Shown here: one piece after another, positions 1-64,000 of the stretch | Layout: each line of letters starts with the position of its first letter | How positions within the stretch are numbered: the stretch's first letter is position 1 | DNA from: a virus | IMG/VR virus record: IMGVR_UViG_3300032299_001203 | Location: 40,087-104,086 of that record | Direction: 5' to 3' (one strand) | DNA length: 64,000 nt | Position numbers and translations under genes: made by a program | The notes under the pieces: model-generated | Told to the model about the DNA's origin: nothing | Seen by the model: the letters and a program-made list of their open reading frames with translations, nothing else | Databases searched by the model: none

Positions 1-179
1 AAACTGGTGTGGTCACATTAACTGATTTTAATCCATCACAAATTGATAATCCTTTAGGTATATTAACTTTACAAGCAATACCAAATTCAACAATCGTTTC
101 TTCTGATAAAGATAAAATTATCACATTAGATAATACGGATCAGTCAGCAATTGAAATAAACATTACAGCAAGTAGTTAA
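1..179 (+). CDS. C-terminal end of a baseplate wedge protein, probably gp6 (partial)
   Basis: An open frame runs in from the left edge (first whole codon at 3) and stops with TAA at 177-179; 58 residues are visible. It reads like the small beta-rich C-terminus of T4-family gp6, with a pattern of the type GVVTL-x-F, then a stretch ending in KIITLD before the last strand. In marine T4-like phages gp6 normally lies just before this baseplate block, which supports the guess. Only the tail end is present, so the identification rests on a short match and on position. The next gene starts 3 bases after the stop. Confidence 0.45.
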   Translation, partial: TGVVTLTDFNPSQIDNPLGILTLQAIPNSTIVSSDKDKIITLDNTDQSAIEINITASS

Positions 180-182
180 TAA

Positions 183-3092
183 ATGATTTTAGATAATCAC
201 AAAACATCATTACAGGTTGCTAAACAACTTCCTGAATTTATTCAGGATGATTCAGCTTATCAAAATTTTGTTTCTTTTATTGAAGCATACTATCAATGGA
301 TGGAAACAACTCATAGTGCAAATGCATCAAATACCATTGTTACTTCAAGTGACCAAGGTATAACACACGCATCAAAGAATTTATTAAATTATTCTGATGT
401 TGACAATACATTAGATGAATTTATTGATTATTTTATTAATGATTTTCTTCCTTACATACCAAAAGATGCTTTAACGGACAAAAGAAAATTATTAAAAATA
501 TCAAAAGAATTATACAACAACAAAGGAACAGAAAGTTCTTATAAATTCCTGTTTAGAGCTTTATATAACTCAAGTGCCGAAATATTTAACACATCTGATA
601 CAGTTTTAAAAGCTTCAGATGGCAAATGGGTAATTACAAAATCTTTAAGAATAGATTCTTTAAATCCAAATTGGCTTTTAATTAATAATTTAAGAATTTT
701 TGGAGAAACAACCAAATCATATGCAACAATTGAATATTCAAGTGTAACTGGTTCTAAAACTGAAGTTTTTATTTCAAACATACAGAGATTATTTAATTCT
801 GGAGAATTTGTTCGTGTAGTTGACAACAATAATTTAGATGTTTATTTCCTTAATGGTAAAGTTTATATTCAAAACCAAGGAGTAAACATACCAGAAAACG
901 CTGTGATACTAAGAGGTAAAATTATTGGTGTTATTTCATCGATTAGAATAAACTCCAAAGAACGTGGCCAATTTTATGAACCAGGTGATCCTGTTATTAT
1001 TTCTGGCGGATTAAATCCGGATGTTGTTGATCCAGTTGGTGCAGAAGCTTTTGTTGGTCAAACAACAAGAGGTAGTATTTCATCTATAGTTGTTACTGAT
1101 GGATCAAATGGCTTTCAATTGCCTCCTAATTCAGCTATTAATTTTTTAGGAACGGCAGACGCACCAGCAAGAGCTGAAATTAATTTATTGGATAGTGAAA
1201 AATTAACAAATGTTTCTTTTATTATCAGCAATTCTTTAGGTACGGCTTCAAATATAGCAATTGGCAATACAACTTTAGCACAAACATATAATATATTTCA
1301 AAATCCAGGTGTAACTAATACAAATTCTAGATTAGTGGATGCATTTACATTTACATCTTTTGTTGTTGGGCCAATCGGTTCTATTAAAATTACAAATCAA
1401 GGTGCAGGATATAATAAAACACCAAACGTTACTGTTACTTCTTTGTATTCTACTGACGCAGGACAAAGTGATTTAAAAAATCTTGGCATATTACAACCTA
1501 TTTCAATTCGAAATGCTGGTACTGGTTATGGAAACAATGACACAATTAGTATTGTTGGTGGTTTGGGATCAGGAGCGTTTGCGAACATAGTAGTTAACGC
1601 AACAGGATCAATTGTTAGGGCACCATACATATTTTCTGGCAACAATATAAACACAACTTACTCATTAGGTGGTTTTGGATACACACTTTCTGATCTACCA
1701 ACTATAATAATTAATAGTGAATATGGATCAAATGCAAGTCTTGTTATTCCAGGAATTATGGGAGATGGTGCAATTTTATCTCCAACAACGGATCGTATTG
1801 GCCAAATTTCAACCATCAATATTACCAATCCAGGCGAAGATTATGTTTCTGCACCAAAGGTATATTTAAATGTGCAAGATATTGCTCTGAGTAATGTGTC
1901 TGGAACAAATTCAATTGTTACCGGAGATATCATCTATCAAGGTAATACATACCTGTCTGCAACATATTCTGCAAATGTTTATTCTTTTATTAGAACTTCA
2001 TTTGACACCACAGGAAATACACAAAATGACATCTACAGATTAAGGGTGTATGATTATTCAGGAAATTATGCCGAAGGATTAACTTTAAATATTGATAGAG
2101 AAGTTGGCAACACAACAGTACAATTAAATTTCAGTCCACAACCAGTATTGATTAACAAAGCTGGTTTACCTGGCAGTATGATTAAATATGGTGATGGTAA
2201 TGCTAAAGCTAACGCAGCATTTTTAAATGGATTAATTGTTGGCCAAGGTGTATATTTAAATGAAGATGGACAACCTTCTTCATTAGGATTAGTTCTGGAG
2301 AGTTTAGATTATAATAAGTATACATATGTTTTATCGGTAGAAAAAGCTTTAAAATCATATAAAGATTTAATTTTAAACCTTTTACATCCCGCTGGTTCAA
2401 AACTTATTGGTAGAAATTTACTAAGAAGTTCCAATTCCTTTAACCTTGGAACAGAAACGGGGCACCAAAAAGGTTACACTTTGGAATATGTGGCTGGCGG
2501 AGCAGCTTACTTGACTTTAGAAGTTAACACCGCCACGGATATAATTAGCACCAATATTATCAAAGTCAACAATGTTATATCTGGTAATATTGGTAACACT
2601 ATATTTGCTAATGATTATATAAAATTTGAATCTAGCAATAATGTAAAAGTATACTCCTTAATTACTGACGTTGACTATGTAAATAACAAATTAACAATTG
2701 ATGACAACGTATTTTTAACTTTTGCAAATGTGGGCTTTGGATATGCAAATGCCTCCTCAAACGTCATAAATATAACATCAGTTACGGGACAATATGATGG
2801 TAATTTTGACAGTAAGACACCAGCCAATAACATTATATACGTTGGAGATAGTGTTTCGTTAAACGGTGGACCATATTATGCAGTCACCAGAGTATTCGCC
2901 AACGGTAACATATCGGTGGCCAACAGTTCATTTGGACCATCAGGTAATTCTAGAATAACAGTAAACAAGAATGCTAATACACAAACCGCATTCATATACG
3001 GTCAAGTATTTGTATATGATTATCCATTATTAGCAACAGAATCCGGCAATGAGATTATCACAGAACAAGGAACTTATCTAATCATAGGGTAA
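183..3092 (+). CDS. Baseplate wedge-like virion structural protein, 969 aa
   Basis: This large structural protein lies between a gp6-like end and gp8, the place of gp7 in T4, but I cannot show it is gp7. The N-terminal 150 residues are helical (LPEFI, FVSFIEAYYQWME, then NKGTESSYKFLFRALY and SDGKW), a signature I associate with large baseplate proteins of marine T4-like phages. The middle is beta-rich, with repeated units carrying an ITN-x-G-x-GY core (about residues 395-570). A further GDIIYQG unit near residue 580 is shared with gp8, gp14 and gp15. The C-terminal third is Asn/Ser/Thr-rich. No signal peptide or membrane segment is seen. Role in baseplate assembly is inferred from neighbours. 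Confidence 0.6.
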   Translation: MILDNHKTSLQVAKQLPEFIQDDSAYQNFVSFIEAYYQWMETTHSANASNTIVTSSDQGITHASKNLLNYSDVDNTLDEFIDYFINDFLPYIPKDALTDKRKLLKISKELYNNKGTESSYKFLFRALYNSSAEIFNTSDTVLKASDGKWVITKSLRIDSLNPNWLLINNLRIFGETTKSYATIEYSSVTGSKTEVFISNIQRLFNSGEFVRVVDNNNLDVYFLNGKVYIQNQGVNIPENAVILRGKIIGVISSIRINSKERGQFYEPGDPVIISGGLNPDVVDPVGAEAFVGQTTRGSISSIVVTDGSNGFQLPPNSAINFLGTADAPARAEINLLDSEKLTNVSFIISNSLGTASNIAIGNTTLAQTYNIFQNPGVTNTNSRLVDAFTFTSFVVGPIGSIKITNQGAGYNKTPNVTVTSLYSTDAGQSDLKNLGILQPISIRNAGTGYGNNDTISIVGGLGSGAFANIVVNATGSIVRAPYIFSGNNINTTYSLGGFGYTLSDLPTIIINSEYGSNASLVIPGIMGDGAILSPTTDRIGQISTINITNPGEDYVSAPKVYLNVQDIALSNVSGTNSIVTGDIIYQGNTYLSATYSANVYSFIRTSFDTTGNTQNDIYRLRVYDYSGNYAEGLTLNIDREVGNTTVQLNFSPQPVLINKAGLPGSMIKYGDGNAKANAAFLNGLIVGQGVYLNEDGQPSSLGLVLESLDYNKYTYVLSVEKALKSYKDLILNLLHPAGSKLIGRNLLRSSNSFNLGTETGHQKGYTLEYVAGGAAYLTLEVNTATDIISTNIIKVNNVISGNIGNTIFANDYIKFESSNNVKVYSLITDVDYVNNKLTIDDNVFLTFANVGFGYANASSNVINITSVTGQYDGNFDSKTPANNIIYVGDSVSLNGGPYYAVTRVFANGNISVANSSFGPSGNSRITVNKNANTQTAFIYGQVFVYDYPLLATESGNEIITEQGTYLIIG

Positions 3093-3096
3093 AAAA

Positions 3097-4755
3097 ATGG
3101 CAACAGTAAAAATATCACAACTACCAGTTTTATCACAGTTATCGGCTAACAACGCCAACACAGTATTTGTGGTGGTAGATAAAACCACCAATACAACTTC
3201 ACAGTTTTCTACCACGGTTTTAGCTCAAGGCTTATACGCCAACAATATTTTGAATGTTGGTACTGCAAACACAGGTCTTTTACTTCCTAATTCTGTAGCA
3301 CAATTTATTAGTAATACTGCAATCTTTTCACAAGTTAATTTTCAAAACATTAATTCAAAAGGTTCTGCTGATATTGTTATAACATCAGATGATGGTGATA
3401 ACTCAAATAATTATTTGGATTTGGGTGTTCAAGGTTCAAATATGGATGCTGATCCAACATTTGACTTACCCAATAATGATGGTTATTTGTATATGCATGG
3501 CAAGGACAATCAAAAGTATGGTAATTTATGGATTGGTACAGCGATTGCAAATACTGATTTAGTTTTCTTTACTGGTGATCATAAACAAGCCAATGAGGTT
3601 GCAAGAATTGAAGATGGTGTTGGTCTATCTTTAAAAATGCCTATCAAGTTTGCTGATGGCACCATACAGAACACGGCACCGGTCACAGCAGCACACTCAC
3701 AAGTTATTTTCAATCAAGCCAATTCAGCGTATAATTTTGCTATTAATGTAAACACTTATACTGCGGCAGTGTACGCTCTTTCTAATACACAAAGTAATAG
3801 TATAACAGTAATGCAAGGTGTTAATACAACACAGAATACCAACATCACAACTGCCAACAACCAAGCTTGGGCAGCTTTTGATGCTGCAAATACAAACTCT
3901 GGCAATATTGCCATACTACAGGCAGTTAACACAACACAGAACACCAACATCACTACAGCAAACAATCATGCTTGGGCTGCATTTACCAAAGCAAACAATG
4001 CTTTAGCCAATACAACAGGTATATTTGGTGGTACACTGACCATTACTGGTGATTTGGTGTTTGATGGCAGCCAAACTATTTCAGCAACTGATGATCTTTA
4101 TATTGGTTCAAACGCTGGTATACAAATACAAACTGATCTTGGCGGAACTCAGAAACAATTTCAATTTGGAACGGATGGAAATTTAACTGTTCCAAATTAT
4201 ATTGTATTCCCGGACAATACTGAAATTGGATATAATCCTTCTGCAAGTCCAACTTCTTTCATGGTTTCGACAGCAAACACATTGACATTGGAAGCAAATA
4301 CATACACTTGGGGTTTTGGCGCAGATGGTACTACGATATTTCCAAACGGATTGATTAAGACTCGGACCAATCAGTCCATTGGTATTTTAGCCATAGATGG
4401 CGGATCACTTTCAGAATATCCAGCACAGTTAATGGCACAGCAAGTGGCACAAGCTCAACCAGATACTATTATTTCTTCATATGATAATAGAGCTACTATC
4501 CAAACAAATGTTAATAGTACCATCAAGACTTGGACATTTGGCAGGAATGGTAGTTTAACATTCCCAGATTTATCTGTTCAAAACACCGCATTTACTGGTA
4601 CTGCAATTGACCAAAATGCAACCAATTTGGCTCAAAGTGCTTACGACAAAGCCAATACAACAGCCAATACAACAATTACCATATCACAATTAAAATCTAT
4701 ATCAGCAAATGCTGGAAATTTTGGCGATTTTCAAATTGCAATTGCTGCTTTATAA
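3097..4755 (+). CDS. Tail-fibre-like structural protein with AAFDxANT repeats
   Basis: A 552-residue low-complexity structural protein inserted between two baseplate wedge genes. It opens with KISQLPVLSQL, a start common in tail-fibre-like proteins of marine T4-like phages. Residues about 200-310 hold two near-identical units (VNTTQNTNITTANN followed by AWAAF-x-x-AN) that look like a trimeric coiled-coil or beta/alpha shaft. The remainder is beta-rich and Asn/Thr-rich. The last 27 residues (QLK to DFQIAIAAL) match the end of the small protein at 37884-38165. The gene starts 5 bases after the previous stop. Fibre or baseplate-decoration role is inferred from composition and repeats. Confidence 0.6.
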   Translation: MATVKISQLPVLSQLSANNANTVFVVVDKTTNTTSQFSTTVLAQGLYANNILNVGTANTGLLLPNSVAQFISNTAIFSQVNFQNINSKGSADIVITSDDGDNSNNYLDLGVQGSNMDADPTFDLPNNDGYLYMHGKDNQKYGNLWIGTAIANTDLVFFTGDHKQANEVARIEDGVGLSLKMPIKFADGTIQNTAPVTAAHSQVIFNQANSAYNFAINVNTYTAAVYALSNTQSNSITVMQGVNTTQNTNITTANNQAWAAFDAANTNSGNIAILQAVNTTQNTNITTANNHAWAAFTKANNALANTTGIFGGTLTITGDLVFDGSQTISATDDLYIGSNAGIQIQTDLGGTQKQFQFGTDGNLTVPNYIVFPDNTEIGYNPSASPTSFMVSTANTLTLEANTYTWGFGADGTTIFPNGLIKTRTNQSIGILAIDGGSLSEYPAQLMAQQVAQAQPDTIISSYDNRATIQTNVNSTIKTWTFGRNGSLTFPDLSVQNTAFTGTAIDQNATNLAQSAYDKANTTANTTITISQLKSISANAGNFGDFQIAIAAL

Positions 4756-4763
4756 AAACACTT

Positions 4764-4771
4764 AATAAATA
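4764..4771 (+). promoter_or_regulatory. Late-promoter-like motif AATAAATA just upstream of gp8
   Basis: The T4 late consensus is TATAAATA, read by a gp55-type sigma. This copy ends only 4 bases before the gp8 ATG at 4776, and no Shine-Dalgarno sequence is visible there. If it is used, the transcript would start at or near the start codon. It may equally be chance in AT-rich DNA. Confidence 0.3.
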
Positions 4772-4775
4772 AATC

Positions 4776-6188
4776 ATGGCAAATTTTACAGCAAACTCAT
4801 CTCAACTCATATACGGTAGTAAAATATATGAGGTACTACAATATTATTATGCTCCTGCAACCACTTCTAATGCCACAAACACATTACAGAATTCTTTGTA
4901 TGCGTTTATTGGCCAAGTGGATCCATGGCCAGATGAAGAAGAACCACCCACACCAACACAAGATCAATATTCTTTAAAACAAGTATTCAAAAATATTATT
5001 GCTGCCAAAAAGGTAACATCATCTGATATTTCTCCGGTAATACCAAGGCGAGATTGGAAAACTGGTGTAATATATAATCAGTATTCTGATACAGAAGATA
5101 TGTTTACGGTTGATGCCAATGGTATACTAACAAAAAATTTCTATGTACGAAATCGTTTCGATCAGGTGTTCAAATGTTTAGGAAATGCTAATGGATCACA
5201 ATCAACTATTGAACCTGAGTTTTTACCTGGTACATTTGATAAGTCATTCTTGGTAAAAACAGCAGATGGTTATAAGTGGAAATTTTTATATACAATCAAC
5301 ATTGGCCAAAAACAAAAATTCTTAGATACAAATTGGATGCCTGTGGTTGGTATTGGCCAAAACATTCCAAATCCGGTTGAAACTTTTGCTGCGCAAGGTG
5401 ATATTCAGGTTATTAATGTTACAAACACCGGCCGTGGTTACTTTTCTGGTGGTGTAAAAATTACCATTAATGGTGATGGTCAATTTGCAAATGCTACGGC
5501 TAGTGTTAACGCATCCGGCTTTATTACAGACATTGTTATGGCAAATACCGGCCAAGGATATACTTATGCCGAAACAATAATAACAACGGAGGCAGGTTAT
5601 CCGACCCCCAATGTAGTAGCTACTGCGAGTAGTCCTGTATCGCCTGTAGGAGGTCACGGATTCGATCCTATATCAGAATTAGGATGTAGTCACGCTATGA
5701 TGGCTTTAGAATTTACTGGCAGTGAAGGTGGATTAATACCAACCGATATCACTTACAGGCAATTAGGTCTGGTGTTGGATCCATATTCAAAAAGCAACTT
5801 AGGTAAACTCATACCATATGCAACCGAAACTGTATATGATGTAACGACAAGTATTTTGGTTTCTTCCGGATTAGGTTCGTATGTTAGTGGCCAAGTGGTT
5901 TATCAAGGACCATCTTTGGCAAGAGCAACTTTTAAAGCAAAAATTGTTAGTTTTGATCCAACAACCAATATATTAAAGGTCATAAATATAACAGGAACAC
6001 CAACTGCAAATGAAGTTCTTGTACAAGACAGTTTATTATCAGGTCAGGCTATTATTAGAACGTTATTACAGGTGACCGATCCTGATTTTATCATCTATTC
6101 TGGATATATCACTTATATAGAAAATAGAACAGGAGTTGAACGTAGCGGAGATGCTACTGAACAATTTCGTGTTGTGTTAAGATTTTAA
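4776..6188 (+). CDS. gp8: Baseplate wedge protein gp8
   Basis: Homologue of T4 gp8, a dimeric wedge component of the baseplate. Landmarks shared with T4 gp8 are VIPRRDW (about residue 88), the block TADGYKWKFLYTI (T4 has DGYVWEYLFEI), and the C-terminal SGYITYIENR followed by an acidic EQFRVVLRF end (T4 has GEMIYMENRPP and an ILFTF end). At 470 residues it is longer than T4 gp8 (about 334). The extra length includes a beta insert with TNTGRGY and ANTGQGY repeats (about residues 208-265) and a GQVVYQG unit near residue 370, both shared with neighbouring baseplate and neck proteins. No ribosome binding site is obvious. Confidence 0.9.
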   Translation: MANFTANSSQLIYGSKIYEVLQYYYAPATTSNATNTLQNSLYAFIGQVDPWPDEEEPPTPTQDQYSLKQVFKNIIAAKKVTSSDISPVIPRRDWKTGVIYNQYSDTEDMFTVDANGILTKNFYVRNRFDQVFKCLGNANGSQSTIEPEFLPGTFDKSFLVKTADGYKWKFLYTINIGQKQKFLDTNWMPVVGIGQNIPNPVETFAAQGDIQVINVTNTGRGYFSGGVKITINGDGQFANATASVNASGFITDIVMANTGQGYTYAETIITTEAGYPTPNVVATASSPVSPVGGHGFDPISELGCSHAMMALEFTGSEGGLIPTDITYRQLGLVLDPYSKSNLGKLIPYATETVYDVTTSILVSSGLGSYVSGQVVYQGPSLARATFKAKIVSFDPTTNILKVINITGTPTANEVLVQDSLLSGQAIIRTLLQVTDPDFIIYSGYITYIENRTGVERSGDATEQFRVVLRF

Positions 6189-6200
6189 TGGAAAGAAAAA

Positions 6201-9200
6201 ATGGCACTTAATTTTAATGTAGAACCGTACTATGATGATTTCGATGTAACTAAAAACTACCATCGAATTCTTTTTAAGCCAGGGTATTCTGTTCAGGCTC
6301 GTGAATTAACACAATCTCAAACCATCTTACAAAATCAAATCACAAGTTTTGCTGATGCAATTTTTGCTCAGAACACTCCCGTTTCTGGTGGTAAAGTAAC
6401 AGTCAATCAAAATGTTCATTTTCTAAAGTTAAATGCAATCACACCATCTGGATTAACCACAATTGCGGCATCGTTTGAAAACGGAACAATTTATAGCCAA
6501 GATGGTTCGATTGTTGCAAAGGTAGTTGCTTTCGCAGAAGCCACATCAACTTCTATTGGAGTTGACGGTGATCCACCAACATTAATGGTAACATACATTA
6601 CTGGCAATAAATTTAATAGTGGTGACACCATCTATTTAAATGGATCAAACTATATTGCAACTGTTATTACTTCATCTGTTGGTAATGAAGCTACAGGAAA
6701 AGGATCCATTGCTTCTATATCGAGAGGTATTTTTTATGTTAAAGGTAATTTTGTAACTGCTTCTGAAGATACGGTTATTCTTTCCAAATACAACGAAAAT
6801 CCTTCTTTAAGAGTAGGTTTAAATGCAACAGAAACAATTATAGATTCCAATGATGACACCACTTTGTTGGATCCAGCATTAGGTGCTACAAACTACCAAG
6901 CTCCTGGAGCCGACCGATATTTAATTAGTTTATCGTTAGAAACTCGGCCATTAACATTAGGTGACGATGACAATTTTATTGAATTGGTTCGTCTTGCTGA
7001 AGGTAGCATACAAAAACAAGTTGATGGAACCGTATACTCTGTTATTGACGATTATTTTGCCAAAAGAACAAATGATACTAACGGTGATTTTATTGTTAAT
7101 GATTATACTTTAACCCCTAAAGCAAACACCATTAATTCCAGTAAATATGATATTGGAATTTCAAAAGGTGTTTCTTATGTTCGTGGTTATAGGTTAGAGA
7201 ATCAAAGTCCTGTATCATTAATAAACGACCGAGCAAGAACTCAAGATAGTGTATTGAATAATCCAACATTTATTGATTATGGAAATTACTTCTTTGTCAA
7301 TTCATCTAATGGTGTGTTTGATGTAACTACTTTACCTCCTGTTGATTTTCACACAGTAGATAAAACAAGTATCTCTTTGACAAATGAAAATTCATACAAC
7401 TCGACTAGAGCGGCCACAGGATATATTAGGAATATGATTTATTCCAGTACATCTAATACGGCAAATGGATCGGCTTACATTTACAAAGCGTATGTTTTTG
7501 GAATTCAAAACCAAACCTTAACAGCTAATGTGGCCGCCGGTTCAGCAAATAATTCTTACATAACATTACCAAGCACAAATCAATTTTCAAATGTGGCAAA
7601 TGCTTACTACAATGTAACTGTGAGTATTGACAAAGGTACTTCTGCTGGAGATTTTCGTGTAATTACTAGCTATGATGCCGCTAGCAAAATTGCTTACGTT
7701 GATAGACCTTTTACGGTTGCACCAACCACTTCTTCTCAATTTACATTAAGGTTTGATGTAACTGATATAGAAACTATCATTAAAGCAACACCTGGAATAT
7801 CATACAACATTACAGCAAATGCAACAATCGACACATCAAGCAAACAAACAAATGATGTTCTTGCTGATACTGTTCTTCAAAATCCAAATGCGCCTGAGTT
7901 ATTGTTTAACTTAGGTAATCAATATGTAAGTTATGCAAACAACACTTCATACTTAACAACACAGGTGTTTAGAAACGTTGCGTTTGGTATTTCTGGTGGA
8001 AACATTGTTGCAACATTAACTTTTGGTTCTGCACCTGTTTCCACTCTTTCTTTCTTGGGATCAGGAACATTATCTGCCGATGCTGTTTCACAAAACTTTC
8101 AAATCATTGTAACAAATCCTGGTTCAAATGCAGGTTTAAGAGCTGGTCAAACACTTCCTTGGAACATTTTATCTAGAACGTGTTCGATTACTGGTGCAGG
8201 TTCTACGGCCACATTTACAACACCATCTAGTGATTTAACATCATTTACAGCAACAATTATTGCAAAATCTTTTGTAAAAGCAGGTAATGATACGAGTTAT
8301 ATTATCAAAGCTAAAAATTTAGTAACAGGTAATACAACCGGTGTTAATCTTTCTGGAACAAATGTCAACAGTTACAGTTATGTTGACACAAATCAAGGTC
8401 AAGTGTATATTACTTGGCAAGGTTTGGTTAATCCAGGATCTCCACAAAAATTGTATATTACGGATGTAAAACGAATCGTAAAAATTATTGATACAAAATC
8501 TCAAGCAACATTCCCAACAGATGCAATGTTGTCCGATCCTTCTTATGATATTACCAATAGATTTACGTTTGATAATGGTCAAAGAGATTCTCATTATGAT
8601 TTTGCCACAATTACTTTAGGTGTAGGTCAGCCTGCAATTAAAGGTAACTTACTTGTGGTTCTAGATTACTATGCAACAACTGGTGGTGATGGTTATTATA
8701 GTGTGATGTCATACTTGGCACCAATTTCTTCTTCGCCTGAAGATTATGCTGAAATTCCATCTTACACAAGTTCAACTGGTAACCCATACCAACTAAAAGA
8801 TTGTTTGGATTTTAGGCCATCTCTGATTAATGCTCAACCTGATTTTACGATTAGAGCAAGTGCATCTGGATCAGGTGCCTTAGGTGCTTACATACCTGTT
8901 GACCTTTCAATATTTGAATCCAATTATGGTTATTACTTGAGTAGAAAAGATAAACTTGTTTTAACTAAAGATAGGTCTTTTGAAATTATTCAAGGCACTC
9001 CTTCATCCAATCCAATTGCGCCTGGTGAACCAGATGGTGCACTCGTTATTGCAAATTTAACTCATGATCCATACACAGCTTATATTCCAGGTGAAGTAAC
9101 AGGAGAATTACCAAATCTTTCAATTGAAAGAGTAAAACATAAACGCTGGCAAATGAGAGATATCTCCGATTTGGAAAGCAGAGTTAATAATATTGAATAC

Positions 9201-12200
9201 TATACGGCTCTAAACACTTTGGAAAAAGGTGCTGCTTCATTACAAATTGCTGATGGTAATGGTTTAAACCGATTTAAAAATGGTATATTAGTAGATGATT
9301 TTTCTAGTTATGCTGCATCTGATATTTCTAATAATGATTATTTGGTTTCTATTAACCGCAGAACAAAACAAATGACAGCAGCGCAAGTGGTTAAAAATTT
9401 CCCATTACAATCACTATCATTAGTATACAATATGGGTCAATTGGATTCCACTAGTGCAAATAATTTAGGTTATAAAATTACGACTGCTGGAAAATCTAAT
9501 TTCTTTATGCTGGCCTATACAACAGCCAATGTTATTACTCAACAGATTGCTTCTCGTACAGTTAATTTAAATCCATTTGCTGTATCATTGAATTCAGGTA
9601 TAATGGATTTAACTCCTCCAATGGACAATTGGGTTGATACCGAAAAAGCTCCTGATTTATTAATTGTTGATCCGAATCTACAAGTATATCGTGCAAGTGA
9701 TCAGGTTAATGTTTTACAAGTAGGTGATTGGAAAACAACAGTAGCCACCACCACAGATAATGTAATTGCTGCCGGAAGAAACTGGAGAGTAAATCAGGTT
9801 ACAACCTACACAGAGCAACAACAAAAAACTGTATTAGGTAACTATGATAAGTTGAGTTCCAGTTACCTCGAAACATCAGGATACATTACCGATGTCAGTA
9901 TTTTACCATATATTCGCCAACAATTTTTACAATTTAATACTTATGGCATGTTGGTTAACACCGATGTAAGTGTATATTTTGATGGTGTTTTAGTTGACAA
10001 ATATATTCGTAAACCAAATATTATAGAATTAACAAACGTTAGTGGATCATTTGTTGATGGAGATGTTATTGGTTTATTTGCTGGTGGTAACTTTACACCT
10101 TATGCCAAAATTGTTTCTTATTATGTTAATCCACAAAACTCAAATGTTCGTTTGTATGTTGTAACTTTAGAAGGAATTACATTTAATTCTGGCGTAACAC
10201 TTCAGAATGCCAAATTTAATACATCTGGACAATATCAATCATCTACTGCTAGTGGTAGAATTGCTTCATATACTGGTGTATCTGGAAGATTAAGAAGTGC
10301 AAACTCAACAACATCGATTCAGTTGTCTGTTGCGTCATCAAACACCGACATTTATACCGGTCAAACATTGTATGTTATTAGTGGTTCTGGTGCAGGACAA
10401 TCTTCTGTAATTAGTGCATACAACACGACCACAAAAACAGCAACTTTAACAACGGGAGTTGGTGCAGCTGCAAATGACATCTACTCTATTGGAAAACTAA
10501 CAACCAATGAAGTTGGTATGTTATCTGGTATTTTTGCTTTGCCTGGTGCTACTTTCAAAACAGGCCAAAGAACTTTCAGAGTAGATAATCGAATTGCTGG
10601 TAATATAGGTTCAGAAACAACATTCTCTGAAGCTACATTTCATGCTTCTGGTTTACAAACAACAAAACAAGGTGTAAATTATGCTTCTTCAATTGATTCA
10701 GCAAAAAATACATTTACACAAACACAAACCAAAACAAATGTAAGCAGTTACAATTACACAACTGTGTGGGATCCAGTAGCTCAAACATTTATTATCGATA
10801 AAGATAATTATCCAAACGGTTGTTTTTTAGATTCAATTAAAGTTTTCTTTGCCACCAAGCCTTCTACTGGATATGCACCTGTAACAATATCAATTGTAGG
10901 TACAGTCAATGGATATCCTGGTGGAGAAACTTTGGATCATTCACAAGTAACTTTAACAGCCGAACACATAAAAACATCCAATGATCCACACTATTTAAAT
11001 CCTAATACATATACAGTATTTAAATTCCCAACACCAGTTTATTTGGAACCAAATAAATTGTATGCATTTATATTAAAATGTCCTACATCTAACGAGTATA
11101 CAATTTATACGGCACAAAACGGTGATACAGCAATTTCTTCATCAGTTAAAAATTTGCCAACTGATCCTACACCAGCTACAACAACAAAAATTAACTCTGC
11201 GCCGTATGTTGGTTCATTATTTGTATCACAAAATTCTCAAACATGGACAGCAGATCAAAATGAATCTATGATGTTTGTTGTTGAAAGATGTGTGTTTGAT
11301 GTTGGTTCACAACCACAAATACAATTTGTTGTACCTAATAAATTACCTAATAGAAAAATTGTTGGTCAAGAAATAGAATATTATTTAAATGCAAATTCTA
11401 TTTCAAATACAATAACGTCTTTTGAAAACACAGATGTTTCTGTTGATGCCTTTAATATTTCAACAACAGATTTTATACCAGGTACAACTTCTTTGGGTTA
11501 TCAATATGCATCAACAGTAAAATCATCATATGCAGGTGCACCTACTGTAAGTGTAACTCCTGGTAAATTTGGTACACCAACTTATGATGACATTTATTTA
11601 AATGATGGTTTGGGACAACGTGTATTGAATGCAAATTCAAATACATCATTCTCTCTATTTGCAACAATGACTTCTGTAAACGATGCCGTTTCTCCTGTAA
11701 TTTCTGATGATGGATTAAGTGTATATTCTATAACATGGAATATTAATAATCTTGGATTATCAAACAACATTATAACAATCGTTTCTGGTGGAACAGGATA
11801 TAATGCACAAACAGTTTCCGTAACTGTAAACTCTACTGATGGATATGGTTCTGGTGCAACGGCTGTGGCTAATGTTGTTGGTGGTATTATTGATAGTGTA
11901 CGCATTACTAATCCTGGTTCGGGTTACATAACCACTCCTACAATGACAATAACAGATGATAGCACTCGTTCTGGTAATGCAAATGCTTCCGTTATTCTTG
12001 CTGGTGAAACTTCTAAATCTGGTGGTAATGCGTTGGCCAGATACTTTACCAAGAAAGTTGTATTGAATCAAGGTTTTGATTCTGGTGATCTAAGAGTTTA
12101 CTTTACTGCTTATCGTCCAGTCAATACAAATATATACGTATATTATAAAATACTTTCCAGAAACGATACACAAAAATTTGAAGAAGGTACATGGCAATTG

Positions 12201-12446
12201 ATGACGTTAATTAACAATAGTGATTCATTATATTCTCAAACACGAGATGACACATATGAATTTGTTGCTGCACCAGGAACATTGGGTAAATCACAAAATT
12301 ATGTTTCATATACTAGTGACGTAACAAATCAAACTTACAACAACTTTAGCCAATTTGCTATTAAGGTTGTTCTATCAACATCAGATAACACTTTTGTTCC
12401 TTACCTTTCGGACATTCGTGCTATCGCTCTACCATCGGCGGTTTAA
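6201..12446 (+). CDS. Giant DUF4815 baseplate/virion structural protein, 2,081 aa
   Basis: The N-terminus (EPYYDDFDVTKNYHRILFKPG, with VQARELTQSQTILQNQI following) is the hallmark of DUF4815, a domain found in large structural proteins next to gp8 in T4-like marine phages. In that position T4 carries gp9/gp10, so a wedge or fibre-anchoring role is likely. The protein is a long chain of beta-rich segments. Around residues 1855-1925 it has a pair of G-x-GY repeats (GGTGYNAQT, NPGSGYITTP) like those in gp8. A helical segment (RWQMRDISDLESRVNNIEYYTALNTLE) lies near residue 985. It is by far the largest gene in the window. Confidence 0.75.
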   Translation: MALNFNVEPYYDDFDVTKNYHRILFKPGYSVQARELTQSQTILQNQITSFADAIFAQNTPVSGGKVTVNQNVHFLKLNAITPSGLTTIAASFENGTIYSQDGSIVAKVVAFAEATSTSIGVDGDPPTLMVTYITGNKFNSGDTIYLNGSNYIATVITSSVGNEATGKGSIASISRGIFYVKGNFVTASEDTVILSKYNENPSLRVGLNATETIIDSNDDTTLLDPALGATNYQAPGADRYLISLSLETRPLTLGDDDNFIELVRLAEGSIQKQVDGTVYSVIDDYFAKRTNDTNGDFIVNDYTLTPKANTINSSKYDIGISKGVSYVRGYRLENQSPVSLINDRARTQDSVLNNPTFIDYGNYFFVNSSNGVFDVTTLPPVDFHTVDKTSISLTNENSYNSTRAATGYIRNMIYSSTSNTANGSAYIYKAYVFGIQNQTLTANVAAGSANNSYITLPSTNQFSNVANAYYNVTVSIDKGTSAGDFRVITSYDAASKIAYVDRPFTVAPTTSSQFTLRFDVTDIETIIKATPGISYNITANATIDTSSKQTNDVLADTVLQNPNAPELLFNLGNQYVSYANNTSYLTTQVFRNVAFGISGGNIVATLTFGSAPVSTLSFLGSGTLSADAVSQNFQIIVTNPGSNAGLRAGQTLPWNILSRTCSITGAGSTATFTTPSSDLTSFTATIIAKSFVKAGNDTSYIIKAKNLVTGNTTGVNLSGTNVNSYSYVDTNQGQVYITWQGLVNPGSPQKLYITDVKRIVKIIDTKSQATFPTDAMLSDPSYDITNRFTFDNGQRDSHYDFATITLGVGQPAIKGNLLVVLDYYATTGGDGYYSVMSYLAPISSSPEDYAEIPSYTSSTGNPYQLKDCLDFRPSLINAQPDFTIRASASGSGALGAYIPVDLSIFESNYGYYLSRKDKLVLTKDRSFEIIQGTPSSNPIAPGEPDGALVIANLTHDPYTAYIPGEVTGELPNLSIERVKHKRWQMRDISDLESRVNNIEYYTALNTLEKGAASLQIADGNGLNRFKNGILVDDFSSYAASDISNNDYLVSINRRTKQMTAAQVVKNFPLQSLSLVYNMGQLDSTSANNLGYKITTAGKSNFFMLAYTTANVITQQIASRTVNLNPFAVSLNSGIMDLTPPMDNWVDTEKAPDLLIVDPNLQVYRASDQVNVLQVGDWKTTVATTTDNVIAAGRNWRVNQVTTYTEQQQKTVLGNYDKLSSSYLETSGYITDVSILPYIRQQFLQFNTYGMLVNTDVSVYFDGVLVDKYIRKPNIIELTNVSGSFVDGDVIGLFAGGNFTPYAKIVSYYVNPQNSNVRLYVVTLEGITFNSGVTLQNAKFNTSGQYQSSTASGRIASYTGVSGRLRSANSTTSIQLSVASSNTDIYTGQTLYVISGSGAGQSSVISAYNTTTKTATLTTGVGAAANDIYSIGKLTTNEVGMLSGIFALPGATFKTGQRTFRVDNRIAGNIGSETTFSEATFHASGLQTTKQGVNYASSIDSAKNTFTQTQTKTNVSSYNYTTVWDPVAQTFIIDKDNYPNGCFLDSIKVFFATKPSTGYAPVTISIVGTVNGYPGGETLDHSQVTLTAEHIKTSNDPHYLNPNTYTVFKFPTPVYLEPNKLYAFILKCPTSNEYTIYTAQNGDTAISSSVKNLPTDPTPATTTKINSAPYVGSLFVSQNSQTWTADQNESMMFVVERCVFDVGSQPQIQFVVPNKLPNRKIVGQEIEYYLNANSISNTITSFENTDVSVDAFNISTTDFIPGTTSLGYQYASTVKSSYAGAPTVSVTPGKFGTPTYDDIYLNDGLGQRVLNANSNTSFSLFATMTSVNDAVSPVISDDGLSVYSITWNINNLGLSNNIITIVSGGTGYNAQTVSVTVNSTDGYGSGATAVANVVGGIIDSVRITNPGSGYITTPTMTITDDSTRSGNANASVILAGETSKSGGNALARYFTKKVVLNQGFDSGDLRVYFTAYRPVNTNIYVYYKILSRNDTQKFEEGTWQLMTLINNSDSLYSQTRDDTYEFVAAPGTLGKSQNYVSYTSDVTNQTYNNFSQFAIKVVLSTSDNTFVPYLSDIRAIALPSAV

Positions 12447-12447
12447 T

Positions 12448-12666
12448 ATGTTAGTTAAAGTAACTGGTACAACATTCGTAAGAGATACTAAAACAATGGC
12501 TCTAATCAATCAAGATACAGCTGGTTTGGATGATTACAACTTTAAAAAACAATTAATGGGAAGCCAAAAAGAAGAAATAAATAAAATTAAAAATGAAATC
12601 AACGAAGTAAGAGATGATATTAAAGTCATCAAAAATATGTTGATTCAGTTATCTTCCAGGAAATAA
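12448..12666 (+). CDS. Small coiled-coil protein, 72 aa
   Basis: The start at 12448 lies one base after the stop of the DUF4815 gene; the frame is open further upstream inside that gene, but translational coupling favours 12448. The N-terminus (VTGTTFVRDTKTMALINQD) is a motif known to me from small proteins beside baseplate genes in T4-like marine phages. The second half is a charged coiled coil (EEINKIKNEINEVRDDIKVI). Its partner is unknown; the arrangement suggests a structural or assembly partner of the DUF4815 protein or of the fibre that follows 2 bases later. Confidence 0.65.
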   Translation: MLVKVTGTTFVRDTKTMALINQDTAGLDDYNFKKQLMGSQKEEINKIKNEINEVRDDIKVIKNMLIQLSSRK

Positions 12667-12668
12667 TA

Positions 12669-14870
12669 ATGGCTAATACCGTATCAGTTTTAAACTTTAC
12701 AAATACCTTTGGTGACCTTCTGGCTCAACAAAATATTATTGCAAAAGAATTAAACAATCTTGGTGCCAATAATTATACAAAAGATAGTGGAACATTATTT
12801 GTTAGTGGTATTGGTACAGGACTATCTGTAACAAACACAGCGGCTCTTGGTGCCGCAGTTGTTTCCACAACTTTATCCGTTGGTGGTGATTCAACTTTAC
12901 TTGCAAACGTTTATTTGGATGCTCCTGGTTTTACATTACAAGTTGCAAACAATGCAATTATACACAAACAAATAATTACTGATAATATTACAGCTAACAC
13001 ACTAGTAAGGTCATCAACTCTTAATATTTCAGATGTTGCACGAGTTAACAATTTGACAAGCAACAACGTAGTTTTAACTCCAACATTAAACACCACAGGT
13101 TCTGCTTGGGTTAATAATTTAAGAGCCAATTCTGGTGTATCGGCACCATTCATGATTGCTACAACAAGAGGTATTTTTGAGGACATTACTGCAAATAATC
13201 AAATTACCACAACATTTTTAAATGTAACCACTAATGTCACATCGGACTTAAATGTAACCACCGATGTTCGTGGTAGAGATTTTTTTGGTAGAGTCGGAAC
13301 ATTTGATAGTTTTGTTGCTGGATCAATGACCGTAGCTGGAAATTTTGTAGTTAGTTCACCAACCATTTATTCTTCTAACACCTTTGTGTTAAATGCTAGT
13401 GCTGGTGCAGGTCAAACAAGCACATTAGGTGTTGATCGAGGTATTAGTGGTGCAAATGCTTCTTTTAGATGGAATGAATCATTAAGATATTGGGAAACAC
13501 TTGACGTTCAAAATGGTGAACACTTTAGAGTATTGACCAATATGCATTTAAGTAATTCAACGATGTTGAATAATTCTTTAAATGTGGCAACATCAGCAGC
13601 TGTGTTTGATTTACAAGCACAAGTACGAGCAAATACAAATACATTTACATCAAATGTAAATTTTTTAACAACCACTCTGGCGGCCGCAAATCTTTATTCT
13701 CATACATCATTTGGTCGAGCCAATACATCAGCAAACGTATTTACGGGCACGGACGGTTTTTCTGCCAATGCCACCGACGGAAGAATGTCATTTGATAGTA
13801 ATAATGGTGTTGTAATTTCAGCAACAGGAAATACATTATTTGTAAATACTCCACAAGATTTAACCACCTTATCCAATCCAACATTTAACAGTATTTACAG
13901 TTTAGGTAATCCACTTTCAGTAGAAAATGGTGGTATAGGTGCATCTGAAAAAGTTCAAGGTTTAATTAACTTATTACCATCTACTATTGATGTAGCAAAC
14001 GGATCTATATTGGCCGCTAACGCCAACACAATATATTGGACAACTCGTGGACCATTTTTTGCCAATAACTTAACATTTACACCATTTGGTAGTATTACTC
14101 AGAATACTATTCAATTGGCAGTACAAGACCTCGAAACAAGAAAAGCAACTATTGCTAGTCCGACATTGACAGGAACTCCTGCTGCACCAACTGCAACCAC
14201 CAATACAAATACAACACAAATTGCCACTACTGCTTTTGTTAATACATCAATTGATTCAGTATTAAATTCTACAACCACCAAAAATATTAGTATCAGCGGT
14301 AATGCCGGCACAGTTACAAATGGTGTATATACCAATCAATCGTATTCCGATCCATCATTTATTGCATCTTTGGCTTCAACGAAAGTAACAGGTTCAATAC
14401 CTGGTTCTCAAATTAGTGGTGCCATATCAGGAACAGCCGCAGGCGTAACTGGATTTACAATTAATCAAAGTGTTGGTACCGGTGATAATACAAGATTTAA
14501 TTCTCTTGGTGTTGGCACAGCCGCTTCTGGTACTGCAGGTGAAATTCGAGCAACTAATAACATCACTGCTTATTATTCAGACGACAGATTAAAAACACGT
14601 TTGGGTACCATTGAAAATGCTTTAGATAAATTGATGACTTTAAGTGGTTTTTATCACGAAGCCAATGAAACCGCTCAAAAATTAGGGTATACACCAATAA
14701 GAGAGGTTGGTCTTTCAGCTCAAGAAGTTCAAAGAATTATGCCCGAAGTAGTTGCACCAGCACCAATTGATGACAAATATTTAACTATTCGTTATGAAAG
14801 ATTGATTCCTTTGTTGGTTGAAGCAATAAAAGAATTAAAAGCCGAAGTGGATTTGTTAAAATCCAAATAA
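12669..14870 (+). CDS. Tail fibre with C-terminal peptidase S74 auto-cleaving chaperone
   Basis: A 733-residue fibre. After a long beta/Asn-rich shaft come phage fibre repeats of the type SPTLTGTPAAPTATTNTNTTQIATTAFV (read in two parts, about residues 497-523). The last ~97 residues form an intramolecular chaperone (peptidase S74): SDDRLKTR starts at Ser637 (codon 14577-14579), followed by GLSAQEVQRIMPEVV and a final coiled coil (LIPLLVEAIKELKAEVDLL). In this family the chaperone trimerises, folds the fibre and then cuts itself off just before the conserved Ser, so cleavage is expected between Tyr636 and Ser637. Likely a receptor-binding or side fibre. Confidence 0.85.
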   Translation: MANTVSVLNFTNTFGDLLAQQNIIAKELNNLGANNYTKDSGTLFVSGIGTGLSVTNTAALGAAVVSTTLSVGGDSTLLANVYLDAPGFTLQVANNAIIHKQIITDNITANTLVRSSTLNISDVARVNNLTSNNVVLTPTLNTTGSAWVNNLRANSGVSAPFMIATTRGIFEDITANNQITTTFLNVTTNVTSDLNVTTDVRGRDFFGRVGTFDSFVAGSMTVAGNFVVSSPTIYSSNTFVLNASAGAGQTSTLGVDRGISGANASFRWNESLRYWETLDVQNGEHFRVLTNMHLSNSTMLNNSLNVATSAAVFDLQAQVRANTNTFTSNVNFLTTTLAAANLYSHTSFGRANTSANVFTGTDGFSANATDGRMSFDSNNGVVISATGNTLFVNTPQDLTTLSNPTFNSIYSLGNPLSVENGGIGASEKVQGLINLLPSTIDVANGSILAANANTIYWTTRGPFFANNLTFTPFGSITQNTIQLAVQDLETRKATIASPTLTGTPAAPTATTNTNTTQIATTAFVNTSIDSVLNSTTTKNISISGNAGTVTNGVYTNQSYSDPSFIASLASTKVTGSIPGSQISGAISGTAAGVTGFTINQSVGTGDNTRFNSLGVGTAASGTAGEIRATNNITAYYSDDRLKTRLGTIENALDKLMTLSGFYHEANETAQKLGYTPIREVGLSAQEVQRIMPEVVAPAPIDDKYLTIRYERLIPLLVEAIKELKAEVDLLKSK

Positions 14871-14878
14871 AATTAAAA

Positions 14879-14885
14879 CTAAATA
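14879..14885 (+). promoter_or_regulatory. Late-promoter-like motif CTAAATA
   Basis: It lies 15 bases upstream of the ATG at 14901, with an AGGAT ribosome site between. The surrounding 11 bases (AACTAAATACC) recur exactly at 35102-35112 in front of gp13. Assignment is by similarity to the T4 late consensus only. Confidence 0.4.
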
Positions 14886-14900
14886 CCAATAGGATAAAGA

Positions 14901-15242
14901 ATGCCGGCCGGTTACCAAGATTTATTTTTAGAACAAGGCACAACCTTTTCAACAACCATTACCTTAGATGATGTTGATGGTGTGGCTTATGATTTGACTG
15001 GCATGCAGGCCAAAGGACAAATAAGAAGGTCTTATTATTCTGCTAATGCCACAGCCACTTTTATTGTGTCGATTCCTAGCCCAACAGAAGGTGGTATTAT
15101 TTTGAATCTGGCTGCAAATACGACAGCAAATATTGCAGCAGGTAGATATGTATATGATGTGGCAATTAAAGATTCATCTAACATAATCACTAGAGTTTTA
15201 GAAGGTACTGTTAGTGTTCTTCCACAAGTAACTAGGTTTTAA
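14901..15242 (+). CDS. Small beta-rich virion protein, 113 aa
   Basis: The N-terminus (LFLEQGTTFSTTITL) and the body (DLTGMQAKGQIRR, then GRYVYDVAIKDSSN and EGTVSVLP) give the layout of a single immunoglobulin-like or BppU-like beta sandwich found in small structural proteins of T4-like marine phages. It is probably a fibre-base or virion decoration protein. It is followed after 2 bases by the next small gene. Fold and role are inferred; no enzyme motif is present. Confidence 0.55.
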   Translation: MPAGYQDLFLEQGTTFSTTITLDDVDGVAYDLTGMQAKGQIRRSYYSANATATFIVSIPSPTEGGIILNLAANTTANIAAGRYVYDVAIKDSSNIITRVLEGTVSVLPQVTRF

Positions 15243-15244
15243 AA

Positions 15245-15469
15245 ATGCCAGGACAAGTAATAGGCACAGTCAATGTGCAAGTTAATACTCAGAAAGCCAG
15301 TGCGGTCAGGTCGATTACCTATGGTGCCAGAACATTAAAAAGTGCCACAGATTTATCAATGACTGGTGCAGAAGATGGAGAAGTTGTGGTTTATGATGGA
15401 GCTACAAATTCGTTTAAAGTGGCTCCTGTATCTGCCACAGCAACTAGTTTGGATGCCGGAGAGTTCTGA
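15245..15469 (+). CDS. Small structural protein ending in LDAGEF, 74 aa
   Basis: A short protein with a segment DLSMTGAEDGEVVVYDGATNSFKV that resembles the linker seen in marine phage fibre proteins ('...DGEVLVYD...'). It ends in SLDAGEF, a version of the C-terminal DGGxF tail found on the next three genes. Its TGA stop overlaps the next ATG (TGATG, 15467-15471), so the two are translationally coupled. Function is unknown; probably part of the fibre assembly. Confidence 0.55.
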   Translation: MPGQVIGTVNVQVNTQKASAVRSITYGARTLKSATDLSMTGAEDGEVVVYDGATNSFKVAPVSATATSLDAGEF

Positions 15470-15705
15470 TGGCCAATACGACCATACAGATACTTCGTTC
15501 ATATGCAAACACAAGGCCGTCAAATCTAGATGATGGTGAATTGGCGTACTCTTTTGTATCCAATACATTTTTTATTGGTGATAGAAATGGTAAAATAATT
15601 ACGGTTGGTGGTTTAACCACTACGGAAAATGCAGCAAATACAGTAGTTCTTAGGGATGCAAATGGTAATATTAATGTTGCAACCATAGACGGTGGAAATT
15701 TCTAA
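15469..15705 (+). CDS. Small protein resembling a lone fibre N-terminal domain, 78 aa
   Basis: The whole protein (ILRSYANTRPSNLDDGELAYS, FIGDRNGKIITVGG, ending ATIDGGNF) matches the first 50 residues of the fibre that follows at 15747, plus the shared DGGxF tail. The GELAYS core resembles the N-terminal attachment domain of the Mtd-type receptor-binding proteins. It may be a truncated duplicate of a fibre gene or a stand-alone adaptor or cap. Confidence 0.55.
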   Translation: MANTTIQILRSYANTRPSNLDDGELAYSFVSNTFFIGDRNGKIITVGGLTTTENAANTVVLRDANGNINVATIDGGNF

Positions 15706-15708
15706 ATA
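15702..15708 (+). promoter_or_regulatory. Late-promoter-like motif CTAAATA
   Basis: It overlaps the stop of the 78-residue gene and lies 38 bases before the ATG at 15747, leaving room for a leader with an AAGGA ribosome site. This spacing is good for a T4-type late promoter. Confidence 0.4.
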
Positions 15709-15746
15709 GTAGTAGTGGACAACTAGCCTAATAATAAGGAAAAAAA

Positions 15747-17720
15747 ATGGCAAATACAAATATTTTAATCAAACGTTCATCGAGCACAGGACGCCCAAGT
15801 TCGCTCGCTGCTGGTGAATTAGCGTACTCGTATCAATCAAACACATTATTCTTAGGTACTGCCGCAGGTAATGGTGCTATCAACGTTGGTGGTATATACT
15901 ACACCCAAGCCATTGATAATGCCACTGCTGCTGCAACTCCAGATACCATTGTTAAACGAGATGCCACAGGCAACGCTTCGTTTAATTTCATTACTGCCAA
16001 CATTATTGGTACTATTCAAGGTACTGCAAATGCTGCTGTACAATTACAAAACTCTAGAGATTTCGCTATTTCTGGTGGTGACATTACTGCTAGTGCTGTA
16101 GGTTTTAATGGTACAGGTAACGTAACACTAAATGCTTCACTTAATGCTATTCCCGGTTTATCTGCTGGATCATACGGTTCTTCGACTGCAATTCCAGTTG
16201 TTACTGTTGCCGCTAATGGTCGTATTACTTCAATTAGCACATCTTCAATTTCTACTGAGTTTACTTTAAATGGTGATTCTGGTACTACAACCATTTCTGG
16301 TGGTGATACACTTACTCTTACTGGTGGTGCTGGTATTACAAGTAATGTTTCCGGTGATACAGTCACTTTTGATGTAGATAATACAGTTGTTCGTTCAAAT
16401 ACAGCAATCACAAGTCAGACTATTGATGGCAACATTACAATTTCTGGTAACTTAACAGTTCAAGGCTCACACACAACAGTTAACACATCCACATTGAATG
16501 TTGTTGATCCATTAATTATCTTAGCTTCAAATAACACATCTGATGCAGTTGATATTGGTTTTGCTGCTCATTACAATGATGGTTCTACAAACAGACATAC
16601 CGGTTTCTTCCGTGATGCTGGTACAAAAGAATACCACGTATTTGATAACTACACTCCTGAATTGGTTGGTAATAGCATTGATGTTGCTAATGCATCTTTT
16701 AGACATGCAAACGTTAATGCATCAGTAGTTAAAGGTAATTTGATTGCCACAACAGCCGTATCTGATGGTTTTTATGGTAATACAGGCGCTGTATTGAATT
16801 TGTATCCAAATCAAGCATATGCCGCATCAGGTAACCAATATATTGTTGTTGATCCAACTGCACCAAATCATATTCATCTTCGTGCTGGTGGTACAATTGA
16901 TGCTTCTACTGCTGAATTGTATTTGGGTGGTGAACAAACTAATGTTAATGTAAGTGACACTACAAAAGAAGTATACATTCGTGCAAACAATGCTCATGTA
17001 ACAACATTTGCTAACAATGGTACATTAATTGTTTCTAATAAAGTTATTGCTAATGGTCTCAATCTAAACGACCACTCACAAGCTGCATTTGATAAGGCCA
17101 ATTCTTCTGTAACATCTACAACATCATTAACATTAGGTCAGTTAGTTATTGGCACTGGTAGTAATACTGTTGCAACATTGGCAAATTCAACATATGTGTT
17201 AACCGGTTCTTTATCTGCTTCTAAAACAATCACATCACTCACAGTTGATGCTTATGGTCGTGTAACTGCTGCCACTGGTGCTGATATTGCAATCGATACT
17301 TCTGCAATTACTTCTGGCACATTGAGTGTTGAAAGAGGCGGTACAGGTCAATCTTCATTTACAACAGGTGCAATTCTTGTTGGTAATGGTTCAGGTGGTT
17401 TACAGACTCTTGCTAATTCAACATTCACAGCAACGGGTTCTGGTGCTTCGAACAACACAATATCTTCAGTAACCGTTGATTCGTATGGCCGTTTAACAGC
17501 TACAACGTTCTCGGCAATTTCTGGTTTAACTGTTGGTCAAGGTGGTACAGGTCGTTCAACATTTACCACAAACGGTATTATATATGGTAATTCCACAGAC
17601 GGTCAATTGGTAACTGCTGCCGCAGGTACCGCTGATCAGACATGGAGTAATCAAATTCTTACTGTTACGAATGCTGGTGTTCCAGTTTGGACTAGGTCTT
17701 TAGATGGCGGCACATTCTAA
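15747..17720 (+). CDS. Long tail-fibre protein with GELAYS N-terminus, 657 aa
   Basis: The N-terminus (IKRSSSTGRPSSLAAGELAYS) resembles the Mtd N-terminal attachment domain. The shaft contains NVVDPLIILASNN and the block HYNDGSTNRHTGFFRDAG, known to me from fibre proteins of T4-like marine phages. It then has AAFDKAN and repeated 'VD-x-YGR-T' and 'GGTGQSSFTT' units (about residues 490-640). These are typical repeating beta modules of fibre shafts. The end, SLDGGTF, is the shared C-terminal tail. A host-recognition fibre or fibre shaft is the best reading; there is no S74 chaperone. Confidence 0.75.
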   Translation: MANTNILIKRSSSTGRPSSLAAGELAYSYQSNTLFLGTAAGNGAINVGGIYYTQAIDNATAAATPDTIVKRDATGNASFNFITANIIGTIQGTANAAVQLQNSRDFAISGGDITASAVGFNGTGNVTLNASLNAIPGLSAGSYGSSTAIPVVTVAANGRITSISTSSISTEFTLNGDSGTTTISGGDTLTLTGGAGITSNVSGDTVTFDVDNTVVRSNTAITSQTIDGNITISGNLTVQGSHTTVNTSTLNVVDPLIILASNNTSDAVDIGFAAHYNDGSTNRHTGFFRDAGTKEYHVFDNYTPELVGNSIDVANASFRHANVNASVVKGNLIATTAVSDGFYGNTGAVLNLYPNQAYAASGNQYIVVDPTAPNHIHLRAGGTIDASTAELYLGGEQTNVNVSDTTKEVYIRANNAHVTTFANNGTLIVSNKVIANGLNLNDHSQAAFDKANSSVTSTTSLTLGQLVIGTGSNTVATLANSTYVLTGSLSASKTITSLTVDAYGRVTAATGADIAIDTSAITSGTLSVERGGTGQSSFTTGAILVGNGSGGLQTLANSTFTATGSGASNNTISSVTVDSYGRLTATTFSAISGLTVGQGGTGRSTFTTNGIIYGNSTDGQLVTAAAGTADQTWSNQILTVTNAGVPVWTRSLDGGTF

Positions 17721-17752
17721 AGTAGTTTTATAATCTATATTATTTTTTATGT

Positions 17753-17770
17753 GGCCACTTTCGGGTGGCC
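17753..17770 (+). other. GC-rich hairpin with TTCG loop between fibre and coiled-coil genes
   Basis: GGCCAC (17753-17758) pairs with GTGGCC (17765-17770); an inner T-G pair closes a TTCG tetraloop, a very stable loop in RNA. No T-run follows, so a classical terminator on the + strand is not supported. The 70-base gap also carries an AGGAG ribosome site before 17791. It may protect or process the message. Confidence 0.5.
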
Positions 17771-17790
17771 CAACAATTTAGGAGTTTGAA

Positions 17791-18474
17791 ATGGGAAATG
17801 AAAAGTTTGTTAATTATTATATTGAAAATTTAATTGCCACGATGAATGATTGTTTGATAAGAAACATATCATTACAAGTAAACGAAAGAATTAGTAAAGA
17901 AGCAATTGAAGATCAATCTAAAGCAATTGAAGATTTACAAAATACTATTGAATCTTTAAAAAAAGAAAATCATTTTTTACAAGATAATAGACAGGTTTCT
18001 GACCAAGAAAAATATCAAAATTTAGAAAATAGTATTAAAGAGCATTTAAATACCATTAGAGGTTTAAATGAACGAATTGCTGAAGCCGACAAACTTAAAA
18101 ATGAATATGAAAATGTAAAACATCAGGTTCAACATGTTGATACATTTAGAAATGAATTGATTAAAACTCAAAAAGAATTGGAAGAAGTTAAATCACAAAA
18201 TGTTAGTCAACAAAGTTTGAATGACCAAGTTAATAGACTACAAGCTGAACTCACCAATTCACAAAATATTATCATTCAAAAAAATGGTATTATTGAGAAA
18301 ATTAATATTGATAGAGATAAAACAATTGCTGAACTATCAGAAAAAATTGAATATTTACAATTAACTCCTGCCAAGCGAAAAAAAATTGATGAAGAAAGAG
18401 CCAAAGAAATAGAAGCTCCTGCTTCAGATTTATTTGTTTCCGATACATTAGATAGGGACGGCGGAAGTTTTTAA
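17791..18474 (+). CDS. Coiled-coil protein, 227 aa
   Basis: Almost the whole protein is predicted coiled coil: charged heptads from about residue 30 to 200 (for example SKAIEDLQNTIESLKKENHF). It ends with SDTLDRDGGSF, giving the DGGxF tail shared with its upstream neighbours. It has a proper AGGAG ribosome site. No catalytic motif. Such proteins lie among fibre genes in T4-like marine phages; a scaffold, fibre chaperone or whisker-like role is possible but not shown. Confidence 0.6.
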   Translation: MGNEKFVNYYIENLIATMNDCLIRNISLQVNERISKEAIEDQSKAIEDLQNTIESLKKENHFLQDNRQVSDQEKYQNLENSIKEHLNTIRGLNERIAEADKLKNEYENVKHQVQHVDTFRNELIKTQKELEEVKSQNVSQQSLNDQVNRLQAELTNSQNIIIQKNGIIEKINIDRDKTIAELSEKIEYLQLTPAKRKKIDEERAKEIEAPASDLFVSDTLDRDGGSF

Positions 18475-18478
18475 GTAA

Positions 18479-19141
18479 ATGGCAATTGCAAACACGACTG
18501 TAAAGTTAAAAAATTCAGGTGTAGCAAATAATGTACCATCATCACTATTATTTGGTGAGTTGGCGATCAATTACGCCGATGGAAAATTATTTTATAAAAA
18601 CGCCAACAATTCAATTGTAGCATTTACTTCTGGTGCAAATGCTTCCAATACATCATCATTTGCAACTGTTAATGCAAATTCATCTTTAGTTCTTGCTACA
18701 TCCTCTACAGACACATTAAATTTAGCGGCCGCAAATGGTATTAGTATTACAACTAATACAATCACCAAAACAATTACATTTGGTGATGCAGCCACTCAAC
18801 AATTAGCTCAAGCAGCTTTTGATGCCGCAAATAATGCTTCTAGTGGAGGTGGCGGAGTATTAACTTCTACGGTCAATACTTTTTTAGGTAATGGTTCAAA
18901 TAGATTTTTTAATTTAACGGTAACACCTACAGATATTAATTATACAACTTTAGTAATTGGTGGTGTTTCACAACCTAGAAGTTATTATACGGTTGCTGGT
19001 TCTTTATTAACAACCAGTTCAGCACCAGCAAACAACATTATTGTTGAAGTAACCACGGTAGGCACATCCAATACAACACTATATACCATTAATTACACAA
19101 CAAATAATATTCTTAGTCCATTTTTATTAATGGGCGCTTAA
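18479..19141 (+). CDS. Fibre-like structural protein, 220 aa
   Basis: Begins with a GELAINYADGKLFYK segment, a variant of the GELAYS fibre N-terminus. An LAQAAFDAANN repeat unit follows near residue 110, then a glycine linker (SSGGGG). The C-terminal beta domain (about residues 130-215) contains LVIGGVSQPRSYYTVAG, resembling fibre-tip or head-decoration domains of marine phages; a related domain ends the protein at 24144-25502. Short fibre or fibre-tip role inferred. Confidence 0.6.
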   Translation: MAIANTTVKLKNSGVANNVPSSLLFGELAINYADGKLFYKNANNSIVAFTSGANASNTSSFATVNANSSLVLATSSTDTLNLAAANGISITTNTITKTITFGDAATQQLAQAAFDAANNASSGGGGVLTSTVNTFLGNGSNRFFNLTVTPTDINYTTLVIGGVSQPRSYYTVAGSLLTTSSAPANNIIVEVTTVGTSNTTLYTINYTTNNILSPFLLMGA

Positions 19142-19151
19142 AGGAAAAAAT

Positions 19152-19481
19152 ATGGGGATAGTTTATAAAGTACTAGGACAATCCAATCCAACGGCAAATA
19201 CTGCTGGAACATTGTATACTGTGCCTGGAGGAACTAGTGCAGTAATTAGTACTGTTACTGTATGTAATCAATCAGCTACACCTGCATGGTTTAATCTTGC
19301 GGTTCAACCAGCTGGTGCACCATTGGCAGCCAAACATTATGTGAATTTCAATACTCCAGTTCCTGGAAATGATACAGTTTCTTTAACACTTGGTATTACT
19401 TTGGGTAATACTGACATCTTATCTTGTAATGCCAATACTAGCACCGTAAGCTTTAATGTATTTGGCAGCGAGATAAGTTAA
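19152..19481 (+). CDS. Small beta-rich virion protein, 109 aa
   Basis: A compact beta protein: YKVLGQSNPTANTAGTLYTVP, TVTVCNQSATPAWFNLAV, then LTLGITLGNTDILS. The pattern (message about 'TLYTVPGGTSAVISTV') is shared with 23797-24135, which has 'TIYTAPAGVTTVILLA'. Such proteins are common small decoration or fibre-associated beta sandwiches in marine T4-like phages. It has a good AAGGA ribosome site. No enzymatic motif. Confidence 0.6.
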   Translation: MGIVYKVLGQSNPTANTAGTLYTVPGGTSAVISTVTVCNQSATPAWFNLAVQPAGAPLAAKHYVNFNTPVPGNDTVSLTLGITLGNTDILSCNANTSTVSFNVFGSEIS

Positions 19482-20761
19482 TGGCAATCACAACAGCAAG
19501 TCAAGCTCAACTAGGACAAGCTACTGCCAAGAATAGTCAAGTAGTTACTACTGCGGTAAAACTGATTAATTCTGGTGGTGGAGCAGCTGCTGGTCCTAAT
19601 ATTACATCTATTATCGTAACAGATAGTGGATATAATAATTTGGATGATACGGCTGCTGCAACAAGTAATTCGTATATTAAAATTCTTGGCACAGGTTTTC
19701 AATCAACTGCCAATGTGTTTCTTAATGGTACGATGGTACTAAAAGCCAATGTTACATTTGTAAGTTCTACTGAATTGCGGGCTGTATTGCCTGTTTCTAA
19801 TACAGGCAACTATGCGGTATCAGTTTATAATTCTAATTCAGCGGGTGCATTGTATTCAAGTTCATTTGTTATTTCTACAATGCCACAATGGCTGACATCA
19901 GCAACTTTAGCTAATGTAACCAGTAATACAGTATTTTCTGAAACATTATCTGCTACTTCCGATTCATCTGTTACATATGCCAACACCACTATATTACCAA
20001 CCGGATTTAATTTATTAGCCAATGGATATTATTTTGGTAATATATCAGTTGGTGCAACCACAACATACTCATTTGATGTTAAAGCTACTGACGCTCAAAA
20101 TCAAGATTCGACCAGAACATTTAGTTTAACAACAATCACAGTAAATCCTTATGGTGATTTTGGATTTTCTTTAGAAGGTGGAACTTTAACAAATATAGGA
20201 TCAGGTTCAAATGCGATGAATAATAATGGAGCATCCGTTTCAACCGCTCAAGCTGCTCAAGGATCCTACTCATTATATTTTAATGGATCCGCTTCAGTTG
20301 ATATAAATTCAACCAATTCTAGTACTTGGTCATTTTTAAGTTCTTCACCATTAGGAACAAATACTTTAGGTACAATTGAATTTTATATTTACCCACAAAC
20401 GGCACCCCCCAGAGGAGTAATGGTAGGGAGTTATCGTTCCTCACAAGAAAAAGGATGGACGATTGACTATGATCAGTTTGGTAATTTATTTTTTGCAAGA
20501 GATTCCAGTGGCCCAGGCACATATGCGGTTGGTTTGTCATTTAATACTTGGACAAAACTAGGATTTGTTTTTAGAACTGATGGTAATCACCAAATAGAAA
20601 TTTATAAAAATGGAACATATCACGGCACGTATAATTATGGTTCTGCCGCCACCTTTAGTGAAGCAAATATGAGAATTGGCCGAAGAGGTGACAACTCTTT
20701 AGGAACAGTTGGTTATATTGACGACTTTAAAATATGGCTAGGTACCAGAGGCCCCTACTAA
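19481..20761 (+). CDS. Virion surface protein with IPT/TIG-like, Ig-like and LamG-like domains
   Basis: A modular 426-residue adhesin-like protein. Residues about 40-132 look like an IPT/TIG domain (SYIKILGTGFQSTANVFLNG). Residues about 133-222 look like a putative Ig (He_PIG-type) domain (YANTTILPTGFNLLANGYYFG, then YSFDVKATDAQNQD). The C-terminal ~200 residues form a concanavalin/LamG-like sandwich (GSYSLYFNGSASVDI, GTIEFYIYP, GYIDDFKIWLG). LamG folds bind glycans or proteins, so a receptor-binding role is plausible. The start overlaps the previous stop (TAATG). Confidence 0.75.
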   Translation: MAITTASQAQLGQATAKNSQVVTTAVKLINSGGGAAAGPNITSIIVTDSGYNNLDDTAAATSNSYIKILGTGFQSTANVFLNGTMVLKANVTFVSSTELRAVLPVSNTGNYAVSVYNSNSAGALYSSSFVISTMPQWLTSATLANVTSNTVFSETLSATSDSSVTYANTTILPTGFNLLANGYYFGNISVGATTTYSFDVKATDAQNQDSTRTFSLTTITVNPYGDFGFSLEGGTLTNIGSGSNAMNNNGASVSTAQAAQGSYSLYFNGSASVDINSTNSSTWSFLSSSPLGTNTLGTIEFYIYPQTAPPRGVMVGSYRSSQEKGWTIDYDQFGNLFFARDSSGPGTYAVGLSFNTWTKLGFVFRTDGNHQIEIYKNGTYHGTYNYGSAATFSEANMRIGRRGDNSLGTVGYIDDFKIWLGTRGPY

Positions 20762-20766
20762 TATTA

Positions 20767-20773
20767 ATAAATA
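20767..20773 (+). promoter_or_regulatory. Late-promoter-like motif ATAAATA
   Basis: In the 37-base gap before the fibre gene at 20799, 25 bases ahead of the ATG. Matches the 3' seven bases of the T4 late consensus; the gap is highly AT-rich, so chance is a real alternative. Confidence 0.3.
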
Positions 20774-20798
20774 ATAGAATAAGAATAAAAGTTTATAA

Positions 20799-21968
20799 AT
20801 GACTACCTTAAAAATACAACCGTTAGCCGTAGACCAAACAGGTGACTTCTATTTTAATACAGTCACGGCTAATAATTTACTTGTAAATACGGTCAATGTA
20901 TATGATTCTATTGTTGGTGCCAATGCCAATATTGCTTTACTATTTTCAGTAAACAATTATCAAAATACCATAATAACCAATGTAAACACCTATGCAACCT
21001 CTGCATATGGTCAAGCAAACATTGCTACAACATTGGCTCAAGCGGCTTTCAATTACGCTAATACTATTGTTAGCGATACACAAATTGACCCATTTGCCAG
21101 AGCAAATGCAAATGCGGCTTTGGCCACAGCCAATACAGCATCAGCAAACACCATTTATTTACAAGGTGTTAATACCACACAAAATACCAATATTACAACT
21201 GCTGATGTAAAAGCTCAAGCGGCTTTTGATAAAGCAAATACTGGTGTAACTACTTCATTTGACCAGTATGCCAGAGATACTGCCAATTCAGCACAAGCCA
21301 ATACCATCTACAATCAAGGTGTAGATACAACTCAGAATACTAATATCTCCTTATTACAAGGAGCAATGACTTCAGCCAATGCCAATATAGTACAAATATT
21401 TGGTATTACGTTGGGCCAAAATGCTTTTTCACAAGCAGCTTTTAATACAGCCAATACAGCCTCAGCAAACACAATCTATTTACAAGGCGTTGTTTCAGGC
21501 CAAAATACATTTATTCAAGCGGCTTTTGATAGGGCAAATACCGGTATATCAGATTCCATAGATGCTATTGCTAGAGCCAATGCAAATGCAGCTTATGGTC
21601 AAGCAAATATTGCTACATCGTTGGCTCAATCCGCTTTTGATTATGCCAACACCATTCAAGGTGGAGGCGGTAGTGGTACCTTTACCGGTGGTTTAGTCAC
21701 AGGACCTACAATTTTTGCCAGCACCTTACAAGCCAACGGTGCTGTAAGAATTGCCAACACCAGCGGTAATGTAGTATATACTTTACCAAATTATGATGGT
21801 GTTACTGGTCAGTCCTTAATAACTGATGGTTACGGAAGATTACAATGGACTACTTTGACTGCTATAAATGGTACTGGTGGTGGTACTAGTACCGGTTTTC
21901 CATATGTTGATTTAGGTTTTGTTTGGGAAAATCCGAGTGTACTTCTTGATATGGGTACGTTGACCTAA
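20799..21968 (+). CDS. Fibre shaft protein built of AQAAFxxANT repeats, 389 aa
   Basis: After an N-terminal ~50 residues, about 240 residues are a repeating Ala/Asn array (TLAQAAFNYANT, ARANANAALATANTASANT, QGVNTTQNTNITTAD, AQAAFDKANTG and so on), most likely a trimeric helical shaft. A glycine linker (GGGGSG, about residue 289) leads to a beta domain that includes VVYTLPNYDGVTGQSLITDG, a motif typical of fibre proteins. Related arrays occur in the genes at 3097 and 24144. Likely a tail-fibre segment. Confidence 0.65.
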   Translation: MTTLKIQPLAVDQTGDFYFNTVTANNLLVNTVNVYDSIVGANANIALLFSVNNYQNTIITNVNTYATSAYGQANIATTLAQAAFNYANTIVSDTQIDPFARANANAALATANTASANTIYLQGVNTTQNTNITTADVKAQAAFDKANTGVTTSFDQYARDTANSAQANTIYNQGVDTTQNTNISLLQGAMTSANANIVQIFGITLGQNAFSQAAFNTANTASANTIYLQGVVSGQNTFIQAAFDRANTGISDSIDAIARANANAAYGQANIATSLAQSAFDYANTIQGGGGSGTFTGGLVTGPTIFASTLQANGAVRIANTSGNVVYTLPNYDGVTGQSLITDGYGRLQWTTLTAINGTGGGTSTGFPYVDLGFVWENPSVLLDMGTLT

Positions 21969-21981
21969 TCGGAAATAATAA

Positions 21982-21989
21982 TATAAATA
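21982..21989 (+). promoter_or_regulatory. Late promoter TATAAATA
   Basis: An exact copy of the T4 late consensus, 25 bases before the ATG at 22015 and in a 46-base gap. Position and exact match make this one of the better late-promoter candidates in the window. Confidence 0.55.
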
Positions 21990-22014
21990 TAAGATAACTT
22001 AATAGAGATATTCC

Positions 22015-23793
22015 ATGCCAGCTACACAATTACAATTCAGAAAAGGTAACACCGCCCAGCACTCCACCTTCACCGGTGCGTTTGCCGAGGTTACAGTAGA
22101 CACCGACAAGAAAGTTATTGTTGTTCACGATGCCGTCACTCCTGGTGGTACTCCAATGGCAACCGCAGCGTTTGCTCAAGCTGCTTTCAACAAAGCGAAT
22201 ACAACTGCCACCAATAATAGAATTACAGTAAGTAATACCGCAGGTTATGTTCCGACGGCCAACACATTATTACCTGGTGAATTATTTGGTAATTTATTTG
22301 ATGGTAAATTGTATATGCAGCTTACAACAGGTCGCATTATTGACCTTTCAACAAGAGCTGTAGGTAAAACATTCTATGTTTCGACAACCGGTTCAGATAC
22401 TTTTGATGGAGTAACGCCATCTGGTGCGAAAGCAACTATTCGTGCTGCATTAGCCTTGGCTCAACCAACTGATATTGTTCAAGTATTTGCTGGTACTTAC
22501 ACAGAAATTAATCCTTTAATTCTTCCACAAAACGTACAGTTAGTAGGTGCTGGTGAAAGAGCTTGCATCATTCAGCCTTCCGATCCAACTAAAGATATTA
22601 TTTGGGTAAATAACAATTCTTATGTGACCGGTTTTAAATTTATAAATTATTCTAAATCTGCGATTGCTTTTCCAGATTTAGTCATTGATGCCAATACTAC
22701 GGTAGCTGCAACACAAAATACGTTTACTCTACGATCAGGTGTACCTTACGATAATTTTTATAATAGTATGAGAATTACTATTACTGGTGGTATTGGTGCT
22801 GGACAATTTTCAAACGTGGCATCTTATAATGCCGCAACTAGAGTTTGCACAATGGATGTAAATTGGAATCCTTTTCCAACCAATACATCCACCTATTCAA
22901 TTGGCATTCCTTTGAGAACAACACCTGCAGCCAACACAACAAGATATACAACCAATATTACAGGTAGTCCTTACATTTATAATTGTTCTTCTATTACTTC
23001 AAATGGTACCGGCATTAAAGTTGATGGAGCTTTATCAACAGGAAATAAGAGTATTATTTCTGCACAATTTACACAAGTAAATTCTAATGGCCGAGGCATT
23101 CATATTACCAATGACGGATATTCTCAATTAGTTTCTATTTACGGTATTTTCTGTGACACTGCTTTTTTAGCTGATAATGGTGGTACTGCTTCACTAGGTA
23201 ACTGTAACGTTAACTTTGGTAACAAAGGTCTAGTGGCTAATGGTAAAGGTGCTTTAGCAATGACAGCTCGTTTTGCTAATACATCGGCAGAGGCCTGTAC
23301 CTCTATTTTTCTAAATACAATTAGTTCAAATACCGATTTAGGTATCACCGCCAATGTACCGTATTCTGGTTTAGTAATGAAAATTACTGGAGATGGTGTA
23401 GACAATTATTATTCAGTCGCTGAGGCAACTCCATTGTCTGCAGGAAATACACAAGTAACATTTCAAACTGGATTACCTGTTAGTTGGCCAAGTGAAACAA
23501 CAGTTTCATTTTTTCAACAAAGTCAATTAAGAGCTTCTGGCCAAACATTTGAATTTGTTGGTGCTGGCACCAGTATAAATTCTTTGCCAAAATCAGGCGG
23601 AGTACCAAATGTGGAATCTCAAATTATTACAATTGGTGAAGGCGCAGTGTTTGCTACATCTACCGATCAAGACGGAAACTTTAAGGTATCGGAGTTAGTA
23701 ATTAATCAATCAACATCAACCATTACAGGTAGAACTTTCTCAAAAAGTCTTTTTGCAGAAATGACGCCATATATTCTTGCTCTGGAGACTTAA
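22015..23793 (+). CDS. Fibre/tailspike-like protein with beta-helix region, 592 aa
   Basis: N-terminus: LQFRKGNTAQHSTFTGAFAEVTVDTDKKVIVVHDAVTPGG, read in pieces, is a clear Mtd-N-like attachment domain. An AQAAFNKANT unit follows. From about residue 120 the sequence FYVSTTGSDTFDG, ATIRAALALAQPTDIVQVFAGTY and LPQNVQLVGAGE reads as the start of a right-handed parallel beta-helix (DUF1565/pectate-lyase-like), as in tailspikes. No pectate-lyase or endosialidase catalytic set could be confirmed, so binding rather than cleavage is the safe reading. Confidence 0.7.
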   Translation: MPATQLQFRKGNTAQHSTFTGAFAEVTVDTDKKVIVVHDAVTPGGTPMATAAFAQAAFNKANTTATNNRITVSNTAGYVPTANTLLPGELFGNLFDGKLYMQLTTGRIIDLSTRAVGKTFYVSTTGSDTFDGVTPSGAKATIRAALALAQPTDIVQVFAGTYTEINPLILPQNVQLVGAGERACIIQPSDPTKDIIWVNNNSYVTGFKFINYSKSAIAFPDLVIDANTTVAATQNTFTLRSGVPYDNFYNSMRITITGGIGAGQFSNVASYNAATRVCTMDVNWNPFPTNTSTYSIGIPLRTTPAANTTRYTTNITGSPYIYNCSSITSNGTGIKVDGALSTGNKSIISAQFTQVNSNGRGIHITNDGYSQLVSIYGIFCDTAFLADNGGTASLGNCNVNFGNKGLVANGKGALAMTARFANTSAEACTSIFLNTISSNTDLGITANVPYSGLVMKITGDGVDNYYSVAEATPLSAGNTQVTFQTGLPVSWPSETTVSFFQQSQLRASGQTFEFVGAGTSINSLPKSGGVPNVESQIITIGEGAVFATSTDQDGNFKVSELVINQSTSTITGRTFSKSLFAEMTPYILALET

Positions 23794-23796
23794 AAA

Positions 23797-24135
23797 ATGG
23801 CTACAATAGCATTAAATACATTTAAAACAACTACAGCGAATGTAACAACAGTCCAACAGACAATATATACCGCACCTGCTGGAGTAACCACAGTTATTCT
23901 TTTGGCTCAAGTTTCAAATATAGATACAACCAATTCTGTAACAGTTTCTGCGAATCACGTTAGAGGTTCAAATGTTACTTCAATCATTAGAAACACCACT
24001 ATTCCTATTAGAGATGCCGCCACTTTATTAACAGGTAAATTAATTTTGCAAACAGGAGATTCATTTACTGCAATTGCTGATGCCAATAATAGAGGACAAT
24101 TGTTGTTGTCTTACTTAGAAACAGCTAATCAATAA
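23797..24135 (+). CDS. Small beta-rich virion protein, 112 aa
   Basis: Similar in layout to the protein at 19152-19481: an opening with TVQQTIYTAPAGVTTVILLAQVSN, a central TIPIRDAATLLTGKLILQTGD and the end ADANNRGQLLLSYLE. This pattern is known from small decoration proteins near fibre genes of marine T4-like phages. It starts 3 bases after the upstream fibre stop. Role inferred from context. Confidence 0.6.
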   Translation: MATIALNTFKTTTANVTTVQQTIYTAPAGVTTVILLAQVSNIDTTNSVTVSANHVRGSNVTSIIRNTTIPIRDAATLLTGKLILQTGDSFTAIADANNRGQLLLSYLETANQ

Positions 24136-24143
24136 AATAACAA

Positions 24144-25502
24144 ATGCCTAATAAAGATTCAAGATTAATTAGCGGTCGAGTTCCGGTAAGTAATTCGTCC
24201 AGTGTAACATCAGATAGATATGAATATCTGGATTTAAGTTCTGCGGAACCAAATTTAGGTGTTGGTAATACTGGTGATGTTTTAATTTATAGTTCAAACA
24301 CACCTGGTAATAGGCAATGGGTTTTACCTAGTCAGATAAATGCGTATGATGCTATCGCCAGAGCTCAAGCAAATGCGGCATTTTTGGCAGCCAATACAGC
24401 TGCAGCAAATACTGTTGTATTGCAAAATGTTAATGATTCACAAAACTCCGCAATTACAGTTCTTCAAGGTGTCGATAGTGGTCAAAATGCTTTTATTAAT
24501 TCTGTAAGTTCTTTTGCTCAAAGTGCTTTTCAACAAGCCAATACCGCTTCAGCAAATACTGTATATTTACAAGGTGCATTAAATACTGCCAATTCGAATA
24601 CTGTTATATTACAAGGCCAACAAGATTCACAAAATGCTTCAATAACAGCCGTTAATCAATATGCTCAATCGGCATTTAGTTCATCAAATACAAATGCAGT
24701 ACAAATTAGCCAAGTAAGCACATATTCTCAATTTGCTTTTTCTTTGGCCAACACAGTACAAGCAGGTTTAACAACCACACAAATTTATGTACAAGGTATT
24801 AATGATTCTCAAAATGCTTCTGTAGCAAATTCTTTTTCTTATACCAATAGTGCTTTTTTAAGAGCTAATAATTCACTTGTTTTAGCTCAAGCTGCTTTCG
24901 ATAAAGCAAATACTTTTGGTGGTGGTGCAGGTGGTGGTGGCGGAGGAAGTGACTTTGACGGAGGTTCAATCACTCAACAGTTAATTCTTCTGAATACAGA
25001 AGATGCTGTGTCAAACACCACAGGTTCTTTGCAAGTTAGAGGTGGTGCCGGTATCAAAGGTAACCTCTATGTAAGTCAAATTTATATTACAGGTAACAAT
25101 GGACTTAACTTTCCTGATGGTTCAACCTTCAATGTGGCCACAACCTTTGTTACCTACGTACTGGATGATATTTCACAAAAATTTGATGGTAAAACAACCA
25201 ATTTTGATCTAACACACTCTGGTGGTCAAGTAGTTATACCTACTAATCCAGTTCAACTAAATATATCGATAGGTAATATAAAAATAAACCCGGCAACCAG
25301 AATTGATGATTTGGTTCATTTGACAGAAATTTCTCTATTCGATAGAGGTTATATTTTTTCAAACAATCAAATTTTATTTGCTTCGGCACCATCACCGAGT
25401 TTAGGATTTTTTGGTACTTTTACATCAAACCAAGTAGTACCAAAAGACTATAGTTATATAACAACACCATTTACACCACTAAATATAATGCTAGGACCTT
25501 AA
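24144..25502 (+). CDS. Fibre shaft protein with AQSAFxxANT repeats and C-terminal beta domain, 452 aa
   Basis: The first 70 residues carry SRLISGRVPVSN and SAEPNLGVGNTGDVLIYSSN. Residues about 70-250 are an Ala/Asn array (AQSAFQQANTASANTVYLQG, AQAAFDKANT) like those at 3097 and 20799. A glycine linker (GGGAGGGGGG) leads to a beta region with GSLQVRGGAGIKGNLYVS, common in fibre proteins. The last domain (QKFDGKTTNFDLTHSGGQ, then TEISLFDRGYIFSNNQILFA) resembles tip domains of marine phage structural proteins. Likely a fibre. Confidence 0.65.
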   Translation: MPNKDSRLISGRVPVSNSSSVTSDRYEYLDLSSAEPNLGVGNTGDVLIYSSNTPGNRQWVLPSQINAYDAIARAQANAAFLAANTAAANTVVLQNVNDSQNSAITVLQGVDSGQNAFINSVSSFAQSAFQQANTASANTVYLQGALNTANSNTVILQGQQDSQNASITAVNQYAQSAFSSSNTNAVQISQVSTYSQFAFSLANTVQAGLTTTQIYVQGINDSQNASVANSFSYTNSAFLRANNSLVLAQAAFDKANTFGGGAGGGGGGSDFDGGSITQQLILLNTEDAVSNTTGSLQVRGGAGIKGNLYVSQIYITGNNGLNFPDGSTFNVATTFVTYVLDDISQKFDGKTTNFDLTHSGGQVVIPTNPVQLNISIGNIKINPATRIDDLVHLTEISLFDRGYIFSNNQILFASAPSPSLGFFGTFTSNQVVPKDYSYITTPFTPLNIMLGP

Positions 25503-25514
25503 AGGAAAACTAAA

Positions 25515-28500
25515 ATGGCAAGACGAATAATCTTAGAAACCCACTATACATTCACACCATCAACAAGAACGATTGTGCTACCAAGAGTTCTGCCAAAAGA
25601 ACGTTTATTGTTGATTACGAATGTCACTACAAATAAAGTACTCTATAACTTTAGTGATCCTACACTCACCACCACTAATTATATTATTACTCAAGGTACA
25701 GATATTTCTACTCCACCATCTACTAGCATTGTATTGAGTTATAATACTACCAGTATGTCCTCAACAGACAAAATACAAATTGTTGTTGATGAAATTGCTG
25801 AGGCATTTGAGCCTGTAGATTCACTCTATGATCCGGTTGGTAAATTAAGAGTTTCGGAACCAGAAGCTTTGATTGATACTGACTTTGAATTTGGTTTACA
25901 ACCAACAAAATGGGAAAATTTAACTTTATTAAATAATCGTCCTTCATTCTTTACAAATACACAAGTACCAATTAATTTGTTGAATTTATCAGCAACGAAT
26001 GGTTCTGTTACTGTTGTAGCAAATACTTCTCCAAGTGCACCACCAGCAATTGGTACTCCAGTTTTGATTAATGATAGTTATTTTCCTGGAGGAAATGGAC
26101 CATTTTTAGTTGAAGCAAACAACACATCACTAAACACTTTTTCTTATTCTGCAAGAAACACTTTTACAGCTCCAACCGGTTCAATTTTTAATTCTGCACA
26201 AACCGTTGCTTATGCTGGAACTTTTTATAGTAATACAAATATTGCTTTTACTTCCGTAACATCATCGGGTCAAGTAGTTACAGCAACAACAACTCAACCT
26301 CACGGTTTACAAGTTGGTGACGGAGTTTATTTTATTAATATGACAGCTGTATCAAATGCGCCAAACGGATCATGGACTGTGGCGGCCGCATTGTCAAGCA
26401 CAGTTTTTCAAGTTATTGTTAATGCTGCACCAGGATCATTAAACTCTACTGCTGGCACAATTTATCCAAGGCCAGATGGATTTTTTGCGCATCGAGCTTT
26501 TGATGGCGGTGTTCAATTTTCATCAGGTGGTCCTTCAGGAAATGGTAGCGCAATTCGTCAAACTCGTAAATATTTCCGTTACCAATCAGGTAAAGGTTTA
26601 CAAATGAGTTCTGGTACAATTCTTAAACCAAGTTTAAATGTTGATGAAATTTCTTCATCAGGTACAACTTGTAGAGTAACAACAAAAATTCCTCATCAGA
26701 TGGCTCCAGGAGTTAGTGTACGAATTTCAGGTTGCAACGAGAGTGCTTATAATGGTATATTCATTGTTGATTCTGTTATAAATCCTTTTACATTTACATA
26801 TACAGCTATTAGTGCACCATCAGCAACTCCAGCTTCTGGTGCAGCAAACGTATCGGTCAATAATTGGTATAATGCAGCTGCTCGATTAGGAATGTTTGAT
26901 TCTAATAACGGGCTTTACTTTGAGTTTGATGGCCAACAATTGTATGCAGTTAGAAGAAATACTACTCAACAAATTTCTGGTTATGTAAATTTAACAAATA
27001 ATTCTGCAACAGTTACAGGAGTAGAGGTTAATGGTGTAACAACCAAATTTAGTAAACAATTGTTGCCTGGTGACAATGTATTAATTCGTGGTACTTCATA
27101 TAGAATTGTTGATATTCTTAGCGATACATCAATGACAATTGTTCCTCCATATAGAGGACCATCTTATTCTGGCAGTAATGGTGTAACTATTTCTAAAACC
27201 AATGAACTTAGAACTCCACAATCACAATTTAATATTGATAAGTTAGATGGAACCGGCCCAAGTGGCATGATTTTAGATTTATCTAAAATGCACATGTTTT
27301 TAATCGATTATTCTTGGTATGGTGCGGGTACAGTTCGTTTTGGATTCAGAGATACACAAGGTAAAATTGTGTATGTTCACAGAATGGTTAATAGTAATCA
27401 AAACACCGAAGCTTATATGCGTTCTGGTAACTTACCTGCTCGGTATGAAATTGATTGTAAACCGCTTAGAGCTGTTTTAGCTGCAACTTGTTTAAGTTCA
27501 GATACCACATTAACAGTATCCAATACTGCTGGATTCCCAAGTGTAGGAACATTATTAATTGCAAACCCAGGTGCATATGAATATGTTAATTACACAGGTA
27601 TTTCATCCAACACAGTATTTACTGGTGTAACAAGAGGTACTGGTACAACCACTATTGCAAGCATTGCAACTACTGCAAATTCAATTAATGTCACTACAAC
27701 AAGTTCTGTAACCGGAATACATAAAGGAATGTATGTATACGGTCCTAATATTCCAAACAATTCATTTATTTATAATATTATTCCAGGTGCTACAAGTGTT
27801 ATTCAATTATCACAAGCTGCTACTGGAACTGCTGCGGGACAAACATTAAACTTTAATCAAATGGGTGTATCAGCAACAACTCATTCATATAGTGCTTCAG
27901 GTCCTATTGCAGTATATTTACATAGTCCATACTTTGGTCCAACAGTAAGCCATTGGGGAACTTCTGTAATAATGGACGGTAGATTTGATGATGATAAAAA
28001 TTTACAATTTACTTATGGTGAACTTGTTCAGACTACTGTTGCTGCTGGTGCTACAGCTGCATTGTTAAGTATTCGATTGGCTCCATCTGTTGATAATGGT
28101 ATTACAGGTTTTCTTGGCCAAAAAGAAATTATTAACCGTATGCAATTGCAATTAAAATCACTTGGTGTTCTAGTTAATGGCTCATTTTTAATTAACTTAG
28201 TACTAAATGGTACTGTAGTAACATCAACTGGTAATTTAGGAACTTTTGGTCGTTTAGCAGTAGGAACATCAAGTTTGGCTCAGATTGCCGATCACACAGG
28301 TAATGTGACGATATCCGGCGGCGAAAATATTTACGGTTTCTATGCAGTTAATTCTGCTGGTGCTGGTAATTTTTCTGTACAATCATCCGATTTAAGTTTC
28401 CTTCGTGAAATGGGTAACTCTATTCTTGGTGGAGCTATATCTAATACACCAGGTCAAGGAATTTATCCTGATGGTCCTGATGTTGTTACAATTTTGGCAA

Positions 28501-28565
28501 CCAATATTGGTACCGCTTCAGCAAACTGTCAAGCTCGTTTAAACTGGACAGAAGCTCAGGCATAA
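25515..28565 (+). CDS. Large virion structural protein, 1,016 aa
   Basis: A large beta-rich protein. N-terminal part: TFTPSTRTIVLPRVLPKERLLLITNV and FEPVDSLYDPVGKLRVSEP, a start I know from large structural proteins in T4-like marine phages. The middle has DGFFAHRAFDGGVQFSSGG and RQTRKYFRYQSGKGLQMSSG (about residues 325-370), a conserved block of this family. Several small beta repeats follow (VSVRISGCNESAYNGIFIV). No catalytic motif is recognised. Its place in the fibre array suggests a large fibre-support or adhesin protein. Confidence 0.6.
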   Translation: MARRIILETHYTFTPSTRTIVLPRVLPKERLLLITNVTTNKVLYNFSDPTLTTTNYIITQGTDISTPPSTSIVLSYNTTSMSSTDKIQIVVDEIAEAFEPVDSLYDPVGKLRVSEPEALIDTDFEFGLQPTKWENLTLLNNRPSFFTNTQVPINLLNLSATNGSVTVVANTSPSAPPAIGTPVLINDSYFPGGNGPFLVEANNTSLNTFSYSARNTFTAPTGSIFNSAQTVAYAGTFYSNTNIAFTSVTSSGQVVTATTTQPHGLQVGDGVYFINMTAVSNAPNGSWTVAAALSSTVFQVIVNAAPGSLNSTAGTIYPRPDGFFAHRAFDGGVQFSSGGPSGNGSAIRQTRKYFRYQSGKGLQMSSGTILKPSLNVDEISSSGTTCRVTTKIPHQMAPGVSVRISGCNESAYNGIFIVDSVINPFTFTYTAISAPSATPASGAANVSVNNWYNAAARLGMFDSNNGLYFEFDGQQLYAVRRNTTQQISGYVNLTNNSATVTGVEVNGVTTKFSKQLLPGDNVLIRGTSYRIVDILSDTSMTIVPPYRGPSYSGSNGVTISKTNELRTPQSQFNIDKLDGTGPSGMILDLSKMHMFLIDYSWYGAGTVRFGFRDTQGKIVYVHRMVNSNQNTEAYMRSGNLPARYEIDCKPLRAVLAATCLSSDTTLTVSNTAGFPSVGTLLIANPGAYEYVNYTGISSNTVFTGVTRGTGTTTIASIATTANSINVTTTSSVTGIHKGMYVYGPNIPNNSFIYNIIPGATSVIQLSQAATGTAAGQTLNFNQMGVSATTHSYSASGPIAVYLHSPYFGPTVSHWGTSVIMDGRFDDDKNLQFTYGELVQTTVAAGATAALLSIRLAPSVDNGITGFLGQKEIINRMQLQLKSLGVLVNGSFLINLVLNGTVVTSTGNLGTFGRLAVGTSSLAQIADHTGNVTISGGENIYGFYAVNSAGAGNFSVQSSDLSFLREMGNSILGGAISNTPGQGIYPDGPDVVTILATNIGTASANCQARLNWTEAQA

Positions 28566-28577
28566 TAAAAAAATAAT

Positions 28578-29144
28578 ATGTCTATTAATAAAATAGTATT
28601 AGAAACTGATGGGTTGATTGTAGGTGATAATCAACTTGTGGCATCCGGTGGTGGTGTTTCTATTGGCAAAAATTTAGTTGTCGAAGGAAACACCTACACA
28701 GGAAATATTATATCGTCTAATGTGGTAACACAAACATTATTTGCTACATCAATATTTTTTCCTGCTAATAATGCTACAGGATCTCCACAACAAACAATTA
28801 CTGGTGCCACAGTATTAGAAAAACAATATACAAAATTGGGAGGTTTAACTCCTTTTGTGGATAATTTAAATAGATTTTATCCATCTGCTCCTGTTTTAGT
28901 AACATCTCTTTTAGCAAGAGTAGGAACAGCACCAATTGGAGCAAATGCAACATTTTCAGTATGTAAAAATGGCATTCCAAGTGCCAATTTAACAATTTTA
29001 TCAGGTCAAACCGCTTCAGCTGAAGTAGTAACTTCTATTACAGCAACTACGGGAGATTTCTTTAATATAAATATAAATACTATTGGAGCAACAGTTGCAG
29101 GTGCCGACTTGTATGTTATACTTAAATACTTTAGAACCACTTAA
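28578..29144 (+). CDS. Virion structural protein, 188 aa
   Basis: Opens with NKIVLETDGLIVGDNQLVASGGGVSIGKNLVVEGN, a beta-repeat start shared by fibre components. The second half (LLARVGTAPIGANATFSVCKNG, TILSGQTASAEVVTSITATTGD) resembles a head/tail decoration or fibre-tip beta domain. It follows the 1,016-residue gene by 12 bases and probably belongs to the same assembly. No specific function is recognised. Confidence 0.5.
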   Translation: MSINKIVLETDGLIVGDNQLVASGGGVSIGKNLVVEGNTYTGNIISSNVVTQTLFATSIFFPANNATGSPQQTITGATVLEKQYTKLGGLTPFVDNLNRFYPSAPVLVTSLLARVGTAPIGANATFSVCKNGIPSANLTILSGQTASAEVVTSITATTGDFFNININTIGATVAGADLYVILKYFRTT

Positions 29145-29167
29145 AAAAATATAATTGGAGAAATAAG

Positions 29168-29380
29168 ATGGCAATAACCCATACTTTCATAAACAACAGT
29201 CTTGAAGTGTTTAAAGACGGCGTAGTTCAAATTAATCAACCATTTAGACCAACTTCAACAGGTGATCAACCTGCATGGGAAACTGAGCAAGAAGCTCTTG
29301 AATGGTTTTATGAAAACGGTTCTCATAGATTTGCAAAAGAAGAAATTGAAGAATACAAAATAAGTTTGGGAGCAGAATAA
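29168..29380 (+). CDS. Hypothetical protein, 70 aa
   Basis: A small acidic protein with TFINNSLEVFKDGVVQINQPFRP followed by an acidic helical half (QEALEWFYENGSHRFAKEEIEEYK). It has a TTGGAG ribosome site and its stop abuts the next start. I do not recognise the family. The motif 'F-x-DG' and position suggest a small structural or assembly helper for the paralogous pair that follows. Confidence 0.55.
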   Translation: MAITHTFINNSLEVFKDGVVQINQPFRPTSTGDQPAWETEQEALEWFYENGSHRFAKEEIEEYKISLGAE

Positions 29381-31348
29381 ATGCCAAAAATTAAATCAGT
29401 TCAAGTATCAAATACAAGATATCAATTAATTGAAGATCCAAATCCTAGCTTCAACAGGTTATTTCAAGACGGACAAGCTCTCGATTTAAATACATTGGTT
29501 CCTGCATGGCAAAAACAATTTATGTACAATATTGGTGGCACTCAACAATATGCTGGCCAAAATCATTTTGATGGAACTTTTCAGGATATTCAACCAGCTT
29601 TAACTCGAACCAATTTAGCTACTGGTTTTACAGATAATTTTCCTGTTTTAGATTATGGATTTTTTAGAATTGGATATATGGCTTTACAAAAAGGCACCGT
29701 TTCAACTTACGCTGTAGCTGATGGTTCTGCAGAGAGTGGTGCTACTGCAGGCGGCTCAGGCTCAACGTATTCAAGGTCAACTTTACAAGGCCAATATGAT
29801 ACTTATTGGTGGTCTTTAGATTTTGCAAATTATCCTGTTGTAAAAAGTTGGAAAAGTCCTGTAACAGGATATTGCCACATGATTTATTATCCAAAAGAAA
29901 TTTTAAATAATGACACAACTACGATTGGTTGGGGAACTTGGTTGTCCGATTTAACTCAAGGTATAAACAATACATCAAATAACTCAGCATTATTCATCAA
30001 CACACATAATCTTCAAATGAATATGTTTTGTTGGGAAGATACCAATTTTGGTGTTATGTATGGTATGAGAAAAATTGGTGGCCAATCGCAAAGAGCAGTA
30101 GCTGTTCAAGGATTTAATTTTGGAAATACTTACAGTTTTACAACCAGTATTGTAGCACCAGGAGATCAATCATGCATATTTTTTATGGGTGTTGATAGCT
30201 TTGGATTTACTTGGTGGTATCAACATCAAGATCAACGTGACGATAGTAGAGGATTTATTTACAAAATTGATCCTAGAAATTTAGCTTCAACAACAATGAT
30301 TTCTGCTTTAACATCACAATCTGTTCAAACTACTAGAACTAGTGGAGGATATAAGAGAAATTGGCCAAGTAATATTCGCCGTGATGCCAATAATCGTTAT
30401 GTACTTTATACTTCACATTTTGATAACAATGATTCACAATTAGCTCCAATGAGAATTGTGTGGGATGCAGCAAACGGAACAGTCAATACCGCTAACTGTA
30501 ATATGGTTTTCCCGGTAGGTCAAAATTATCGTAGTTTTGCATCACCAATGGCGATTCCGGTGGTTGATGCCACCGGTTTTAATAACCATACATGGATGAT
30601 GAAGCCACACCAGTTTACTTCGAATGGTAACACATATATTACATACTGGTTGGTTGATCAATTCGCATGGCCATCGGCTTCTTTATCTGGTACATATCAA
30701 ACTTATTATTCGTCTAACGGAAATATTCGTTGGGCAAATACAGCACAAAGAACAATGGTAACTTATCAGATTGCTGCTAACTCTGGTTTTGGAAATCCTC
30801 TTGCAAATAGCGATGCAACATTAATTTACCATAGTAATTACACATTTAGCACAGTTCTTGATATTCCTAAAAACTTTATGCCAATCAATGCCAACAACAC
30901 ATTGATGGCTGTTGTTTCTGGAAGTAAAACAAACTTCTTTGCTTGGAACAATCAAACTGGTTGGGCTTCAGGTGGCGTATACAATACCGAATTCCGTATG
31001 CTTGGTATGGATACAACCAACAGAATTTGGGGTTATGCAATGGATGAAAACAATGGTAGTCTACATGTTCTCACACCAAGTTTATCAGTAAACGTTGTAA
31101 TTCAAATGGCTTCTGTAAGTTATACCTACACAGGAACAACAATTAGTACATCAGCAACAATTAATGCTTATGACTTTACCGGTTCCAGAGTAGCAGCTAA
31201 CGTTACATTGACCATTGATGGTACAACAATGACGTTTGCACAAAATGGATTAAGAACATTAAATATTCAGACAAGTTCTACTATTGATACTACAGTTAAT
31301 TTAAGTATTTTTGGTGGTGGTGTTAATAATATTTACGCCTACGCTTAA
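29381..31348 (+). CDS. Virion protein, first of a tandem paralogous pair, 655 aa
   Basis: Shares its N-terminus (IEDPNPSFNRLFQDG, LVPAWQKQFMYN) and most of its C-terminal third (RMLGMDTTNRIWGYAMDENNG, then YTYTGTTISTSATINAYDFTG) with the next gene. The centre is aromatic-rich with repeating units such as DTYWWSLDFANYPV and WMMKPHQFTSNGNTYITYW, a pattern that could be a beta-propeller. The C-terminus is an Ig-like sandwich ending in GGGVNNIYAYA. It is probably an adhesin or receptor-binding protein, although no known domain is certain. Confidence 0.6.
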   Translation: MPKIKSVQVSNTRYQLIEDPNPSFNRLFQDGQALDLNTLVPAWQKQFMYNIGGTQQYAGQNHFDGTFQDIQPALTRTNLATGFTDNFPVLDYGFFRIGYMALQKGTVSTYAVADGSAESGATAGGSGSTYSRSTLQGQYDTYWWSLDFANYPVVKSWKSPVTGYCHMIYYPKEILNNDTTTIGWGTWLSDLTQGINNTSNNSALFINTHNLQMNMFCWEDTNFGVMYGMRKIGGQSQRAVAVQGFNFGNTYSFTTSIVAPGDQSCIFFMGVDSFGFTWWYQHQDQRDDSRGFIYKIDPRNLASTTMISALTSQSVQTTRTSGGYKRNWPSNIRRDANNRYVLYTSHFDNNDSQLAPMRIVWDAANGTVNTANCNMVFPVGQNYRSFASPMAIPVVDATGFNNHTWMMKPHQFTSNGNTYITYWLVDQFAWPSASLSGTYQTYYSSNGNIRWANTAQRTMVTYQIAANSGFGNPLANSDATLIYHSNYTFSTVLDIPKNFMPINANNTLMAVVSGSKTNFFAWNNQTGWASGGVYNTEFRMLGMDTTNRIWGYAMDENNGSLHVLTPSLSVNVVIQMASVSYTYTGTTISTSATINAYDFTGSRVAANVTLTIDGTTMTFAQNGLRTLNIQTSSTIDTTVNLSIFGGGVNNIYAYA

Positions 31349-31349
31349 T

Positions 31350-31356
31350 CTAAATA
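31350..31356 (+). promoter_or_regulatory. Late-promoter-like motif CTAAATA
   Basis: Lies between the two paralogues, 31 bases before the ATG at 31388, with an AGGGAAG ribosome site in between. The spacing suits a T4-type late promoter giving the second paralogue its own start. Confidence 0.4.
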
Positions 31357-31387
31357 ACATTATACTTTAATTTTAGGGAAGTTAAAA

Positions 31388-33616
31388 ATGCCAGAAATCA
31401 GAACAGTTCAATATACAGATAGAAAAATTGCAGTTATTGAGGACCCAAATCCAACATTTAGCCGGATTTTTATTGATACGGTTCAACACGATTTAACAAC
31501 TTTGACTCCATCATGGACTAAAAGCTGGCATTATAACTATCAAGGTATTCAATGGCACGCCACAGGCAATTCATATGCTCAACTTGTTGGTTCTTTTGGT
31601 CCAGGACAAGGAATACAAAGAGTTATTAAATCCAGCACTGGCGTTTCAATGGCCACAATGGAAGCAAACATTTATTTTCCGGTAAGTGATGATGGATTTT
31701 TTAGAGCTGGAATTATGTGTTTGTCTAAAGGAACAATTTCAACTTATGCAGTAGGTGATCAGTCAAACAATTTTGCAGCAAATACCAATGCATCCAATAC
31801 TATTCAAGGTGGTTCAAGAGCTTTCAATAATTTTCAACACGACACTTATCACCAAACAATGGATTTTGCAAATTATCCTATGTTAAAATTAGCAAGAGTT
31901 GCTAATAATACTTTAGTTATCGCAATTCTACCTGGTGACCGAGGCCTCGGTGGCCAAATATCTTCCGGCGGCTCAACAAATCAGTTTGGCCAGAATCTCG
32001 TTTTTAATATAAATGCAAATGATGGTTGGTTTCTTTATGGTTCAGATATAACTGCTGGTATTGGTGCTACATATGGTGTTCCTGGATTGCAATCGTTTAC
32101 TAGTGGCGGCACAAACAACCCTCCACTAGTAACATTAGCACTAAGCCAAGCTGAAGCAATAGCAAATCCAACAACTCGAAATGTGATTGGTGGCCAAAGT
32201 TGGGGATTTGGTAAACTGGGAAGTTCCATTGCATGGGAAGATTCTGGTAATGGTTTCATTTATATGATGAACAACGCAAATCCATCTAAACCTTATGTTA
32301 GTAGAATTACTGGTTATACAACAGTAAATCCTGTTATTAATCCGGTGATTGGTGGTGTTGGAAGTCCATCCAGTTGGGACTCTACCGGTTCAGCCAACAA
32401 CCAACAACGTATTTTCTTTGCTGGTGTAGATAACTTAGGCAATACATTGTGGGTGATAGCTAATGACAGTCCATCCAGAGCTCACTCTGTTGATACTGGT
32501 ATTATAGTTCAACGTTTAAGTTCACAAAATAATTTCTTCTCAAACGTTTCCTTTATTCATACTTCAGCAAATCAAAATACTCATTTTACCAGTTATTCCG
32601 GTGAAAGATTACGCAGATTATCTCCAAGTAACATGCGCAGAGATGCGGCTGACGCCAATCGTTGGGTATTTTATACTCCTCATTATGATTCAGGTACTGC
32701 AACCAATCCAAATAACTTCCCTGGAGGTTCTGCTTTTGGTAACGCAAACTTGATTCCTTTAAGATGGACAATCAATGTCAATACAGGTAATGTACAACCA
32801 TCTTATTGTAACATAGCTTACCTTGGATCAAATTCTCACTGGAATATTGCTGCTCCAATGGTGTTGAATATGAACCAATGGACTCCAGATACAGCAAACA
32901 ATACTTGCCCATGGGGAATGAAGCCTCATCAGTTTGTATCGAATGGTAATACATACATTACTTTCTGGATTACAGACCAGATGGCATTATCTTCAACTGG
33001 TCAAGGTGCTCGGCGTTGGCCTACTCCAAATACCAGAACCATGATTACGTATCGGGCAGGTACAGGTACTAGTGACAACCAATTGACATATCATAGCGCA
33101 TATACATTCTTCACATTGCAAGATATTCCTAAGAATTTTATGCCTTTAAATGCTAATTCGACTCAGATGATAGTTCCACAAACATACAAGACTTCATTCT
33201 TTGTTTGGGAAGATGCTACTGGTTGGAGAGTTGGTTCAGTATACAATTCTGAATTCCGCACATTAGGTATGGATGCAACAAATCGTATTTGGGGTTATGC
33301 AATGGATAAACATAATGGTAGTATTCACATTATTACTCCTACATTACCTGTAAACGTTGCTGTTATTATGTCTGGTACAAACTTTACATATACAGGAACA
33401 ACTATTTCAGCAACTGCTACAGTAAATGCTTATGATTATACTGGAAATAGATTAGCAGCCAATGTACAACTATCAATTGATGGTTCTACAATGTTGTTTG
33501 CTACAAATAGTTCTAGAAACTTAACAGTATCTACAAGCAATACAGCTGATACTGTGGTTCCCGTGAATATTACTGGTGGTGGAATTAATAATATCTATGC
33601 TGCTATAAGCGTATAA
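31388..33616 (+). CDS. Virion protein, second of a tandem paralogous pair, 742 aa
   Basis: Paralogue of the gene at 29381. Matching landmarks are IEDPNPTFSRIFID, DTYHQTMDFANYPML, WGMKPHQFVSNGNTYITFW, EFRTLGMDATNRIWGYAMDK and the Ig-like end YTGTTISATATVNAYDYTG. It is about 87 residues longer, mostly through insertions in the central part (for example around residues 180-260). The pair probably arose by duplication and divergence; two variants of one adhesin would broaden or vary receptor contact. Function is inferred. Confidence 0.6.
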   Translation: MPEIRTVQYTDRKIAVIEDPNPTFSRIFIDTVQHDLTTLTPSWTKSWHYNYQGIQWHATGNSYAQLVGSFGPGQGIQRVIKSSTGVSMATMEANIYFPVSDDGFFRAGIMCLSKGTISTYAVGDQSNNFAANTNASNTIQGGSRAFNNFQHDTYHQTMDFANYPMLKLARVANNTLVIAILPGDRGLGGQISSGGSTNQFGQNLVFNINANDGWFLYGSDITAGIGATYGVPGLQSFTSGGTNNPPLVTLALSQAEAIANPTTRNVIGGQSWGFGKLGSSIAWEDSGNGFIYMMNNANPSKPYVSRITGYTTVNPVINPVIGGVGSPSSWDSTGSANNQQRIFFAGVDNLGNTLWVIANDSPSRAHSVDTGIIVQRLSSQNNFFSNVSFIHTSANQNTHFTSYSGERLRRLSPSNMRRDAADANRWVFYTPHYDSGTATNPNNFPGGSAFGNANLIPLRWTINVNTGNVQPSYCNIAYLGSNSHWNIAAPMVLNMNQWTPDTANNTCPWGMKPHQFVSNGNTYITFWITDQMALSSTGQGARRWPTPNTRTMITYRAGTGTSDNQLTYHSAYTFFTLQDIPKNFMPLNANSTQMIVPQTYKTSFFVWEDATGWRVGSVYNSEFRTLGMDATNRIWGYAMDKHNGSIHIITPTLPVNVAVIMSGTNFTYTGTTISATATVNAYDYTGNRLAANVQLSIDGSTMLFATNSSRNLTVSTSNTADTVVPVNITGGGINNIYAAISV

Positions 33617-33620
33617 GACA

Positions 33621-33652
33621 GGTAACCCGATGACACTCGCTACCGGGTTACC
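33621..33652 (+). promoter_or_regulatory. Inverted repeat enclosing a start codon (candidate translational operator)
   Basis: GGTAACCCG (33621-33629) and CGGGTTACC (33644-33652) are perfect 9-base inverted copies. The loop of 14 bases begins with the ATG at 33630. The only ribosome-site-like bases (AGG, 33620-33622) run into the left arm, so folding of the RNA would hide them. It is GC-rich in an AT-rich neighbourhood. Confidence 0.5.
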
Positions 33653-35090
33653 GGTTTCTACCGGCACAGCAGTAGTATCAGCATCTGTTGCAACAGTAGT
33701 ACCCAATACAAATAAGGGTGACCAAACAGATTTTTTGGGTTTGAGAACTATTGAGGTAATGATACAATATCGTATTGGGAATCAAGGAAATTTTATTTCC
33801 AATACGATAGTTTCAGTACAAAAAGTAACGGTACCAACAATAACCAATGTTAATTATGGATTATTAACTGGCGGATTGACCAATGGTTTAAGTTATGTTT
33901 CTGCTGTTGTAATTGCCGACTTGCGGACACCTGTTGTAGTTCAAGCCAATAATTGGGCTTCTTTATCTTCAACTGGAATTGCTTCAAATCCTGTATACAC
34001 ATACGGTTCTAGAAATGATAGCAGCCAACAAGCAACAACTGTAATAACAAATGTTCGTACACCTGCAGCATTTGGATCAAATTTATCTATAACGGCCGTT
34101 GGTTCTCAATCGGCAGTATTACCTTTTACTACAACTGTATCTATAGGTTCACCAAATCCTGTTGTAGGTTTTGGATCAAATTATACATTTAGTTCAAATG
34201 TTGGTTTTAATTATCCTATGGTTCAAGTTATAACAGAGTATTATACAGGAACCAATACTGTAATAAATTTAATTGATGTTCAATCCAGAAATTTTGTAAA
34301 CACATTTACTAGTACAGGAAATACAGAACACAGGCAAATAATGAGTCCTTGTGTTGTGGCTATCAAATCAAACAATGATATTAATTTGTTTATTAATAGA
34401 TATATTACAAATGAAAGACCTGTTACTGTAAGTACAATTACTCGATCAGAAAGCTTTAATCCTTTTAATGCTTATGCAGAGTTAAATCGTAGAACTGTTG
34501 TAACAAATTATTATGGTGGACCAAGTAGTTTAATTCCAAATATTTTACCCTCAATAGATCCAGAAGCCGTAACTAAAACCATAGTTGATATGCCAAACGA
34601 TTTAGGAACAAACAACTATCCTTATCGGCCCTATAATATTAGAAGTCAACTTTCAGCACCTGTAACCATAAATAGTTTTATTCCGGCTGGCAATTTAATA
34701 CCAAGAATAGCAGCTTCTATTCTTCCTATTGCGTCTGTTACTATCAATGATATGGTAGCAGGAGGAACAGCAAAACCATATAATATTCAAAATTCAACGC
34801 AAATTATAACTGCAAACACAAATGCAAGTTTACAAGCCGGACTATTGCAAAGAATTACAAGTGTTAATCCAATTGCTTTACCATTTGAAAATTATTTAAT
34901 TGGTGGTCCAATAAGACCGTTATATACTACCGGCATGCCGTTGAGGCCAGTGCGAATAGACACCACAGCTTTTAGTCCAGTAACCTTTAGATTTAATACA
35001 GGTTTTGCTCAGGTTGTTACTAATTTGTTTACTACTGGTGGTACCGGTGGTATTGGTGGTATTGGTGGAGCTACTGCGTACTGGAGTTAA
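33630..35090 (+). CDS. Virion structural protein of unknown function, 486 aa
   Basis: A beta- and Val/Thr/Asn-rich protein without recognised domains. The centre holds RPVTVSTITRSESFNPFNAYAEL; the second half is proline-rich (SLIPNILPSIDPE, FIPAGNLIPRI). It ends with a glycine-rich tail (TGGTGGIGGIGGATAYWS). It is the last gene of the fibre region before gp13, so a structural role is likely. The start codon lies in the loop of a 9-base inverted repeat, and there is no normal ribosome site. Confidence 0.55.
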   Translation: MTLATGLPVSTGTAVVSASVATVVPNTNKGDQTDFLGLRTIEVMIQYRIGNQGNFISNTIVSVQKVTVPTITNVNYGLLTGGLTNGLSYVSAVVIADLRTPVVVQANNWASLSSTGIASNPVYTYGSRNDSSQQATTVITNVRTPAAFGSNLSITAVGSQSAVLPFTTTVSIGSPNPVVGFGSNYTFSSNVGFNYPMVQVITEYYTGTNTVINLIDVQSRNFVNTFTSTGNTEHRQIMSPCVVAIKSNNDINLFINRYITNERPVTVSTITRSESFNPFNAYAELNRRTVVTNYYGGPSSLIPNILPSIDPEAVTKTIVDMPNDLGTNNYPYRPYNIRSQLSAPVTINSFIPAGNLIPRIAASILPIASVTINDMVAGGTAKPYNIQNSTQIITANTNASLQAGLLQRITSVNPIALPFENYLIGGPIRPLYTTGMPLRPVRIDTTAFSPVTFRFNTGFAQVVTNLFTTGGTGGIGGIGGATAYWS

Positions 35091-35103
35091 TACCGCTGGT
35101 GAA

Positions 35104-35110
35104 CTAAATA
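35104..35110 (+). promoter_or_regulatory. Late-promoter-like motif CTAAATA upstream of gp13
   Basis: 20 bases before the gp13 ATG at 35131, with AGGAG (35120-35124) between. The 11-base AACTAAATACC around it is identical to that at 14877-14887, and both genes begin ATGCCGGCCG. It would start the neck-packaging-head transcript. Confidence 0.45.
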
Positions 35111-35130
35111 CCCTAATATAGGAGATTATT

Positions 35131-35898
35131 ATGCCGGCCGTAACAGATAGAACAACCTTCAAAGACTATTGCCTTAGACGATTGGGCTTCCCCGTTATTG
35201 ATATTAACGTGGATGAGGATCAAATCGAAGATCGCATTGACGATGCGCTTCAATATTGGCAAGATTACCATTTTGATGGACTTCAAAAATTTTATTATGT
35301 AAAAAGAATTGATCAAACCGATATTAACCAAAAATACATTGATTTAAGTAATGTTCAAGATTCTTCTAATAACAAATTAGATATTGTTGGTATTTCTCGT
35401 ATATTCCCTATTCAAGATTCTCAAGCATCAATTAGTATGTTTGATTTAAGGTATCAACTTCGCCTAAATGAACTCTATGACTTTACTTCTGCATCATATG
35501 TTAACTATACATTAACACTGCAACATCTACGTTCACTAGAACTTATGTTTTCTGGTGAAGTACCAATTCGTTTTCAACGTCATATGCAAAAACTCTATAT
35601 TGATTGGGCATGGGGTTCATCACAGGCACCAAAAATTGTTGTTGCTGAGTGTTATGCTAATATTGACCCTACTGTTTATAACAGAGTATGGAATGACCGT
35701 TGGATGAAAGAATATACCACAGCATTAATTAAACGAACATGGGGAAATAATTTAAAAAAGTTTAATAATCTACAGTTGCCTGGTGGTGTAACATTAAATG
35801 GTGATAAAATTTATGAAGAAGCCGTTGGTGAAATTGAAAAGTTAGAAACCGAAATGCAAAATGAATATGGTGCACCATTAGAATGGTTTATGAATTAA
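35131..35898 (+). CDS. gp13: Neck protein gp13
   Basis: T4 gp13 joins head and tail and is needed to close the packaged head. The N-terminus TTFKDYCLRRLGFPVIDINVDEDQIEDRIDDALQY (read in parts) matches T4 gp13 LKDVILRRLGAPIINVEL; QDYHFDGL matches T4 GEYHFDGL. It is 255 residues against about 309 in T4. Gene order 13-14-15-16-17 is exactly that of T4. A strong AGGAG ribosome site sets the start. Confidence 0.9.
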   Translation: MPAVTDRTTFKDYCLRRLGFPVIDINVDEDQIEDRIDDALQYWQDYHFDGLQKFYYVKRIDQTDINQKYIDLSNVQDSSNNKLDIVGISRIFPIQDSQASISMFDLRYQLRLNELYDFTSASYVNYTLTLQHLRSLELMFSGEVPIRFQRHMQKLYIDWAWGSSQAPKIVVAECYANIDPTVYNRVWNDRWMKEYTTALIKRTWGNNLKKFNNLQLPGGVTLNGDKIYEEAVGEIEKLETEMQNEYGAPLEWFMN

Positions 35899-35899
35899 C

Positions 35900-36781
35900 A
35901 TGGCAACTTCAGTTTATTTTAACAACTATAACTCTGTAGCCGAACAACGAGTTTTAGAAGATTTGATTGTTGAGTCCATAAAAATTATGGGCTTTGATGG
36001 TTACTATCTACCAAACGATAATGATATTGCCAGAGATTTATTGTTTGGTGAAGATCCTGTTAAAAAATTTCAATCAGCATTTCCATTAGAACTCTATCTT
36101 TCCAATTCATTAGACTATGATGGCGAAAAAGAATTCTTCTCTAAGTTTGGTTTAGAAATTAAAAATAATGTTAATGTAATTGTTTCTAAAAGATCATTTC
36201 AACAAAGAGTTCCACAAAATGTATTTCAAAGACCTCGTGAAGGTGATTTGATTTATGTTCCTTTTTTAAATGGTACGGGTGAATTGTATGAAATTAAATT
36301 TGCAGACCAAGATAAAGATTTTCATACATTAGGTAGACGTGTGCCTTATTTCTATGAATTACAATTAGAGAAATTCAAATTCTCACATGAACTCATCAGC
36401 ACAGGTGTTCAAGAGATTGATGATTCTGCAACATTTTCTTCTTACACCATTCAACTCAATGTTGGAGCTGGTACAGGTATATACCAAAATAAAGAAATTG
36501 TTTATCAAGCACTTGACAGTACAGAAGCAAATGCAACTGTGGTTGCTGTGGTACAAGAATGGAACAAAAAAGCGAATACACTAAACGTTACCAATATTGC
36601 TGGTGAGTTTGTACCTAACAGAAATATTATTGGTGCATCAAGCAATGCTAGTTATGTTTTGGCCAATTTTGATCCATTAAAAGATAATGTTAGAGATGAA
36701 TCAAGTGATAATTATATTATTGAGAATCAAGCCAATTCGATTATTGATTTTTCTGAAACCAATCCGTTTGGAAGTATATAA
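35900..36781 (+). CDS. gp14: Neck protein gp14
   Basis: T4 gp14 works with gp13 in the neck. Landmarks: EDLIVESIKIMGFDGYYLP (T4: DDLVAESIKIQGVDCYYLP), then PREGDLIYVPF and PYFYELQLEKFKFSHE. Length is 293 (T4 about 256). The extra C-terminal ~90 residues include a NKEIVYQALDS beta module that gp15 also carries. The ATG lies one base after the gp13 stop and the gene ends TAATG with gp15, so the three are translationally coupled. Confidence 0.9.
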   Translation: MATSVYFNNYNSVAEQRVLEDLIVESIKIMGFDGYYLPNDNDIARDLLFGEDPVKKFQSAFPLELYLSNSLDYDGEKEFFSKFGLEIKNNVNVIVSKRSFQQRVPQNVFQRPREGDLIYVPFLNGTGELYEIKFADQDKDFHTLGRRVPYFYELQLEKFKFSHELISTGVQEIDDSATFSSYTIQLNVGAGTGIYQNKEIVYQALDSTEANATVVAVVQEWNKKANTLNVTNIAGEFVPNRNIIGASSNASYVLANFDPLKDNVRDESSDNYIIENQANSIIDFSETNPFGSI

Positions 36782-37872
36782 TGGCTAATATTTTTTATAA
36801 CCGAATCATACGAAAACTTGTTATTGGTTTTGGTAATATTTTTAATGAAATTACTTTGGTTCGATATAATCCAGATTTGACTGAAGCGGAAAGGCTTATT
36901 GTTCCTATTATCTATGGACCAAAAGAGTTATATGTTTTTCGTAATGAAGAAGATCCACTATTAAACAAAAAAGTTCAAGTAACGTTACCAAGAATGTCAT
37001 TTGAGATGACAGGATTTACATACGATGTTTCTAGAAAATTAAATACCAATTTTAAAAATTTTGCACAAACAAATACAGGTTTGGTCTCACAATATAATCC
37101 TGTACCATATAATTTTGATTTCAATCTTTACATTTATGTAAGAAATATTGAAGATGGTACACAAATTATTGAACATATTCTTCCTTATTTTACGCCAGAT
37201 TATACAATCAAATTAAATTTAATACCTGAAATGGGTATTGTTAAAGAAGTTCCTATTATTTTGAATTCAACTTCACAAGATATAGATTATGAAGGTGATT
37301 ATTCTAGAAGTACCAGAAACATTATTTGGACATTGAACTTTACGGTCAAAGGATTTATATTTGGTAAGATTAATGATTCATCTAGTGGTTTAATTACACA
37401 TTCAATTACATCTGTTTTAAACAAAATTGGACCAGAAGATGTTGTACTCTTTAATATGAATGCAAATTCTGGTGTCGGTAATTATCAAGTAGGAGAAATT
37501 GTATATCAAGGTTATTCTGCAGGTACAGCAACTGCCACCGGAAGAGTTATTCTTTGGAATAATAATACATTACACTTAACAAACATTAATGGAAACTTTG
37601 TTTCTAGTGTGCCTATTCGATCAACCAGTTCTAGCACAAACTATACATTTACTTCTTATAGTCCAACACCAGAAATACTTGCAAGAATCAATACTACACC
37701 ATCACCAACCGATGCAAATGTCAATACGCCACACATTATCACTTCAAATATATCCGAGTTTCCAAATATTGTAAGTGGTGAGTTACCAGATAATTTTGCT
37801 GGTGATGCTCTACTTCAAGTTGGTCAAGATGACCTACATATACAACAACAGAAAACAACAGATTTACAGTAA
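36781..37872 (+). CDS. gp15: Tail sheath stabiliser/terminator gp15
   Basis: T4 gp15 caps the finished tail and joins it to the neck. The match covers the N-terminus (FYNRIIRKLVIGFGNIF; T4 FYNSSFRRYATLMGDLF), PITYGP-type 'VPIIYGPKELYV', TLPRMSFEMTGFTYD (T4 ILPRINLHLVDFSYN), SQYNPVPYNFDFNLYIY and EHILPYFTPDYTI. At 363 residues it is longer than T4 (about 272). The extra part holds a GEIVYQGYSAGTATATGRV module (about residues 237-290) and a Pro/Thr-rich tail. Confidence 0.9.
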   Translation: MANIFYNRIIRKLVIGFGNIFNEITLVRYNPDLTEAERLIVPIIYGPKELYVFRNEEDPLLNKKVQVTLPRMSFEMTGFTYDVSRKLNTNFKNFAQTNTGLVSQYNPVPYNFDFNLYIYVRNIEDGTQIIEHILPYFTPDYTIKLNLIPEMGIVKEVPIILNSTSQDIDYEGDYSRSTRNIIWTLNFTVKGFIFGKINDSSSGLITHSITSVLNKIGPEDVVLFNMNANSGVGNYQVGEIVYQGYSAGTATATGRVILWNNNTLHLTNINGNFVSSVPIRSTSSSTNYTFTSYSPTPEILARINTTPSPTDANVNTPHIITSNISEFPNIVSGELPDNFAGDALLQVGQDDLHIQQQKTTDLQ

Positions 37873-37883
37873 AGGTAATCAAA

Positions 37884-38165
37884 ATGCCACGCACACTACA
37901 ATTTAAACGATACGGTTCAGCGACATTAGCCAATACAACTGGTGCTAATGGTGAGTTAATTATTAATAGCACCAATAAAACTTTGACTGTTCATGACGGT
38001 ATAACTCCTGGTGGATTTGCATTACTTAACACTGCAACAGATAGTAATATTGATTCATTTGCCAGAACAAAAGCTAATGGCGATATTGCAATTGTTCAAT
38101 TAAAAGCTTTGGTGGCCAACTGTGCAACTTATACCGATTTTAAAACCGCAATAGCATCATTATAA
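37884..38165 (+). CDS. Small protein with Mtd-N-like domain, 93 aa
   Basis: LQFKRYGSATLANTTGANGELIINSTNKTLTVHDG with ITPGG reads as an Mtd-N-like fibre attachment domain, close to the start of the fibre at 22015. The rest is short: a helical DSNIDSFARTKANGD and the end QLKALVANCATYTDFKTAIASL, the same tail that ends the protein at 3097-4755. It is inserted between gp15 and gp16, far from the fibre array. It could be a head/neck fibre base (whisker-like) or a fibre remnant. Confidence 0.55.
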   Translation: MPRTLQFKRYGSATLANTTGANGELIINSTNKTLTVHDGITPGGFALLNTATDSNIDSFARTKANGDIAIVQLKALVANCATYTDFKTAIASL

Positions 38166-38184
38166 CTAAACACTATACAATTTT

Positions 38185-38604
38185 ATGAACGATTTGAATA
38201 AAAATTTATCTGATGTTTTTGATATTACTCCTATACCAGAAGAAAAAAAAGAAAAACTTCCGGTACTACAAGCACACTATAACGAGCCTGATTTAAAACA
38301 AGACCTTACCGATGCATATCAACAATCAAGAGAAAACCTACAAGGTCTTATTGACCAAGGTCAAGAAGCAATGCATGAGATACTTAACATCGCTAAAGCA
38401 GGACAGCATCCCCGTGCTTTTGAAGTATATGGCACATTACTCAAAAATGTGGTAGACGCCAATAAAGAATTGTTGGCTATACAAAAACAAATGCGTGAGA
38501 TGGATGAAAACGCTAAAAAAGATAAAGGTGGTACCAATATTGATAAAGCCATCTTTATTGGTTCTACCGCTGAGTTGAATAAACTCATTAAAGGCAAAGA
38601 GTAA
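38185..38604 (+). CDS. gp16: Small terminase subunit gp16
   Basis: The regulatory DNA-packaging subunit, which in T4 forms rings that stimulate gp17. The 139 residues are almost all helical, with the central coiled coil DAYQQSRENLQGLIDQGQEAM and the family-typical HPRAFEVYGTLLKNVVDANKELL. It ends with GSTAELNKLIKG. Size (T4 about 164) and the position directly before gp17, with a TAATG overlap, agree. No clear ribosome site precedes its ATG. Confidence 0.9.
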   Translation: MNDLNKNLSDVFDITPIPEEKKEKLPVLQAHYNEPDLKQDLTDAYQQSRENLQGLIDQGQEAMHEILNIAKAGQHPRAFEVYGTLLKNVVDANKELLAIQKQMREMDENAKKDKGGTNIDKAIFIGSTAELNKLIKGKE

Positions 38605-40286
38605 TGGCCACTCAAAATAAAGATTCTTATCGTGACAATCCGTTATTAAAAAAAGTAGGCGTTGAACACAAATATACAGAAGAACAGGTTCAAGAATATA
38701 TAAAATGTTCTAAAGATCCTGTATATTTCTGTATAAATTATATTAAAATTGTAAACGTAGATGAAGGCCTCATCAATTTTAATATGTGGGGCTTTCAGAA
38801 AGAAATGATTAATCTGTTTAAAGATAATCGTTTTGTTATCACTAAATGTCCTCGTCAGGTTGGCAAAACAACCACTACGGTTGGATATCTTCTTTGGGCA
38901 ACCATTTTTACCGATTCACAAAACGTAGCCGTTCTGGCAAATAAAGGCTCATTGGCTCGTGATATTCTATCCAAGTATCAACTGGCATATGAAAACTTAC
39001 CACAATGGCTCCAACAAGGTGTGGTGACATGGAACAAGGGTAATGTAGAACTAGAGAACGGGTCTAAGGTTATTGCGGCCAGTACGTCATCCTCAGCAAT
39101 CCGAGGTGGTTCTTTTAACATTGTGTTCTTGGACGAATTCGCTTTCGTACCAAACAATATTGCCAACGAGTTTTTTAACTCTGTTTATCCTGTAATTTCT
39201 TCTGGTAAATCTTCCAAAATTATTATTGTTTCCACGCCAAATGGTATGAATCTATTCTATAAGTTATGGATGGATTCACTAGAAGGTCGAAACAACTACA
39301 AAAATTTTCAAATTCATTGGTCAATGGTACCAGGTCGAGATGATGCTTGGAAAGAAGAAACAATTCGTAATACCTCTGAGAGGCAGTTTGCACAAGAGTT
39401 TGAAACCGAGTTTTTAGGATCATCAAACACTCTTATTTCTGGTTACAAACTACAGCAATTAAGATATATTAATCCAATTGCCGAGCATGATAAGATGAAA
39501 ATATATGAACATCCAATCAAAGAAGGTACAGAAAACAAATCAGACCACTTATACTGTATTTGTGTGGATGTATCAGAAGGTAAAAATTTAGATTCTTCCG
39601 CCTTTTCGGTAATAGATATATCTTCAACACCATATAAACAGGTGGCCACATATAATAGTTCTTCAATATCGCCAATACTATTCCCCACCGTAATCTACAA
39701 TGCGGCCAAATTGTATAACGATGCTTACGTTTTGGTAGAAATAAACAATAATCCTCAAGTGGCCGACATACTACACCAAGACCTTGAGTATGAAAATCTA
39801 TTAAAGGTGTTTACTGGCAATAAAAAACCACAACAATTGTCAGCTGGTTTTGCCAGAGGTGTACAAATGGGTCTTAAAATGTCGCCACAGGTGAAGCAAA
39901 TTGGTTGTTCAAACCTTAAAACATTAATAGAAGGTGATAAATTATTAATTAATGATTTTGATACTTATTCAGAATTGACCACTTTTGAACAATATAAAAC
40001 TTCTTTTTCTGCGGCCGATGGAGCTAATGATGATAATGTAATGACTTTAGTTATTTTTGCTTGGGCTGCCACTCAAAAATACTTTAGAGAAATAGTAAAC
40101 CATGATCTTAGAAAACAGATTCAATTGGAAAATATGAATCAAATTGATGAAGAGGTTCTACCTGAACCCATTATTGATGACGGTACAAAACCAGATTTTA
40201 TGATTGAGGGTGGAGATTTATGGGAAGTTGCTAATGGTGGTGACACTTATGCAAATTATAGTGCCAAATGGTTCAAGGATCTATAA
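38604..40286 (+). CDS. gp17: Large terminase (packaging ATPase/nuclease) gp17
   Basis: The DNA-packaging motor. Walker A-like CPRQVGKTT (residues 82-90; T4 SRQLGKTT), Walker B IVFLDE (173-178) with the catalytic Glu, and coupling motif IVSTPNG (208-214) define the ATPase. The RNase H-like nuclease follows with acidic residues in CVDVSEG (Asp322), LVEINN (Glu379) and DGANDDN near the end. Length 560 against T4 610. The gene is coupled to gp16 by TAATG. Confidence 0.95.
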   Translation: MATQNKDSYRDNPLLKKVGVEHKYTEEQVQEYIKCSKDPVYFCINYIKIVNVDEGLINFNMWGFQKEMINLFKDNRFVITKCPRQVGKTTTTVGYLLWATIFTDSQNVAVLANKGSLARDILSKYQLAYENLPQWLQQGVVTWNKGNVELENGSKVIAASTSSSAIRGGSFNIVFLDEFAFVPNNIANEFFNSVYPVISSGKSSKIIIVSTPNGMNLFYKLWMDSLEGRNNYKNFQIHWSMVPGRDDAWKEETIRNTSERQFAQEFETEFLGSSNTLISGYKLQQLRYINPIAEHDKMKIYEHPIKEGTENKSDHLYCICVDVSEGKNLDSSAFSVIDISSTPYKQVATYNSSSISPILFPTVIYNAAKLYNDAYVLVEINNNPQVADILHQDLEYENLLKVFTGNKKPQQLSAGFARGVQMGLKMSPQVKQIGCSNLKTLIEGDKLLINDFDTYSELTTFEQYKTSFSAADGANDDNVMTLVIFAWAATQKYFREIVNHDLRKQIQLENMNQIDEEVLPEPIIDDGTKPDFMIEGGDLWEVANGGDTYANYSAKWFKDL

Positions 40287-40298
40287 ATCCTATGATTG

Positions 40299-40305
40299 AT
40301 AAATA
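40299..40305 (+). promoter_or_regulatory. Late promoter motif ATAAATA upstream of gp18
   Basis: In the 70-base gap between gp17 and gp18, 51 bases before the gp18 ATG. It is preceded by G rather than T. The leader then has AAGGAG before gp18. Sheath protein is needed in large amounts, which fits a dedicated late promoter. Confidence 0.45.
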
Positions 40306-40356
40306 TTGCTATGGTATCATAACTGCCAGAATAACATCATATTTAAGGAGAATAAA

Positions 40357-42060
40357 ATGGCGTTTCAAATCTCTCCAGGCGTAAATGTTTCCGAGGTTGA
40401 CTTAACTACAGTCGTTCCTTCGATTCTAACTACGGCCGGTGCTTTTGTTGGAAATTTTGCGTGGGGACCAGCAAAAAAAATAATTCTTGTAGACAGCGAA
40501 GCAACTTTAAAACAAACATTTACAGGTCCAACTGAAAATACAGCTGCATCCTTTTTTACTGCAGCAAGTTTTTTATCATATGGAAATAATTTAAGCGTTG
40601 TTCGAGCTGTTGAAGCTAACGTATCTAATGCAACAGCAAATTCAGTATTACAAATTGCAAACGAAGATGTATTCCAATATCTTTATTTAAATAACGATAA
40701 TAGAAATTTATATGGTGCTTTTACTGCTCGATATCCTGGTTCTTTAGGCAATTCTTTAGATGTTCACGTTTGTGCAAATACATCACTATTCAGCTCTTGG
40801 TCATATAAATCGTATTTTACCAGTGCACCAGGAACTTCTGGATATGCGGAATCAGTTGGAGGTTCTAATGATGAACTCCACGTTGTTGTAGTAGATTCTG
40901 GCGGTAAATTTACCGGATCACGAGGAACTGTATTAGAAACTTATGCGTTTTTGTCGAGAGCATCTGATGCTTCAATCAATGGTTCTTCAAATTATTATAA
41001 AAATGTAATTTTTGATAAATCAAAATACGTTTATGCTATGGATCCTCCAAGTTATGGTGCTACTTATTTGTCTTGGGGAACTTCAGCTGCAAATACTAAT
41101 TTTACAAATTTAACAACAAATTTAAGTATTCCTTTAGCTGATGCTTCTTTGGTTGAATTTGTTGATGATGCTGTTCCTGCATTAAATCAATATCAACAAG
41201 GTTATGATTTGTTCGCCAATAAAGAAGAAACTAATATTTCTTTAGTTTTAACTGGTGGCGCTACTGTAGAATTACAACAATATGTTATTGATAACATTGT
41301 AAATTTACGAAAAGATTGTGTAGCATTTATTTCACCTCCATTTACTTCAATTGATGGCATTGGAGAAACTCCTACAGCAGGTATTACAACATGGTTAGCA
41401 TCGTTAGCTCGATCAAGTTCATATGTTGTAGCTGATAGTGGATTTAAATATATGTACGACAAATATAACAACAAGTATCGTTGGATACCACTTAACGGTG
41501 ACGTTGCTGGTCTATGTGTAAACACAGATACAGTTCGTGATCCATGGTTCTCGCCTGCTGGATTGAATCGTGGTCAACTTAAAAATGCAATTAAATTGGC
41601 CTGGAATCCAAATAAAACTCAAAGAGATGTATTATATTCGGCTGGTGTTAATCCTGTTATATCTTTGGCTGGCCAAGGAATTGTTTTGTTTGGCGATAAA
41701 ACATTACAATCAAAACCGTCCGCATTTGACCGAATCAATGTCCGTAGATTGTTTATTGTTCTTGAAAAAGCAATTGCTGAAGCTGCAAAATATTCATTGT
41801 TTGAATATAACGATGAATTTACACGAGCTCAGTTTGTTGCACTAGTAACTCCTTTCTTACGAGATGTTCAAGGTCGCCGTGGTATAACAGACTTTAAGGT
41901 TGTATGTGATACAACAAATAATACTCCACAAGTTATTGATTCTAATCAATTTGTTGGTGATATTTTCATCAAACCTGCTCGTTCAGTCAATTTCATCCAA
42001 TTGAACTTTGTTGCTGTTGGAACTGGTGTTGACTTCACAACAGTTGTTGGTGCTGTCTAA
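40357..42060 (+). CDS. gp18: Tail sheath protein gp18
   Basis: The contractile tail sheath. The frame is open from 40306, but the start at 40357 is preceded by AAGGAG at a good distance and gives the family-typical N-terminus MAFQISPGVNVSEVDLT. Further landmarks: GAFVGNFAWGP, the DPWFSPAGLNRG block (about residue 393) and GRRGITDFKVVCD near the C-terminus, which are conserved sheath segments. 567 residues against T4 659, lacking part of the surface domains. Confidence 0.95.
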   Translation: MAFQISPGVNVSEVDLTTVVPSILTTAGAFVGNFAWGPAKKIILVDSEATLKQTFTGPTENTAASFFTAASFLSYGNNLSVVRAVEANVSNATANSVLQIANEDVFQYLYLNNDNRNLYGAFTARYPGSLGNSLDVHVCANTSLFSSWSYKSYFTSAPGTSGYAESVGGSNDELHVVVVDSGGKFTGSRGTVLETYAFLSRASDASINGSSNYYKNVIFDKSKYVYAMDPPSYGATYLSWGTSAANTNFTNLTTNLSIPLADASLVEFVDDAVPALNQYQQGYDLFANKEETNISLVLTGGATVELQQYVIDNIVNLRKDCVAFISPPFTSIDGIGETPTAGITTWLASLARSSSYVVADSGFKYMYDKYNNKYRWIPLNGDVAGLCVNTDTVRDPWFSPAGLNRGQLKNAIKLAWNPNKTQRDVLYSAGVNPVISLAGQGIVLFGDKTLQSKPSAFDRINVRRLFIVLEKAIAEAAKYSLFEYNDEFTRAQFVALVTPFLRDVQGRRGITDFKVVCDTTNNTPQVIDSNQFVGDIFIKPARSVNFIQLNFVAVGTGVDFTTVVGAV

Positions 42061-42066
42061 TAAATA
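42060..42066 (+). promoter_or_regulatory. Late-promoter-like motif ATAAATA upstream of gp19
   Basis: Starts on the last base of the gp18 stop codon and ends 23 bases before the gp19 ATG; AGGAG lies at 42078-42082. Good spacing for a T4-type late promoter giving extra tube protein. Confidence 0.45.
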
Positions 42067-42089
42067 CTAAGAATAATAGGAGAAATTAA

Positions 42090-42632
42090 ATGGCATTCAA
42101 TGTAGCAGAATTTAGAGCAAATATGATTGGTGACGGAGCTCGTCCTAATCTATTCAAGGTCTCTTTAACATTTCCAACAGTAGCAGCAAACGGTGTTGCA
42201 GCTGGCCAAAAAACAACTTTTATGGCCAAAACAGCACAATTACCTGGTTCAACAATTAATAGCTTTCCATTGTATTACTTTGGACGTGAATTAAAGTTTG
42301 CTGGTAATAGAACATTTACAGATTGGACATTACAAATTATTAATGACGAAGATTTTTTAATTCGCAATGCATTAGAATCGTGGATGAATTCAATCAACAG
42401 TCATGTATCTAACGTAAGAAATCCTAATGCTGTAAATCCTTCAAACTATTCAGTTGATGCCGAAGTTACTCAATATGGTAAAGCCGGACAAGAATTGAAG
42501 AAATATAAATTTGTTGGTGTGTTTCCTGTAGACGTGGCTCCAATTGATTTAGATTGGGGTTCAAATGATTCTATTGAAGAATATGCAGCAACATTTGCAT
42601 TTCAATATTGGGAAACAGATACTACTTCTTAA
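42090..42632 (+). CDS. gp19: Tail tube protein gp19
   Basis: The inner tail tube. MAFNVAEFRANMIGDGARPNLFKVSLTFP, AKTAQLPGSTINSFPLYYFGRELKFAG and FTDWTLQIINDEDFLIRNALESWMNSIN, read in parts, are classic gp19 blocks. 180 residues against T4 163. A strong AGGAG ribosome site and position after gp18 and before gp20 confirm it. Confidence 0.95.
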   Translation: MAFNVAEFRANMIGDGARPNLFKVSLTFPTVAANGVAAGQKTTFMAKTAQLPGSTINSFPLYYFGRELKFAGNRTFTDWTLQIINDEDFLIRNALESWMNSINSHVSNVRNPNAVNPSNYSVDAEVTQYGKAGQELKKYKFVGVFPVDVAPIDLDWGSNDSIEEYAATFAFQYWETDTTS

Positions 42633-42644
42633 TATGTTTTTTAT

Positions 42645-42663
42645 ATGGGGTATTTTACCCCAT
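42645..42663 (+). terminator. Hairpin after gp19 (weak terminator or processing site)
   Basis: ATGGGGTA (42645-42652) pairs with TACCCCAT (42656-42663) around a TTT loop, 8 perfect pairs. Only a broken T-rich stretch (TTATGTTT) follows, so termination would be partial. It could adjust the ratio of gp19 to gp20. Confidence 0.45.
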
Positions 42664-42695
42664 TTATGTTTAATTGAATTGGAAAAGTAAATAAT

Positions 42696-44390
42696 ATGGC
42701 AGCTAATAAATTCTCTCTTTTTGGTTTCACAATCGCACGGGATAAAGCCGAGAGTGATCAGTCGGCGCAACAATCTTTTACATCACCGGCTAATGAGGAT
42801 GGTGCATTAACAATACAATCGGCCGCTTATTATGGAACTTATGTTGATCTGGATGGTACAGCAAAAAATGAAGTAGAGTTGATTTCTCGTTATAGAGAAA
42901 TGGCTATGCAACCAGAAATAGAATCGGCTATTGATGATATTGTAAACGAAGCTATTGTAAAAGATGATGATGGTCAAGTTACCAATATTGTTTTGGATAA
43001 TTTGAACCAACCAGATAAAATTAAAAAGGCGATTAAAGAAGAATTTCAAAATATTTTAAGAATATTAAATTATAATAATATGGCTCAAGATATTTTTCGC
43101 CGGTATTATATTGATGGTAGATTGTTTTATAATATTATTATCGATAAAGAGAATCCAGTTGCAGGTATTAAAGAACTACGGTACATTGATCCACGTAAAT
43201 TGAGAAAAGTACGTGAATTAAAAAAACAAAAAGATGATAAAACTGGTGCAGAAGTTGTGAATGTGGCCAATGAGTATTACATTTTTAACGACAAAGTGGT
43301 TACCGGCAGTTCTACTAATTATGGTCCTATTGGTGTACGAATTACAACTGATTCTATTATATCTGTTGTTTCTGGTTTAATGGATTCTCGCCGTGCTGTG
43401 GTATTATCTTACTTACACAAGGCGATTAAGCCACTTAATCAGTTAAGAATGATAGAAGATGCGACAGTTATCTATCGTATCTCACGTGCACCAGAGCGCC
43501 GTATATTTTATATTGACGTAGGTAATTTGCCTAAATTAAAAGCAGAACAGTATCTTCGTGATATTATGGTCAAATATAAAAACAAACTTGTGTATGATGC
43601 CAACACAGGTGAAGTTCGTGATGACCGTAAATTCTTATCTATGATGGAAGATTTTTGGTTGCCACGCCGTGAAGGTGGTAAAGGCACAGAGATTACAACA
43701 TTACCTGGTGGACAAAACTTGGGTGAGTTGGAAGATGTAAAATATTTTCAAAAGAAATTGTATCAATCGTTAAGTGTTCCTATTTCTCGATTAGAACCTA
43801 ATCAAGGTTTTTCAATTGGTCGAGTTGCAGAAGTTACACGAGATGAATTAAAGTTTGCTAAATTTGTTGATAGAGTTCGTAATAAGTTTTCAGATATTTT
43901 TGATCAAGCTTTACGTGTGCAATGCGTATTAAAAGGCATTTGTACCAATGAAGAATGGTCTTTATTTAAAGAAAACATTCATTATGATTTTATTAAAGAT
44001 AACAACTTTAGTGAATTAAAAGAAGCTGAGTTAATGACCAACAGATTACAGTTGTTGAGTTCTGTTGATCCCTATACAGGTCGGTATTTTTCTCAGGCAT
44101 GGATACAACGAAATGTATTGCGTTTAAATGATGATGAAATTAAACGTATGCAAGAAGAAATTGATGAAGAAAAAGAAGCTGGTCTTGGATTGCCTGTTGG
44201 TGTTATGAATGACGTAGCACAACAAACTATGATGTCACAGGTGCCTGCTCAACCACAAAATCCAGATGACCAAGAACATCAAATGGATATGCAACAACAA
44301 GCAGCTGATCAAGCAATGCAACAAGCAAAAGCGGCTTCTAAAGTTAAAGAGTCTACCGGAACATTTGGTAAATTAAAACAAATGCTATAA
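42696..44390 (+). CDS. gp20: Portal protein gp20
   Basis: The portal ring at the special head vertex. Conserved T4-family segments: LISRYREMAMQPEIESAIDDIVNEAI, DIFRRYYIDGRLFYNIIID, the block YIDPRKLRKVRE, APERRIFYIDVGNLP, LPRREGGKGTEITTLPGG and NKFSDIFDQALRVQ. 564 residues against T4 524, with a Gln-rich C-terminal tail (about residues 500-550). The widely used g20 marker region is intact. Confidence 0.95.
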   Translation: MAANKFSLFGFTIARDKAESDQSAQQSFTSPANEDGALTIQSAAYYGTYVDLDGTAKNEVELISRYREMAMQPEIESAIDDIVNEAIVKDDDGQVTNIVLDNLNQPDKIKKAIKEEFQNILRILNYNNMAQDIFRRYYIDGRLFYNIIIDKENPVAGIKELRYIDPRKLRKVRELKKQKDDKTGAEVVNVANEYYIFNDKVVTGSSTNYGPIGVRITTDSIISVVSGLMDSRRAVVLSYLHKAIKPLNQLRMIEDATVIYRISRAPERRIFYIDVGNLPKLKAEQYLRDIMVKYKNKLVYDANTGEVRDDRKFLSMMEDFWLPRREGGKGTEITTLPGGQNLGELEDVKYFQKKLYQSLSVPISRLEPNQGFSIGRVAEVTRDELKFAKFVDRVRNKFSDIFDQALRVQCVLKGICTNEEWSLFKENIHYDFIKDNNFSELKEAELMTNRLQLLSSVDPYTGRYFSQAWIQRNVLRLNDDEIKRMQEEIDEEKEAGLGLPVGVMNDVAQQTMMSQVPAQPQNPDDQEHQMDMQQQAADQAMQQAKAASKVKESTGTFGKLKQML

Positions 44391-44393
44391 ATA
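44386..44393 (+). promoter_or_regulatory. Late promoter TATAAATA overlapping the gp20 stop
   Basis: An exact T4 late consensus that includes the gp20 TAA and lies 18 bases before the ATG at 44412. The gap holds a GGAG ribosome site. It would start the prohead-core transcript. Confidence 0.5.
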
Positions 44394-44411
44394 TTTTGAA
44401 TGGAGATAATA

Positions 44412-44651
44412 ATGGAAAATACAAGAGCAATTATTGATTACGCTTTTGACGACAATGCAAAAGATATGCGTGATGCACTTTATAGTGACATACAAGATAG
44501 AGTAATGGCACATTTGGATGCTCAAAAGCAACAAATTGCACAAAACATATTAAGTCCGGCTGAAGATCCGTTGGCCACGGCACAAGATGTGGCGGTAGAA
44601 CCGGCAGAAGAACAAGACCAAGAACAGGAACAAGAGAGTGAAAACACTTAA
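44412..44651 (+). CDS. gp67: Prohead core protein, gp67-like, 79 aa
   Basis: ATG 44412 has GGAG at 44402-44405, so it is preferred to the in-frame ATG at 44400. The layout is that of T4 gp67: a helical start (DDNAKDMRDALYSDIQDRV, then LDAQKQQIAQNIL; T4 has AMAARTIDLIKEEKIALARNFL) and a very acidic tail (EPAEEQDQEQEQESENT). 79 residues against 80 in T4. In T4 it is part of the internal head core and is cut by gp21. Confidence 0.75.
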   Translation: MENTRAIIDYAFDDNAKDMRDALYSDIQDRVMAHLDAQKQQIAQNILSPAEDPLATAQDVAVEPAEEQDQEQEQESENT

Positions 44652-44859
44652 AGAGTTTTGCAACCTCTACGAAAAAAAGAATAAGGCTGAGCAAGATCCG
44701 CCAAATATTCTAATAATGAAACGACAATCCATTAGGTTGTTTCCTAATGGCCAAAAAGTAGCATTGTATTATGTGGATAAAATTAATAAATATGTGACCA
44801 TACCATACGAATCTATGACATGGTCCTCTTCCATACCAGAAGAATTTAAACAGGAATAA
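44638..44859 (+). CDS. Small conserved protein, 73 aa (GTG start)
   Basis: Starts with GTG at 44638, inside the end of the gp67-like gene (14-base overlap), with AGGA at 44626-44629. The N-terminus KTLKEFCNLYEK is a start typical of small T4-like phage proteins. The body (MKRQSIRLFPNGQKVALYYVDKINKYVTIPYE) looks like a small beta fold. Its role is unknown; it lies among prohead-core genes. Confidence 0.55.
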   Translation: MKTLKEFCNLYEKKNKAEQDPPNILIMKRQSIRLFPNGQKVALYYVDKINKYVTIPYESMTWSSSIPEEFKQE

Positions 44860-44862
44860 AAA

Positions 44863-45387
44863 ATGCCAAACTCATTTACATATCAGGTTATTAAAGATAC
44901 TACAGAAACGGCCGTAATTAAAATTACTGGTAATTTTGATGGTTCAGGACAAGAAGATAATTCTGCACGGATTACAGCAAACTCATTGTATGGAGCTTTA
45001 GATGCAAATAATGTTCCGTTAGGTTCAAGTTTAAGTCAAAGTAATACGGCAAAACCATTTTATGGACTATCCGTGAATCGTTTGTGGTATACTATTCCTT
45101 CAGGAACATTGGTTCAGTTGTATTGGACTGCATCGACCAATGCACCTATATGTAATCTTGTTGCTAGTGGTGAGTTTGATGGAACATCACAATGGGCTAC
45201 CATTCAAAACAACGCACAAGGAACTGCAGGTTGCAACGGAAATATTGGCATCTCAACAAAAGGAATGGGAGCCAACAGTGCTTATACAATTATGTTAGAT
45301 GTGCGTAAACATAACGAATATTACCAGCGTGGTCAGTTTAATGATCCTGCTGCATTCAATTATGGCGATTACTCAATAGATCCGTAA
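44863..45387 (+). CDS. Virion structural protein, 174 aa
   Basis: A beta-rich protein (FTYQVIKDTTETAVIKITGNFDGSG, then GTLVQLYWTASTNAPICNL, MGANSAYTIMLDVRKHNEYYQRG) of a type seen among head genes in T4-like marine phages. T4 has no counterpart. It lies between prohead-core genes and is coupled to the next gene by TAATG. A capsid decoration role is possible but not shown. Confidence 0.55.
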   Translation: MPNSFTYQVIKDTTETAVIKITGNFDGSGQEDNSARITANSLYGALDANNVPLGSSLSQSNTAKPFYGLSVNRLWYTIPSGTLVQLYWTASTNAPICNLVASGEFDGTSQWATIQNNAQGTAGCNGNIGISTKGMGANSAYTIMLDVRKHNEYYQRGQFNDPAAFNYGDYSIDP

Positions 45388-45779
45388 TGAAAGATTTTGT
45401 TACCAAATTATTGTCTGGTAATTTAATAGAGGCAAAAGAATTATTAGATAAACGTATTGAAGAATTGATTAATGAAAAATTTAACCAAATTCAGGAACGT
45501 TTGGCTAATGAAATAGCTGAAGGTAATATACAAAAAATAGGAAGAACAAGCCTTGTTCGTATACGATTCCGTAAAGGAAAAATTCAACGAAGGGTTAAGA
45601 AGTCGGCGGTATCGGGTTTCACGATTCGTGGTGGTCGTTTAGTAAGAATGTCACCACAAGAACGTAGGCGGAGATCAATGGCTGCCAGACGTTCTAAGTT
45701 TAAACGAAAAAGTAAATTAAGACAGTCGTTAAGAAAACGGCAAATATCTTTAAGAAAACGAAAGGCAATGGGACTATAA
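45387..45779 (+). CDS. Basic prohead-core-like protein, 130 aa (possible gp68)
   Basis: The N-terminal third is helical and mixed-charge (LLSGNLIEAKELLDKRIEELINEKF). The C-terminal half is extremely basic (SPQERRRRSMAARRSKFKRK, then KLRQSLRKRQISLRKRKAM). Position after a gp67-like gene and before gp21 is that of T4 gp68, an internal core component, but the sequence match is not certain. It could bind DNA or the acidic gp22/gp67 core. It is coupled to gp21 by TAATG. Confidence 0.55.
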   Translation: MKDFVTKLLSGNLIEAKELLDKRIEELINEKFNQIQERLANEIAEGNIQKIGRTSLVRIRFRKGKIQRRVKKSAVSGFTIRGGRLVRMSPQERRRRSMAARRSKFKRKSKLRQSLRKRQISLRKRKAMGL

Positions 45780-46423
45780 TGAAGTTAATTACAGAAGTCA
45801 CCGAAACATTACAATATCTTGCTGAAGATAAAGACGGCAAAAAAACTTTGTTTATCGAAGGTCCATTTCTTCAAGCAGAAGTGGTAAACCGTAATGGTCG
45901 TAAATATCTGAAAGAGACCATGGCCAAAGAAGTACAAAGATATACAGAAAATTACATTAATAAAAATCGTGCCTTTGGTGAGCTGGGTCATCCAGACACA
46001 CCATCTATCAATCTCGACAGAGTTTCACACATGGTTGTGGGTCTCCGTCAAGAAGGTAATGATTGGATTGGCAAAGCAAAGATTCTTGACACCCCTATGG
46101 GTAACATTGTTAAGAGCCTAATCGAAGGTGGCGCACAAATTGGTGTGTCGTCCCGTGGTATGGGTTCTCTTAAAAATGTTAATGGTGTTAACATAGTTCA
46201 AGATGATTTTCATCTAGCCACAGCGGCGGATATTGTAGCAGACCCTTCTGCTCCAAATGCTTTCGTTCAAGGTATTATGGAAGGCAAAGAGTGGGTATTA
46301 GTCAACGGTGTATGGACCGAACAGCAATTCTCTGAAGCCAAACAGGCAATTAAAAAGGCCTCGCAAAGGGAAATTGAGGAAGTGAGTCTACGCATTTGGG
46401 AATCACTCGTAAAAAAACTTTAA
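45779..46423 (+). CDS. gp21: Prohead core protease gp21
   Basis: The maturation serine protease that cuts core and capsid proteins after assembly. FIEGPFLQAEVVNRNGRKY begins the fold; catalytic His71 is in FGELGHP and the catalytic Ser is in GVSSRGMGS (Ser124/125). The block DFHLATAADIVADPSAPNAFV is typical of the family. 214 residues against T4 212. Confidence 0.93.
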   Translation: MKLITEVTETLQYLAEDKDGKKTLFIEGPFLQAEVVNRNGRKYLKETMAKEVQRYTENYINKNRAFGELGHPDTPSINLDRVSHMVVGLRQEGNDWIGKAKILDTPMGNIVKSLIEGGAQIGVSSRGMGSLKNVNGVNIVQDDFHLATAADIVADPSAPNAFVQGIMEGKEWVLVNGVWTEQQFSEAKQAIKKASQREIEEVSLRIWESLVKKL

Positions 46424-46424
46424 A

Positions 46425-46432
46425 TATAAATA
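46425..46432 (+). promoter_or_regulatory. Late promoter TATAAATA upstream of gp22
   Basis: Exact T4 late consensus, just after the gp21 stop, 28 bases before the gp22 ATG, with AAGGAG at 46446-46451. One of the clearest late promoters here; it would drive scaffold and major capsid protein. Confidence 0.6.
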
Positions 46433-46460
46433 TCCAATATAAATCAAGGAGATTTTCAAA

Positions 46461-47648
46461 ATGGGAAAATTTAATCTGTCCGAAGCCGCTAAAGAGATTC
46501 TTGCTGGTACTGTATCAAGCAAAAAATCTGGCCAAGATAAATCACAAAAATTAACTGGCGATGTAGCCTATGGTACCAAAGAAGTTGGTGACATTGGTAC
46601 AGAAATTACCAAAACAACCGATTCTGGTCCTGATGCATACAAAGGAGCACCTACAGCAACCGCACCTGGTGCAACACCTCCTGTAGGTTCTGAGCCAGCC
46701 AAGAAACTCAAAGGTCAGCCTGCTGAGCAAGGTTCTGTTGAGCATCCAGAAGGCAAAACTGGCAAAAACCAAATGCCTTTAAATAAAGGTTCTGTTGGTG
46801 TTCAGCAATACGAAGAAACTGAAGATGATGACGAAGTTATCGTTGAAGCAGAAAAAGAAGGCCACGAAGATGAGAAAGAAGATAAAGCCATGATTAAAAA
46901 AATGCTCAAAAAAGAAAAAATGAAGGAAGATATTGACGCCTTAATTTCTGGCGAAAATCTTTCCGAAGAATTTATCACTAAGGCAACAACAATTTTTGAA
47001 GCAGCAGTTATTGCTCGTGCTGAAGAAGTTATTGCTGAAGCCGAAGAAGCTTTAACAGAACAATTCGAAGCCGCCATCGAAGAAATTAAAGAAGAAATGG
47101 CCACCAAAGTTGATGATTACCTCAACTACATGGTTGAAGAATGGGTTAAAGATAATGAAATCGCCATCGAAAAAGGTCTCCGTGCCGAAATCGTTGAAGA
47201 TTTTATTTCCGGTTTAAAAGATTTATTTGAAGATCATTACATTGACATTCCGGAAGAAAAAGTGGATGTTGTTGAAGAGCTTACCGCTAAAGTTGAAGAA
47301 CTTGAAGAAGCTTACAATGAGCAAATCAAATCTGCTATTGAGTTGAAAAAAGAACTCAATGAGCACAAAAAGTTTGAGGCTATTTACGCAGCGTGTGAAG
47401 GCCTAACGCAGACCCAAGTAGAAAAAATGAAATCACTCGCAGAGAGTATTGAGTTTACTACTGAGGAAGAATTTACAGAAAAAATGGAAACATTGAAAGA
47501 ATCATATTTCAAAAATCCAGTAGTTTCTGCTGATAGTTCTGCTTTGGATGATGAAGTCCAAATTGAAGAAGAAAAGAAGGTTGTAAAATCTTCCGATCCT
47601 TTAATGGAAGTTTACTCGAAAGCAATTTCACAAACTGTAAACAAATAA
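46461..47648 (+). CDS. gp22: Prohead scaffold protein gp22
   Basis: The main internal scaffold of the prohead. 395 residues, longer than T4 (269). The N-terminal 110 residues are a Gly/Pro/Lys-rich flexible tract. From about residue 118 it is a very acidic, long coiled coil (EAVIARAEEVIAEAEEALTE, KVDVVEELTAKVEELEEAYNE), as expected for gp22. It lies between gp21 and gp23. In T4 it is degraded by gp21 during maturation. Confidence 0.88.
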   Translation: MGKFNLSEAAKEILAGTVSSKKSGQDKSQKLTGDVAYGTKEVGDIGTEITKTTDSGPDAYKGAPTATAPGATPPVGSEPAKKLKGQPAEQGSVEHPEGKTGKNQMPLNKGSVGVQQYEETEDDDEVIVEAEKEGHEDEKEDKAMIKKMLKKEKMKEDIDALISGENLSEEFITKATTIFEAAVIARAEEVIAEAEEALTEQFEAAIEEIKEEMATKVDDYLNYMVEEWVKDNEIAIEKGLRAEIVEDFISGLKDLFEDHYIDIPEEKVDVVEELTAKVEELEEAYNEQIKSAIELKKELNEHKKFEAIYAACEGLTQTQVEKMKSLAESIEFTTEEEFTEKMETLKESYFKNPVVSADSSALDDEVQIEEEKKVVKSSDPLMEVYSKAISQTVNK

Positions 47649-47679
47649 TAACAAATATACAAAAAAAGGAAAACAAAAA

Positions 47680-49029
47680 ATGTATATGACCGAAGAACTA
47701 CAAAAGAAATGGAATCCTGTTTTGGAGCACCCAGAACTTGAAGCCATTAAAGACCCATACAAGCGTGCTGTTACAGCTCTTGTTTTGGAAAACCAACAAC
47801 AAGCTATGTCACAAGATGCTCAAGTATTGAATGAAACAGCATACGGTACAGGTGGTCCTACCAACGTTACCGGTTCTGGTATCAGCAATTTTGATCCTAT
47901 CTTGATCAGCTTAGTTCGCCGTTCATTGCCAAATCTTATCGCTTATGACGTTGCTGGCGTTCAGCCAATGACAGGTCCTACAGGTTTGATTTTTGCAATG
48001 CGTGCACGTTACACCAACCAATCTCAGACTGAGGCATTCTTCAACGAAGCCAATACAGTATTCTCTGGTGCTTCTTCTGGTGCTAACCCATACGGTTTCC
48101 GTGGCACAACAACACCTGACAATGACATCGCAACAAATCCTGTAGCAAGCTTTACAGCTAACGCCTTTACAACTGGTATTGGCATGCCAACATCGACAGC
48201 TGAAAATCTTGGCGCTGACTCTGACAGCGTATTTGGCCAAATGGCATTTAGCATTGAGAAAGTTACTGTAACTGCTCAAAGCCGTGCTTTGAAAGCCGAG
48301 TACTCTTTAGAACTCGCACAAGACTTGAAAGCAATCCATGGTCTTGATGCTGAAACAGAATTGTCTAACATTCTGTCTACAGAAATTCTTGCTGAAATCA
48401 ACCGTGAAGTTATCCGTACCATTTATTTGTCCGCTGTAACAGGTGCACAATACGGTACAACAACTGCTGGTACATTTGACTTAGACACAGACTCCAACGG
48501 TCGTTGGTCTGTTGAACGTTTCAAAGGCTTGATTTTCCAAATCGAGCGTGATGCAAACGTTATTGCTAAGCAAACTCGCCGTGGTAAAGGTAATGTGTTG
48601 ATCGTTTCTTCTGACGTTGCTTCCGCTATGGCAATGGCTGGTGTATTGCAATATACTCCTGCTCTGTCTGCTGATTTGCAAGTAGATGACACAGGCAATA
48701 CATTTGCTGGTTTGTTACATGGCCGTATCAAGGTATACATTGACCCATATTTTGGTGGCTACACAAGCAACCAAGAGTTGGTTACAATTGGTTACAAAGG
48801 TACATCGCCTTATGACGCAGGTCTGTTCTATTGCCCATACGTTCCTCTCCAAATGGTTCGTGCTGTTGACCAGTTTACATTCCAACCTAAGATTGGTTTC
48901 AAAACTCGTTACGGCATGGTAGCTAACCCATTTGCTAAAGGTGCTTTGGCAAGCGGTGCTGGTACAAACCAGATTACACCAAGAACAAACGTATACTATC
49001 GTATATTCAAAGTTGCAAACTTGATGTAA
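47680..49029 (+). CDS. gp23: Major capsid protein gp23
   Basis: The HK97-fold hexamer protein of the head. Conserved segments: FDPILISLVRRSLPNLIAYDVAGVQPMTGPTGLIFAMR (in parts), KAEYSLELAQDLKAIHGLDAE, TELSNILSTEILAEINREV. The sequence VLNE at residues 49-52 fits the gp21 cleavage rule (Leu/Ile-x-Glu), giving a mature start after Glu52. 449 residues against T4 521. The ribosome site is AAGGA. Codons are richer in C-ending forms than in the fibre genes, as expected for high expression. Confidence 0.97.
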   Translation: MYMTEELQKKWNPVLEHPELEAIKDPYKRAVTALVLENQQQAMSQDAQVLNETAYGTGGPTNVTGSGISNFDPILISLVRRSLPNLIAYDVAGVQPMTGPTGLIFAMRARYTNQSQTEAFFNEANTVFSGASSGANPYGFRGTTTPDNDIATNPVASFTANAFTTGIGMPTSTAENLGADSDSVFGQMAFSIEKVTVTAQSRALKAEYSLELAQDLKAIHGLDAETELSNILSTEILAEINREVIRTIYLSAVTGAQYGTTTAGTFDLDTDSNGRWSVERFKGLIFQIERDANVIAKQTRRGKGNVLIVSSDVASAMAMAGVLQYTPALSADLQVDDTGNTFAGLLHGRIKVYIDPYFGGYTSNQELVTIGYKGTSPYDAGLFYCPYVPLQMVRAVDQFTFQPKIGFKTRYGMVANPFAKGALASGAGTNQITPRTNVYYRIFKVANLM

Positions 49030-49059
49030 TATAAAGTCACCAACAAGAGTGACCTTTAG

Positions 49060-49090
49060 AGAGACCTCCTACCCGGAGGTCTCTTTTTTT
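49060..49090 (+). terminator. Strong intrinsic terminator after gp23
   Basis: AGAGACCTCC (49060-49069) pairs perfectly with GGAGGTCTCT (49075-49084) around TACCC, and is followed by six or more T. It separates the head operon from the next genes. Confidence 0.92.
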
Positions 49091-49095
49091 ATGAC

Positions 49096-49102
49096 CTAAA
49101 TA
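49096..49102 (+). promoter_or_regulatory. Late-promoter-like motif CTAAATA
   Basis: Directly after the gp23 terminator and only 5 bases before the ATG at 49108, which has no ribosome site. A promoter is needed here because the terminator lies just upstream. If used, the mRNA would be leaderless. Confidence 0.4.
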
Positions 49103-49107
49103 AACAC

Positions 49108-49644
49108 ATGAACGTACTAACTAGAACTCCCGAAAATACCAACCTATTACAACCGTCAAAGTATATAATGACCTTTGATCGGATAGGTTCAACACAATAC
49201 TTCTGCCAATCTGTAAACTTACCAGGGGTAAGTGTAGGACAAGCTCTAATCAACTTTCCATCGTTAGATGTATATGCACCTGGTAATAAGATTGCTTACA
49301 ACAATTTCAACATTGAATTTATTGTTGATGAAGAACTAAAGACATGGCAACACATGTATAACTGGTTTCTTTCTTTTGCTTCTCCTGAAGGCACGGATGA
49401 CCGAAATTTAAAAACCGAGTTACAGAATAATTTTAAACGACAGCAAAAGAAAGAATATTCTGATGCTACATTGACCATACTTTCCGCTTTAAATAACCCT
49501 ATTTTGCGGATAGAGTTTACCAATATGTTTCCTGTATCACTATCGGATGTTATATTCGATACCAAATTATCTGCGGATGATATAGTATCTGCTGACGTAT
49601 CCTTTGTGTATGAAAGTTTTAAATTTGTACCAATTACGGCTTGA
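49108..49644 (+). CDS. Tail-tube-fold protein, possibly gp3-like tail completion protein
   Basis: 178 residues with a tube-like layout: KYIMTFDRIGSTQYFCQSVNLPGVSVG, LDVYAPGNKIAYNNFNIEFIVDEELKTWQHMYNWF and a C-terminal DIVSADVSFVYESFKF. The same plan (binding of a beta sandwich with 'VNLPG', then 'VDE...W...Y.W') is seen in T4-like tube, tube initiator and completion proteins. Length is close to T4 gp3 (176), and marine T4-like phages may place gp3 after gp23. The exact member is uncertain. Confidence 0.55.
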   Translation: MNVLTRTPENTNLLQPSKYIMTFDRIGSTQYFCQSVNLPGVSVGQALINFPSLDVYAPGNKIAYNNFNIEFIVDEELKTWQHMYNWFLSFASPEGTDDRNLKTELQNNFKRQQKKEYSDATLTILSALNNPILRIEFTNMFPVSLSDVIFDTKLSADDIVSADVSFVYESFKFVPITA

Positions 49645-49670
49645 CACGATAACATAGTTTGTGTTATGGT
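49641..49670 (+). promoter_or_regulatory. Sigma70-like promoter upstream of uvsY
   Basis: TTGACA at 49641-49646 and a TTATGG/TATGGT -10 at 49664-49670 (spacing 17-18), with TG just upstream (extended -10). It overlaps the end of the previous gene and lies 32 bases before the uvsY ATG. It would give host-polymerase expression of the recombination genes. Confidence 0.7.
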
Positions 49671-49701
49671 GTAGAATTATCGTTATATCATTGAATATAT
49701 T

Positions 49702-50136
49702 ATGGAAAATCTAGAACAAATATTAAAGTTGTGGGAAAAAGATACAGAAATTGACCAGACTGAACCTGGTAAAGAACTGTTGAAGATACCAAAATTACAC
49801 AATCAATATCTCTCCATACTCACCAAACATAAGATTGCCTCTAAGAAGGCACATTTTGATTATCTCCGTATGCGTAAAATAAAGATCGATTACTATTCTG
49901 GTCGTATGGACCAAGAAGAATTGGATGCGCATGGATGGTCACCCTTTGCGTTTGTTTTGAAATCTGATATCAACGCCTACTTAGAAGGTGATACGGATTT
50001 AATTAAAATGTTAGAGAAGAAAGTATACCATGAAGAATGTGTGTCGGTCATCGAATCTATTATGAATGAACTCAAACAAAGAACTTGGCAACTGAGAGAT
50101 TTCATCTCTTGGGAAAAATTTATTGGAGGTCAATAA
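49702..50136 (+). CDS. uvsY: Recombination mediator UvsY
   Basis: In T4, UvsY loads the UvsX recombinase onto gp32-coated ssDNA. The 144 residues are mostly helical, with AHFDYLRMRKIKIDYYSGRMDQEEL (T4 has KARLDYYSGRGDGDEF) and DINAYLEGDTDLIKM (T4 SADKDVLKVDTSL). T4 UvsY is 137 residues. It has its own sigma70-like promoter and is coupled to the next gene (TAATG). Confidence 0.85.
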   Translation: MENLEQILKLWEKDTEIDQTEPGKELLKIPKLHNQYLSILTKHKIASKKAHFDYLRMRKIKIDYYSGRMDQEELDAHGWSPFAFVLKSDINAYLEGDTDLIKMLEKKVYHEECVSVIESIMNELKQRTWQLRDFISWEKFIGGQ

Positions 50137-50774
50137 TGTCATTTCTCGTTGCCAACATACCACCAGTTCAATGTTTTGTTCGTAAAGAGTTTCTTTATAA
50201 CCATGAAAAAGGTCATGGTGAATTAGAACCTTGTGTATGGATAACTGCCAAGGCTATCAAAGGTCAGGCATTTCGTATTGAGTGTATGTTGACCGATTAT
50301 GGTGCTTTGTTTGATAAACTACCTATCTCTGCATATGTTTGGAAACCTGTAGAAGAATATCTGCCGTTAGATAATCTACAGATATGGGATTGTTTATCAT
50401 ACGACATGGCGGTAATTGAGAAATCAAATCTACGAGGACTTAAAGTAAAATACTTTGGCAAAGACCGAGCATTTCATTTTGGAAAATACCTTTTTACAAT
50501 TGACTTTGCGTCACCAGATTTTAATCGTATCGACACGAGTTTTTCAGAAGGTGTGCAAGAACACAAGTCGTATAACTTTATTCAATTGGATAATGGCCAG
50601 TTTGCCTGTCAGCCAAACAATCGTTGCCTATGGTATGATGTATCACTGGTACCTCCTGCAGTTAAAACTCCCGATTTCAAAATACCAACAGAAGTATATT
50701 CAGTAGAAAACATATCCAAGTGGAGTGTTGGTAATCCCGATTCATGGTTCTATAAGTTTGATGAGAAAGAATGA
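50136..50774 (+). CDS. Conserved hypothetical protein between uvsY and uvsW, 212 aa
   Basis: Start 50136 gives a TAATG coupling with uvsY and has GGAGGT upstream; the frame is open further left but only inside uvsY. The protein is globular and rich in aromatics (PPVQCFVRKEFLYNHEKGHGELEPCVWITAKAI, VWKPVEEYLPLDNLQIWDCLSYD, FQLDNGQFACQPNNRCLWYD-like end). I do not recognise the family. Being coupled to both uvsY and uvsW (ATGA) suggests a part in replication/recombination or in head/tail gene control. Confidence 0.6.
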   Translation: MSFLVANIPPVQCFVRKEFLYNHEKGHGELEPCVWITAKAIKGQAFRIECMLTDYGALFDKLPISAYVWKPVEEYLPLDNLQIWDCLSYDMAVIEKSNLRGLKVKYFGKDRAFHFGKYLFTIDFASPDFNRIDTSFSEGVQEHKSYNFIQLDNGQFACQPNNRCLWYDVSLVPPAVKTPDFKIPTEVYSVENISKWSVGNPDSWFYKFDEKE

Positions 50775-52261
50775 GTGATATAGTTATATCCAAAAGAGAT
50801 GAAGTGTATGCCAAAATAACTTGTGAAAAACATATTTCAAAAGAGTTATCGGAGTTTTTTACATTCTTTGTTCCTGGTTATCAATTTGTTCCTGCATATC
50901 GTAATCGAGTTTGGGATGGAAAAATTCGTTTGTACAATTTACAAACAAGCCAAGTTTATCTTGGTCTTTTGCCGTACATTGAAGAATTTTGTAATGAAAG
51001 AGAATATAAATTTGATTATGGTGATCCAAGGCCTGATATTGAAGATGAATATTCGGCATACCATGCCAAAAAGTTTACAGATTCTTTAAATATTCATTCT
51101 CGTGGCGAATCAATTGAAGTACGAGAACATCAGTTGAATGCTTATATTCACGCCATGCAAAAACGCCGAGCGTTGTTAGTTTCACCAACTGCTTCTGGCA
51201 AATCTCTCATCATATATCTAATCTTTCGTCAATTACACCAATATCAAAATCTTAAAGGACTTATAATTGTTCCCACCACATCATTGGTTGAACAATTGTA
51301 TTCTGATTTTGGTGATTATAATGATGGTGAAATGACCGATGTACATCGAATTTACCAAGGTAAAGAAAAAGAAACGGACAAATCACTTACCATTTCAACA
51401 TGGCAATCTCTATACAAGATGCCAAAAGAATACTTTCACCAGTTTGATTATGTTATTGGTGACGAAGCACACCTTTTTAAAGCTCAATCATTAACAACTA
51501 TATTAACATCTTGTATTAATGCCAAATACCGTATTGGTCTTACTGGCACTTTAGATGGAACAAAAACGCATAAACTGGTATTAGAAGGTTTATTTGGCAC
51601 GGTTAAAAAAGTTATTAGTACAAAAGAATTAATTGATAAACAACAGCTCTCAAATTTTGAAATTAAATGTTTAGTTTTAAAACATACCGATGAAGAATGT
51701 TTGAAGGCAAAAGATTATACTTACCCCGAAGAAATTCAATATCTGATATCACACGAAATTAGAAACAAATTTATTAAAAATCTTGCAGTTAGCTTAGGTA
51801 AAAATACACTTGTATTATATCAAATGGTTGACAAACATGGTAAAATACTGTATGATATGATAAGAGAAACAGAGAAGATTGGCAATAGAAAAGTATTTTT
51901 TGTTCATGGTGGTACAGATACAACTGACCGTGAAGATATTAGAAAAATTATGGAGATAGAACAAGATGCTATTGTAGTTGCTTCTTTTGGCACTTTTAGT
52001 ACCGGTATCAATATTAGAAATTTGCATAATATTATATTTGCAATGCCAACTAAATCGTCTATTAGGACGTTACAAAGTATTGGTAGGGGTCTTAGGCAAA
52101 ATGAAGGCAAAGAAATAGCCACATTGTATGATGTATCAGATGACTTACGATATAAAAAACATATGAATTATACACTAAAACATTTCGTGGAAAGAACAAA
52201 GATATATAATGAGGAGAAGTTCCCATTCAAAATATACAAAATAGGACTAAAAAATGAATAA
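50771..52261 (+). CDS. uvsW: Recombination/repair helicase UvsW
   Basis: An SF2 helicase that in T4 unwinds R-loops and branched DNA and helps switch to recombination-dependent replication. Walker A SPTASGKS (138-145), DEAH (231-234), a motif III-like TGTL, and motif VI QSIGRGLRQ near residue 436 are visible. The N-terminal ~110 residues (YQFVPAYRNRVWDGKIRLYN) form the UvsW-type DNA-binding part. 496 residues against T4 503. Confidence 0.93.
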   Translation: MSDIVISKRDEVYAKITCEKHISKELSEFFTFFVPGYQFVPAYRNRVWDGKIRLYNLQTSQVYLGLLPYIEEFCNEREYKFDYGDPRPDIEDEYSAYHAKKFTDSLNIHSRGESIEVREHQLNAYIHAMQKRRALLVSPTASGKSLIIYLIFRQLHQYQNLKGLIIVPTTSLVEQLYSDFGDYNDGEMTDVHRIYQGKEKETDKSLTISTWQSLYKMPKEYFHQFDYVIGDEAHLFKAQSLTTILTSCINAKYRIGLTGTLDGTKTHKLVLEGLFGTVKKVISTKELIDKQQLSNFEIKCLVLKHTDEECLKAKDYTYPEEIQYLISHEIRNKFIKNLAVSLGKNTLVLYQMVDKHGKILYDMIRETEKIGNRKVFFVHGGTDTTDREDIRKIMEIEQDAIVVASFGTFSTGINIRNLHNIIFAMPTKSSIRTLQSIGRGLRQNEGKEIATLYDVSDDLRYKKHMNYTLKHFVERTKIYNEEKFPFKIYKIGLKNE

Positions 52262-52634
52262 CGTCAAAATAGTCAGGTTAAAGAATGGTGAAGATATTGT
52301 TGGACAATTAACAGCCAACGGTATAAATGCATATGATGTTACTGAGCCTATGACTGTTGGATTAGAGTTTCAAGGTAAAGAACTTGGTCTTGTAATGAGG
52401 CATTGGTTACCAATACAATTAATTAAAAAAAATGAAATCAGTTTGGAAAAACAAGACATACTTTGTTTAATTGAACCTGCAGATGATTTCTGTGAATATT
52501 ACGTCAACACAATAAAGAAAATACAAGACTTATTGAAAGCTAAAAAAATGGTACAGAACATGTCTGACGAAGAAATAAACGATGCACTACAACAATTTGA
52601 AGATTTAAATCATGATGGAAATATATTACATTAA
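52254..52634 (+). CDS. Small LSm-like protein, 126 aa
   Basis: Overlaps the end of uvsW by 8 bases. The start KIVRLKNGEDIVGQLTANGINAYDVTEPM has the shape of an Sm1-type strand set ('LKNGE-x-I-x-G'), common to LSm-like proteins, followed by RHWLPIQLIKKNEISLEKQDILCLIEP. The C-terminal third is a charged helix (KIQDLLKAKKMVQNMSDEEINDAL). Known from T4-like marine phages next to gp55, but its function is not known to me. Confidence 0.6.
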   Translation: MNNVKIVRLKNGEDIVGQLTANGINAYDVTEPMTVGLEFQGKELGLVMRHWLPIQLIKKNEISLEKQDILCLIEPADDFCEYYVNTIKKIQDLLKAKKMVQNMSDEEINDALQQFEDLNHDGNILH

Positions 52635-52705
52635 TACTTTCAACCAAGGACATACTCGACTATACACACTTGTCAAGCGATTGTCAACAACAATATGTGG
52701 TAAAT

Positions 52706-53245
52706 ATGGTTACTAAACAAAAACATTATATAAACAACGCTGATTTTTTGAAAGCACTTGTCGATTACAAAGAGGCATGTAAGAAAGCTAAAAAAGAAAA
52801 ACAAATAAAACCTGCCATACCAAATTATATCGGTGAGTGTTTTATGAAAATAGCGGAAGGCCTATCACATAAACCTAATTTTATTAACTATACCTATCGT
52901 GACGAAATGATGTCGGATGGTATAGAAAATTGTTTACAGTATTTTGACAACTTTGATCCGGCCAAGTCAAAGAACCCATTTGCCTATTTTACACAAATCA
53001 TTTATTTTGCTTTTTTACGGAGAATAGGTAAAGAAAAGAAACAAACATATGTTAAGTATAAAGCCACAGAACAAATGGGCATTTTGGATGAAATGGAAAT
53101 GATGGAGTTTGATGACGGCACCACCAAACAATTTGAATTGTACGATAATATAGCCGAATTTATAGATACTTATGAAAAAACAAAGAAGGCCAAAAAAGAA
53201 GCGGTAAAGAAATCAAAAGGTATTGAAAAATTTTTAGGAGAGTAG
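52706..53245 (+). CDS. gp55: Late-transcription sigma factor gp55
   Basis: Directs the host RNA polymerase to TATAAATA late promoters, with the gp45 clamp as activator in T4. The start at ATG 52706 gives TKQKHYINNADFLKALVDYK, which lines up with the T4 start ([20 protein letters not shown]); an in-frame TTG at 52670 is possible. Further matches: IAEGLSHKPNFINYTYRDEMMSDGIENCLQYFDNFDP, then NPFAYFTQIIYFAFLRRIGKEKK (T4: EMIADGIEASIKGLHNFDE, NPHAYITQACFNAFVQRI). 179 residues against T4 185. Confidence 0.9.
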   Translation: MVTKQKHYINNADFLKALVDYKEACKKAKKEKQIKPAIPNYIGECFMKIAEGLSHKPNFINYTYRDEMMSDGIENCLQYFDNFDPAKSKNPFAYFTQIIYFAFLRRIGKEKKQTYVKYKATEQMGILDEMEMMEFDDGTTKQFELYDNIAEFIDTYEKTKKAKKEAVKKSKGIEKFLGE

Positions 53246-53249
53246 TATA

Positions 53250-53423
53250 ATGTACAAAGTTACATATTATCCAGCACTGGATAAAAAAGATGTTTTACTG
53301 TTTAAATGGTTTAAAACTCATAGAGAGTCATTGGATTTTGCCAAAAAAATAAACAAAGATTGTTTATTTGAAATTAAATTCTATGACGAGAATGATCCTA
53401 ATGCTCCAACGGTGAACATATAA
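53250..53423 (+). CDS. Small hypothetical protein, 57 aa (first of a tandem pair)
   Basis: A 57-codon frame with AGGAG at 53236-53240, 9 bases before the ATG. It begins MYKVTYYPALDKKDV and has FKTHRESLDFAKKINKD and FEIKFYDENDP. It is similar in plan to the next small gene (MYYKISYYKKD), suggesting a duplication. The pair fills the 382-base gap between gp55 and gp47. Function unknown. Confidence 0.6.
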   Translation: MYKVTYYPALDKKDVLLFKWFKTHRESLDFAKKINKDCLFEIKFYDENDPNAPTVNI

Positions 53424-53448
53424 TTTTAAAAAAAAATGTGAGTTAATT

Positions 53449-53625
53449 ATGTATTATAAAATTTCTTATTATAAAAAAGATAAAGATGCTTCACCTTTTG
53501 TTCAATTTCAAAAAGTTGAAACTATGGAAGAATCTATAGAGTTTGTAAAAACAATTTCAAAAGACCATGCCGTATTAGAAATAAAATGTTACTCAGATGA
53601 AGTAGCAAAACCTGATAGAACTTAA
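53449..53625 (+). CDS. Small hypothetical protein, 58 aa (second of a tandem pair)
   Basis: A 58-codon frame starting MYYKISYYKKDKDASPFVQFQKVE, with EESIEFVKTISKDHAVLEIKCY. The strand-helix-strand plan and positions of the Y-x-Y, 'SxxFxKxIxKD' and 'LEIKxY' pieces match the preceding 57-residue protein. Its stop lies 2 bases before gp47, so it is probably co-translated with it. No clear ribosome site. Confidence 0.55.
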   Translation: MYYKISYYKKDKDASPFVQFQKVETMEESIEFVKTISKDHAVLEIKCYSDEVAKPDRT

Positions 53626-53627
53626 TT

Positions 53628-54710
53628 ATGAAAGTAGCAATTATTACTGACCAGCACTTTGGTGCTAGGAACGATTCAATCCATTTCTTAGATTATTATG
53701 AACGGTTTTATCGTGATACCTTTTTTCCAACCCTTGAAGAACATGGTATTAATACTGTTCTTATTTTAGGTGATACCTTTGATCGTAGAAAATATGTAAA
53801 TTTCTACACACTCAAACGATCAAGAGAAATGTTTTTCGATAAACTGTATGCAAAAGGTATACAGGTACACATGTTGGCTGGTAACCATGATACCTATTTT
53901 AAAAATACCAATGAGGTCAATTCAGTTGATTTATTATTACAAGAATATAGTAATATCAACGTCATTTCATCTCCACAAACCATTCATTTAAAATATAGTG
54001 ATACCGGTTATGATATCTGTATGGTACCATGGATTTGTCCAGAAAATTACAATAACAGTTTGGCAGAAATACAAAACACCTCGGCAAGCATTTGTATGGG
54101 ACATTTTGAGATTGCCGGTTTTGCCATGTATCGTGGCATGCCAAGCCAGGAAGGATTAAGTCGAGAATTATTCAGACGCTTCGATTTTACTTTTAGCGGT
54201 CACTATCATCATAGAAGTTCAGCTGATGATATACATTATCTTGGAAACCCGTATGAACTTACTTGGCAAGATTATAATGACCCTAGAGGGTTTCATCTTT
54301 TTGATCTTGCTACACGCAGTCTTACTTTGATAAAAAATCCAAATGTGATGTTTCATAGAATTGTTTATGATGATAAAGTGGAATCAATTACGGATATTAC
54401 CAATAAAGATTTGAGTAAGTATACCAATACCTATGTCAAAGTGGTGGTAATTAACAAAACAAACCCCTATCTGTTCGATAAGTTTATGAACAGCCTATAC
54501 AATGTCAATCCAGTTGATATTACCATTGCCGAGGACTTTACGGACTTGACAGAAGGTGTAGAAGATGATATGATTGATCAAGCAGAAGATACTATTACAA
54601 TTATTAATAAATTTGTGGATGGTATTCAAGAAGAACATATTAATAATGAAAAGCTAAAAACAGTAATGCGTGAATTATATGTAGAGGCATTGAACCAAGA
54701 ACAGGCATGA
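53628..54710 (+). CDS. gp47: Recombination endonuclease subunit gp47 (Mre11/SbcD-like)
   Basis: The nuclease partner of gp46, used in DNA-end resection and host DNA degradation in T4. Metallophosphoesterase motifs: TDQHFGARND (Asp8, His10), LGDTFDRRK (Asp49), LAGNHDTY (Asn86, His87), CMGHFEIAG and FSGHYHHRS. 360 residues against T4 339. Overlaps gp46 by ATGA, so the subunits are co-translated. Confidence 0.95.
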   Translation: MKVAIITDQHFGARNDSIHFLDYYERFYRDTFFPTLEEHGINTVLILGDTFDRRKYVNFYTLKRSREMFFDKLYAKGIQVHMLAGNHDTYFKNTNEVNSVDLLLQEYSNINVISSPQTIHLKYSDTGYDICMVPWICPENYNNSLAEIQNTSASICMGHFEIAGFAMYRGMPSQEGLSRELFRRFDFTFSGHYHHRSSADDIHYLGNPYELTWQDYNDPRGFHLFDLATRSLTLIKNPNVMFHRIVYDDKVESITDITNKDLSKYTNTYVKVVVINKTNPYLFDKFMNSLYNVNPVDITIAEDFTDLTEGVEDDMIDQAEDTITIINKFVDGIQEEHINNEKLKTVMRELYVEALNQEQA

Positions 54711-56422
54711 TTAAATTTGAAAAAGTCCGTTGGAAGAATTTTCTTTCGACCGGAGCAATATTTACGGAAATTAATTTAACCAAATCACCGAACACACTCA
54801 TCATTGGTAACAATGGTGCCGGCAAATCTACAATATTAGATGCCTTATGTTTTGGTCTCTTTGGTAAACCATTTCGTAAAATTAATAAACCACAGTTACC
54901 AAACTCCATCAACCAATCCGATTGTGTGGTTGAGATTGAGTTTTCGATTGGCAAAAAACAATACAAAGTAATTCGTGGTATTAAACCAAATATATTTGAG
55001 GTTTATTGCAATGGTGTAATGGTTGACCAAGATGCCAAGGCCAAAGATTACCAAGAACACTTAGAAAAGTTTATTCTTAAATTAAATTATAAATCGTTCA
55101 CTCAAGTAGTAATTCTTGGTTCAGCATCGTTTGTTCCTTTCATGCAGTTATCTCCGTCTGACCGGCGAGCCATTATTGAGGACTTACTGGACATTCAAAT
55201 CTTTTCGTCTATGAATGGTGTGGTCAAAGAAAAAATGGCCGTCATTAAAGACACCTTTACCAAAAATAAGTATGAAATGGATTTAACATCCGAGAAAATT
55301 AACTTTCAGAAACAAAGTATTGAAGATCATAAGAGTCGTTCTGATGAAGAAATCACCAAGAAGCGTAAAGAGATTGCCGATTCGGTTGATCAAATCTTTA
55401 CACTAGAAAGAGATGTTGAATTAATTCAAAAACATATTGCCGTGTTACAGAGTAAGATTGCCGATCAAATGGCCATGCAAAAAAAGAGTGGCAAACTGAT
55501 TCATCTGGAATCCAAATTAGAATCTCGTTTAAAGAAGATTGAAAAAGAAGTAGGATTCTACCACGATAATAGTGATTGTCCCACTTGTAAACAAGGTATT
55601 GACCAAGAATTTAGAGAAGAACAGATTACCACATTAAATGAAACTAAGATTGAAGTTAATGGTGCATTAACGGATATAGCAAAACAAATTGCAGAAACAA
55701 GTAATAGAATTGATACAATACAAAAGATACTACAACACATACAGGCACACAGTAATGAGGTTGTAAAACACAATTCTACCATTACAGCCGTGAATAGTTT
55801 TATCAATAAACTACAAAATGAAATTAATGAGTTATCCAATCACAAAGATAACCTAGAAGAAGAAAATGCCAAATTAAAAGAACTTAAAACAGAACTTGTT
55901 GCATTGGTTGCCAAACAAGAAGGCCTTGCAACCGAAAAACAATATTATGAATTTGCTGGTAATTTATTAAAAGATACCGGCATTAAAACAAAGATTATTC
56001 GCCAATACTTACCTATTATGAATAAACTAATTAATAAGTATTTGACGGCCATGGATTTCTTTGTAAATTTTAACATCAATGAATCGTTTGAAGAAACAAT
56101 TAAATCTAGGCATCGTGATGAGTTCAGTTATGCTAACTTCTCAGAAGGCGAGAAAATGCGAATTGATTTGGCTCTGTTATTTACATGGCGTCAAATTGCC
56201 AAGTTAAAGAATAGCACCAATACCAATCTGTTGATTCTTGATGAGGTGTTTGATTCTTCTTTAGATGGTGTTGGTACTGAGGAATTTTTAAAGTTGATTC
56301 ATGAGATGGGTAATGATACCAACATTTTTGTTATATCCCATAAAGGTGACCAGTTGTTTGATAAATTCAGGTCAATTATTAAATTTGAAAAGAAAAATAA
56401 TTTTAGTCAGGTGGCAAAATGA
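54707..56422 (+). CDS. gp46: Recombination endonuclease subunit gp46 (Rad50/SbcC-like ATPase)
   Basis: Walker A IGNNGAGKST (33-42), a long coiled coil broken by a zinc-hook CPTC (Cys291, Cys294), ABC signature NFSEGEKMRIDLALLF, and Walker B LLILDEVFDSSLDG define an SMC/Rad50-type ATPase. It forms the gp46/gp47 complex that resects ends for recombination-dependent replication. 571 residues against T4 560. It overlaps the following heme oxygenase gene by ATGA. Confidence 0.95.
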   Translation: MIKFEKVRWKNFLSTGAIFTEINLTKSPNTLIIGNNGAGKSTILDALCFGLFGKPFRKINKPQLPNSINQSDCVVEIEFSIGKKQYKVIRGIKPNIFEVYCNGVMVDQDAKAKDYQEHLEKFILKLNYKSFTQVVILGSASFVPFMQLSPSDRRAIIEDLLDIQIFSSMNGVVKEKMAVIKDTFTKNKYEMDLTSEKINFQKQSIEDHKSRSDEEITKKRKEIADSVDQIFTLERDVELIQKHIAVLQSKIADQMAMQKKSGKLIHLESKLESRLKKIEKEVGFYHDNSDCPTCKQGIDQEFREEQITTLNETKIEVNGALTDIAKQIAETSNRIDTIQKILQHIQAHSNEVVKHNSTITAVNSFINKLQNEINELSNHKDNLEEENAKLKELKTELVALVAKQEGLATEKQYYEFAGNLLKDTGIKTKIIRQYLPIMNKLINKYLTAMDFFVNFNINESFEETIKSRHRDEFSYANFSEGEKMRIDLALLFTWRQIAKLKNSTNTNLLILDEVFDSSLDGVGTEEFLKLIHEMGNDTNIFVISHKGDQLFDKFRSIIKFEKKNNFSQVAK

Positions 56423-56967
56423 GTGTGTTGAGAGAATATACTAATGCAAAACATCGAGAAGCGGAATCTAAACCTTTCGTTCAATATCTTCTTGGTGGAA
56501 CAATTACAAAACCACATTACGTGATGTATCTACAACAGATGTTTCCTGTTTATGCTATCTTGGAATATTATGCGGAATTGGCTGGTTTAATTCAAGATTT
56601 ACCGGACATAAAAAGGTCCAATTATATTCTACAAGATTTGTCTGAATTACATTCTGGTTATCCAACCAACAAATACGAAAGCACACAAAAGTACCGTAAA
56701 CACATAGAAGAATTGTTTTACACACCTGAAAAAAGACACCTTTTGTTGGCACACATCTATGTTAGACACATGGGTGATTTATATGGTGGAAAGATTATTG
56801 CAAAAAGAGTACCCGGTTCTGGCAAAGCATATCAGTTTGAAGATAGACCCGCATTAATCAAAGCATTGGATGCTAAATTATCCACAGAGTTAGTTGAAGA
56901 AGCTTTACTCGGATTCGAATTGTCTATGGGAATATTTGATGAATTACAGGAGAAAATAAATGAGTGA
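56419..56967 (+). CDS. Heme oxygenase
   Basis: Heme oxygenase opens heme to biliverdin, CO and iron. The family pattern is present: proximal heme ligand His12 in NAKHREAES, the aromatic KPHYVMYLQQMFPVYAILE, and the distal-helix signature HIYVRHMGDLYGGKIIAK (112-129) with Gly119, the catalytic-type Asp120 and the GG pair. 182 residues, short like phage versions. Known in cyanophages (ho1), where it feeds phycobilin synthesis, but no bilin reductase is seen here. It is coupled to gp46 (ATGA) and to the deformylase (8-base overlap). An iron-scavenging or redox role is an alternative. Confidence 0.8.
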   Translation: MSVLREYTNAKHREAESKPFVQYLLGGTITKPHYVMYLQQMFPVYAILEYYAELAGLIQDLPDIKRSNYILQDLSELHSGYPTNKYESTQKYRKHIEELFYTPEKRHLLLAHIYVRHMGDLYGGKIIAKRVPGSGKAYQFEDRPALIKALDAKLSTELVEEALLGFELSMGIFDELQEKINE

Positions 56968-57532
56968 TATAATCACATTCAACACAGAAGATGCAGTAAA
57001 AGTTTCTGAACCTAAAAAACAAATTAATACTTTTAAATTGGTGGCAGAAACAGATCCTATTTTAAATGAGGTAATGCCAGAATTTAATTTTAATAATCCA
57101 CCAGTTAATCCTAGTTTATTTGCATCCACTCTTGTTGAAACATGCAAACACAATCGTGGTTATGGATTGTCAGCAAACCAATGTGGTTTTAAGTATCGAG
57201 TATTTGTTATGGGTGTCGATGATGATTTTGTGGCATTTTTTAATCCAGAAATAATTAATTCTTCAAAAGAAGAAAGTCATATGATAGAAGGATGCCTTTC
57301 TTTTCCTTTACTAGGCTTAAGAATTAGCAGACCAGCTGAAATAGGAGTCCGATATCAAGATTTTAATGGAGAATGGAAAGGTGCCACTTTTTCTGGCATA
57401 TCTGCTCGTTGTTTTCAACATGAGCTTGACCACATGAATGGAATAGTTTATACTAGTAAAACTAAACCAATGGCATTGCAATCTGGAATGCAAAAACGAA
57501 ATAAATTAATGAAGAAATTGAAACTTAAATAA
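56960..57532 (+). CDS. def: Peptide deformylase
   Basis: Removes the formyl group from new proteins. All three family motifs are intact: GYGLSANQ (67-74), EGCLS (110-114, with metal ligand Cys112) and HELDH (154-158). 190 residues. Phage deformylases are known from marine T4-like phages, where they are thought to help host (often photosystem) protein turnover. It is coupled to genes on both sides (8-base overlap with heme oxygenase, TAATG with the next gene). Confidence 0.93.
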   Translation: MSDIITFNTEDAVKVSEPKKQINTFKLVAETDPILNEVMPEFNFNNPPVNPSLFASTLVETCKHNRGYGLSANQCGFKYRVFVMGVDDDFVAFFNPEIINSSKEESHMIEGCLSFPLLGLRISRPAEIGVRYQDFNGEWKGATFSGISARCFQHELDHMNGIVYTSKTKPMALQSGMQKRNKLMKKLKLK

Positions 57533-58857
57533 TGGCAAAAAAGATTGATACCATAAGTACATTATGGGGTGATGAAGAAGTTGTTGTTTCAACTAAAGAA
57601 ATTGGAACACCTGAAGAACAATGGGAAGTTTGGCAAAAACAAAATCCTATAGAATCTTTTGAACACATTGATGACCTTATTTTAAAAGAAACTTTAATCT
57701 CCGATTTAAGATATGCTTCGGATATGGATGTTCGTGAATATACATTATATCAAAAATGGTGTGAAATCAAAGAAAGATATCCCGTACATGAAGTATCAAC
57801 TATGTCAGATGGTATTGAAATACAAATAATTGATAAAAAACAAGAAGAACTAATTAGAGAAGTTAAAGAAAACTTTTGGGTACCAGAATCTCCTGATGAT
57901 TATGAAAAATTGGAACCTGTTATGATTCTTTCGAATGGTCCTGGAGTTGAAACTTGGAATGCCATTCGTACCTTTTCTTCTACAATGAAAAATAATAGTA
58001 ACATTGGTCGTAATCTGTATTATATTTTACAAGATAAAGTTACAAAAAAATATCTTGGTGTCATCTGTATCTCCTCAGACTTCTTGGACTTGACTCCAAG
58101 AGATAATGCAATCGGTTGGCCAAGAGATGTCAAAACAAAACAAAACATGATTAATCATACGGCAATCGGTTCTACAATTGTTCCGTTACAACCGCTTGGT
58201 TATAATTATATGGGCGGTAAATTATTAGCTTTGATGTGCCTATCTGATACCGTTCAAAAAGATTGGAAAGAAAGATATGGTGATACTTTGGTCGGAGTTA
58301 CCACAACTAGTCTTTATGGAAAAACTAAAGCTGGTGGATTATCGCAATATGACGGACTCGAACATTGGAAGGCAATGGGATTTTCTTCAGGCTCGGTTGC
58401 TTTTGAACCGACTAGAGAAACTAAAAAAATGGTATTTGACTGGATTAAAAAGAACCACACCAAAAAATATTTTGAATGGTGGGACGCCAAAAATCCTCAA
58501 GGACTTCCACTCAAACGAGACCATAAAAATCGTTCTTTGAATTTTGCTTATTCAAAACTCAATATTCCTAAAGAACTAATTCGTACAGAACACCAACGTG
58601 GTATCTATTTTAGTCCGCTGTATAATAATACAAACGAGTTTCTACGTAAAGAAATTACGGATGAATCACTGGTAAAGTCATTTGATACCAGTGAAGAAGC
58701 ATTGGCAAATATTTGGAAAACCAAATATGCCAAAGGTAGAATTAGGCAATTACAAAAGAAAAATAATGTTTCATATGAATCACTCTTTTATGATGACCTT
58801 ATCTACCTGTCTTGGGAACAAACCAAGGCAAAGTATTTGCCACAAGTTGGCAGATGA
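57532..58857 (+). CDS. DUF4338 (DruA-like) protein, 441 aa
   Basis: Residues about 158-290 fit DUF4338: IGRNLYYILQDKVTKKYLGVI, LTPRDNAIGWP, an Asn-rich NMINHTAIGSTIVPLQPLGYNYMGGKLLALM and DWKERYGDTLVGVTTTSL. This domain defines DruA, a component of the Druantia anti-phage system. Here it is flanked by an N-terminal helical ~150 residues and a C-terminal ~140 residues without a known domain. Similar large DUF4338 proteins occur in T4-like marine phages, but their job is not established. It could be a nucleic-acid-binding enzyme or a counter-defence protein. It is last in the gp47-gp46-ho-def run. Confidence 0.6.
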   Translation: MAKKIDTISTLWGDEEVVVSTKEIGTPEEQWEVWQKQNPIESFEHIDDLILKETLISDLRYASDMDVREYTLYQKWCEIKERYPVHEVSTMSDGIEIQIIDKKQEELIREVKENFWVPESPDDYEKLEPVMILSNGPGVETWNAIRTFSSTMKNNSNIGRNLYYILQDKVTKKYLGVICISSDFLDLTPRDNAIGWPRDVKTKQNMINHTAIGSTIVPLQPLGYNYMGGKLLALMCLSDTVQKDWKERYGDTLVGVTTTSLYGKTKAGGLSQYDGLEHWKAMGFSSGSVAFEPTRETKKMVFDWIKKNHTKKYFEWWDAKNPQGLPLKRDHKNRSLNFAYSKLNIPKELIRTEHQRGIYFSPLYNNTNEFLRKEITDESLVKSFDTSEEALANIWKTKYAKGRIRQLQKKNNVSYESLFYDDLIYLSWEQTKAKYLPQVGR

Positions 58858-58878
58858 ACAAGTATACCACATATATAC

Positions 58879-58907
58879 TTGACACACACACTAAATAATG
58901 TTATGAT
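58879..58907 (+). promoter_or_regulatory. Sigma70 promoter of the winged-helix gene
   Basis: TTGACA (58879-58884), 17-base spacer, TATGAT (58902-58907), with a TG-rich upstream -10 context. This is a near-consensus host promoter, about 50 bases before the ATG at 58960. Confidence 0.85.
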
Positions 58908-58959
58908 GTGTTCACTTGCTATTGCAAGATTTTATTATTAACTTACTATGGAGTATTAC

Positions 58960-59232
58960 ATGAAAAAGCAATTATCCGCTAAACAAAAAATCGTCAACTA
59001 TTTGAGCAAACAAGAAGGTTATAACACCTTAACCACAGCACAAGCTCGTGCTCGTTTTGGTATTCAAAATGTTTCCGCTCGTATCGATGAACTTCGCCAA
59101 GAAGGTCATTGTATCTACACCAACACCGTAAAACGTGGTGATGGTACCAAAGTTAAAGCATATCGCATGGGCAAGCCAACCAAAGCTATGGTTCGTGCTG
59201 CTCTTAACGCAGGTTACAGCTTTACTGCTTAA
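58960..59232 (+). CDS. Small winged-helix DNA-binding protein, 90 aa
   Basis: ATG 58960 has GGAG at 58950-58953, so it is preferred to the in-frame ATG at 58948. The helix-turn-helix TTAQARARFGIQNVSARIDELRQEG with a following beta wing (CIYTNTVKRGDGTKVKAYRM) is a winged-helix fold; the lysine/arginine-rich surface suits DNA binding. Codons are richer in C-ending forms than those of its neighbours. With its own strong promoter and terminator it is likely an abundant, separately controlled regulator or DNA-coating protein. Confidence 0.75.
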   Translation: MKKQLSAKQKIVNYLSKQEGYNTLTTAQARARFGIQNVSARIDELRQEGHCIYTNTVKRGDGTKVKAYRMGKPTKAMVRAALNAGYSFTA

Positions 59233-59243
59233 TCTGTTTTATC

Positions 59244-59278
59244 GGGAAAGTCGTTGTAAAACGATTTTCCCTTTTTTT
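59244..59278 (+). terminator. Intrinsic terminator after the winged-helix gene
   Basis: GGGAAAGTCGTT (59244-59255) pairs with AACGATTTTCCC (59260-59271) with one G-T pair, loop GTAA, followed by seven T. Together with the promoter at 58879 it makes a single-gene transcription unit. Confidence 0.92.
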
Positions 59279-59295
59279 ATAATCATGGAGTAAAA

Positions 59296-60093
59296 ATGGA
59301 AATTTCAATAAAAAAAGAAGATTTACAAAAGAAAAGCTTGTTTATTGCTACACCAATGTATGGCGGAGTTAACCACGGCCTATACATGAAAGCTTGTCTT
59401 GATTTACAAGGTTTATGTTTTCAATATGGTGTACAGGCGAAATTTTCATTCTTGTTTAATGAATCTTTGATTACTAGAGCACGTAATTATCTCGTTGATG
59501 AGTTTCTTAATCGTTCGGATTGTACTCATATGTTGTTTATCGATTCCGATATTCACTTTGAAGCTCGTGATGTTTTGGCTCTTTTAGCCTTAGACAAAGA
59601 TGTTGCCGGTGGTCCTTATCCTAAGAAAGCCATTAAATGGCGTTCTATTAAGCGAGCACTAGAAATGAATCCTCAAATGGATGCTGGCATTTTAGATAAA
59701 CTTACTGGTGACTATGTATTCAATCCAGTTAAAGGTACACAACAATTTTCTGTAACAGAACCTTTAGAAGTTATGGAAATTGGTACAGGATTTATGATGG
59801 TGAAACGTGAAGTTTTTCCTAAGTTTGCTGCAGCTTATCCACACCTCAAATATCGTCCTGACCACGTTGGCCAAGCACATTTTGATGGTACTCGTTATAT
59901 TCATGCTTACTTTGATACCGTAATCGATAAAGACTCTGAGCGTTACCTATCAGAAGATTATATGTTCTGTCAATGGTGGAGAAACATTGGTGGTAAAATT
60001 TGGTTGTGTCCTTGGATGAAAACTTCACACATCGGTACATATCATTTCCAAGGAGATATGCCTGCTGTTGCTAATTATGTTGGTGAAATGTAA
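59296..60093 (+). CDS. Glycosyltransferase-like protein (GT-A fold), 265 aa
   Basis: LFIATPMYGGVNHGLYMKACLDLQ opens a GT-A nucleotide-sugar-binding fold; the metal-binding DxD is DSD (83-85) in MLFIDSDIHFEA. RARNYLVDEFLNR and VMEIGTGFMMVKREVF are also typical of phage glycosyltransferases of this type. Possible substrates are DNA bases, phage proteins or host sugars; none can be chosen from the sequence. It starts 18 bases after the terminator. Coupled to the next gene by TAATG. Confidence 0.7.
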   Translation: MEISIKKEDLQKKSLFIATPMYGGVNHGLYMKACLDLQGLCFQYGVQAKFSFLFNESLITRARNYLVDEFLNRSDCTHMLFIDSDIHFEARDVLALLALDKDVAGGPYPKKAIKWRSIKRALEMNPQMDAGILDKLTGDYVFNPVKGTQQFSVTEPLEVMEIGTGFMMVKREVFPKFAAAYPHLKYRPDHVGQAHFDGTRYIHAYFDTVIDKDSERYLSEDYMFCQWWRNIGGKIWLCPWMKTSHIGTYHFQGDMPAVANYVGEM

Positions 60094-60479
60094 TGAGTGG
60101 TGTGAATGATTTTTCTAGTTACAAGATTACAGATGAAGTAAAATCTTCACAAAATGCAACCACAGGTGGCCGTAAGTTCGATGGCGGTAAATTACAATAT
60201 GGATTATTGCCGCCAGCAGCATTAAAAGCGACAGTTGAAATCCTTACGTTTGGTGCAGAGAAGTATGAACCTGACAATTGGAAGTATGTACCAGATTCTA
60301 AGCGTAGATATTTTGATGCATTACAAAGGCATTTGTGGGCTTGGAAAGAAGGAGAAATTAACGATTCTGAATCTGGTAAACATCACTTGGCACACGCAAT
60401 GTGCTGCTTGATGTTTTTGTATGAACATGATATAATATATTCTTTAAATAATGGAGATGTAAATGAAGCTATCAAATGA
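60093..60479 (+). CDS. dATP/dGTP pyrophosphohydrolase-like protein (DUF5664)
   Basis: A small all-helical protein with TGGRKFDGGKLQYGLLPP, LTFGAEKYEPDNW (51-63) and HHLAHAMCCLMFLYEHD. This is the DUF5664/'dATP/dGTP diphosphohydrolase N-terminal' (MazG-related) family. In some phages relatives act on dNTP pools, for example in genomes with modified bases (MazZ of phages using 2-aminoadenine). No PurZ homologue is in this window. It overlaps gp45 by 17 bases, so it sits at the head of the replication genes. Confidence 0.7.
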   Translation: MSGVNDFSSYKITDEVKSSQNATTGGRKFDGGKLQYGLLPPAALKATVEILTFGAEKYEPDNWKYVPDSKRRYFDALQRHLWAWKEGEINDSESGKHHLAHAMCCLMFLYEHDIIYSLNNGDVNEAIK

Positions 60480-61134
60480 AACACTAACTGTATTAAAAAA
60501 CTTTTCTACAATCAATCAAGGCATCCAATTTAAAAAAGGTAATAAATTGGCTACAATGGCTGCCACTAAATCTGTGCTTGCCAAAGCTACATTGAAGGAT
60601 GAATTCCCTCAAGATTTTTGTATTTACGATTTAAATCAATTCTTATCCGTACATTCACTATATAAGGATACAGAACTTGATTTTAACGATATTGATGTGA
60701 TTTTTAAATCTGGTCGCAGTAAGGTTAAATATCGTAAAACTGAAAAAACTCAAATTGTTGTTCCACCTGAAAAAGAATTAAATCTTCCTAGTGTCGATGC
60801 ATCTTTTGTTTTAAGTGCAGAAGATTATGATTCTATTTTAAAAACAGCAAGTGTATTACAGACACCTCATGTTTCTATTGAATCCTCAGGTGACAAAATT
60901 AATCTAACAACATTTAATGCTGAAGATAATTCTGCTCACACCAATTCAATTGAACTTGGAGTAGGTAACGGAAAAAGTTTTAAAATGGTATTCTTGACTC
61001 AGAATTTGAAGATGATTGCCGGCTCTTATGATGTAGAAATTTCATTTAAGGGGCTCGCTTCATTTAAAAATACTAAACAAGAAATCCAGTATTGGGTAGC
61101 ATCAGAATCAAAACATTCTAAATTTGGAGAATAA
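60463..61134 (+). CDS. gp45: Sliding clamp gp45
   Basis: The processivity clamp of the replisome; in T4 it also activates late transcription by gp55. Landmarks: LSNETLTVLKNFSTINQGIQFKKGN and ATLKDEFPQDFCIYDLNQFLSV (T4 clamp pattern), then LPSVDASFVLSAEDYDSILKTASVL and YDVEISFKGLASFKN. 223 residues against T4 228. Position before gp44-gp62-regA is the T4 order. Confidence 0.93.
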   Translation: MKLSNETLTVLKNFSTINQGIQFKKGNKLATMAATKSVLAKATLKDEFPQDFCIYDLNQFLSVHSLYKDTELDFNDIDVIFKSGRSKVKYRKTEKTQIVVPPEKELNLPSVDASFVLSAEDYDSILKTASVLQTPHVSIESSGDKINLTTFNAEDNSAHTNSIELGVGNGKSFKMVFLTQNLKMIAGSYDVEISFKGLASFKNTKQEIQYWVASESKHSKFGE

Positions 61135-61137
61135 AAA

Positions 61138-61329
61138 ATGTTATTAACTTTTACAGAAGCATCAAGCAAAGATCCTATCGCAGTCAACCCTACAGCAGTT
61201 AATGCCGTATTTACCGCACCACAAGGTGAGATGAAAGGCAAAACAGTCATAGCGATTGGTGCACAACCAGTTGTAGTTGAAGAAGCCTATTTGGATGTAG
61301 TTGGCCAACTCAACGGAGCATTGGCTTAA
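61138..61329 (+). CDS. Small FlbD-like protein, 63 aa
   Basis: Three bases after gp45. DPIAVNPTAVNAVFTAPQGEM, then KTVIAIGAQPVVVEEAYLDVVGQL has the plan of the small FlbD-type fold ('xVNPxxVxxV...TxIxxGxxxxxVxExxxxVxxxL'). Function in phage is unknown. A perfect 11-base hairpin follows 4 bases after its stop. Confidence 0.55.
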   Translation: MLLTFTEASSKDPIAVNPTAVNAVFTAPQGEMKGKTVIAIGAQPVVVEEAYLDVVGQLNGALA

Positions 61330-61333
61330 TATG

Positions 61334-61359
61334 TTAAAGGTTCCAATCGGAACCTTTAA
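61334..61359 (+). other. Perfect hairpin between the FlbD-like gene and gp44
   Basis: TTAAAGGTTCC (61334-61344) pairs perfectly with GGAACCTTTAA (61349-61359), loop AATC. No T-run follows on the + strand, so strong termination is unlikely. It could be an RNA-processing or stability element between clamp and clamp-loader genes. Confidence 0.6.
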
Positions 61360-61375
61360 ACAACTCAATATTCAT

Positions 61376-61405
61376 TTGAAAGCAGTATAGAAGTAAAAAT
61401 ATATA
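61376..61405 (+). promoter_or_regulatory. Possible sigma70 promoter of gp44
   Basis: TTGAAA (61376-61381), 18-base spacer, TATATA (61400-61405). GGGAG follows at 61410-61414 before the gp44 ATG (61421), giving a very short leader. A weak candidate in AT-rich DNA. Confidence 0.3.
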
Positions 61406-61420
61406 TTATGGGAGTTTTGA

Positions 61421-62353
61421 ATGGAACATTTACTGTGGGTCGAGAAGTATCGGCCAAAAACAATTGAAGATTGTATTCTTCCGGATGCGATCAAGGAAAC
61501 TTTTCAGGAGTACGTTAAGAGAAAAGAAATACCAAATCTTCTTTTATCTGGTACGGCAGGTGTTGGAAAAACAACAGTTGCTAAAGCATTGTGTAATGAG
61601 GTTGGTTGCGACTACATTATCATCAATGGGTCTGATGAGTCTGGCATTGATGTTCTACGTAACAAAATCAAAAACTATGCTTCTTCAATGTCGCTCATGG
61701 GTGGCAGAAAAGTTGTCATCATTGATGAGGCTGATTATCTCAATCCTAATTCAACTCAACCTGCTCTACGGGGAGCCATTGAAGAATTTGCATCAAACTG
61801 TTCATTCATCTTCACTTGTAATTTTAAAAATCGGATCATTGATCCGATTCATTCCCGTTGTTCTGTTATCGATTTTAAAATCAACGGTTCTAAACCAAAA
61901 CTGGCGTCATTATTTTTTAAGCGGGTTGAAAGCATCCTTTCACAAGAAGGAATTGAATACTCCAAAGATGTTGTTGCGGCCGTTATCACGAAACACTTTC
62001 CTGACAATCGAAGAATTCTTAATGAATTGCAACGTTACTCGGTTTCTGGTGCCATTGATGCTGGTATTCTTTCTAATGTTGCTGACATCCAACTCGAAGC
62101 CTTAATCAAAGCTCTCAAAGAAAAAGATTTTTCATCCGCTCGCAAATGGGTCACCAATAATTTGGATAATGATCCAATCAAAGTATATCGAAAATTATAT
62201 GATTCTTTGTATGAAGAATTAACACCAGATTCGGTACCCCAATTAGTTCTCATTCTCGCCAAGTATCAATACCAATCCGCATTTGTGGCAGACCACGAAA
62301 TCAATATGATAGCCTGTTTAACAGAAATCATGGTTGATTGTTCCTTTAAATAA
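61421..62353 (+). CDS. gp44: Clamp loader large subunit gp44
   Basis: AAA+ ATPase that opens the gp45 clamp. WVEKYRPKTIEDCILP start; Walker A GTAGVGKTT (44-52), Walker B IIDEADYL (100-107), sensor 1 FTCNF and the SRC arginine-finger motif (145-147) are all present. 310 residues against T4 319. A second, longer-looking frame overlaps it but is a shadow. Confidence 0.95.
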   Translation: MEHLLWVEKYRPKTIEDCILPDAIKETFQEYVKRKEIPNLLLSGTAGVGKTTVAKALCNEVGCDYIIINGSDESGIDVLRNKIKNYASSMSLMGGRKVVIIDEADYLNPNSTQPALRGAIEEFASNCSFIFTCNFKNRIIDPIHSRCSVIDFKINGSKPKLASLFFKRVESILSQEGIEYSKDVVAAVITKHFPDNRRILNELQRYSVSGAIDAGILSNVADIQLEALIKALKEKDFSSARKWVTNNLDNDPIKVYRKLYDSLYEELTPDSVPQLVLILAKYQYQSAFVADHEINMIACLTEIMVDCSFK

Positions 62354-62362
62354 GGAGAAATC

Positions 62363-62815
62363 ATGGATCGTTCACAGATGATGGACATTCTCGGCCGTAT
62401 GGGTGAGAAATATGTCAGCAACTACTTGGCCAAAAAAGGTGTTATTGTTGAGCAAGCACTCAATCATTTTGATAGTAAGAAAGATTTGACTGGTGACGGC
62501 AAAACTGTTGAAGTAAAAACTCAAGTACCTTTTATCAAAGAAAAAGCAATCACAATCAAACCAAATCAATTACGTAAGTGTCGTGGTGTAGATGAATTAT
62601 ATTTTGTCACCGTGCCTGCTGCTCGGCATAATTACAAGTATGCTGGATGGTTATTCAAAGTTGATCCAAAAACATTTAAAACAAGAAAATATTATACCAA
62701 AGATGGTCGTAATATGGTTTTGATTGACATTGAACAAGAGGCAGTTACACCTATTCAAAAAGTTGATGATAACACTCTGACAGAAATGATGAAATATACG
62801 GTATCGGAGTATTAA
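62363..62815 (+). CDS. PD-(D/E)XK nuclease-like protein, 150 aa
   Basis: MDILGRMGEKYVSNYLAKKG, then NHFDSKKDLTGDGKTVEVKTQVPF shows the order Glu15, Asp37/Asp41, Glu50-x-Lys52 expected for a PD-(D/E)XK active site on a helix-strand-strand core. The rest (RKCRGVDELYFVTVPAARHNYKYAGWLFKVDP) fits the family's later strands. It sits between gp44 and gp62, a place where T4 has none. A DNA repair, Holliday-like or host-degrading nuclease is possible; activity is unproven. Confidence 0.55.
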   Translation: MDRSQMMDILGRMGEKYVSNYLAKKGVIVEQALNHFDSKKDLTGDGKTVEVKTQVPFIKEKAITIKPNQLRKCRGVDELYFVTVPAARHNYKYAGWLFKVDPKTFKTRKYYTKDGRNMVLIDIEQEAVTPIQKVDDNTLTEMMKYTVSEY

Positions 62816-62816
62816 G

Positions 62817-63203
62817 ATGCCAGATTTATTCAAAGAAGTTCTTCCGTCTATCTTAGAAAAGAAAAAAAGTGTATTTCGTGATGAGTTGGATTATAAAGAT
62901 TATAACTCATATATTGTCAACCGAGCCTTATCCTATCACATGGACTGTGTTTTATATGTCAACGAACTAAACAAACATCCAAATCTGGAAAAAGACCTTC
63001 AATATCAATATCTTCTAAATACCATTAGACCAATGAAACGGAAATTTCAACCGTGGCAGAAATCAGAGGTCGATAAGAATATAGAATGTGTAAAGGTATA
63101 TTTTGGTTATTCTAATGAAAAAGCCAAAGAGGCTTTACGAATTCTTACTGACGAACAAATCGCTGAAATAAAAAGAAAAACAGATAAAGGCGGAGTTAAG
63201 TAA
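62817..63203 (+). CDS. gp62: Clamp loader small subunit gp62
   Basis: A short (128-residue) version as in marine T4-like phages (T4 187). DYKDYNSYIVNRALSYHMDCVLYVNELN and QYLLNTIRPMKRKFQPWQK are the conserved parts (T4 DYSKFMVENALSQF..., RGKRYGKW). It works with gp44 to load gp45. Coupled to regA by TAATG. Confidence 0.85.
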   Translation: MPDLFKEVLPSILEKKKSVFRDELDYKDYNSYIVNRALSYHMDCVLYVNELNKHPNLEKDLQYQYLLNTIRPMKRKFQPWQKSEVDKNIECVKVYFGYSNEKAKEALRILTDEQIAEIKRKTDKGGVK

Positions 63204-63616
63204 TGATTAATATTACAGATTTGGTTGAAGTGACTTTGAATCAACAAGATGATTTCCTAAAAGTCAGAGAAACCCTCACACGCATTGGCGTGGCATCAAA
63301 AAAAGAAAAAATACTATATCAATCGTGCCATATTTTACATAAACAAGGCAAGTATTATATTGTTCATTTTAAAGAATTATTTGCTTTGGATGGAAAGCCA
63401 ACTGACATTAGTGATAATGACCTCTCCCGTAGAAACGCTATTGCTAATTTGTTAGAAGATTGGGGTTTGATAGGTTTAGTCAATAAAAAATCCACAGAAG
63501 TTCCACAACCAACTTTTTTATCACAAATTAAAATTCTTTCACATAAAGAAAAAAGTGATTGGCAATTAATACCGAAATATAATATTGGTAACAAAGTTAA
63601 AACAGGTAATTATTAA
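63203..63616 (+). CDS. regA: Translational repressor RegA
   Basis: RNA-binding repressor of many early mRNAs in T4. Strong match: LVEVTLNQQDDFLKVRETLTRIGVASKKEKILYQSCHIL in parts (T4 IEITLKKPEDFLKVKETLTRMGIA and KVLYQSCHIL), KYYIVHFKELFALDG and LLEDWGLI. 137 residues against T4 122. Its targets may include the clamp-loader messages as in T4. Confidence 0.95.
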   Translation: MINITDLVEVTLNQQDDFLKVRETLTRIGVASKKEKILYQSCHILHKQGKYYIVHFKELFALDGKPTDISDNDLSRRNAIANLLEDWGLIGLVNKKSTEVPQPTFLSQIKILSHKEKSDWQLIPKYNIGNKVKTGNY

Positions 63617-63629
63617 TACCAAAAAAGTA

Positions 63630-63660
63630 TTGACAAATAAAAGCAAATGTGTTATAAATA
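63630..63660 (+). promoter_or_regulatory. Combined sigma70-like and late promoter of hsp20
   Basis: TTGACA (63630-63635), 17-base spacer, TATAAA (63653-63658). The same -10 is also an exact late consensus TATAAATA (63653-63660). It would be readable both by host sigma70 and by gp55 polymerase. Confidence 0.7.
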
Positions 63661-63666
63661 TGGATG

Positions 63667-63685
63667 TAGGCGCCTTAGGGGCCTA
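63667..63685 (+). other. Hairpin in the hsp20 leader
   Basis: TAGGCGCC (63667-63674) pairs with GGGGCCTA (63678-63685) with one G-G mismatch, loop TTA. It lies at the 5' end of the 60-base leader. Possible stability or heat-sensing element; AAGGAG follows before the ATG. Confidence 0.4.
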
Positions 63686-63725
63686 TAATTTTGATTAACT
63701 CGCTTAAACTAAGGAGCACATAAAC

Positions 63726-64000
63726 ATGACTACAAGTCTATTACCTTCCCTTTTTGACTTCCACAAGACCCTCGATCCGTATACGGTTGGCTTTGACAGT
63801 TTCTTTAAAGATATTGAAGAAGTTACCAAAACGATTCAGAAGGCTGTGCCGTCATATCCCCCATACAATATTAAACAAGTAAGCAAAAACAAGTATGTCA
63901 TCGAAATGGCAGTTGCTGGTTTTGCCAAGTCTGATATTGAAGTAACACTTGAAGGCAATAAATTGGTCATCAAAGGTTCCGCTCAAGAAAACGATATCAA
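63726..64000 (+). CDS. hsp20: Hsp20-type small heat shock protein (partial)
   Basis: Runs off the right end; 91 codons seen. After SLLPSLFDFHKTLDPYTVGFDSFF the alpha-crystallin domain begins: YPPYNIKQVSKNKYVIEMAVAGFAKSDIEVTLEGNKLVIKG, read in pieces. This is IbpA-like. Phage hsp20 genes are common in T4-like marine phages and are thought to help in folding or to protect virion assembly. Strong AAGGAG site and promoter upstream. Confidence 0.92.
   Translation, partial: MTTSLLPSLFDFHKTLDPYTVGFDSFFKDIEEVTKTIQKAVPSYPPYNIKQVSKNKYVIEMAVAGFAKSDIEVTLEGNKLVIKGSAQENDI

What the first reader, a model, noticed from the sequence alone, without database searches (positions are those of the whole stretch)
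56419..56967. Heme oxygenase gene without any visible bilin pathway
Phage heme oxygenases are known mainly from cyanophages, together with bilin reductases. Here the catalytic His12 and Asp120/GG signature are intact, but the gene is fused by start/stop overlap into the gp47-gp46 recombination run, with peptide deformylase after it and no photosynthesis gene in 64 kb. It may release iron, make a bilin for a host photoreceptor, or detoxify heme in a non-cyanobacterial host.
Basis: partly seen in the sequence, partly recalled or inferred. Interest (0 to 1): 0.62.

Follow-up and report, generated by a model that had tools for sequence, protein, structure and literature searches.

The report
Phage heme oxygenase without bilin reductase
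A T4-like phage carries an intact heme-breaking enzyme from a distinct phage lineage that has lost the pigment-making partner gene, and whose genes sometimes sit beside iron-enzyme genes, suggesting that these phages may use it to free iron from heme rather than to make light-harvesting pigments.

Summary
Window 56419-56967 encodes a complete heme oxygenase (HO): Pfam PF01126 E=3.6e-17, a model with mean pLDDT 95.8 whose listed top 50 PDB matches are all HOs, intact catalytic residues, and dN/dS of 0.04-0.08. It overlaps gp46 and peptide deformylase. No bilin reductase (FDBR), psbA, phytochrome, ferredoxin, AlaS or ferrochelatase was found in the whole 104-kb contig.

The absence is a property of a lineage. 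Most related phage HOs sit in the known hemO-pcyX cassette: 29 of 30 records outside this lineage carry an FDBR. The window's HO belongs to a well-supported clade in which only 1 of 19 contigs does, including two apparently complete genomes without one. That exception appears to have re-acquired an FDBR from cassette phages. The clade also replaced the heme-propionate arginine (human HO-1 Arg183) with Asp or Asn. In other members HO abuts NrdB or a Dps/ferritin.

Best explanation: an active phage HO, descended from bilin cassettes and kept to release heme iron during infection. Enzyme identity is secure; the iron role and any change in cleavage site are inferences. Phage HOs outside cyanophages were already known (Mosig, CB_2); I found no description of this FDBR-less clade. 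Host unknown.

The parts
56419..56967 (+). Heme oxygenase gene (182 aa), short phage type
   Evidence: PF01126 E=3.6e-17; AF2 model pLDDT 95.8 with PDB HO matches; dN/dS 0.04-0.08
56452..56454 (+). His12 codon, proximal heme ligand by homology with human HO-1 His25
   Evidence: invariant in all aligned HOs
56758..56760 (+). Tyr114 codon, equivalent of Tyr134 (propionate contact), kept
   Evidence: invariant; role in PMC7948506
56776..56778 (+). Asp120 codon, equivalent of the catalytic distal Asp140, kept
   Evidence: invariant
56791..56793 (+). Lys125 codon (GGK); Gln in every HO outside the clade
   Evidence: K 30/30 in clade, Q 41/41 outside plus cyanophages
56857..56859 (+). Ile147 codon, at the position four before the Arg183 equivalent (human Lys179)
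   Evidence: I 30/30 in clade; K 25/41 outside and 3/3 cyanophage-type
56869..56871 (+). Asp151 codon, at the position of the heme-propionate Arg (human Arg183)
   Evidence: D/N 29/30 in clade; R 40/41 outside; the profile's R column aligns with the Arg of solved Synechocystis HO-1, 1we1
54707..56422 (+). gp46-like recombination nuclease subunit (SMC/RecN family)
   Evidence: PF02463, PF13476; best isolate match Methylophilales phage Melnitz, 52%
53628..54710 (+). gp47-like recombination nuclease subunit (calcineurin-like phosphoesterase)
   Evidence: PF00149
56960..57532 (+). Peptide deformylase, overlapping the HO end
   Evidence: PF01327 E=3.3e-34

Best explanation
The gene makes an active canonical heme oxygenase that opens host heme with O2 and host-supplied electrons, giving a biliverdin, CO and free ferrous iron. 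It belongs to a phage clade that descends from the hemO-pcyX bilin cassette but lost the bilin reductase, so the retained benefit is most likely the released iron (and removal of heme). That iron could metallate iron enzymes that the replicating phage needs, such as class-I ribonucleotide reductase. Shown by computation: HO identity, intact catalytic residues, purifying selection, clade-wide absence of the bilin reductase, and substituted propionate anchors. Inferred: catalytic activity, iron as the useful product, and relaxed cleavage regiochemistry.
For: HO identity and residues. Purifying selection. In 49 records searched whole, an FDBR is present in 29 of 30 outside the clade (Mosig, P-SSM2 and P-RSM6 act as positive controls) but in only 1 of 19 inside it. 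The clade-wide absence includes apparently complete G016 (161.8 kb) and G022 (169.8 kb), which have 127- and 114-base terminal repeats. A PcyX profile run without filters finds nothing better than E=0.19 in five genomes, against about 1e-84 to 1e-124 for full-length true FDBRs. Tree: the window HO is in a 30-row clade (100/96) nested among cassette HOs; the single FDBR-bearing lineage has a reductase placed upstream that is 79% identical to a cassette-phage one. Iron context: HO lies between a DNase and NrdB (PF00268, E=4.8e-75) with 1-base junctions in one subclade, and directly after a Dps/ferritin (PF00210, E=2e-22) in another. Cyanophage P-RSM6 independently has HO between nrdA and nrdB.
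Against: In the window's own subclade HO is not next to NrdB or Dps, and neither was found in this 104-kb contig, although its apparently complete relative G016 has an NrdB elsewhere. The neighbouring deformylase is ancestral to the position. Dps also occurs in some FDBR-bearing phages, so its presence alone does not discriminate. The NrdB/Dps link was noticed after looking. No phage-encoded ferredoxin was found, so electrons must come from the host. One subclade with the same altered residues has taken up an FDBR again, which suggests its HO can still supply a usable biliverdin.
Confidence: 0.5

Rival explanations
1. Biliverdin supply: the phage HO makes biliverdin IX-alpha, used directly by a host bacteriophytochrome or turned into a bilin by a host enzyme, so only the first step is phage-encoded.
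For: The enzyme is canonical. One subclade (L043/L044) keeps the same residue changes yet has an adjacent FDBR. Biliverdin is itself the chromophore of bacteriophytochromes (established knowledge; BphO/BphP in PMC6018153).
Against: No PHY domain in the phage or its relatives. The alpha-directing propionate arginine is Asp/Asn in this clade. Known hosts of the nearest isolates, SAR11 and OM43-type Methylophilales, are not known for phytochromes (own knowledge, untested).
Confidence: 0.2
2. Heme detoxification or virocell remodelling: the HO removes free heme released as host respiratory cytochromes turn over, or its CO/biliverdin tunes host redox state.
For: The same reaction would do it, and FDBR loss fits. 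Cassette-type relatives sit beside HSP70, HSP20 and ClpS stress genes.
Against: Stress-gene context was not seen next to HO in the window's own clade, while NrdB and Dps contexts point to iron.
Confidence: 0.15
3. The bilin reductase exists but was missed: it lies in the unsequenced part of this incomplete contig or is too diverged to recognise.
For: The contig is a 104-kb linear fragment of a genome that is probably about 140-160 kb.
Against: Near-complete and apparently complete relatives G015, G016, G022 and G025 lack it by Pfam and by a PcyX profile. In known short-type cassettes it is adjacent to HO, whereas here both neighbours are identified (gp46, deformylase).
Confidence: 0.07
4. The protein is a non-catalytic heme-binding or degenerate HO-fold protein.
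For: Arg183 and Lys179 equivalents are lost in the clade.
Against: All catalytic residues are invariant, selection is strong and the fold is well predicted.
Confidence: 0.06

Closest known systems
hemO-pcyX (vhemO-vpcyA/X-valaS) phage cassettes, e.g. pelagiphage Mosig and freshwater phage CB_2 (PMC11480375)
   Same: Same short HO subfamily (33.7% identity to Mosig; about 37-46% to most cassette HOs in IMG/VR); T4-like aquatic phages outside cyanobacteria; same catalytic residues
   Different: No bilin reductase or AlaS; different genomic position; Asp/Asn, Ile and Lys in place of the propionate Arg, Lys179 equivalent and Gln
Cyanophage ho1 (P-SSM2, P-RSM6, P-HM1)
   Same: Canonical HO in T4-like phages; in P-RSM6 the HO also sits next to nrdB
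   Different: 26-27% identity, longer protein (about 233 aa), keeps Arg/Lys anchors; P-SSM2 and P-RSM6 genomes carry psbA and FDBRs; cyanobacterial hosts
Iron-acquisition bacterial HOs (HmuO of Corynebacterium; PigA/HemO of Pseudomonas)
   Same: Proposed purpose, iron from heme without a bilin pathway; HmuO has the same fold (TM 0.81-0.85)
   Different: Cellular and used to take iron from external heme; HmuO makes biliverdin IX-alpha; PigA is a divergent HO that makes beta/delta biliverdin

Membership tests
Canonical heme oxygenase (PF01126) | Profile match above curated cut-off | tested here: met
   63.3 bits against 23
Canonical heme oxygenase (PF01126) | All-alpha HO fold | tested here: met
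   AF2 pLDDT 95.8; the listed 50 PDB matches are all HOs, TM 0.79-0.85
Canonical heme oxygenase (PF01126) | Proximal His, distal Gly-Asp-x-x-Gly-Gly and Arg136 equivalent | tested here: met
   His12, Arg116, Gly119, Asp120, Gly123, Gly124 invariant
Canonical heme oxygenase (PF01126) | Heme-propionate anchors Lys18, Tyr134, Arg183 (conserved trio of PMC7948506) | tested here: not met
   Arg5 and Tyr114 kept; Arg183 position is Asp151 here and D/N in 29 of 30 clade members. This anchor seats the heme and tunes regiochemistry; it does not define family membership
Canonical heme oxygenase (PF01126) | Converts heme to biliverdin, CO and iron | not testable with these tools
   needs purified protein
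Phage hemO-pcyX bilin cassette | HO of the short phage type | tested here: met
   tree and alignment
Phage hemO-pcyX bilin cassette | Ferredoxin-dependent bilin reductase in the genome, usually adjacent | tested here: not met
   absent from the contig and from near-complete relatives
Cyanophage photosynthesis/bilin AMG set | psbA and pebS/pcyA present | tested here: not met
   PF00124 and PF05996 absent; both ring in P-SSM2 and P-RSM6 controls
TenA/PqqC-like proteins | Better match to TENA_THI-4/PqqC than to HO | tested here: not met
   only PF01126 matches in Pfam

The most novel reading that the evidence does not exclude
A dedicated phage iron-mobilising heme oxygenase lineage that lost the bilin reductase and, with Asp/Asn at the Arg183 position, no longer cleaves heme strictly at the alpha carbon. 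The released iron feeds phage ribonucleotide reductase or Dps.
Probability: 0.22. Interest if true: 0.75.

Novelty: new variant of a known kind. Interest (0 to 1): 0.52.

Why it matters
Why non-cyanobacterial phages carry heme oxygenase is openly described as speculation in the 2024 paper on these cassettes (PMC11480375, which mentions iron supply only as a possibility). A clade that keeps HO under strong selection after losing the bilin reductase separates the two hypotheses naturally: whatever benefit remains cannot be a phage-made phycobilin. It gives testable proteins, with a predicted regiochemistry change and operon links to NrdB and Dps, and it would add heme iron as a resource that phages tap for DNA synthesis.

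Tried and rejected
(1) TenA/PqqC misidentification: rejected. (2) Missed FDBR: tested with Pfam and with a home-made PcyX profile without filters on five genomes; nothing. (3) Peptide deformylase as an Fe(II)-enzyme partner: dropped as evidence because HO-less Methylophilales phage Melnitz already has gp46, a small gene, then deformylase; HO was probably inserted at a variable spot. (4) Bacterial donor: the genome-contig scan gave only three matches at 35-40%, in MAG contigs that may themselves be viral, so neither donor nor host is resolved. (5) Altered residues as a marker of FDBR absence: only clade-level. L043/L044 carry the changes plus an FDBR, and Mosig has Asn at the same position with PcyX, so it counts as one evolutionary event. 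(6) Dps presence as a discriminator: rejected, also found in FDBR phages. (7) Mosig 'ferrochelatase' as a heme link: it does not match PF00762. (8) A rival pairwise alignment (HO-2) puts Asp151 away from Arg183. I prefer the multiple alignment because the profile R column aligns with the Arg of solved Synechocystis HO-1 and with the cyanophage HOs. Coordinates of the model were not available to check it in 3D.

Full report
What is there. The window is bases 40087-104086 of a 104,086-base viral contig. At 56419-56967 lies a 182-codon gene whose only Pfam match is heme oxygenase (PF01126, E=3.6e-17). The closest solved proteins are heme oxygenases. An AlphaFold2 model from 48 relatives has mean pLDDT 95.8, and the listed top 50 PDB matches are all heme oxygenases, TM 0.79-0.85. 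The protein is about 20-30 residues shorter than the solved HOs, mainly through a deletion after the distal helix, as in other short phage HOs. His12, Tyr114, Arg116, Gly119, Asp120, Gly123 and Gly124 are invariant. Five close relatives give dN/dS of 0.044-0.080. The gene overlaps gp46 by ATGA and peptide deformylase by 8 bases. TenA/PqqC is excluded.

No bilin pathway. The whole contig has no ferredoxin-dependent bilin reductase, ferrochelatase, Fer2 ferredoxin, AlaS, psbA or phytochrome PHY domain. Because the contig is incomplete, relatives matter. G015 (136 kb), G016 (162 kb), G022 (170 kb) and G025 (160 kb) all carry a homologous HO. G016 and G022 have exact terminal repeats of 127 and 114 bases, so their assemblies look closed. 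None has a bilin reductase by Pfam or by an unfiltered PcyX profile search (best E 0.19).

A clade, not an accident. A profile scan of IMG/VR found at least 345 related HO loci, of which 80 were kept. Among 49 records searched whole, 29 of 30 outside the window's clade carry a bilin reductase; the one without is a 67-kb fragment. Inside the clade 1 of 19 does. In a tree of 74 HOs the window's protein is in a 30-row group (100/96 support) nested among cassette HOs. Its one FDBR-bearing lineage, L043/L044, has the reductase upstream instead of downstream, and that reductase is 79% identical to one from a cassette phage. Holding the reductase-free members apart from L043/L044 is rejected (p-AU 0.0135). 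The simplest history is loss of the reductase once and re-acquisition once. The direction rests on outgroup and midpoint placement and is an inference.

Changed heme anchors. Three positions separate the clade from the others: Lys125 (30/30) against Gln (41/41); Asp or Asn151 (29/30) against Arg (40/41); Ile147 (30/30) against Lys in 25 of 41 others and in all three cyanophage-type HOs. In the multiple alignment, and in the profile alignment to solved Synechocystis HO-1, column 151 is the heme-propionate arginine, Arg183 of human HO-1; 147 would be Lys179. PMC7948506 describes Lys18, Tyr134 and Arg183 as conserved propionate anchors, and its reference list includes studies in which an Arg183 change (R183E) alters the regiospecificity of heme cleavage (the R183E human HO-1 structure, 1xk2, is also listed). 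Iron-acquiring PigA/HemO makes beta/delta biliverdin with a rotated heme (PMC6018153). So relaxed regiochemistry is a prediction and not a result. New basic residues Arg143 (26/30) and Lys148 (25/30) may compensate. Mosig (Asn151 with PcyX) and L043/L044 are counter-examples to a strict link.

Genomic context. In the window's subclade HO lies between gp46 and peptide deformylase. In the NrdA-DNase-HO-NrdB subclade (L045, L046, L047, L050, L056) it joins NrdB at its own stop codon. In L054/L055 it directly follows a Dps/ferritin. In L053/L048/L049 it follows a gene with a weak pyrimidine-dimer-glycosylase match. Cyanophage P-RSM6, with a distant HO, also has it between nrdA and nrdB. Cassette phages instead show HSP70-HSP20-ClpS-HO-FDBR or a Mosig-type gene of unknown function before HO-FDBR. 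The iron theme was noticed after the fact and is suggestive only. The deformylase is not counted, since the HO-less phage Melnitz has it at the same place.

Mechanism. Shown: a maintained HO with intact catalytic residues, decoupled from bilin reduction. Inferred: it uses host electrons to open host heme, and the useful product is iron, or secondarily heme removal. Rivals are listed with their tests.

Host and novelty. The major capsid protein and gp46 are nearest to Methylophilales phage Melnitz (65%, 52%); for the capsid protein SAR11 phage Mosig is next (64.9%). These are too distant to name a host. Phage HOs outside cyanophages, hemO-pcyX cassettes and an iron-supply idea are published (PMC11480375, PMC7892664). 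I found no account of a reductase-free clade in the papers searched, which cover only open-licence literature.

Noticed in passing
window 57532-58857: The gene after peptide deformylase matches DruA of the Druantia defence system (PF14236, E=4.1e-19); G015 has two homologues. A DruA-like protein as a conserved T4-like phage gene is unexplained.
   Followed up: no
L068:4881-9222, and L062, L065-L067, L073-L077, L084-L089, L100-L107: In many cassette-bearing phages HO-FDBR is preceded by HSP70, HSP20 and ClpS genes (Pfam-checked in L068; the same gene sizes in the others), a conserved stress/proteolysis and bilin gene run.
   Followed up: partly
L020:4910-5680 and homologues in L064, L071, L072, L079-L083, L090, L096: Mosig 'putative ferrochelatase' has no Pfam match but its homologues directly precede HO-FDBR in a whole subclade: a likely uncharacterised partner of the bilin cassette.
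   Followed up: partly
G000 contig bases 1691-12032 (left of the window; L021): An island mostly absent from G015 that by eye encodes radical-SAM-like proteins, several 2OG-Fe(II)-oxygenase-like proteins and a carbamoyltransferase-like protein, resembling a natural-product or cell-surface modification cluster (names unconfirmed by search).
   Followed up: no
L109 (P-RSM6) 1657-5821: Cyanophage P-RSM6 has its HO between ribonucleotide reductase subunits A and B, independently of the NrdB-linked subclade here.
   Followed up: partly
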